A stretch of DNA of 36,534 bases from Saprospiraceae bacterium (GTDB lineage Bacteria > Bacteroidota > Bacteroidia > Chitinophagales > Saprospiraceae): NCBI GenBank assembly GCA_023299965.1, contig JALZVN010000087.1, positions 1 through 36,534 on the forward strand, given 5' to 3'. Of this stretch, positions 1 to 36,534 are shown piece by piece (the stretch's first letter is position 1; the number at the start of each line of letters is the position of its first letter). A program made the translations under genes and the position numbers. Below the pieces are notes generated by a model. That model did no database searches. It saw nothing but the letters and a program-made list of their open reading frames with translations, and was not told the origin of the DNA.

Positions 1-3000
1 CAGTAATGCTTACTGATTCAATTTCAACGCAAGCGGCTAATGACTGCTATACTATCACTAGAACCTGGGTTATCGAAGACAACTGTGCGAATACTAATAC
101 ACATACTCAGGTAGTTACTATCCAAGATAATGATATCCCTACTTTTGATAATGCGCCAGTCGATGAAACGATCGAATGTACGGATGCTATCCCTACTTAC
201 ACTATCCTAGCTTCTGACAACTGTGATTCAGATGTTGCGGTAATGCTTACTGATTCGACATCTACTCAAAATTCAAGCGAATGTTTCGCTATAACACGTA
301 CATGGCTGGCTACTGATAATTGCGGAAATACAGTCACTCATACGCAAATAACAACTATAGTGGACAATATAGAACCGACCTTCGTTAATGCACCAGCTGA
401 TGAGACGATCGAATGTACGGATGCTATTCCTACTTATACAGTTTTAGCGTCTGATAACTGCGACACGGATGTTATGGTAATGCTTACTGATTCCGTTTCT
501 ACACAAGCGAATAACGATTGTTATTCTATTACTAGAACTTGGATAGCTTCTGACAATTGTGGAAATACACAAGTATTGATACAAAACTTGACTGTAATTG
601 ATACCATCAAGCCAGTATTCGTAAACGTACCTTCAGATGAAACAATTGATTGCTTAACTGCTATACCAACTTATACCTTTGATCTTTCAGATAATTGTGA
701 TGCAGACCCAACACTAACATTAGTTGATTCTGTATCTACGCAGACAAATAATGGAAGCACTACTGATTTCTGCTTTGATATTAACAGAACATGGACTCTT
801 ACAGACAACTGTGGTAATGAAGAATTTTATAGCCAAACTACTACAATACAGGATACATTAATACCGATGATATCTTGTGTAGATACTATTACACTATTAT
901 GTAATTTGTTAGATCTTCCTGCTTCTATTACTTTAGAAGACTTCATACAAAACGGTGGTTCTGTGAGTGATAACTGCTCTATCGACACATTCAGCTTCAC
1001 ACATATTGGAGATTTATCAGATGATAACGATTGCGCTGAGACAATTATCAGATCTTACATGATATCTGATCTTTGCGGAAATTCGAATATTTGTACTCAG
1101 ACAATAATTGTCGATGATAGAGAATTACCAGAATTTGTAAATACACCTGTAGATCAAACAATCGATTGTGAAGATAGTATCCCGGTATTTATTCTAGAAG
1201 CAATTGATAATTGTGATAATGATATTACTATTAGTAGAACTGATTCTACATCTACTCAGACGTTTAATGGTTCAATTACAGATGTATGCTTCGATATTTC
1301 TAGAACATGGATAGCGACTGATAACTGTGGCAATATTGATTCATTCACTCAAGTTGTAACCATAATAGATACTATTGAACCAATATTCACTAATGTACCT
1401 ATTGACGAAACTATAGAATGCACTACAATTGTACCTAGCTACGTATTAGAGGCTACGGATAATTGTGATAATGCACTAGAAATAGTACTTGTGGATTCTA
1501 CGTCTACTCAAGCGAACAATGACTGCTACATGATTACTAGAACATGGGTAGCCAGCGACAAATGCGGCAATACAGATATACATACACAGATACTTACAGT
1601 AATAGATACAATCGCACCAGTGTTTACAAATGCTCCAGTCGATGAGACGATTACTTGCGTAGATGCATTCCCAGTCTATATCCTTGAAGCTACAGACAAT
1701 TGTGATACAGATATTACAATTGTACTTATCGACTCAACTTCTACTCAGATGGATGATAGTAGCCTTGGTGACAACTGCTTCGCAATAACTAGAACTTGGA
1801 GCGCAGAAGATAATTGTGGAAATATAATTGTGCATACACAAACTACAACTATGTTTGATGAGACACCTCCAAGCATAGTATGTCCAGATACAATCAATCT
1901 TACTTGTATTGATTTGTTACCTGAAAGTTATACAACAATCATTGAATTCGAAAATGCGGGAGGTTCGATTACTGATCAATGTAATGTTGATATATCAAGC
2001 TTCATTCTTTTATCAGAAATTAGTGATGGAAATACATGTCCAGAGATAATAACTAGAACATATAGCATCGCTGATCAATGTGGAAATTCTGCAACTTGTG
2101 CTCAAGCTATTATTGTAAACGATACTATTGCTCCTTTGATTACTTGTCCAGACACAATTACAGCTAATTGTACTATAGACGAAATCGACATTTATACTTC
2201 AATTATTGAATTTGAGAATGCTGGAGGTACTATCTCAGATAATTGTGGCATAATCGAAAGTAGCTTCACCTATTTAGGAGACAGTTCTGATGGAAATACA
2301 TGTCCAGAAATAATTACAAGAACATACCAAGTATCAGATTCATGTGGAAACACAAGTATCTGTGAAAGCTACATAGTTGTGCGCCCAAATACACTAACAT
2401 GTAATCTTTTATTTGTTCAAAATGAAACATGTGATTATCTTGACAATGGTACTATAACTGTAGGTGCAACAGGTTGTTCAGGTCAATATACATTTGACAA
2501 TGGCATCACTACTAATACAGATGGAATATTCCTAGACTTAGCTTCTGGTACATACAATATAACCGTTACAGATGAGGCAGGATGTACGAGCATTTGTCCT
2601 GCAGTATTGATAACTGAACCTGAAACATTGACTTGCAGCTTAGACAATACAGTTCCAGAATCTTGTTCTACAGGAAATGATGGATCTATAAGTGTCTCCG
2701 CAGCTGGTGGAACAGCTCCATATTCATTCACACTTGGTAGTGTTACTAATACTACTGGAATCTTTACAGATCTTGATGCTGGAGAGTATATTATCACCAT
2801 TACAGATGCCAATGATTGTGAGTCAATCTGCGATACGATTTCTATCCTCAATGATTTCTCTTTTGAAGTTGTTACTGACTTAGTAGAATCATTCTGCAAC
2901 GGTGACTCCATAACAGTTGCCAATAGCACATACTTTGTTTCTGGTATTTACGCAGATACAATACAAAACTACATAGGATGTGATTCTATCATAAACTTGG

Positions 3001-6000
3001 ATTTAACAGTCTACCCTACTTATGATATCGACTCTACTGTAGTATTATGTGAAGGAGAATCTATAACTATTGGTACTAGTACATATAGCAGTACAGGTCA
3101 ATTTATTGACGAGCTTACGACAATCAATGGTTGTGATTCTATCATCAAATTGGATCTTACAGTGCATCCATTATTATTCGATACAATGCGTGTAACGCTA
3201 TGTGAAGAGGATAGCATTGAATTTAACAATACAACTTATTTCACAGCAGGTACTTATGACTTTATCACTACTTCTTCATTGAATTGTGATAGTACTATTA
3301 CGCTGGAATTAGATTATATCGCTACTAAGCGAACTGACGAAATTATCGAAATCTGTGAGGGGGATAGTGTATTTATTGCTGACCAATACTATTCCGTGCC
3401 GGGTAGTATCAGCGATACACTTTCTGCCTTTACAGGTTGCGATTCTATTCACATTACTAATTTGATTGTAAACCCAACTCACTCAGATACAATTACTACA
3501 TTTATCTGTGATGGAGATAGCATATTGATTGACAATCAGTATCAAACGACAGGAGGACATTACCCAGTACTGTATGCAAACCAATTTGGATGCGACAGTA
3601 TAGTTACAACGGCGCTATTCATTAACCCAACTTACAATGTACCATTGACAGATAGTATTTGTGATGGAGACAGCATCATGATTGGTAATGTATATGCAAG
3701 CATTGCAGGTATCTATCCAGACACATTACAAACGGTTGAAGGTTGCGATAGTATTTTGCTTGTAGATTTAACAATACTGCCAGTGTTCGATATTACACTA
3801 GTTGATACGATCTGTTCTAACGAAACTATTGCCTTTGGTAATGATATCTATAATGAGACTGGTATTTACCAGTTCGATACATTGACACAATTTGGATGTG
3901 ATAGTACGGTGTTCTTAGATCTTACTGTTTTATTAAGCCCAGAGACAGATCTATTTATTGACATCTGTGAAGACGAGTCGCACTTTGTTGCTGGTCAGTT
4001 ACAGTTCGAAACGGGAGACTATACAGAAGTATTTACAGCATCCAATGGTTGTGATAGTACTGTTATAACGCACTTGACAGTACACCCAATCCTTACTACG
4101 GATATACAAATAGATATCTGTCAAGGACAAAGTGTACAAGTGGGCGATGAACTTATCTTTGAAAGCGGAATTTATACAGATACATTAAGCACTGTATTTG
4201 GATGCGATAGTATCCTATACTTCGATATCAGTATCGTTGAATTTGTATTCGAAGAAGTTGATGTTACTATTTGTGATGGTTCTTCATACTTTGTTGGTGG
4301 AGACCTGCAAACGGAGGCCGGAGTATACTACGATACCTTATCTACTAATATGGGTTGTGATAGTATAGTTGTGACCTTCTTAGAATTGGATGATAAGATT
4401 GTTCAAGTCGTTAACGAGAACATATGTTTTGGTGATAGTATCTTTGTTGGAGGAGCATACCAGACAATACCTAGTATCTATGTTGATTCTCTAGTAGCAC
4501 AAGGAGGTTGCGATAGTATCGTATTCACAGCGTTGAATGTCTTACAGCCAAATATCACAAATACATCACAGACACTTTGCTCTGGAGATACCTTAACGGT
4601 AGGCAATAGCATATACACCGAGACAGGTAGCTTTATTGACACACTGATATCTATCAATGGATGTGATAGTATTGTAAACACAGAATTAATCATCAGAGAC
4701 GAAATTATCACTGATTTATCATTTGAGGTTTGCTTTGGAGATACAATATCAGTGGCTGGCGAGACTTACTCTACGTTCGGTATGTTTACAGATACATTGA
4801 TGGCGTATACAGGATGTGATAGTATATTGACTATTACCATTGTGAATTTATCTGATGCCGAGACCATCTTTACAGATACTATTTGCCAAGGAGAGACTGT
4901 CACCTTTGGAGGTATAGATTATACGGAGACAGGTGTGTATATAGACAACTTCGCGACCACTGGTGGATGTGATAGTATATCTACACTAAACCTTACAGTA
5001 ATACCTACAGATACAGCGTATACTGAATTGACTATCTGTCAAGGAACTACTATTGAGTACAATGATTTCACGATTACTAATCCAGGTGAGTATACCTTCT
5101 TATTAGCATCGACCAATGGATGTGATAGTGTTGAGATATTAACTGTAGAGACTATAGATATACTTAGAGACACCGTTGATCTTGTTATTTGTGAAGGAGA
5201 CACAGTGATCATCGACAATATAGAATATACAGAAGAAGGAGTAGTCTTAGAGACGCTCTCTAGTGTTAATACAAATTGTGATAGTCTTACATACCACTTT
5301 ATCACACTAGCACCGTCATACGCATTTGATAGTACAATTGTGATTTGCGAAGGAGACAGTGCATTGATAGAAGGAGTATACTTCAGCGAAGAGGGGATTT
5401 ACACAAACAGCTTCACAAGCGAATTTGGTTGTGATAGTATATTGACTACTGAATTGATTATTGAAGGAGTAGTAACATTCGTCTCTGCAGATACTACGAT
5501 TTGTCAAGGAGAACCTGTTCAATTATTTATCGAAGGCGCCAACTTTGTAACTTGGTCACCAAGTGAGACATTGAGCTGTTCTGACTGCTTCGATCCAATT
5601 GCTACACCAGATGAAACGACAACGTACACAGTGTTTGCAGAAACTTGTTTGGGTATGATAGAAGAGCATCAGATAACGGTAACTGTAAATACACTACCAG
5701 TCATAGAAACTGCAATTGTGGTAAATGCTAATATTGGAGAGACCGTAGTATTGACTGCAGATGTCAATGACTTTACATCTACCCTAGTATGGACAAATGA
5801 AGCAGGCGAAGTTCTCTGTACAAATTGCTTCTCTATAGAAGTAAATGTAACGGAGGAAATCACATTATTCTACGTAACCGCTACGTCAGCGCAAGGATGT
5901 GAAGTGACGGCATCTATTGACTTGATTGCGCAGAACCTGTGTGATGAAGGTCTAGTAGAAGTACCGAATTTCATTACTCCAAATAATGATGGAGCCAATG

Positions 6001-6227
6001 ACAAGCTTGAAATTAGATACACCAACATTGAAGAATTAGGACTCCTTAGAGTCTATAACAGATGGGGAGAATTGGTATTCGAAACAGATGATCCTACTTT
6101 CAACTTCTGGGATGGAACATTTAGAGGACAAGAGTTGAATCCAGGAGTATACGTTTACTATCTAGAAGTATATTGCCGTGATAATACATTATTCCTAAAG
6201 AAAGGGAATGTAACCATAATAAAATAA
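1..6227 (+). CDS. Giant repeat-rich secreted adhesin-like protein with T9SS type B (CHU_C-like) C-terminal sorting domain; 5' end truncated by the window
   Basis: ORF stays open to the window edge (codon before the first ATG continues the repeat as V-MLTD). About 10 HYR/Ig-like repeats (..TRTW..DNCGN..HTQ..), 2 SprB-like repeats (NGTITV..GCSGQYTFDNG), about 17 GCDSI-type repeats of ~50 aa, then C-terminal ITPNNDGANDKLEI..VYNRWGELVFE..WDGTFRGQELNPGVYVYYLEV. Confidence 0.93.
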   Translation, partial: VMLTDSISTQAANDCYTITRTWVIEDNCANTNTHTQVVTIQDNDIPTFDNAPVDETIECTDAIPTYTILASDNCDSDVAVMLTDSTSTQNSSECFAITRTWLATDNCGNTVTHTQITTIVDNIEPTFVNAPADETIECTDAIPTYTVLASDNCDTDVMVMLTDSVSTQANNDCYSITRTWIASDNCGNTQVLIQNLTVIDTIKPVFVNVPSDETIDCLTAIPTYTFDLSDNCDADPTLTLVDSVSTQTNNGSTTDFCFDINRTWTLTDNCGNEEFYSQTTTIQDTLIPMISCVDTITLLCNLLDLPASITLEDFIQNGGSVSDNCSIDTFSFTHIGDLSDDNDCAETIIRSYMISDLCGNSNICTQTIIVDDRELPEFVNTPVDQTIDCEDSIPVFILEAIDNCDNDITISRTDSTSTQTFNGSITDVCFDISRTWIATDNCGNIDSFTQVVTIIDTIEPIFTNVPIDETIECTTIVPSYVLEATDNCDNALEIVLVDSTSTQANNDCYMITRTWVASDKCGNTDIHTQILTVIDTIAPVFTNAPVDETITCVDAFPVYILEATDNCDTDITIVLIDSTSTQMDDSSLGDNCFAITRTWSAEDNCGNIIVHTQTTTMFDETPPSIVCPDTINLTCIDLLPESYTTIIEFENAGGSITDQCNVDISSFILLSEISDGNTCPEIITRTYSIADQCGNSATCAQAIIVNDTIAPLITCPDTITANCTIDEIDIYTSIIEFENAGGTISDNCGIIESSFTYLGDSSDGNTCPEIITRTYQVSDSCGNTSICESYIVVRPNTLTCNLLFVQNETCDYLDNGTITVGATGCSGQYTFDNGITTNTDGIFLDLASGTYNITVTDEAGCTSICPAVLITEPETLTCSLDNTVPESCSTGNDGSISVSAAGGTAPYSFTLGSVTNTTGIFTDLDAGEYIITITDANDCESICDTISILNDFSFEVVTDLVESFCNGDSITVANSTYFVSGIYADTIQNYIGCDSIINLDLTVYPTYDIDSTVVLCEGESITIGTSTYSSTGQFIDELTTINGCDSIIKLDLTVHPLLFDTMRVTLCEEDSIEFNNTTYFTAGTYDFITTSSLNCDSTITLELDYIATKRTDEIIEICEGDSVFIADQYYSVPGSISDTLSAFTGCDSIHITNLIVNPTHSDTITTFICDGDSILIDNQYQTTGGHYPVLYANQFGCDSIVTTALFINPTYNVPLTDSICDGDSIMIGNVYASIAGIYPDTLQTVEGCDSILLVDLTILPVFDITLVDTICSNETIAFGNDIYNETGIYQFDTLTQFGCDSTVFLDLTVLLSPETDLFIDICEDESHFVAGQLQFETGDYTEVFTASNGCDSTVITHLTVHPILTTDIQIDICQGQSVQVGDELIFESGIYTDTLSTVFGCDSILYFDISIVEFVFEEVDVTICDGSSYFVGGDLQTEAGVYYDTLSTNMGCDSIVVTFLELDDKIVQVVNENICFGDSIFVGGAYQTIPSIYVDSLVAQGGCDSIVFTALNVLQPNITNTSQTLCSGDTLTVGNSIYTETGSFIDTLISINGCDSIVNTELIIRDEIITDLSFEVCFGDTISVAGETYSTFGMFTDTLMAYTGCDSILTITIVNLSDAETIFTDTICQGETVTFGGIDYTETGVYIDNFATTGGCDSISTLNLTVIPTDTAYTELTICQGTTIEYNDFTITNPGEYTFLLASTNGCDSVEILTVETIDILRDTVDLVICEGDTVIIDNIEYTEEGVVLETLSSVNTNCDSLTYHFITLAPSYAFDSTIVICEGDSALIEGVYFSEEGIYTNSFTSEFGCDSILTTELIIEGVVTFVSADTTICQGEPVQLFIEGANFVTWSPSETLSCSDCFDPIATPDETTTYTVFAETCLGMIEEHQITVTVNTLPVIETAIVVNANIGETVVLTADVNDFTSTLVWTNEAGEVLCTNCFSIEVNVTEEITLFYVTATSAQGCEVTASIDLIAQNLCDEGLVEVPNFITPNNDGANDKLEIRYTNIEELGLLRVYNRWGELVFETDDPTFNFWDGTFRGQELNPGVYVYYLEVYCRDNTLFLKKGNVTIIK

Positions 6228-6326
6228 AAAAATGCTAATCTACTGATAACAAAATAAGAACCTCTTTACAAGTATATTATAATTGAACGATTTTAAAGCA
6301 GTGGGATACATACATTGTAACCCTTT

Positions 6327-6378
6327 AGTCTGGTCTTATTTACAGCCGTATAAATGAGACCAGACTTTGCTTTTTAAA
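6327..6378 (+). terminator. Rho-independent-type terminator after adhesin gene
   Basis: Inverted repeat AGTCTGGTCT (6327-6336) / AGACCAGACT (6357-6366), inner pairing TTATTTA/TAAATGA, followed by TTGCTTTTT. Confidence 0.65.
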
Positions 6379-6416
6379 GAGCTTATACCATTTGAAATTT
6401 AAAATGATATTACTTA

Positions 6417-6586
6417 TTTGGGGGCTCCCACTACCCTGCTAGGTCTATCGACCATGTAGCAGGCTGTGGTCAGGCTGTTCGTTCCTATCACTCTAGATAG
6501 AAAATTATCTAGAGCGATACCACTGCCATCCTTAGCCTCTTACGCACTCCGTTTGTCGTGCTTCACGCCTACGGTGCTTCGCGATA
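6417..6586 (+). repeat. GC-rich structured intergenic element, copy A
   Basis: Starts TTTGGGGGCTCCC; nested hairpin CCTGCTA-GGTC..GACC-TAGCAGG; hairpin CTCTAGATA-GAAAAT-TATCTAGAG (6491-6514); 3' core GTCGTGCTTCACGCCTACGGTGCTTCGCGATA (6555-6586) shared with copies B and C. Confidence 0.7.
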
Positions 6587-7247
6587 TGAATTAGTAATAA
6601 TGCTGATCGAAAAACAGCAGAGCACCATCATCTGACTTATTGACTATATTGCAGTGATTGATAAAAAGTCAGTATTGCAAATCGAAGATGTAGAAGTAAA
6701 AACAAAAAAAATGAAGGTGTTAGTGACAAGTACTTTTATACTTGATATACTATATTATTTATATATACTACTTCAAACCAAATTACTAAGGCATACATTC
6801 CAAACAGATTGAGTAAAGATATTATAATACAAATGTATACTCATCCCATTTTGTTTGCCATTTTAGTGATTAATTTATTTGCCATTTTAAGCGTCAAAAT
6901 TATATTGTTTTTTGGTTTTACATTTAAGCTTAGTTGATTATATATTCTGGTTAAATCTATATGATAGTAGTAATTTTGACACTTGATGTGACACCAAAAA
7001 AAAGTAGACACATTCTACATTTTTAGCATGATGTTTGAATTAATAGCATTATAATCTAACATCTTAGGTTATATTTACATTCTCCCCTTCCCCCTTTTTA
7101 ATATCCCAAATTATTACATAGACTATAGCGTCTGCGTTAAAGATGCAATCATTAAATTTGCATATTGATTAGAAAGAAAAATATCGATTAATTTTGACAT
7201 AAAATTAATCCAATCCCCCCTATTGAGAATTTGTAAAAAAATATACA

Positions 7248-8288
7248 ATGAGAATTGTTTTTATTCTATTGGGGCTAATGAGTACCTTGAGTGTATTCAG
7301 TCAAGATGTGCACCTTTCGCACATACACGCTTCACCAACTTATTTAAATCCGGCTATGAACGGGATGATCCATGATGGAGTCGCTCGTGTTATAGTCAAC
7401 TCTAAAAGTCAGTGGAACACTGTTACTAATGGGTATAAGACAGCTATAGCTTCTGCGGACATGCAGATCTACGGTAATAAAGGAACCATTATAGGGGTAG
7501 GATTAAATCTAGCAGCAGATCAAGCCGGAGATTTAGATTTTACAACTGTGAAAACGGGATTGGCTTTATCTGTCATTCGAGCACTAGACTACAAGAGTGT
7601 AAACGTAATATCAGTCGGTGCTGAAGCCAACTATATAAACACAAGATTTGACATCAGTAAAATGATGGGCTTTGAAGAAGAGCCACTGGTTGCCTTAGGT
7701 TTATCTGATGTTTCTAACTATTTCACTTATAGTGCGGGAGTAAGTTGGTTCTATAATCCAGATAGAGATAAATCAGTTTACTTTGGCGCATCACTAGCAC
7801 ACTTCAATCAGCCTGATGTTACTTTTACCAAAGGACTAGATCAACAAGGATTAATAGTTACAGATTTTGGAGCTACTAACTTATTCACTAAAATCGTAAT
7901 TCATGCCGGTGGGTCTTTCAAGATGGGTAAAAATTTCAAACTATTACCCAGTGGTATATTCACTGATCAAGGTCCTCATCAAGAGATCTTAATTGGTAGT
8001 TTTCTCAGATATGCAAATAGAGCTGCTGGACCAGATGCTACTCCATTTTATTTGGGTGCATGGATAAGAGGATATCTAGAGGGGGATATAAAAGGCTCTG
8101 ACGCATTTGTTTTTTCAGTCAGAGCAGATATCAAAAAGACAAAATTTGCTTTATCGTATGATTTCAATGTATCTACATGGAGGAGAGCAAGTAGAGGAGC
8201 TGGAGGAGCAGAATTATCTATCATCCACGTACTTGATTTAGATAAACATAGTAGGAAATTGGAAGACGTATATTGTCCTGGTCTTTAA
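7248..8288 (+). CDS. PorP/SprF family type IX secretion system membrane protein
   Basis: Signal peptide then QDVHLSHIHASPTYLNPAMNGMIHDGVARVIVNSKSQW, characteristic of PorP/SprF; located after a T9SS type B cargo gene. Confidence 0.9.
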   Translation: MRIVFILLGLMSTLSVFSQDVHLSHIHASPTYLNPAMNGMIHDGVARVIVNSKSQWNTVTNGYKTAIASADMQIYGNKGTIIGVGLNLAADQAGDLDFTTVKTGLALSVIRALDYKSVNVISVGAEANYINTRFDISKMMGFEEEPLVALGLSDVSNYFTYSAGVSWFYNPDRDKSVYFGASLAHFNQPDVTFTKGLDQQGLIVTDFGATNLFTKIVIHAGGSFKMGKNFKLLPSGIFTDQGPHQEILIGSFLRYANRAAGPDATPFYLGAWIRGYLEGDIKGSDAFVFSVRADIKKTKFALSYDFNVSTWRRASRGAGGAELSIIHVLDLDKHSRKLEDVYCPGL

Positions 8289-8360
8289 AAAAAAGAACAT
8301 CTATATAGCCGCGTACATCGGTCAAAAAGAAATTAAAAATATAATACCAAAACTAATCTT

Positions 8361-8397
8361 AGAAGGTCAACTCATAATGAGTTGGTCTTCTTTTTTT
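8361..8397 (+). terminator. Terminator downstream of porP/sprF-like gene
   Basis: AGAAGGTCAACTCAT / ATGAGTTGGTCTTCT hairpin (G-U pairs) followed by a T run. Confidence 0.75.
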
Positions 8398-8706
8398 GTT
8401 TTAACATAGATATTGAATGTGTGTTCATGTATATAACACTGCATATAAAATTAAGTACAGCTTCACATATGGGCATCGCTATCCAGCCTATTCATTGACT
8501 AATGTGTTACTCTTCTAGACTCTCTACAAATTTAGTATTTTAAAGATGAGAATTCACCTTTGTCATTTTAACCAAGCTAATCACCTACATTCTTAATCCT
8601 AGGCGTAAAGTCAAGATAGTCTCGTCTTGCAATAAAATCAGCTTTTATGCTAATTCAGCTTTTATAGTGGGACCTCTGTTTTATACGATATATAATTATG
8701 ATGAAA

Positions 8707-8888
8707 TATCGCGAAGCACCTGAGGTGTGGAGCTCGACAAGGCGGAGCCGCGTAGAGGCAAAGGATCGAAGTGGTATCTCGACATTTTCGTCGAGGTAAG
8801 AACGGAGAGCCTGGTCTCGCCTTCTGTCCCGATCTGCGGAAGGATGGCAGCAAGGCCTGCATCGGGATAAGGTCGAGATGACCCCAAA
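8707..8888 (-). repeat. GC-rich structured intergenic element, copy B (minus strand)
   Basis: Reverse complement starts TTTGGGGTCATC, has hairpin CTCGAC-GAAAAT-GTCGAG (8778-8795), ATACCACTTCGATCCTTTGCCTCTACGCGGC, and 3' core GTCGAGCTCCACACCTCAGGTGCTTCGCGATA (8707-8738). Confidence 0.7.
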
Positions 8889-9058
8889 TGATTATTAAGA
8901 ACAATTTTTAGACGCTAAATGTTAAAAGAAGTACCTTTTACATGAAATACTGGATAAAAAGTAAGTCTATAAGACCAGTTGGTCGAAAAATCTTGCTAAA
9001 ACTGCTATTTATCCAGTACTTTAGCTTTTATTCAAAATTTCAAATAGTCAATTCTAAA

Positions 9059-11203
9059 ATGATGTTAAAAAAACTATTACCAATTTTAGCGGTTTTGAGC
9101 TTGGTTGGTTGTACTCCTAAGGTGAGTGCTCCCTCTATATCAGGACCTACGATGCCTAATAAACCTGAAATGCCTGCGAAAGAGGACATGATGGACGAAG
9201 GCAAAGCCATGGTTGAAGATGCCATGAGTAAAATAAAACCTGGTATCGACCTAAAAAATATGAATCCAGCGGTCAGTCCTAAGACTGATTTTTATACCTA
9301 TGCCAATGGTGGATGGATGGAGTCTACAGAAATACCTGCTGATGAATCTAGATGGGGTGGATTTAGTGAACTTGGAGATAACAATAGCAAAATGGTGCTT
9401 GCTCTAGTGGACAAAGCACTCAAAATGAAGAATGTAGATCCGAAAAGCGACGAAGGAAAAGTGGTCAACTTTTTTAACACGGCGATGAATACGGATATGA
9501 GAAATGAAAAAGGTTTTTCTACCATTCAGATTTACTTGGATCGTATCGCAGAGATCAGAAATACAGACGACCTACTTGACTATTTCGTAAAAGCTGAACC
9601 CTATTTTGGAGGCTTATTTGGAGTATTTGTGGGTTCTGATCCCAAGAATAGTAATATGAATGCCTTGTACTTGGGAGGTGGAAATCTCGGTCTTCCTGGA
9701 AGAGATTTTTATATGAACACTGGTGAGGATGACCAGAAGAAAAGAGACCAATATGTAGCGTTTACTGCCAACCTACTGAAGATGTCTGGTATCGCTGAAG
9801 AAGCTGCGATGGCTCAGGCGGAGCGCATCTTGAAGTTGGAAACACGTATGGCTGAGTCTATGTTGCCAAAGGAAGAAATGAGAAACCCACTAAATAGGTA
9901 TAATCCTAAAAGTTTGGCAGAGCTAAATGAATTGGCGCCAAATATCAACTGGAAAAAATATCTTGACGGAATCGGTGCTAAAGGATATGAGCAAATCATA
10001 GTAAGTCAACCAAAATATATCCAAGAAGTAAATAAGATCTGGGAAACAGAAAGCCTAGGAACTATCAAGGAGTATCTAAGATGGGGCGTAATCAATGATG
10101 CAGCTGGATTCTTGACAGATGCCGCTAACGAGGAAAATTTTGATTTTTATGGTAGAACGCTGCGTGGTCAACAGGAGCAAAAGCCATTGAATGAAAGAGT
10201 ACTCAGAACTACAAGTGGTGTACTTGGTGAGGCATTAGGTAAGTTATACGTGAAAGAATATTTTCCACCAGAGGCTAAGGCTACTGCCCTTCAAATGGTA
10301 GAAGACTTACGTACTGCTTATGCAAGCCGTATCAACAATCTACCTTGGATGTCTGATGAAACTAAGGTAAAGGCAATTGAGAAGCTGAATACATTTAGAA
10401 TCAAAATTGGATACCCTGATAAGTGGAAAGACTATAGCTCACTAAAGGTAGATACTTATGAAGATGGTGGTTCATTCTATAGAAATATGTTGAATGCCAG
10501 AAAATGGAGATTTGATCAAAATATCGTAAAAATCGGTAATGAAGTAGATAAGGATGAATGGTTTATGTCTCCGCAAACGGTGAATGCATACTATAATCCT
10601 CCATACAATGAAATCGTATTTCCAGCGGCTATTTTACAAGCTCCTTTCTTTGATTTTAAAGCGGATCCAGCATCAAACTATGGTGGTATCGGTGGCGTTA
10701 TAGGACACGAATTTTCTCATGGATTTGATGATCAAGGTGCAAAGTATGATGCTGAAGGAAACTTGAATAACTGGTGGACAGACGAGGATCTTGCACAATT
10801 TGAAGAGCGTGGAAATGCACTAATAGAGCAGTACAATAGTTATGAGCCTCTACCTGGAGTATTTGTAAACGGTAAGTTTACATTAGGAGAGAACATAGGT
10901 GATCTTGGTGGTATCAATGCTGCGTATGATGCACTACAAATCTATGAAGCAAGGGAAGGTGAAACAGGTAAAATCGATGGTCTAAATCAGGATGAGAGAT
11001 TCTTTATCAACTGGGCTACTATTTGGAGAACTAAGATGCGTGATGAAGCTATGAAAAATAGAATCAAAACGGATCCTCACTCTCCAGGACAATATAGAGC
11101 TGTAGGACCAATCATCAATATGGAGGCGTTCTATAAGACTTTTGATATCAAGCCTGGTGATCCTATGTATATTGCCCCTGAAAACAGAGTGAATATCTGG
11201 TAA
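9059..11203 (+). CDS. M13 family (neprilysin/PepO-like) zinc metallopeptidase, lipoprotein
   Basis: VIGHEFSHGFDDQGAKYDAEGNLNNWWT (HExxH), ENIGDLGGINAAYDAL, and lipobox LSLVGC. Start at 9059 (MMLKKLLPILAVLSLVGC) preferred over the ORF-track start at 8942. Confidence 0.93.
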   Translation: MMLKKLLPILAVLSLVGCTPKVSAPSISGPTMPNKPEMPAKEDMMDEGKAMVEDAMSKIKPGIDLKNMNPAVSPKTDFYTYANGGWMESTEIPADESRWGGFSELGDNNSKMVLALVDKALKMKNVDPKSDEGKVVNFFNTAMNTDMRNEKGFSTIQIYLDRIAEIRNTDDLLDYFVKAEPYFGGLFGVFVGSDPKNSNMNALYLGGGNLGLPGRDFYMNTGEDDQKKRDQYVAFTANLLKMSGIAEEAAMAQAERILKLETRMAESMLPKEEMRNPLNRYNPKSLAELNELAPNINWKKYLDGIGAKGYEQIIVSQPKYIQEVNKIWETESLGTIKEYLRWGVINDAAGFLTDAANEENFDFYGRTLRGQQEQKPLNERVLRTTSGVLGEALGKLYVKEYFPPEAKATALQMVEDLRTAYASRINNLPWMSDETKVKAIEKLNTFRIKIGYPDKWKDYSSLKVDTYEDGGSFYRNMLNARKWRFDQNIVKIGNEVDKDEWFMSPQTVNAYYNPPYNEIVFPAAILQAPFFDFKADPASNYGGIGGVIGHEFSHGFDDQGAKYDAEGNLNNWWTDEDLAQFEERGNALIEQYNSYEPLPGVFVNGKFTLGENIGDLGGINAAYDALQIYEAREGETGKIDGLNQDERFFINWATIWRTKMRDEAMKNRIKTDPHSPGQYRAVGPIINMEAFYKTFDIKPGDPMYIAPENRVNIW

Positions 11204-11247
11204 AAATATTTCTTTTGTTTTCGATATTTTATACTATTTATAATATC

Positions 11248-11285
11248 AAAAAGCGCAACTCATAACATTGAGTTGCGCTTTTTTT
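11248..11285. terminator. Bidirectional terminator between convergent genes
   Basis: AAAAAGCGCAACTCA (11248-11262) / TGAGTTGCGCTTTTT (11269-11283), 15-bp perfect stem with 6-nt loop. Confidence 0.85.
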
Positions 11286-11964
11286 ATGCCTCTATTACTT
11301 GGATTAATGAAGGAGAATTGTTGCGTACATTCCCAACTTCTTTGCCTACTTCATGATACTGGATCTCTTCTGGATTTAATGGTCTAATGCTATCTAATGC
11401 ATCTTGGGGGGATATGCTTAAGTCCAACCATGAATCTTCCTCTCCTGGTATTATAAGTGCAGGCATTCGATCATGGATATGCGCTATTTTCTCTATAGGT
11501 TTTTGAGTAATAAGCGTAAAGCTTTGTATGATCTGTCCAGAAGGAGACTTCCATTTTTCCCATAGACCTGCGATAAGAAACAGCTCAAAATTGGGCAGTC
11601 CAATCCTGAATGGAGTCTTGGTACCATCTCTATGTCTCTTCCACTCATAGAATCCATCAAACGGTACTACGCAGCGTTGGTTGACTGCTGCTTTCTTAAA
11701 GCTATTTTTTTCTAGAATGGTCTCTTTACGCGCGTTAAGCATCCGATATCCTACCTTCACATCCTTTGCCCAAGGTGGAATCAAACCCCATCGCATACAG
11801 TCAAAATGATCCGAATCCGCCTTAATGACAGGCATATTATGCGATGGTGCCACATTGTAGTTGGGTAATGGATTGTATCTTTCTAGATCTTCAGAGTAGA
11901 AGCCTTTACCAAATTTAAGCTCCAGCTGTTTTTCATTGACGGTAAGAGAACTTCGTCCGCACAT
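11284..11964 (-). CDS. yedK: SOS response-associated peptidase (SRAP; YedK/HMCES family)
   Basis: N-terminal MCGRSS with catalytic Cys2; YNVAPS; CMRWGLIPPWAKD; NARKETI; CVVPFDGFYEWKR; HDRMPALI. Confidence 0.95.
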   Translation of the reverse strand: MCGRSSLTVNEKQLELKFGKGFYSEDLERYNPLPNYNVAPSHNMPVIKADSDHFDCMRWGLIPPWAKDVKVGYRMLNARKETILEKNSFKKAAVNQRCVVPFDGFYEWKRHRDGTKTPFRIGLPNFELFLIAGLWEKWKSPSGQIIQSFTLITQKPIEKIAHIHDRMPALIIPGEEDSWLDLSISPQDALDSIRPLNPEEIQYHEVGKEVGNVRNNSPSLIQVIEA

Positions 11965-12165
11965 AATAAGATTATTAAGCCCTAAAAGTACTAATTACAA
12001 ATTAGACCTTGGTATAACACGAAATCAAAACAAATCCTATAGCCATGGCTGTGAATAGCATTTTTTGGTCAAAATCCTTGTCACAATATGTTAGAAACAT
12101 TTTCAAAATCAGGCTTCTTGGCACGAATTTGCCATTATACATATTACATTAATTCCTGATTTAAA

Positions 12166-12384
12166 ATGACTGAAAAAGAACTCATATCAACATTGGAAAG
12201 CATGAATACGGTAACCTATCAGTTGGAAAGACACTATGAGTTTTTACTGCTATGTAAATCAGATGATAAGGAGGCGATGGTCAACCTATACAATACACGC
12301 CATAAACTCAATGCTATCCTTAAGAATCTATATGAGGCTGAAAAACAGCTCATAGAATACTCTTTTGAACTAAATGTAGAATAG
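12166..12384 (+). CDS. Small hypothetical protein, predicted helical
   Basis: 72-aa ORF in an intergenic position with plausible composition; no family recognised. Confidence 0.5.
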   Translation: MTEKELISTLESMNTVTYQLERHYEFLLLCKSDDKEAMVNLYNTRHKLNAILKNLYEAEKQLIEYSFELNVE

Positions 12385-12445
12385 AATACAATTACTTCCT
12401 AGAATAAATCCCTTACACTAGCTATATTTGTGCAAAACGCAATTT

Positions 12446-12901
12446 ATGGCTAAGTATATCATCCCTTTTAGTTTTCTGTTAGTCTTAGGTCTTTTCTCTT
12501 GTGATAAAGGAGAAAGAATTCTTAATAACGATATTGAAGAGATAGAAGAATACCTGGAAGATAATAACCTAACTGCTGAGCGCACTGCAAACGATTTGTT
12601 TTATGTAGTCCAAGAAGAAGGTAATGGTGAGTTTCCAACTTTATCAAATGAGGTAACTGTCGACTACCATGGATACTTTCCAAATGGTAACGTTTTTGAT
12701 TCTTCTGTAGTTAGAGGAGTTCCAGCCACTTTTCCACTTTCACAAGTGATTCGAGGCTGGCAAGAAGGAATTCCGTTTTTCTCCAAGGGTGGCAAAGGAA
12801 TATTACTAATCCCCAGCCATTTGGCTTATGGAGAAGCAGGTACTCAAGGAATCCCAGGTAATCAAGTAATTATTTTTGATGTCAACCTATTGGATTTTTA
12901 A
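12446..12901 (+). CDS. FKBP-type peptidyl-prolyl cis-trans isomerase, lipoprotein
   Basis: VTVDYHGYFPNGNVFDSS..PLSQVIRGWQEGIPFFSKGGKGILLIPSHLAYGEAG; lipobox LGLFSC. ATG at 12446 preferred over the TTG start at 12428. Confidence 0.92.
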   Translation: MAKYIIPFSFLLVLGLFSCDKGERILNNDIEEIEEYLEDNNLTAERTANDLFYVVQEEGNGEFPTLSNEVTVDYHGYFPNGNVFDSSVVRGVPATFPLSQVIRGWQEGIPFFSKGGKGILLIPSHLAYGEAGTQGIPGNQVIIFDVNLLDF

Positions 12902-13589
12902 TCCTCAACCTAAAATATATTTCCTCTTAGCACCTTCATTTTGAATTTGCATGTTGATGGTCTATCTGACCACGATTGAGTAGTATATCTTAACTGACTA
13001 TCCGTTTGTTGAATACCGAAATAAATTGTCGGAATTTTCAGAATAGGATATGAATGCTTAGTTTTTGCATAGCTTTTCAGCACTAAGATTGATCTTATTA
13101 ATATTTTAGATCGGTATACAATATGCGAATAGTCAATATATCATTACTGTTTACGCGTTCATCATGAACGACGAGATCTGATGCTACAATCGTTTTTGGG
13201 AACATTGTATCTCGATTCTTCTCTCCTTTATTTTAATGAATATGGGAGGTACTAAATATTCAGATTTACAATAGAAGAAACTTCATCGTATTCACTTTTT
13301 CTACCATTTTTATCAAATCTTACAATAAGAGCGAGCTGTTTTCAACTCGGTATTAAGGTCTGCATTAGTGAGTAGTCCTTCCATTTAAAAATGTAAGTAT
13401 AATTCTATTTTAAGGCATGCTTTATTTTAAGCTTCGGCATAAATAAAAAACCATCTCACTGATTATCATCTGTTTATGTTTTCCAATTTCATTTTCAATC
13501 TTGACTAAACAAGAAAAATAGGCCTTAATTTTCCCAACTGTTTTATATAATAATCGTATTATTAACTTTGAGTCATCAAACAATAAAAG

Positions 13590-14669
13590 ATGAATAAGAA
13601 TAACTACGTGGCTATCATGGCCGGAGGAATAGGAAGTAGATTTTGGCCTGCTAGTAGAGTAAATAGACCTAAGCAATTTTTAGATATTATGGGTACCGGA
13701 AAGTCCCTAATTCAACAAACTTGTGATCGGTTTCTTAACCTATGCCCTAAGGAAAATATATTCATCGTTACCAATAGCATCTACAAGGATCTTGTAAAAG
13801 AGCATTTGCCATTTATCACGGACAATCAAATACTCTGTGAGCCATCTAGAAATAATACTGCACCTTGTGTTGCCTATACTGCTTTGAAATTGGCTGCATT
13901 GAATCCGGATGCGAACCTGGTCGTAGCCCCTTCAGATCACATTATTCTCAAGGAGGGAGCGTTTATAGAGGCTCTAAAGCAAGGATTGGATTACACGAGT
14001 AAGAATGATGCATTACTGACATTGGGCATTTCTCCTACTCGCCCTGATACTGGCTATGGCTACATTAAATTTTCAAATGATAACCAAGAGGGAGTACATA
14101 AAGTAGAGCGATTTACGGAAAAACCAGATTTTGATACTGCTAAAACCTTTGTCACTTCTGGTTCTTACCTCTGGAATGCGGGAATCTTCCTTTGGAAAGT
14201 TTCTAGCTTATTGAGTGCTTTTCAAAAAAATGCTCCAGAGATATACGATATACTGGCAGCTGGAAACGAGTACTACAACACCGATCAAGAGCAGGCATTC
14301 ATAGACAAAGCTTATCCTACGACACCGAGTATCTCTATAGATTACGCCATTATGGAAAAGGCCGATAATGTATATACCATTCCTTCAGAGTTTGGCTGGT
14401 CGGATTTGGGTACCTGGGCTTCTTTGCATGCGGAATCTGATAAGGATGATCATGGCAATAGCAGTAATTCTGAAAATGCACTATTTTTTGATAGTAAGGA
14501 TAATATGATCCGACTACCAAATAATAAGCTAGCTGTTATCAATGGTTTGGAGGACTACATCATAGTAGATGAAGATGACGTATTGCTAATCTTTCCAAAG
14601 GCAAAGGAGCAAGAAATAAAGCAGATCACAGGACTCATCAAGGAAAAGAAGGGAGAGAAATTTGTTTAA
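13590..14669 (+). CDS. manC: Mannose-1-phosphate guanylyltransferase
   Basis: MAGGIGSRFWPASRVNRPKQFLDIMG; VAPSDHIIL; FTEKPD..YLWNAGIFLWK; SIDYAIMEK; GWSDLGTW. Confidence 0.95.
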   Translation: MNKNNYVAIMAGGIGSRFWPASRVNRPKQFLDIMGTGKSLIQQTCDRFLNLCPKENIFIVTNSIYKDLVKEHLPFITDNQILCEPSRNNTAPCVAYTALKLAALNPDANLVVAPSDHIILKEGAFIEALKQGLDYTSKNDALLTLGISPTRPDTGYGYIKFSNDNQEGVHKVERFTEKPDFDTAKTFVTSGSYLWNAGIFLWKVSSLLSAFQKNAPEIYDILAAGNEYYNTDQEQAFIDKAYPTTPSISIDYAIMEKADNVYTIPSEFGWSDLGTWASLHAESDKDDHGNSSNSENALFFDSKDNMIRLPNNKLAVINGLEDYIIVDEDDVLLIFPKAKEQEIKQITGLIKEKKGEKFV

Positions 14670-14987
14670 TGCTAGACAGATTTTTCTAGAAAATTCTCAT
14701 AGTTGATCTTAAGCTTTTAGAACTAATACCATTTGAAGTTTAAAGGACATTTATACACCAGAAATAAGAACAACAAATATAGGGCTATCAATACTTGAAG
14801 ATGGCTATATATGTAAACTAGCAGGCTCATACTCCATGTTTTAGAGGCGGTAGACAAACAGTTTTAGAACTCTATTTTCTAAAACCTGCTATTCCGATCT
14901 TTTTAGATTTTAAGATTTTGATTAGAATTAAGCTAAATCTTTAAGTTTTAGTATTTTGTGTGCATATTATTAAACACGAAAAGGAAT

Positions 14988-15344
14988 ATGGAGGATCAGA
15001 CAAACTCACATCACAAAGCCCCGCATCCAAAATGGAATGATAAAGAATTTTGTGCTTTTCTTTTATTATATTCAGCAATGGCAGATAATGTCATTACTTC
15101 GGAAGAAAGAGACATGGTGCTTGAAACAGTCGATGCTGAAGTATATGATCAATTGTTGGACGAACTTAATGCAAACACAGAAGCAGAGAATAAGGCCATC
15201 TTGATGAGCTATAAAGGTCTTTACTTCCCTACCCTTGCACGCAAAAAAGAATTATTGTATTTGGTAAAGAAAGAGTTCTACGCTGACCATGATTTTAGCG
15301 CGGTTGAAATAGAATTGTATAATACTTTGAAAGGTATGATGTAG
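14988..15344 (+). CDS. Hypothetical protein, possibly TerB-like helical protein
   Basis: MEDQTN... with FCAFLLLYSAMADNVITSEERDMV resembling TerB-like sequences. Weak assignment; ORF-track start is 14958. Confidence 0.6.
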   Translation: MEDQTNSHHKAPHPKWNDKEFCAFLLLYSAMADNVITSEERDMVLETVDAEVYDQLLDELNANTEAENKAILMSYKGLYFPTLARKKELLYLVKKEFYADHDFSAVEIELYNTLKGMM

Positions 15345-15356
15345 TAAATCAAGAGG

Positions 15357-16379
15357 TTATTTTCTAAAAGGAACTTCTTGATCGAAGACAGAGAAACCCG
15401 CAAATATTCCAAAGCCACCTTCTATATTGTTGGATATATTATTCGACTGGACAAACAATGGATTACTTCCAGCTTGTGACAGTCTGTATCCCTCAACGAA
15501 GTAATTGTGATACTCTTTTGATACAGATCGCAATTCATACCTAATTGCGCTTGGATAATGATCATCAGCAATAGCAAACTCTATATCAAAATTTAGCTTT
15601 TGAGAATCCCCTTCAAAATTCTTATTAGTGAAATGAGCTCCAAAAAATACAGGCGAATTAACCGCATTTACTATGGTAGCGTCTGTGCCTATTTCCTCAG
15701 CTAAGTTTTCATCATTAATATTGATTTGGGCATGTGGTCTTCGACCATCGGGAGAATCAGTTACTAGCCATACTCTCAGATGAAATTGCTTCTCTATATC
15801 AATTGTGTTATCCAACTCAAATGAAGTTTCAGAAAAATACCTTGTGGTTCCCTCTAATTGACCATCTTTTGATTTCTTGAAGTCGTTGACTTCTAGATTT
15901 TCAATTTCCGTTATGTTAGGTACATGGCTTTCCGCCGTTACTGTTGGATAATCCGGATGCTCAACAGTTAATGTGTAAGTATAGCCATCAGCAGGTACTG
16001 TATTATCTGTACGATAGATTATTCGGTCCGAGTTATTAATCGCATAAGAAATAGCTTCTTCAGTGATAGCTTCACTAACCGTGGCACCCCCTGGGTCTAC
16101 TTCTTTGTCCTGCTTGTCTTCTCCATCCATTGGTCGCGAAGTAACAGATACTCGAGCGTCGTTTATATAATTTGAAGCGGAATATTCAAGAATAGATTGG
16201 GTCGCCGTCACCTCAATATTGATATTGTGATTATCAGTAAAAAAATCGTTAGGGGAAAAAAGGCTAAAAATCGCTAAATCTTGCTGCTCATCACCAAAAT
16301 CCAAGATTACTTCTTTCTCACAAGAAAAGAAGGCGCCAGAAATACCAAGCAAAAAGAAAAATTTATACAGCCTATTCAT
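15357..16379 (-). CDS. DUF4249 domain-containing lipoprotein
   Basis: Lipobox GAFFSC; EKEVILDFGDEQQDLAIFSLFSPND; located immediately downstream of a TonB-dependent receptor, as is typical of this family. Confidence 0.85.
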   Translation of the reverse strand: MNRLYKFFFLLGISGAFFSCEKEVILDFGDEQQDLAIFSLFSPNDFFTDNHNINIEVTATQSILEYSASNYINDARVSVTSRPMDGEDKQDKEVDPGGATVSEAITEEAISYAINNSDRIIYRTDNTVPADGYTYTLTVEHPDYPTVTAESHVPNITEIENLEVNDFKKSKDGQLEGTTRYFSETSFELDNTIDIEKQFHLRVWLVTDSPDGRRPHAQININDENLAEEIGTDATIVNAVNSPVFFGAHFTNKNFEGDSQKLNFDIEFAIADDHYPSAIRYELRSVSKEYHNYFVEGYRLSQAGSNPLFVQSNNISNNIEGGFGIFAGFSVFDQEVPFRK

Positions 16380-16500
16380 TGATTTGGATTCTTATAGGGC
16401 AATAACCAAAGATATCGAAAAATATAGATAAAAGCTATTAATGTAAGCTATTTACCAGAATAAACCCTAAAACTATTTGCTTGAATAGAGATATGCCTAA

Positions 16501-19215
16501 TTAAAACCCGATAGAGTAGTTGATTGAAGGGGTTATTGGTAATAAGCTCACTGAGGCAAACTGTAATTGACTAAGATTATCGGGGTCTCTTCTAAGTCTA
16601 TAATAGATAGGGTTTAGGCTGTTATATAAGTTGTATATACCAATCTGAAGAGACTGCTTAAATCCTCTTTTTTCAAACCTATAATTCACGCCAAGATCCA
16701 ATCTATGATTGGCAGGAAGCTGTACCGCATTTTTAGGGGATAGAATAGGTATTGCTATAGGATCTATATCAGGAAATGGTGAAGGAACTCCATAAACGCT
16801 AGTAGGAATAGTCAAATTAATGCCTGAACTATATGTCCAGGTAGCGTTAGCACTCCATTTTTCATTTATTGCATATACTCCCCCTATATTAGCTACATGT
16901 CTCAAGTCAAATCTATACGGGAATACTTCTCCATTATTAATTTCATCAAACTGTCTGTCTGTTTTAGAGTATGTATAGTTTATTTTGCCCGAAAAGCGTT
17001 CGCCTTCTTTTATCAATCCTAGCTCCAATCCTCGACTAGTCCCTTGCCCCTGAGTTACCTTAGATTCGAAGTTGAGTGCGTTAATGATATTGGTAGAGCT
17101 TCCTTCTAAAAATTCTACTAAGTTATCAAACTCCTTGTAATAAACATCTGCAGTAAATCGGATACCCTCAGGAAATTTCCATTGCATACCCGCAGTAATA
17201 TGAGTAGCCGTCTCAGGTAATACGTTTTCGGAGGCTGGTACCCAAATATCACCTGGAAGTCCAATATCTGATTTAGTCAACAAATGAAGATGTTGAACAA
17301 TTTCTAGATAAGACGCAGAAAAAGACAGGTTATCGTTGAGGTTAAAATCAAGACTGATACGAGGCAAAATTGACAAATCTTGATATTCTTCATAGTCCCA
17401 AAATCTTGCATGTAGTCCTAAAGTAAAATATAATTGTCGACTCAAGGAGATACCCGTTTCGGTATAGGCGAAACTTTCAAAAGTCTCTATATCCTCTATA
17501 TTCAATTGTTCTTCGATTGATAAATTAATAGTATCCAACATAGGAGAAGTCAGATTTTCTAGATCTATACCATTTTGAAAGGAACCTGGACTAAAGGAAT
17601 GACCAATAGCTCCTGCCCCAAATTTGAAATTTATCCGATCAGAATACAAAAATTCAGCGTCTGTTCTGATCCCTATATCTCTAACTTCAGAAGCAAAGGC
17701 TCTCTCTGAAAAAATAAGATCCGTTCTTCCATTATCATATTCGCCAATGGATTGAAAAACCTCAGAAGAAGAGAAGTTATATCTTGAAGAGTATGCAGTC
17801 GTATTTGCGAATATCTTATCTCCAAACAAATGATTCCATCTCAAAGAAAGAACTTGATTGCCCCATTTCAAGGAGTCCCTATTAGAATTTGAGAAACTAC
17901 CTGGTAAAAAGGTATCGTTTACGGAGAGTATAGTATCTCGAAACACGGGTTGCTGTTTCTCGTTCAGAAAATCATCTTTCCCGTTATAAAAACTAATATA
18001 AAATCTGTCGTTTTTACCCGCCTGAAAGTTGGTCTTAATATTCAAATCTTCAAAAAAGTAATTGGAAAACCCATCTATGTTATCTCTAGCAGCTACGATT
18101 CGTGTTATCTCTGGCAGATATATATCTGTGAGCGATCGTCTGTATGAAATAAAAAAAGAGGATGCATTCTTCACGATGGGTCCTTGCAAAGTAGCCTTTG
18201 CAGCTAGTAAACCTACTGAAAGCTTTCCTTCAACTCTCTGGTTATTCCCTTCAGTTGTTTGGACATCTATGACAGATGATAATCTCCCTCCATACTTCGC
18301 GGGAAAATTTCCTTTATACAGTTTAGCACTTCGTACTGCATCAGAATTAAAAATCGATAAAATTCCGATAGCATGCTCGGGTCGATATATAGGTACTCCA
18401 TCCAATAAAACTAGATTTTGATCAAGATTTCCACCACGTACATGAAGCCCCCCTACTCCATCTGCTCCTGTATTTACTCCATTCAACTGGTATGCGGCTT
18501 GAAATAAATCTGGTTCACCACCTATACTGACCACATTTTGGATAGCGCTCAAATCTAGTCTATCCACACTAGATGAAGGTCTTCTAATAAAATCTTCAGC
18601 ATTATTATCCGCCGTTACGACTACTGTTTCAATATAAGAAGGGGTTAGTTTTACCGTAATATCTTGACTAGACTCTTTGGTAATCAATAGTCTTTGTGTC
18701 TCATAACCCAAATAAGAAATATAGATACTGTCCACATCAGGCACCCCATTAAAACTAAAGTAGCCATATTCATTACTATCCGTACCATAAGCATTGTTAG
18801 GGTTATAGATATTAGCCCCTATCAATCGTTCTCCTGTCGTTTTATCTTCTATATACCCATTGATACTTATGGTATTCAAAAGTCGAGTGTTTTCTCGAAA
18901 GAGAATGACTTGATCAGACACCAATTTAAAGGAAACATTTGTGTCTACTAAGATCCTTCTTAGTATAGACTTGAAAGCTTCATTTTTTGCTTCTATAGAA
19001 ATGATCTTGTCTTGAGGAAGTATAGAATTGCTGAAGGCAATATTTACTTTCGCTTTTAAGCTTAATTCAGTGATCGCTTCTCCTATACTTTTTTCATAAG
19101 TAGCAAACGAAAGCTTCTTGTTGATTGAGGATTGCCCAAAACAAGATGCATATGTACTTACGAATAAAAGAGATAGTATAATTAGCCTCATTTGAAAATA
19201 ATGGTTGCAATACAA
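16501..19215 (-). CDS. TonB-dependent outer-membrane receptor with N-terminal STN and carboxypeptidase-regulatory-like domains
   Basis: STN-like N-terminus (ITELSLKAKVNIAFSNSIL), INGYIEDKTTGERLIGANIYNPN (CarboxypepD_reg-like), plug and beta-barrel (GGLHVRGGNLDQNLVLLDGVPIYRPEHAIGILSIFN), C-terminal barrel strand ending in F. Confidence 0.95.
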   Translation of the reverse strand: MYCNHYFQMRLIILSLLFVSTYASCFGQSSINKKLSFATYEKSIGEAITELSLKAKVNIAFSNSILPQDKIISIEAKNEAFKSILRRILVDTNVSFKLVSDQVILFRENTRLLNTISINGYIEDKTTGERLIGANIYNPNNAYGTDSNEYGYFSFNGVPDVDSIYISYLGYETQRLLITKESSQDITVKLTPSYIETVVVTADNNAEDFIRRPSSSVDRLDLSAIQNVVSIGGEPDLFQAAYQLNGVNTGADGVGGLHVRGGNLDQNLVLLDGVPIYRPEHAIGILSIFNSDAVRSAKLYKGNFPAKYGGRLSSVIDVQTTEGNNQRVEGKLSVGLLAAKATLQGPIVKNASSFFISYRRSLTDIYLPEITRIVAARDNIDGFSNYFFEDLNIKTNFQAGKNDRFYISFYNGKDDFLNEKQQPVFRDTILSVNDTFLPGSFSNSNRDSLKWGNQVLSLRWNHLFGDKIFANTTAYSSRYNFSSSEVFQSIGEYDNGRTDLIFSERAFASEVRDIGIRTDAEFLYSDRINFKFGAGAIGHSFSPGSFQNGIDLENLTSPMLDTINLSIEEQLNIEDIETFESFAYTETGISLSRQLYFTLGLHARFWDYEEYQDLSILPRISLDFNLNDNLSFSASYLEIVQHLHLLTKSDIGLPGDIWVPASENVLPETATHITAGMQWKFPEGIRFTADVYYKEFDNLVEFLEGSSTNIINALNFESKVTQGQGTSRGLELGLIKEGERFSGKINYTYSKTDRQFDEINNGEVFPYRFDLRHVANIGGVYAINEKWSANATWTYSSGINLTIPTSVYGVPSPFPDIDPIAIPILSPKNAVQLPANHRLDLGVNYRFEKRGFKQSLQIGIYNLYNSLNPIYYRLRRDPDNLSQLQFASVSLLPITPSINYSIGF

Positions 19216-19308
19216 TAAACGTATAAAGCGGCTTAAATAAGTCTCTTTAAGGATAAATAGTGCTTTATTTTATGCTAATGGACTAAAAAATGTCGAATTG
19301 ATAATAGA

Positions 19309-20325
19309 TTATTTACATTTTCCTCCAGACAACTGGTAAGAATTGGCTCCACTCTTTATCAGCTGAAAGTCAAAAACGGCTGAGATGGTCTCTAAAACGT
19401 CCTCGGCGATAGGATCATTAAACAATGAAGTATATGGTTCATCCTTACAAGCATCATTATCTAAAGCAATTTCAATATCAAAGTGATTTTCTATATCCTT
19501 GAGCGCTCGCTCAAGTAAAATATTGTTAAACCTCAATTTTTTGGTCAGCCAAGATGTTGCATTGACAGTCCCCTGCTCATCCTTCAATAAGGTTCCCGAG
19601 TCTTTATTATATGTAGCAGACTCCGCAGCGGTCAGTAGTACTTTTGTTCTTGAATGGAGGCTAGACACTTTAACTTTACCTTCATGAACGTACACCTCGA
19701 TAACATCTCCAACAGGATTATTATCAATATTAAACTCTGTCCCAAGTACTTCTATTTTCACTCCAGAAGTATTGACTGTGAATGGTTGATTATCATTATT
19801 CCTAACCTTGAAATAAGCCTCTCCTGTCAGGTCCATATCTCTAAGATGTGTACCAAATCCATCCGCTAAAGTAAGTGTACTATTTTTATTCAATAACACC
19901 TCAGATCCATCTGACAAGGAAATAGTCTTTGTCTCCCCTTCTGTGGTATAAACTAAAGTGTTCTTTTGGTCTCCCAAAAAACTATACACCAAACTTCCCA
20001 AACCAAGCAAAACTACCGCAGCGGCTACCCAGTTATAGCTTCTAGATTTTTTCTTATGAGTATTATTACTTTCAGAGTTTAATGTAATGAGCTTAGGACC
20101 AGAGGATTTAATTTCATTGACTTTGGCTAATGCTTTATCAGCATCAAATAAATCAGTAGATTCTTCGAATGAAGGCAGATTGGTAAGTATTAGCTGATTC
20201 TCCTTTACAAACAAATCATTTTTAGACGATTGACCTCTAAAAGATTCCAACATAGCGCGCTCCTCCTGGCTAAGCTCAGAATGAGCCTGCTTCATCAAAA
20301 TCTCTATTATTTTATTCTCCGTCAT
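19309..20325 (-). CDS. FecR family anti-sigma factor
   Basis: Single TM segment WVAAAVVLLGLGSLVYSFL, then TTEGETKTISLSDGSEVLLNKNSTLTLADGF..LTGEAYFKV..PFTVNTSGVKIEVLGTEFNI. Confidence 0.95.
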   Translation of the reverse strand: MTENKIIEILMKQAHSELSQEERAMLESFRGQSSKNDLFVKENQLILTNLPSFEESTDLFDADKALAKVNEIKSSGPKLITLNSESNNTHKKKSRSYNWVAAAVVLLGLGSLVYSFLGDQKNTLVYTTEGETKTISLSDGSEVLLNKNSTLTLADGFGTHLRDMDLTGEAYFKVRNNDNQPFTVNTSGVKIEVLGTEFNIDNNPVGDVIEVYVHEGKVKVSSLHSRTKVLLTAAESATYNKDSGTLLKDEQGTVNATSWLTKKLRFNNILLERALKDIENHFDIEIALDNDACKDEPYTSLFNDPIAEDVLETISAVFDFQLIKSGANSYQLSGGKCK

Positions 20326-20384
20326 ATAAACTTTAATCGTACTACCATAAAGACACCAAATAATGGCTTTACCCCTATGTCTAC

Positions 20385-20942
20385 CTATTTTTTATATTTA
20401 TTTATTGCTTCTCTCAATATTCGAAGCGCTTTTGACATCTGATTTTCTACCGTTTTCACTGAAATTTCAAGTTTTTCAGCTGTTTGCTTGTAAGAGAAAC
20501 CCTCGTACTTAACCATTGAAAATACAATCCTACATCTTTCTGGTAAGCCTTCATATGCCTTTTTTATTACCTTTTGTAGCTCATCGTTCTGCATTTTTTG
20601 GAGTGGTGAAGATTGCATAGCGCTAATTTGTTCTAAACTCTCCTCCTCTTGGCTATACTCTAATTTCTTACCTCTTATTTTGTTTAGCGTTTTATTTACC
20701 GCTGCTCTATGCAAATAAGATTTTACTGCATTCTTAATATCTAACTCCCCTCTTTTTCTCCAAATCTCTAAAAAGACCTCTTGTACTACATCCTCAGCTT
20801 GTTCCTTACTTTGAGTCATACGCATAACAACCATACACAGATACGAGTAGTATCGTCTAAATAAGGTATCATAAGCTGTGTTATTTCCAGCTTTGATACC
20901 CTGTATAAGTTGTTGATCTATTTGTTGTTCCTCATTCGGCAT
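20385..20942 (-). CDS. RNA polymerase ECF sigma-70 factor (FecI-like)
   Basis: YDTLFRRYYSYLCMVVMRMTQSKEQAEDVVQEVFLEIWRKR..GLPERCRIVFSMVKYEGFSYKQTAEKLEISVKTVENQMSKAL. Confidence 0.96.
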   Translation of the reverse strand: MPNEEQQIDQQLIQGIKAGNNTAYDTLFRRYYSYLCMVVMRMTQSKEQAEDVVQEVFLEIWRKRGELDIKNAVKSYLHRAAVNKTLNKIRGKKLEYSQEEESLEQISAMQSSPLQKMQNDELQKVIKKAYEGLPERCRIVFSMVKYEGFSYKQTAEKLEISVKTVENQMSKALRILREAINKYKK

Positions 20943-21067
20943 TTCAATACATAAGTAAGATAGGTAGACAATATCTATAAAAAGGAACTAAGACCCAAAT
21001 TGTGATTCAATTTGCCAGATAGTTGACATAAACGTTTAAGATCCAGAAAAAAACTAGAGTACCTTTA

Positions 21068-22714
21068 CTATATCTTCAACAAAGGCAAGGTTTTACTATA
21101 GGATTGATCATTTATAGAGATTCGATATATCAAAGGAGCCATCACAAACTGTCTATCTAGATTGACATCCAAAGCATACTGGCCACCTGGTTGACTCCCA
21201 TTTTGCAAAGTCTTTAAATGCTTTCCAGAGATGCTAATAATTACTACTTTAATATACTGCGTGCGCTCCAGTTCGTAATAAATAAATGCACGACCATGAT
21301 CATGATATCGCACTTCATGTTTGATCTTTGGAATATCTACCCACGGCGAAGCAGAAACCGTCTGACACCGCAGTCCAAGCTCTAGTCTTGCAAAATTTCT
21401 AAACAGTATAGCATCCACTTGCTGAGCATCTAAACAAAGCCATTGTTCCAATACAGTAGCGTATATAGATCGAAAATCAGTAGTGAATTTTAAATTGCCG
21501 TTACTATCTAAGTCATTGAGATCCGGATTGTCTCCGATGATACCATTTCCATTTAGGCTAGGTCCAAACAACATAGTAGGGCTAGCAGTACCATGACCTG
21601 TTCCTCGTGAGGCATTCTCTTGAACACGACGTCCAAATTCAGAAAATGTCATAGCTAATACAGACTCATCTTTACCTTCCAATTTTAGATCCGCATAGAA
21701 GTTGCTGACGGCTGTCCCTAAGGTATTCATGAGATTGTCGTGATCAGATTCTTGATTGGCATGTGTATCAAATCCATTAAGCGTGACTACATAGAACTGG
21801 GTTCGCAATCCACCCTTGATTAGACGTGCCACTAGAGCCAATTGTTGGCCGAGCGATGTTGTATAGTTCACGCCATTGACCCCTTCATCAAATCGCTCTT
21901 TAATTACTTCAGCGTATTGAAAAGTAGTATTTGCCACTGTACGTAAAAAACCTAATTGCTCACCGTAAGTACATTCAGGGAGTCCGTCTAGATTATAGAG
22001 CTGCCCTGTCTGTGCGATCTCAAACAACTGATCTGGACTCGACACCGTCAAAGCATAATTATTTACTCCGCCTTCTCCCCCTCCAAATAAAATACTACCT
22101 CCTCCAGCTATCTGCACTGCAGATGGATGCTCTGGTGCATTTGTCAAGAAGTCAGGAAAACAATCATTGAGATGCCTGCCCAACCAGCCAGAATCTTCAA
22201 TCTGTTCTGCATCTGAAGCCGATGCAATTATATCCGATGATCTAAAATGAGAAAGATTGTGATTTTCATATCCGACCCCATTCACAATTTTCATCTGCCC
22301 ATTATTCCATAGCGGCATGAGCCTTTCAAGATTTTGATTGATAGCATGCTCGTTTGTCAGTTGTATGGTATCCCCTACTTGCTTTGATATCTGAGGTCTG
22401 TTGTTTCTGTAAGTATCAAAATCGTATAGTGGGATTAAAGTATTCAGGCCATCATTCCCGCCTTTTAACCTTATCATGACTAGTACACGATCAGTGTTTC
22501 CTCCATCTAGCAACATATTCAGAGGCGAAGAAGACAAAGCATTGACCGGTAAGTGCCCGAGCATCATACCCATACCACCGGATATCCCTAGTCCTCTCAA
22601 AAAAGATCTGCGACTCCATTTGTTATGTGCTTTTTCATGCGCTATACCATGCGCCATTTCACTCCCTTTCTTTACCTCTAAGTTTGACTTTATATCCTGA
22701 TCATGTGTACACAT
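21068..22714 (-). CDS. DUF1501 domain-containing protein, twin-arginine signal-like N-terminus
   Basis: WSRRSFLRGLGISGGMG; RVLVMIRLKGGNDGLNTLIPLYD; SGWLGRHLND; TFSEFGRRVQENASRGTGHGTASPTMLFG. Confidence 0.93.
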   Translation of the reverse strand: MCTHDQDIKSNLEVKKGSEMAHGIAHEKAHNKWSRRSFLRGLGISGGMGMMLGHLPVNALSSSPLNMLLDGGNTDRVLVMIRLKGGNDGLNTLIPLYDFDTYRNNRPQISKQVGDTIQLTNEHAINQNLERLMPLWNNGQMKIVNGVGYENHNLSHFRSSDIIASASDAEQIEDSGWLGRHLNDCFPDFLTNAPEHPSAVQIAGGGSILFGGGEGGVNNYALTVSSPDQLFEIAQTGQLYNLDGLPECTYGEQLGFLRTVANTTFQYAEVIKERFDEGVNGVNYTTSLGQQLALVARLIKGGLRTQFYVVTLNGFDTHANQESDHDNLMNTLGTAVSNFYADLKLEGKDESVLAMTFSEFGRRVQENASRGTGHGTASPTMLFGPSLNGNGIIGDNPDLNDLDSNGNLKFTTDFRSIYATVLEQWLCLDAQQVDAILFRNFARLELGLRCQTVSASPWVDIPKIKHEVRYHDHGRAFIYYELERTQYIKVVIISISGKHLKTLQNGSQPGGQYALDVNLDRQFVMAPLIYRISINDQSYSKTLPLLKI

Positions 22715-22761
22715 AATTTTTTCTTTTTAGATTTGAAAATTGTTGAATGCCATAGCAGATA

Positions 22762-24272
22762 TTACGCCATTTGAAATTCTGGAAGCCGTGAAATAAACCG
22801 CAATAAAAAAACAATTTGTCCCCCTACAATTTCTTGATCCCAATCAAGGTTCCAACTCTCATCTTCAAAATAATTTTCCGGCACTTCCCATTTAAAAGCC
22901 TCTACTCCGTTATTATAATCTTGCTCACTTTGCAGTTCTAAAGGGATAAAGTAGTCGATAACGCGCTTAGTTATAAAGTAAGGATCATTACTATTATCGA
23001 CCAATTCTTGAACCCAGACAATCAAGTCATCACGATGATTTTGGAAGAAATCAAAAATGAAAAAGTCTATAATATTCCATCTATTAGTCAGGCTCGTACT
23101 ATTGATCCAGTCTCGATCACCAAGCCATCCTGCCACATCGACTGGGTCAAATAAAGCCTGTCCTTGCTCTGCATTTGCAAAATATAATGCGACAAAAGCA
23201 CTCGTAGGGTTTGCTCCTCCAATAACTGTCTCTTCAACTGGAAAACCACTTTCTTTGATAAAACCGTACATCGATTCAATAGGACTTTTGATTACCCCTC
23301 CTAGATGCGCTTCATCAAAGAAGTGTTCACTTTTAAATAATATTCGAAGTACCGGAGCAAGTTCAAAATTCTTATCTAAAAATACTTGGGCAAGTTCAGC
23401 TACTATATCCTCATTGGCTTCCCGGTTGATGTAAAAATTATACAACTTAGAACAAATATAGTTTGCTGCCTCCCTACTACGTTGTTCAAATATTAGATCT
23501 ATAAGACCGTTATAGTCAAAGTTATCCGTCTGACCAAAAATGGTCTTTTGACCAGGATCATGAAAATCAGAAATATAAGTAATGGGGGCACAAGCTTCAG
23601 TAAAACCGTTCCAACCTGTCAGCGCACGAGCTGCTTCTGTAATATCATTTTGTGTATAGTTATTGTCTCTTCCTAAAGTGAATAATTCTAAAAGCTCCCG
23701 AGCGTAGTTTTCATTTGGTTGAAATCGTGTATTTTGAACTCCATTTAAGTAGACTAACATAGATGGGGATGTCCCAATCTGCTCAACAAAACTTCTAAAA
23801 TTGCCTAAGGCATTTTCCTCTAGCATTCTGAAATAGTCGTAAGCATAAGATGGACAGTTGTAGTCTTCTACCCTTGTCACAAAGTGATTACTCCAAAACA
23901 GCATCAACTTCGCTCGTATAGCATTGTCCTCTAAAAATTCACCCGACCATCGATCTATAAGTTCGTACAGTTGCCCTACCGCTTGAGTTGTGATGTCATC
24001 TGGATCATAATCTGATATAGACCAATCACCCCATGAAGGTTTTGGAAACTCTGGTTAGCGATAGCATCATCAATCAATGCGTCTACAACATCTACTGGAT
24101 TCTGCAACAAGGCATTCTGGATCATCTCCAGATTTGCACCAAATCCTAGCCTCCGGTAAAGATGCTTCACACGCGCTTCATTCCTTGGTGCACCTGCATT
24201 AGGTACATATGCTTCTAGAGATCCTATTGCACAATTGAAATAAGCTTCCATAATCTGATCATTTTGCTTCAA
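22762..24272 (-). pseudogene. DUF1800 domain-containing protein, interrupted by one frameshift (true pseudogene or sequencing indel)
   Basis: N-terminal part 24272-23976 (VKHLYRRLGFGANLEMIQNAL) and C-terminal part ending at 22762 (ENYARELLELFTLG, ALTGWNGF) lie in different frames. Adding one A in the minus-strand AAAA run (plus 24040-24043) restores ..NQSFQKPSWGDWSISDYDPDDITTQAVGQLYELIDRWSGEFLEDNAIRAKLMLFWSNHFVT.. Confidence 0.88.
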
Positions 24273-24427
24273 AAAAAGAGTCTAGTGTTTGTCAGCTCTT
24301 GGGTAAATATATTGAACTGAAGATATGAATAAAATTAATGCATTGTACTCCCCTTATATTGTATGCCTCAAAATTTACCTATCTACTTAACATAACGATT
24401 TTTATTCGGCGAAGCGATTTCTTTATT

Positions 24428-24632
24428 TTTTGGGGTCTCCTCCAGTCCCTTGAAAAGCGGGACGGAGTCGGGTGTTTCGCTCGTACCCGGCTATGATCAC
24501 CGTCAAAAAAAACGGCCATCATAGCCGGGACCCACTACACCCCCTAGCCCCTAACGCGCCTTGCCCCGACTTACGTTACACTACAGTCGAGACAGGCTTT
24601 GTCGAGCTTCACACCTTCGGTGCTACGCGAAA
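24428..24632 (+). repeat. GC-rich structured intergenic element, copy C
   Basis: TTTGGGGTCTCC start; GTCCC..GGGAC; 12-bp stem CCCGGCTATGAT (24486-24497) / ATCATAGCCGGG (24518-24529); 3' core GTCGAGCTTCACACCTTCGGTGCTACGCGAAA (24601-24632). Confidence 0.7.
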
Positions 24633-24821
24633 ACAATAATATGTGAATTAGGCAGGAAAATTGATTTATATTCCGAGATTCAGCGCCTGAAAACTTTATT
24701 TCTTTATAAAGTGTCGATGATTGCAATACAATACCCATTAAAACCCTTATATAGTTTGTAAACCCTTCCGAAAAAATGCATTTTTGTTAAAATTGGGAAG
24801 CCGTTTATATATTTTTGTTTA

Positions 24822-25331
24822 GTGATAAATTTATATCTTTTGTTTAAAAAATCTCATATCATATTTTTTCTAGGACTATGCTTCTTTTCTTGTAATAAAG
24901 AAGAAAAGGCTCCCAAAGAATTTACCAACGTAGATGAACGTTTACATTCCTTTTTTGAGAATTTTGAGAATGAAGCTGCTGCTCGAGGTATAGAGATAGA
25001 CTTGAATGAGGCTATTCTCACGGCAAGTATTAGTGAGATTGAAGGGCAAGGCGTTGCTGGACAGTGTTCAAGACCTCGAAATAGTATAGCCAATGACATC
25101 GTTATAGATGAGTCTTTCCTCAATAGCAATGTCAGTAATCTTCTCAAAGAATTTGTCATTTTTCATGAGCTCGGGCATTGTTTCTTACAACGCGAACATC
25201 GTGAAGACGAATACCCAAATGGAAATTGTATAAGCATTATGAGATCGGGTATAGATGGCTGTCGTGATAACTATTCAAGCTCTTTTCGCTCTATTTATAT
25301 TGACGAATTATTTGATCCAGATTCTTTTTAG
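24822..25331 (+). CDS. Putative zinc metallopeptidase-like lipoprotein (HExxH)
   Basis: Lipobox-like FLGLCFFSC near the N-terminus; FVIFHELGHCFLQREHRED (HELGH); small secreted protein; family not identified. Confidence 0.7.
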   Translation: MINLYLLFKKSHIIFFLGLCFFSCNKEEKAPKEFTNVDERLHSFFENFENEAAARGIEIDLNEAILTASISEIEGQGVAGQCSRPRNSIANDIVIDESFLNSNVSNLLKEFVIFHELGHCFLQREHREDEYPNGNCISIMRSGIDGCRDNYSSSFRSIYIDELFDPDSF

Positions 25332-25644
25332 TGTGATTAGAAGATAGTTCATTGCTATCATTTGTTCCATCTTGTTTTTTGTCTTTAGAGTTCCCAATAA
25401 GTAATTCATAAATTGCTTTGGGTCTTACCTCTTATTCACTTCCAGAAATTCTATGAATCTAGAATACTATATATCTTACATACATTCAACGTATGCTGGT
25501 ATGTAACTAGTAATCGTTACCCTAACAATGTTTAACCTGATACCTACCCACCCCCACCCTTTGAAATCTAAAATCTAGTCCGCCAATTGATACCTCCAAA
25601 ATGGTACAACAATCAAATTTCACTGTACTTCTAGATTAATAAAA

Positions 25645-25670
25645 TAGTTAAATAAAGTAGTTAAATAAAG
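25645..25670. repeat. 13-bp tandem repeat x2 (TAGTTAAATAAAG)
   Basis: Direct reading: 25645-25657 and 25658-25670 are identical. Confidence 0.8.
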
Positions 25671-25828
25671 TAGACTATTTTTATCTAGACTAGGTGTAGT
25701 CTATACCTTTATGCATTGCTTAATACAATTTGAGGTCCATAGCTTTATATTCCATTATAATCTAAAGTCAATTCTGACTTAGCGCTGGAAACGGTAAATG
25801 ATACTCCCCACTCTTCTTTTTATATTAG

Positions 25829-25970
25829 GCATTGCAGCACTAGCCGCGTGAATGATGGGAATGATATCGCCGCATAGCGATAGTCCGTGCCTCTCCGCTA
25901 GGAAGAGCGCAAAGGACCGTAGCCGATAGGCGAAGTCATGGACAGTATGGCCTGTATGGGCACGCCCAAA
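25829..25970 (-). repeat. GC-rich structured intergenic element, divergent copy D (minus strand, lacks the 3' core)
   Basis: Reverse complement starts TTTGGGCGTGCCC; hairpin TATCGC-TATGCG-GCGATA (25865-25882) followed by TCATTCCCATCATTCACGCGGC, which aligns with B (ACCACTTCGATCC..ACGCGGC). Confidence 0.5.
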
Positions 25971-26012
25971 ACAAAAAAAGATACTAAAAGGAATCACCCT
26001 ATAGTATCTAAA

Positions 26013-26048
26013 AAAAAGGGTGACAATCTTGCGATAATCACCCTTTTT
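26013..26048 (-). terminator. Terminator downstream of the beta-barrel gene
   Basis: AAAAAGGGTGA / TCACCCTTTTT 11-bp stem just after the minus-strand stop. Confidence 0.7.
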
Positions 26049-26076
26049 AGCTTTATATATTTACAATAACTATTGT

Positions 26077-26823
26077 TTAGTTATTATCGTCATCGTTTAA
26101 ATACTCATCTCCTTCTTCGAGGTATTCTACTGGTTCCCCCTCCTCAATATAGCTGCTTGACGTTTCACCAATTCTATATGCAATGGTCACTCCTATAGAA
26201 GTATACCAATCGTTGTCATCGCTATTTGCAGAATTGCTAACACCATCCAAAAAGTCATTTAATCCAGCAGTTAAAGTCCCTTCAATGCCTATCACTAACT
26301 TATCTAAGCTGTAGCGAATTCCAGCTCCCATAGGAACGATCATAGCAAAACTTGGATAATCTCTAGTAGCATCTAATGGATCAAGCGCTCTACCATCAAC
26401 AGAAGTAGTCACATCTACATCCGCGAGGTTCGCGCCTACACCAAGATGTAAATATGGAGTAAATGTTGAGGCAAATCTTTTCTGATTTTCATAGATATTT
26501 ACGCCGAGTATGTTCCATTCAGTACTTACCGCAAAATCAATTAATGTTGATTCGTACGAAAATCCTCTTGATGCTCTTTCCGGAAAATTAAGATCGGAAC
26601 CTTCATACAAACCGTAGTTTGCAGCTGCCTTTAAATCGAATTTGGGACTGAAGTGATATTTTGCAAAAAGACCACCACCATATCCTAGCGCATCTGTATC
26701 AATAATATCTGGTACAAGATCACCATGAAGTGTGTTGACTCCACCTTTTACACCTATTTCAAACTCTTGTGCATATCCAACAACGCAAATTATAGCGAAG
26801 AGGATGGTAAATAAATTTCTCAT
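26077..26823 (-). CDS. Outer-membrane beta-barrel protein (DUF6089/OmpA-like barrel type)
   Basis: Signal peptide MRNLFTILFAIICVVGYAQ, then FEIGVKGGVNTLHGDLVPD.., FAKYHFSPKFDLKAAANYGLYEG, barrel-like alternation; acidic C-terminal tail. Confidence 0.75.
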   Translation of the reverse strand: MRNLFTILFAIICVVGYAQEFEIGVKGGVNTLHGDLVPDIIDTDALGYGGGLFAKYHFSPKFDLKAAANYGLYEGSDLNFPERASRGFSYESTLIDFAVSTEWNILGVNIYENQKRFASTFTPYLHLGVGANLADVDVTTSVDGRALDPLDATRDYPSFAMIVPMGAGIRYSLDKLVIGIEGTLTAGLNDFLDGVSNSANSDDNDWYTSIGVTIAYRIGETSSSYIEEGEPVEYLEEGDEYLNDDDNN

Positions 26824-27080
26824 TGTATTTCTTTTTTATTCTCACTAGAGTAAATCAATTACTTTGCCATATTTATTTTTAATGTTATGAGTGCAACAAA
26901 ATACTATCTATTCAGCTTCACTTTTTCTTGCTAAAAACATCTTAATTTAACGCTAACAAGCGTAAGGCATTTTATGCCTTACTGCACTTCTTTATTATTA
27001 TCGTCCATATTCAAAATCTAGAAATCTGAGAATGGTAAATAAAAAAGTACAGATCTTACTAGTACATATTATATTATTTT

Positions 27081-27089
27081 GTAATATTG
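27081..27089 (+). promoter_or_regulatory. Candidate operator: GTAATATTG motif upstream of parA, overlapping a likely Bacteroidota -7-like TATTTTG
   Basis: Sequence ATTATTTTGTAATATTGCAAATACAAAATTTACTACATG; same 7-mer as the array 28221-30555. Confidence 0.5.
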
Positions 27090-27108
27090 CAAATACAAAA
27101 TTTACTAC

Positions 27109-27861
27109 ATGACAAATATTATTGCAATTGCAAACCATAAAGGTGGAGTTGGAAAAACGACTTCTGTACAAAACATAGGCGTTGCCCTCAGTCGGCTGGG
27201 CAAGAAAGTTTTACTTATAGATTTAGATCCACAAGCCAATCTTAGTGATTCCTTCGGTTTTGAAGACGCGGAAGTTAGTATCTATGATGCATTAACAGAT
27301 AAAGCACCAGCCCCCGTTCATAAGGTTTCTGAAAGTCTGGATATTGTCCCAGCTAATCTAGATCTCTCGGTAGCAGAGGTAGAACTCAGCAATGTACCTG
27401 GAAGAGAGTATGTCTTAAAGGAGATTGTAAATAAATGGAACGGAAAATATGATTATATAATTATTGACTGTCCTCCTTCTCTAGGATTGCTGACTATCAA
27501 CGCTTTAACAGCCTGTACTGAAGTATACATCCCTCTGGATGCCCAGTATTTCTCAATGAAAGGTCTTGATAAGCTGATGTTCATTTTGGAAAAGATAAAA
27601 GCACGACTAAATAAGGAGGTTGAAGTAACAGGAGTCTTTCTAACTCAATTTGACAACCGACTTGTACTCAACAAGAATATTGCTGATATGATAGAAGATT
27701 ACTTCCCGAATAAGGTTTTTAAGACCAGAATTAGGAAAAATATCGCTCTTGTGGAGGCTCCTATTGATGACTTAGATATTTTCACATACGCGCCTAGTAG
27801 TAATGGTGCGGTAGATTACAAAAAACTGAGCTTAGAAATCGTAGCAGCTCACAACATATAA
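27109..27861 (+). CDS. parA: ParA/Soj-family ATPase (deviant Walker A, no N-terminal HTH extension)
   Basis: IAIANHKGGVGKTTSVQNIGVALSRLGKKVLLIDLDPQANLS; YDYIIIDCPPSLGLLTINAL; PLDAQYFSMKGLDKL. Confidence 0.96.
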   Translation: MTNIIAIANHKGGVGKTTSVQNIGVALSRLGKKVLLIDLDPQANLSDSFGFEDAEVSIYDALTDKAPAPVHKVSESLDIVPANLDLSVAEVELSNVPGREYVLKEIVNKWNGKYDYIIIDCPPSLGLLTINALTACTEVYIPLDAQYFSMKGLDKLMFILEKIKARLNKEVEVTGVFLTQFDNRLVLNKNIADMIEDYFPNKVFKTRIRKNIALVEAPIDDLDIFTYAPSSNGAVDYKKLSLEIVAAHNI

Positions 27862-27879
27862 AAATAAACCAATTCAGAC

Positions 27880-28212
27880 ATGGCAAAGGATTTTAAAAAT
27901 AGCATCGGAAGAAAAAGATTAAATACCTTAATCCCTGACAATGATTATGATGCTCAAGTCAAAGTAGAAGAAAAAAGGGAAATGCTAAAGGAAAAGAAGC
28001 AAACTACAACCACTTCAGCCCCTACCCCACCCAGTACAGTAGTAACTACTTTCAGAATAAACACGGAAAAGTTAAAAACAATAAAGGCTATTGCATTTTG
28101 GGATAGAAAGAAAATTCAAGATGTTTTTGATGAAGCTTTAGAAATGTATATCAGTGCTCAACCCCAGGAGGCTGTAAGCAAGGCTATAGAAGAGCATACA
28201 AAACGTACATAA
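27880..28212 (+). CDS. Small putative DNA-binding partner of ParA (possible RHH-type centromere-binding protein)
   Basis: Starts 18 bp after parA; 110 aa; basic, low-complexity N-terminus; C-terminal TTFRINTEKLKTIKAIAFWDRKKIQDVFDEALEMYISA resembles a ribbon-helix-helix fold. Confidence 0.75.
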   Translation: MAKDFKNSIGRKRLNTLIPDNDYDAQVKVEEKREMLKEKKQTTTTSAPTPPSTVVTTFRINTEKLKTIKAIAFWDRKKIQDVFDEALEMYISAQPQEAVSKAIEEHTKRT

Positions 28213-28293
28213 CAATATATGTAATATTGAAATACACACATTACTATGTAGGCCCCCTAGAATAGTATTTTGTAAGCCAAAGCGCTTACGTCA

Positions 28294-28337
28294 CAAAGAG
28301 GGTCCATTCTTATTAAAGAATGGACCCTCTTTGTTTT
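28294..28337. terminator. Strong hairpin after the parA operon
   Basis: 18-bp perfect stem CAAAGAGGGTCCATTCTT (28294-28311) / AAGAATGGACCCTCTTTG (28316-28333), ATTA loop, followed by TTTT. Confidence 0.85.
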
Positions 28338-29176
28338 GAGTTGTCTCTCTGATAGGTTGAATCATATATAATAGACCGAAAATCATTACATATATCTTAC
28401 TCTAAGATCCTTAATTCTATTGTATAAATATAATAGTATAAGACACCATCCAAATAAATATACATATGGCAGCATAAGACACTACCCTACTTGGCGATTA
28501 GCAAGCGCTATTACTAAATGAAATAGATATTTTATTGTAAGGATTACTCTACAATATATGTAATATCATATTCTATATGATACATGTATTATAATATCCT
28601 ATATGATAACACTTTTGATCTTTGCTTTTTCTAAAATACAATAGCCATTTCTTGGCTGTTTACTTAGTACTTCTAGTAATACGTCTTATCTCCTAGTGTC
28701 TTGCCCTATCAGATTGCTAGAAGCTAGATTAGAGACCAATTACAAAATAATACTTGTAATATAACATGTCCAATAAATATAGGAAATATGCTTCTTGCAC
28801 TCAGATTTAAAAGTCATCGTGTTTAAAAGTACTTCTACACCATTTTCTTCTAGATTGGAATAATTAAATAAAGAATAGAAAGAGGCTTTTGAGGATTAGT
28901 ATAAATTAGATCTCATGTACAAGACAATATAAAGAATGAAATAGTTTATAAGCAGGTTTACACATATTAATAGCTTTACAGTATAATATTAGTAATATGA
29001 TATAGCCTGCTCAATTTGAGATTCTGTCAAATTAGAGTAATATCACAAGTCAAATTTAATGCTTCTCGTATGGCATAATCAATGATGGCGAACTTTGATA
29101 AACTACTAGGCTCTAAAAGATATCGAATTTAGTCCTATTCATATTGTTAAGACATGCTATATTACTATATAAGCTA

Positions 29177-29188
29177 TGTAATATTACA
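29177..29188. repeat. Perfect 12-bp palindrome TGTAATATTACA at the orientation switch of the array
   Basis: Direct reading; both half-sites match the array motif. Confidence 0.85.
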
Positions 29189-30102
29189 TTCTTAGTGCAA
29201 AAGTCTATCTCTCTAAATGCAAATCCGACTATATCATTTTAGAATTACACTCGCTTTTCCCAATACTAGTTAAATTAATACATTTCTATCTTATGCCGCG
29301 ATTTGAAAGACTTACTAATATTCTTCTCTAATACTTGAAATCTTATATTACAATTAGAGCAATCTATTAGGCATTACATCCATAGAATGGATAGCTAGAA
29401 TTGATCAATCGGAATACTATATAATCTTAGTAAGTCTATATTACAAAACAATATAACCAAGTTGGAATTACAGTAGCATATGATGATTCTACAGTTCTAC
29501 TTGAATTCAAAAAGAGTTTTGAGGTGCATACCAGTATAGCTAATGATTTGATAGAGGATGTAACAGTGAATATCTCTTCTACTTTGAAATACTAGGGTAG
29601 GGCAGTTTAGATTAGCATTAAATCTTAAAACAGATACTTAAACCGCGTTGAAATGTAAAAGATCTGTTTAAATTGATCCTTGGAGAGAATACATTATAAT
29701 ATTATATTACACATACAGCAGTCTACATCTGAACATTAGCTATTTTTTTTCGCTTCTAGGGAGTACTCGGCATGCCAACTGAGCTATGTTCCCTAAAACA
29801 AATTTCTAGCCCGCTACAGCTCTTAAAACGACCTCTAAGTTAAAGTAGCCGCTATTAAATTACCGCACATAACAGTCTATTAAATAAACAAGGATAGTAA
29901 TATTTGCATTCTCTGTTATACGTGTGTGATTATATTACAGATATTGCCGCTAGATTACTCCGCATATCTAAAATACTTAAGTTCTTGACCAGAGCTTATC
30001 AATCTGGTTTCAAAATTATACGCAATGGGAAGTCCAGAATACAGTAATACCACAAATCTTCTATTACTAATATTACAATTACAGCAATAAAACAATAGAA
30101 GA

Positions 30103-30403
30103 GGGATTAAAGTAATCCTTTAAGCTCTCTACAATTTTTGAAGATCGTTTTATCACTAAATGTAAAATCTAGTGTGTATAAATATTGAATTACAGTCAAT
30201 ACTAATATTACAATATAATATATGTATGCTAAATTTATTAATAATGAAATTTAGGGATTAAAGTAATCCTTTAAGCACTCTACAATTTTTGAAGATCGTT
30301 TTATCACTAATGTAAAATCTAGTGTGTATAAATATTCAATTACAGTTAATACAAATATTACTATACAATATATATATGCTAGTATTACGATTAATGAAAT
30401 TTA
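30103..30403. repeat. ~151-bp tandem duplication (30103-30253 and 30254-30403), each copy carrying one array motif
   Basis: GGGATTAAAGTAATCCTTTAAGC[T/A]CTCTACAATTTTTGAAGATCGTTTTATCACTAA..TGTAAAATCTAGTGTGTATAAATATT.AATTACAGT.AATAC.AATATTAC... in both copies. Confidence 0.93.
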
Positions 30404-30765
30404 ATGGGACTGGATAGGATGGATTTGAGACTTTTGAAAATCACTGAAACTCTTTTATTTAATTGGTACTAATTTCAATTGTTCTTGACTATCTCATAGG
30501 ATCGGATTGTTAACCTTACTAGAATTACCTTAATTATTAATAATACATATATTACAAATACTCGATAGCGTGTAATAGGAATACACTTAAAATCTAATTT
30601 TTGAAATTCTCAAACTATTATTTCGATTTCATCAAACAAAGAGGCGCAAACAGAATACTATTTGGCTTGCTGTCGTATTTCAAGCAAATAACCCATCAAT
30701 TTAAAATTAAATGAAATAAAATTAACTGAGACGTAGGGGTAAGCTATAAATATTGGGTCTTAGTA

Positions 30766-31476
30766 ATGAGAAACAGTTTCATTCACCTAAAATTTTTAAT
30801 TATGAGCTTACAAAGAAATATCATAGAGCAGATAGAATTCTTTAATTGTTTGACTGCAGAAGAAAAATTATTCCTAGCTGATAACTCAGAATTAAAAGTT
30901 AAGGGTAGATACTCCTATATATACTTAGCAGATGAACCTTCATCATTTTTAAATATTTTGCTAAAGGGTACTATTAAGATAGGAACACACTCCGCTGATG
31001 GTAAAGAAATAATCAAATCTATTATCCACCCTCAGGCAATGTTTGGTGAAATGTGCATGATGGGTGAGCAGTCTAGAATAGACTTTGCTAAATCGATGGC
31101 AGATGGAGCAGAGTACTTTTCACTAAAAAAAGAAGTGATGCTTAATCTAATATCATCTAATGCTAAATTGAATAACGCTTTTATGAGTCACATGGGGTCA
31201 AGACTGAAAACAGCAGAAACTAGACTTGAGTCTCTTATATTTAAAGATGCTAGATCAAGAATAATTGATTTTCTAAAAGACAATGTCGAAAGACGAGGCA
31301 GACAAGTAGGATTTGAGATTATGTTCAAGCATTCTTTAACGCAACAGGACATCGCTAATCTAACTGGTACATCCAGGCAGACGGTTACTTCCGTTATGAA
31401 TGAATTGAGGAAAAGCAATTTAATCTACTTTACTAGAAAGAGTATCCTTGTAAGGGATATGGCGAAACTAGGTTAA
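30766..31476 (+). CDS. Crp/Fnr family transcriptional regulator
   Basis: cNMP-binding-like N-terminus (LADEPSSFLNILLKGTIKIGTHSADGKEIIKSIIHPQAMFGEMCMMG) and HTH_Crp (LTQQDIANLTGTSRQTVTSVMNELRKSNLI). Internal Met at 30802 (MSLQRN) is a plausible alternative start. Confidence 0.95.
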   Translation: MRNSFIHLKFLIMSLQRNIIEQIEFFNCLTAEEKLFLADNSELKVKGRYSYIYLADEPSSFLNILLKGTIKIGTHSADGKEIIKSIIHPQAMFGEMCMMGEQSRIDFAKSMADGAEYFSLKKEVMLNLISSNAKLNNAFMSHMGSRLKTAETRLESLIFKDARSRIIDFLKDNVERRGRQVGFEIMFKHSLTQQDIANLTGTSRQTVTSVMNELRKSNLIYFTRKSILVRDMAKLG

Positions 31477-31530
31477 TTAGACGCATCAATTTTCTATTAT
31501 AGGTTTTACTAATAGGTTATATAACAGTTA

Positions 31531-31566
31531 AAAAAGCTACTCGACGCAAGGAAAGTAGCTTTTTTG
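31531..31566 (+). terminator. Terminator after crp/fnr-like gene
   Basis: AAAAAGCTAC (31531-31540) / GTAGCTTTTT (31555-31564). Confidence 0.75.
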
Positions 31567-31609
31567 TTTGTTTTAGGCTAAATTTGACATTTATAAATAA
31601 GGAATAGAA

Positions 31610-34600
31610 ATGAAGGATAAGACAAGTTTAATAGAAGAGATCCTAAGGCAAAGAATAATGGTCTTAGATGGAGCAATGGGGACTATGGTTCAACGATATA
31701 AACTTGATGAAAAAGCATTTCGAGGGGCACACTTCGAGAACCACACTCTAGATATCCAAGGAAATAATGATATACTTTCGATAACTCAGCCCGAAATAAT
31801 CAAAGAAATACATAAAGAGTACCTAGAGGCTGGGGCAGATATCATCGAAACTAACACCTTTAGTGGTACCTCTATAGCGCAAACGGATTATGAGCTTCAA
31901 GATCAAGCCTATGCAATTAATTACGAATCTGCTAAGATAGCGAAAGAAATAGCGGAAGAATTTACAGCTAAAAATCCAGATAAACCTCGATTTGTAGCAG
32001 GAGCCTTTGGTCCTACGAATCGAACCGCCTCCATGTCACCAGATGTAAATGATCCAGGATATCGGGCTGTATCGTTTGACGAATTGAAAAATGCATATTA
32101 CGAGCAAGCAAAAGGTTTGCTTGATGGGGGAGTGGATATATTTCTAGTAGAAACCGTATTTGATACTTTGAATGCGAAAGCAGCGCTTTACGCAATAGAT
32201 GAATTGATGACTGACAGAAATGTCACCTTACCAATTATGATTTCAGGTACCATCACAGATGCGAGTGGGAGAACTTTGTCTGGGCAAACAGTTGAGGCCT
32301 TTTTAATTTCTTTGAGTCATATTCCTTTATTAAGCATCGGTTTAAACTGTGCTTTAGGCGCTGAAGAAATGAGACCTTATATAGAGGTACTTTCTAAAAA
32401 TGCTCCCAACTTCATTAGTGCTTACCCAAATGCTGGTCTTCCTAATGAATTTGGTGAATATGATCAAATGGCCTCAGAGATGAAAACTCATATTGAGGAT
32501 TTTGCTAGTAGTGGATTTGTAAATATTGTGGGAGGATGCTGTGGAACCACTCCGGATCACATACGTGCTATGGCAGAAGCGGTATCAGATTTAAGCCCTA
32601 GAGAAAAAGTCGAACAAAAAGTATATACTCAGTTAAGTGGATTAGAACCTCTCGATATTAGACCTGAAACCAATTTTATCAATGTTGGGGAAAGAACCAA
32701 TGTTACAGGTTCAAAGAGATTCGCAAGACTCATAAAGGAGGAGAAGCTATCAGAAGCTTTATCCGTCGCTAGGCAACAAGTAGAAGCTGGTGCACAAGTG
32801 ATAGATGTAAACATGGATGAAGGATTGCTTGATAGTAAAAATATGATGGTCAAATTCTTAAACTTGATCATGTCAGAACCGGATATAGCCAAGCTCCCTA
32901 TTATGATTGACTCTTCTAAATTTGACATAATAGAAGCTGGACTTAAATGTGTCCAAGGCAAATGTATAGTGAATAGTATCTCTTTAAAAGAAGGTGAAGA
33001 AGAATTCATCAGGCAAGCTACAATAGTCAGGCGCTTTGGTGCAGCTGCTGTAGTCATGGCATTTGATGAAGCAGGGCAAGCGGATACTAAGGAGCGAAAA
33101 GTTGAAATTTGCACTCGAGCATATAAAGTACTTACAGAAAAAGTAGGCTTTAAGCCTGAAGATATCATTTTTGATCCTAATATATTTGCAGTTGCTACAG
33201 GTATAGAAGAGCATAATAACTATGCAGTCAACTTTATAGAAGCAACAAGAGAGATAAAGTTGAAGTGTCCTGGAGCAAAAATAAGCGGGGGAGTTAGTAA
33301 TATTTCCTTTTCATTCAGAGGAAATAACAAAGTGCGAGAAGCCATGCATTCAGCTTTCCTATATCATGCCATCCAAGCGGGTATGGATATGGGAATTGTC
33401 AATGCAGGGATGATAGAGGTCTATGAGGAAATACCTAAAGACCTTCTGAATACAGTAGAGGATGTTCTATTCAATAGAAGCAATGACTCAACAGAACGTC
33501 TGACAGATTTGGCAGAGAGTTATAAAAATGTGGGGGGGAAGGTAGTAGTAAAAGACATTGCGTGGAGAGAAAGTACGGTAGAAGAAAGAATATCATATTC
33601 TTTAAGGAAAGGAATCACAGAATTTGTAGATGTAGACATAGAAGAAGCTAGACAGAAATATCCTAACCCCATTGACGTTATCGAGGGACCTTTAATGGAT
33701 GGTATGAATATCGTTGGGGATTTATTTGGTGAAGGTAAAATGTTTTTGCCGCAAGTAGTAAAGAGCGCTAGAGTGATGAAGCAAGCAGTGGCGATACTCA
33801 CTCCTTATATAGAGGCTCAAAAAGGTGGAGTGGTTGCGAAAGGTAAAATACTCATGGCCACAGTGAAAGGTGATGTTCATGATATTGGAAAGAATATAGT
33901 AGGCGTTGTCCTTGGATGTAACAACTATGAAATTATCGACCTTGGGGTTATGGTACCTGCAAAGAAAATAATTGATGAAGCTATCAAACACAATGTGGAC
34001 GTAATAGGGCTAAGTGGCCTCATAACTCCTTCATTAGATGAGATGGTATATGTCGCATCTGAACTAGAAAGACTGGGACTAAATTTTCCTCTTATCATAG
34101 GAGGAGCGACTACTTCCAAAACGCACACTGCTGTCAAGGTAGAGCCCGAATATACCAACCCATGCATTCATGTATTGGATGCAAGTAAAAGTGTGGGTGT
34201 AGTCTCTAATTTGTTGAGTAAGAATGAAGAAGCTAAGGTTACCTACTTGCAATCCATAAAAGACGACTACGAAAAAGTAAGAGTGCAAAGGAATAATAGA
34301 AATGTAAGCAAGCAATACATAGCTATAGAGGAAGCAAGAAAAAATAAATATGACATTGACTGGACAGCATATGATTTTCCAAAACCTAGTTTCATTGGTA
34401 ACAAAACCTTTGAAAATATCGCTTTAGATGATTTACTGCCCTACTTAGATTGGACTCCATTTTTTAGCAGTTGGCAATTGGCTGGAAAATACCCAGCCAT
34501 ATTGACTGATGAGATAGTTGGGATAGAAGCTACAAAACTCTTCAATGATGCTAAGGACATGCTTAATAAAATAATAGCTGAAAAATGGATTAGTGCAAAT

Positions 34601-35293
34601 GCAGTAGTCGGCTTTTATCCAGCCAATGCCATAGATGGAGACATTACTGAGATCTATGAAGACGAGAAGCGCAAGAATGTAAAAGAACACCTTTTTCATT
34701 TAAGACAACAACGAAGGAAGGCCGCTTCAAAACCAAATATGAGTTTGGCAGATTTTGTAGCTCCTAAAGGAACAGGGGATGATTATATTGGAGCATTTGC
34801 CGTATCGGCAGGTCATGGTATAGAAAAGCACGTCAAAAAGTTTGAATCAGAAAACGACGACTACAGTGCGATTATGCTCAAAGCACTTGCAGACAGATTT
34901 GCAGAAGCAGCTGCGGAATACATGCACGCTAAAACCAGAAAAGAATTCTGGGGGTACGCCTCAGATGAATCACTAGATAATAATGCATTGATCAGTGAGA
35001 AATACAAAGGTATAAGACCAGCACCGGGATATCCCGCTTGTCCTGAACATACCGAAAAAGGGAAGCTTTGGGAGTTGCTGGATGCAGAAAAGGAGACAGG
35101 GATAAAGCTAACAGAAAGTTTTGCAATGTACCCTGCAGCATCTGTATCTGGCTGGTATTTTGCACATCCCGATACTAAATATTTTGGTCTTGGAAGCATA
35201 AGTGAAGACCAGGTGCAGGACTATGCAGATCGAAAAGGTTGGGATAAAGGGAAATCCGAAAAATGGCTAGCTCCTGTATTAAACTATAAATAG
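31610..35293 (+). CDS. metH: Cobalamin-dependent methionine synthase, full length
   Basis: [77 protein letters not shown]-terminal activation domain [15 protein letters not shown]. Confidence 0.98.
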
Positions 35294-35368
35294 GGTAAAG
35301 GAATCTACATAAATTATCAAACTACATAATATAATGATACATTTGCATACATAATATATATGTAGTGC

Positions 35369-36472
35369 ATGAACGACAATACTACACCTAAGGAAATACA
35401 GGAAAATTACGACGATGAAATATCGTTGAAAGAGCTCATTCTAAAGCTTCAAGAGTTTTGGAGTGAGATATGGAAATATTGGCGGACGGTTATTCTATTT
35501 TGTATTCCTTTTCTTGCTTTTTTCTTGTATAGTCACTTCAAACATATTAAGACCTATCAAGCTAACCTTACGTTTATGGTTAACGAGGATGAAGGAGGAG
35601 GTGGATTAGCATCTGTCTCTGGTGTACTTGGATCATTTGGTTTAGGGGGTGGAACTGGGGGTGAATATAACCTTGAAAAAATGCTTTCTTTATTGAAATC
35701 AAGGAAGATAATCCAAAAAGTCTTATTTGATACGCTTGTTCTTGATGGTCAAAAAGATTTTTATGCCAATCATTTAATACGTGCCGAGGAATTTAATGAA
35801 GATTGGTCTAAGTTAGATAGTGAAATAGATTTGAATAATTTTTTATTTTCTCATCCAGACATCAAAACATTTTCATTGTCTGAAAATACAGCCCTTAAAT
35901 ATATTCATACCCGATTAATTGGTAATGCAGAGCATGGAATTGTGAGTTTACTTAGTAGTAGTATTTCTGAAGCAACAGGTATTATGGAAATAGGTATTTC
36001 ATCTCGCAACGACCAATTGAGTATTGCTTTAACAGAAGTACTTTATAATAGATTGAGTGAGTTCTACATTGAAAAATCCATTGAAAAGCAATTAAATACC
36101 TATAAGATAATTTCTTCCAAATCAGATTCGCTTCAAGGTGAACTACGAGGTGCTGAATACGCTTTAGCTAACTTTAAGGATTCAAACCGAGGACTATACA
36201 ATAAAAAAGATCAGTTAGAAGAATTCAGACTAGAAGCTAAGGTGCAAATGTTAGGAGCTGCTTTTGTTAAAGTAGTGGAGCAAAAAGAAATAGCAGAATT
36301 CTCTTTAAATGATAAAACTCCTGTAGTTCAAATTATTGATTTGCCTATTTCTCCTATTGAGCCTTCAAAATCTTCCTTGATTAAAAAACTCATTATAGCC
36401 TGTCTTGTCGGCGGCTTTCTTAGTGCTATTTTCATAGTAGGTCGCAAGATAATAAGAGACGCATTAGTTTAG
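35369..36472 (+). CDS. Wzz/chain-length-determinant-like polysaccharide biosynthesis protein
   Basis: Two flanking TM segments (YWRTVILFCIPFLAFFLYSHF; SLIKKLIIACLVGGFLSAIFIVG), TYQANLTFMVNEDEGGGGLASVSGVLGSFG, VVQIIDLPISPIEPSKSS. Confidence 0.88.
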   Translation: MNDNTTPKEIQENYDDEISLKELILKLQEFWSEIWKYWRTVILFCIPFLAFFLYSHFKHIKTYQANLTFMVNEDEGGGGLASVSGVLGSFGLGGGTGGEYNLEKMLSLLKSRKIIQKVLFDTLVLDGQKDFYANHLIRAEEFNEDWSKLDSEIDLNNFLFSHPDIKTFSLSENTALKYIHTRLIGNAEHGIVSLLSSSISEATGIMEIGISSRNDQLSIALTEVLYNRLSEFYIEKSIEKQLNTYKIISSKSDSLQGELRGAEYALANFKDSNRGLYNKKDQLEEFRLEAKVQMLGAAFVKVVEQKEIAEFSLNDKTPVVQIIDLPISPIEPSKSSLIKKLIIACLVGGFLSAIFIVGRKIIRDALV

Positions 36473-36534
36473 ATTTTAATAAGAGTAGAATCTTTAGTCA
36501 AAATCAATTTGGAATAACTGCAAGTATTGAGTAA

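Follow-up and report, generated by a model that had tools for sequence, protein, structure and literature searches.

The window analysed here is a whole contig of 36,534 nucleotides from a fragmented MAG of a Saprospiraceae bacterium (genome G000, 63% complete). Between ~27 and 31 kb it carries, in this order, a gene for a DUF6089 protein on the reverse strand, parA, a gene for a small partner protein starting 18 bp downstream of parA, a hairpin, a 2.55-kb gap, crp, metH and a wzz-like gene (Table 1). A hairpin similar to that of the window is found at a comparable position in the congener G004. The adjacent metH is a core gene (all assemblies being fragmented MAGs), and the contigs that bear the array described below carry metH, exopolysaccharide, TonB/FecR/ECF and T9SS genes. 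No stop-to-stop frame lying fully within the gap between the partner gene and crp exceeds 54 aa, in agreement with the original prediction for this locus, which had seen no ORF of 60 aa or more there; coding DNA is hence ruled out as an explanation of the gap. An Rfam scan of the window matched no RNA family, leaving the array unexplained by RNA, and no tRNA was found on the scanned contigs, including those carrying the array.

Table 1. Features of the partition-like locus, in window coordinates
Feature	Position	Strand	Remark
Site ATATTATATTATTTTGTAATAT upstream of parA	27066..27087	+	3-heptad cluster, candidate operator
parA	27109..27861	+	250-aa Soj-like/type Ib ParA ATPase
Gene of the 110-aa partner	27880..28212	+	candidate centromere-binding protein
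Dispersed array	28213..30765	.	non-coding; 19 heptad clusters (13 with at least 2 phased heptads)
Array cluster GTAATATTGAAATACACACATTAC	28221..28244	.	
19-bp perfect inverted repeat	28293..28334	+	likely terminator of the parA-partner operon
Cluster around the GTAATAT at 28560	28541..28607	.	longest chain (8 loosely scored heptads); tandem repeat 28554-28608
Array cluster ATAATACTTGTAATAT	28747..28762	.	9-bp phase
Array cluster ATAATATTAGTAATAT	28983..28998	.	9-bp phase
Palindromic site GTAATATTAC	29178..29187	.	
Array cluster AGAATACATTATAATATTATATTAC	29686..29710	.	
Array cluster CTATTACTAATATTAC	30061..30076	.	9-bp phase
150-bp unit, two tandem copies	30102..30403	+	one site in each copy
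Array cluster TTAATACAAATATTACTATACAATAT	30346..30371	.	
Final array cluster ATAATACATATATTAC	30540..30555	.	ahead of crp
CRP/FNR-family regulator	30766..31476	+	array boundary; syntenic in congeners

The ParA protein (250 aa) bears the deviant Walker A motif KGGVGKTT and lacks an N-terminal HTH. Its profile matches are confined to AAA_31/CbiA-type ATPases (AAA_31, E=5e-54) and the solved structures nearest to it are those of ParA/Soj. Size, Walker motif and the missing HTH are those that define a type Ib ParA (~200-250 aa, deviant Walker A, no N-terminal HTH), the class to which it had been assigned; the accompanying label of an orphan ParA does not hold, since the protein has a conserved partner. 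Two paralogs of this ParA were also seen. The first, 52% identical, is conserved in the genus (L010, L067, L068, L069 and L071; G000:C227 and congeners) and has a partner of 164-170 aa with an N-terminal KKFKxGLESLFG motif and an RHH-like C-terminus. The second, 42% identical (L065 6466-7278, L066 and L011), is preceded by a gene for an MBL-fold-like hydrolase and followed by one for a 90-aa HTH-like protein rather than a ParB, and may be an orphan Soj. Neither paralog locus has a GTAATAT array.

The partner consists of an N-terminal KDFxxxIGxKRLNTLIP block, a flexible linker, a predicted C-terminal RHH domain (~residues 54-93) and a third helix. Its N-terminal block appears similar to the LGxGLxxLI motif of chromosomal ParB N-termini. 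A Pfam search gave no match for the protein and no Pfam RHH model passes. The AF2 model, built on 16 sequences (a 4-sequence model was poor), has a disordered N-terminus, an extended segment and then helices at 62-75, 79-93 and 96-109. Nearly all of its best Foldseek matches are RHH proteins (CopG, StnY, CdbA, NikA, ParG, Arc, MatP and AmrZ), with E values of ~1, as the domain is tiny and the model monomeric, and TM-scores by target of 0.80 for CopG and 0.85 for StnY. Weak matches of a PDB sequence search (E near 1) included the RHH proteins ORF56 and omega. It is the consistency of these matches, each with E near 1, that suggests an RHH fold for the C-terminal domain. A small partner, as had been expected beside a type Ib ParA, is present in the form of a 110-aa protein whose RHH nature is a prediction. 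In another family of the same order, RHH-like proteins of very small size are related to the C-terminal domain (L042, G402:C1 894420, and L037), with no ParA adjacent; viral contigs contained no homolog of the partner.

Within the gap, the original prediction had counted GTAATAT or its complement ATATTAC at 16 loci and guessed that one or two would occur by chance. Our recount gave 17 matches at 16 places between 28213 and 30765, two of them overlapping as the palindrome TGTAATATTACA (29177-29188), and dinucleotide shuffles yield a chance expectation of 1.78. Start-to-start spacing is 19-339 bp. An A or T precedes 17 of the 17 matches, where nearly all had been claimed to extend in this way, and one further match lies upstream of parA (27081-27087). 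The whole window contains 32 matches compared to 10.9 expected. The genome (2.88 Mb) has 254 copies of WGTAATATW, of which 15 fall inside the gap, a density ~70-fold above that of the remainder. A motif density equal to that of other AT-rich intergenic DNA had been named beforehand as an argument against an array: such DNA from the genus (22.6 kb, 66% AT) holds 0.57 GTAATAT per kb vs 6.7 per kb in the window array, and is ~12-fold sparser in the motif than the arrays, so this objection does not hold.

The array is built from RTAWTAY, a heptad that is nearly palindromic and recurs every 9 bp within short clusters, most of which hold 2-3 heptads. Starting from TGTAATAT, an EM motif search arrived at three RTAWTAY copies at 9-bp steps. 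Among the 100 exact heptads in four arrays (that of the window and those of three congeners), 14, 6 and 4 pairs are separated by 9, 18 and 27 bp, respectively, compared to 0, 0 and 0 among the 149 heptads found in 137 kb of background. The four arrays contain 13, 12, 12 and 8 clusters with at least two phased heptads (simulated means: 1.8, 1.3, 1.1 and 0.7), that is, 3.4-6.6 per kb vs 0.16 per kb in the background. The sites originally described as WGTAATATW are real, but 9-bp-phased RTAWTAY heptads fit them better than a description as isolated sites. At the cluster upstream of parA, GTAATAT begins 28 bp before the start codon, and the four congeners having the pair all carry GTAATATTGCRAATA at precisely this position, -28 of parA. 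We also observed internal duplications, of 150 bp in G000 and ~157 bp in G003, and growth of the array by internal duplication is plausible. Tandem repeats were rejected as an explanation of the array itself, as only the 150-bp duplication and minor repeats were found. A three-site cluster on another contig (G000:C22) was dropped from consideration as it sits within a coding frame.

Six genomes represent the genus, and four of them (G000, G002, G003 and G004) have the parA-partner pair. Synteny from the DUF6089 gene through parA, partner, array and crp to metH is complete in G004 and G002, where the gaps measure 1811 and 1265 bp. In G003 the contigs are broken within the array, of which at least 3.9 kb is visible (at least 294 bp plus 3571 bp), and crp lies on the matching contig; array lengths thus range over ~1.3-3.9 kb in the four species, the G003 value being a lower bound. 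A blind k-mer count over the four arrays returned TGTAATAT as the top 8-mer (39 observed, 1.95 expected), with 12, 10, 9 and 8 copies per species against 0.63, 0.64, 0.45 and 0.23 expected. GTAATAT occurs at 6.1-6.7 per kb in three arrays and at 3.6 per kb in that of G003. ParA orthologs in the congeners are 90, 88 and 76% identical, and partners 48-69%; the partner's motif and RHH residues are invariant, its invariant residues falling mainly in the N-terminal KDF...G.KRL..LIP block and the RHH block. Outside the sites, alignment of arrays between species gives only short matches of 19-38 bp. Sites were retained while spacers diverged almost past alignment, suggesting that the sites are kept while the spacers turn over. 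The array is hence conserved in relatives although the sequence between its sites has diverged, and a lack of conservation, also named in advance as counting against the array, was not observed.

The partner gene was not seen in the two remaining congeners, G001 and G005, both incomplete assemblies; in G005, the crp contig stops just beyond crp, where the array would start. From the G001 bin (86% complete), metH and close homologs of crp, the DUF6089 gene and the parA-partner pair are all absent, as expected if these genes shared one separate replicon; the replicon may be missing or the bin incomplete. No crp-metH adjacency was seen in the 28 other genomes of the family in which metH loci were read, so the insertion cannot be dated in this way.

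In all four species having the pair, crp adjoins the array (G000, G004 and G002) or sits on the matching contig (G003), and one could suspect that the sites serve this CRP/FNR-type regulator, or some other transcription factor, rather than the partner. Two loci from a second genus (L034 and L035) make this very improbable. They contain the same ParA and partner pair, with sites upstream of parA, between parA and the partner gene, and downstream of the partner gene, and neither crp nor metH is nearby. The same sites without crp-metH tie the array to the parA-partner pair, as does the site fixed at -28 of parA, and we rejected the CRP-site explanation on the ground that sites accompany the pair in loci without crp.

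The loci of the second genus also have a Rep3 initiator gene with iterons (TATCACAAAnnGAGGGTTT) adjoining the pair, and the congener G002 has a different Rep3 gene 2.3 kb away from its parA, accompanied by ten iterons (AAAAGCTAGnnATTGAGCGC). This proximity, together with the AT-richness of the gap and a sign change of GC skew nearby (one that tracks gene strand), could be taken to mean that the array is a replication origin, made of iterons or AT-rich unwinding DNA for a Rep3 initiator. We give such an origin very little credence. The Rep3 iterons differ from the heptads in sequence and in position, adjoining rep and lying outside the array, which led us to reject iterons as an explanation, and there is no Rep3 gene at the window's locus, nor was one found beside the locus in G003 and G004. 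The GC-skew minimum at the array was set aside because it follows gene strand. A Rep3 gene belonging to another subfamily sits on a separate contig in G000, G003, G004 and G005. At L019 (13141-13798), ten AAAAGCTAGnnATTGAGCGC iterons surround a Rep3 gene; the contig also carries exopolysaccharide genes and metH, which places an origin of plasmid type among what appear to be core genes. A Rep3-family gene different from the one at L019 is conserved in four congeners (L060-L063), distant from any parA seen and, in two of the four, near a DNA-3-methyladenine-glycosylase-like gene.

With no Rep3 gene found beside the locus in three of the species and core genes adjacent, the array might instead be the decaying remnant of an integrated plasmid, its sites persisting only through recent descent. 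This is hardly probable given that ~4-7 sites per kb were kept in four species while spacers diverged almost beyond alignment, and given the conservation of both proteins described above. Related loci with Rep3 and iterons beside the pair indicate that we are most likely dealing with a plasmid-type partition module and not with a purely chromosomal novelty.

The locus shares several features with the partition systems delta/omega of pSM19035 (PMC9499535) and ParF/ParG of TP228 (PMC5016525): a small HTH-less ParA, a partner with a flexible N-terminus and a predicted RHH domain, heptad-type units in phased repeats, and sites at the operon promoter. Type Ib systems have short direct or inverted repeats beside the operon and, as far as sequence goes, 9-bp-phased heptads flank this one on both sides. 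In systems of the pSM19035/TP228 type, 7-10 contiguous WATCACW heptads stand at promoters, and pSM19035 requires at least four contiguous heptads (PMC9499535). Here, by contrast, RTAWTAY units follow one another at 9-bp steps instead of as contiguous 7-bp heptads, in clusters mostly of 2-3, over 1.3-3.9 kb of non-coding DNA near core genes. The Myxococcus plasmid system pMF1 parCAB (PMC3235114) is also type Ib-like, with partner-binding iterons that are dispersed and flank the operon; in that case there are six AGATGTCT sites on an 18.6-kb plasmid, some of them within genes, and a third gene, parC, compared to the ~10-24 clusters gathered here in a single dedicated block free of genes. Dispersed partition sites in RK2, N15 and pSM19035 are likewise cited in passages of PMC3235114. 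The contrast that had been drawn between this array and type Ib plasmids stands as regards the adjacent housekeeping genes, but dispersed type Ib sites are known from pMF1 and the module is likely of plasmid type. What distinguishes the array from known dispersed sites, within the open-access literature, is its gene-free block, its ~10-24 phased clusters, conservation of sites rather than of sequence, and nearness to core genes. From chromosomal ParABS (Soj/Spo0J/parS), which also combines a Soj-like ParA with several separate sites near the locus, it differs in that the sites are not parS palindromes and the partner does not belong to the CTP-binding HTH ParBs: at 110 aa and without a Pfam match, it has neither the N-terminal CTPase nor the HTH of that family.

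Plasmids of Bacteroidota carry distant relatives. In Flavobacterium (pA5BP1), Tenacibaculum finnmarkense and Adhaeribacter swui, plasmid ParAs 53-58% identical to that of the window are paired with similarly organised small partners, having an N-terminal K-x-F-x-G-L-x-S-L-L motif and an RHH-like C-terminus; homology to our partner is detectable only in the C-terminal half. Tenacibaculum plasmids have AT-rich, 9-bp-periodic repeats upstream of parA (CP116296 has a self-match of 0.50 for lag 18 and of 0.48 for lag 9, compared to a mean of 0.36). Their sites differ in being compact (~60-220 bp) and upstream, and no multi-kb downstream array was seen for these pairs.

Homologous pairs on plasmids near replication genes, and beside Rep3 and iterons in relatives, also bear on a further explanation, in which the partner would serve mainly in local regulation or in bridging the nucleoid, the array would be an operator with many sites or a region of silencing/condensation, and ParA would position or disperse the complex with no segregation of a replicon. 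The RHH fold suits repressors and nucleoid proteins, with CdbA and MatP among the fold matches, all four species have a site at -28 of parA, and the locus lies among ordinary genes. We nonetheless judge this explanation unlikely: it does not account for the plasmid setting of the homologous pairs, and the kilobases of downstream sites far exceed what autoregulation needs.

Taken as a whole, the data make it likely that the locus derives from a plasmid and is a type Ib-like partition system with a centromere extended into a kilobase-scale array, on a chromid or on a chromosome with a captured module. A chromid is a secondary replicon that combines core genes with replication and partition of plasmid type. 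The gene-free, site-studded DNA is probably a stretched-out bacterial centromere amid housekeeping genes. The partition array spread over kilobases that had been predicted is borne out insofar as a conserved, non-coding, multi-site array follows the pair across genera; its role in partition would be the following. ParA, as an ATP dimer, would bind the nucleoid non-specifically. The partner would dimerise through its predicted RHH domain, and its dimers would bind RTAWTAY heptads cooperatively at 9-bp steps: at the cluster upstream of parA, leading to autoregulation, and at the ~19 clusters over 2.55 kb downstream, forming the centromere. The N-terminal peptide of the partner (IGxKRLNTLIP) would contact ParA and stimulate ATP hydrolysis, and the array-bearing replicon would move along the ParA gradient by a diffusion ratchet.

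RHH partners are reported not to spread, and how few dimers per complex can be reconciled with a diffusion ratchet is an open question (PMC9499535). As such partners are thought not to spread, a kilobase array would gather partner dimers through sites encoded in the sequence. More tentatively, then, this might be an RHH-type system in which ParB spreading is replaced by sequence, with dozens of 9-bp-phased sites over kilobases of gene-free DNA on a replicon bearing core genes (chromid or chromosome), the sites being selected while the spacers turn over. Natural kilobases of encoded partner sites would offer a direct test of RHH loading through varied site number and spacing, and plasmid relatives with compact sites are available for comparison. 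For the Saprospiraceae, the locus would add a case of a plasmid-type partition module residing amid core genes.
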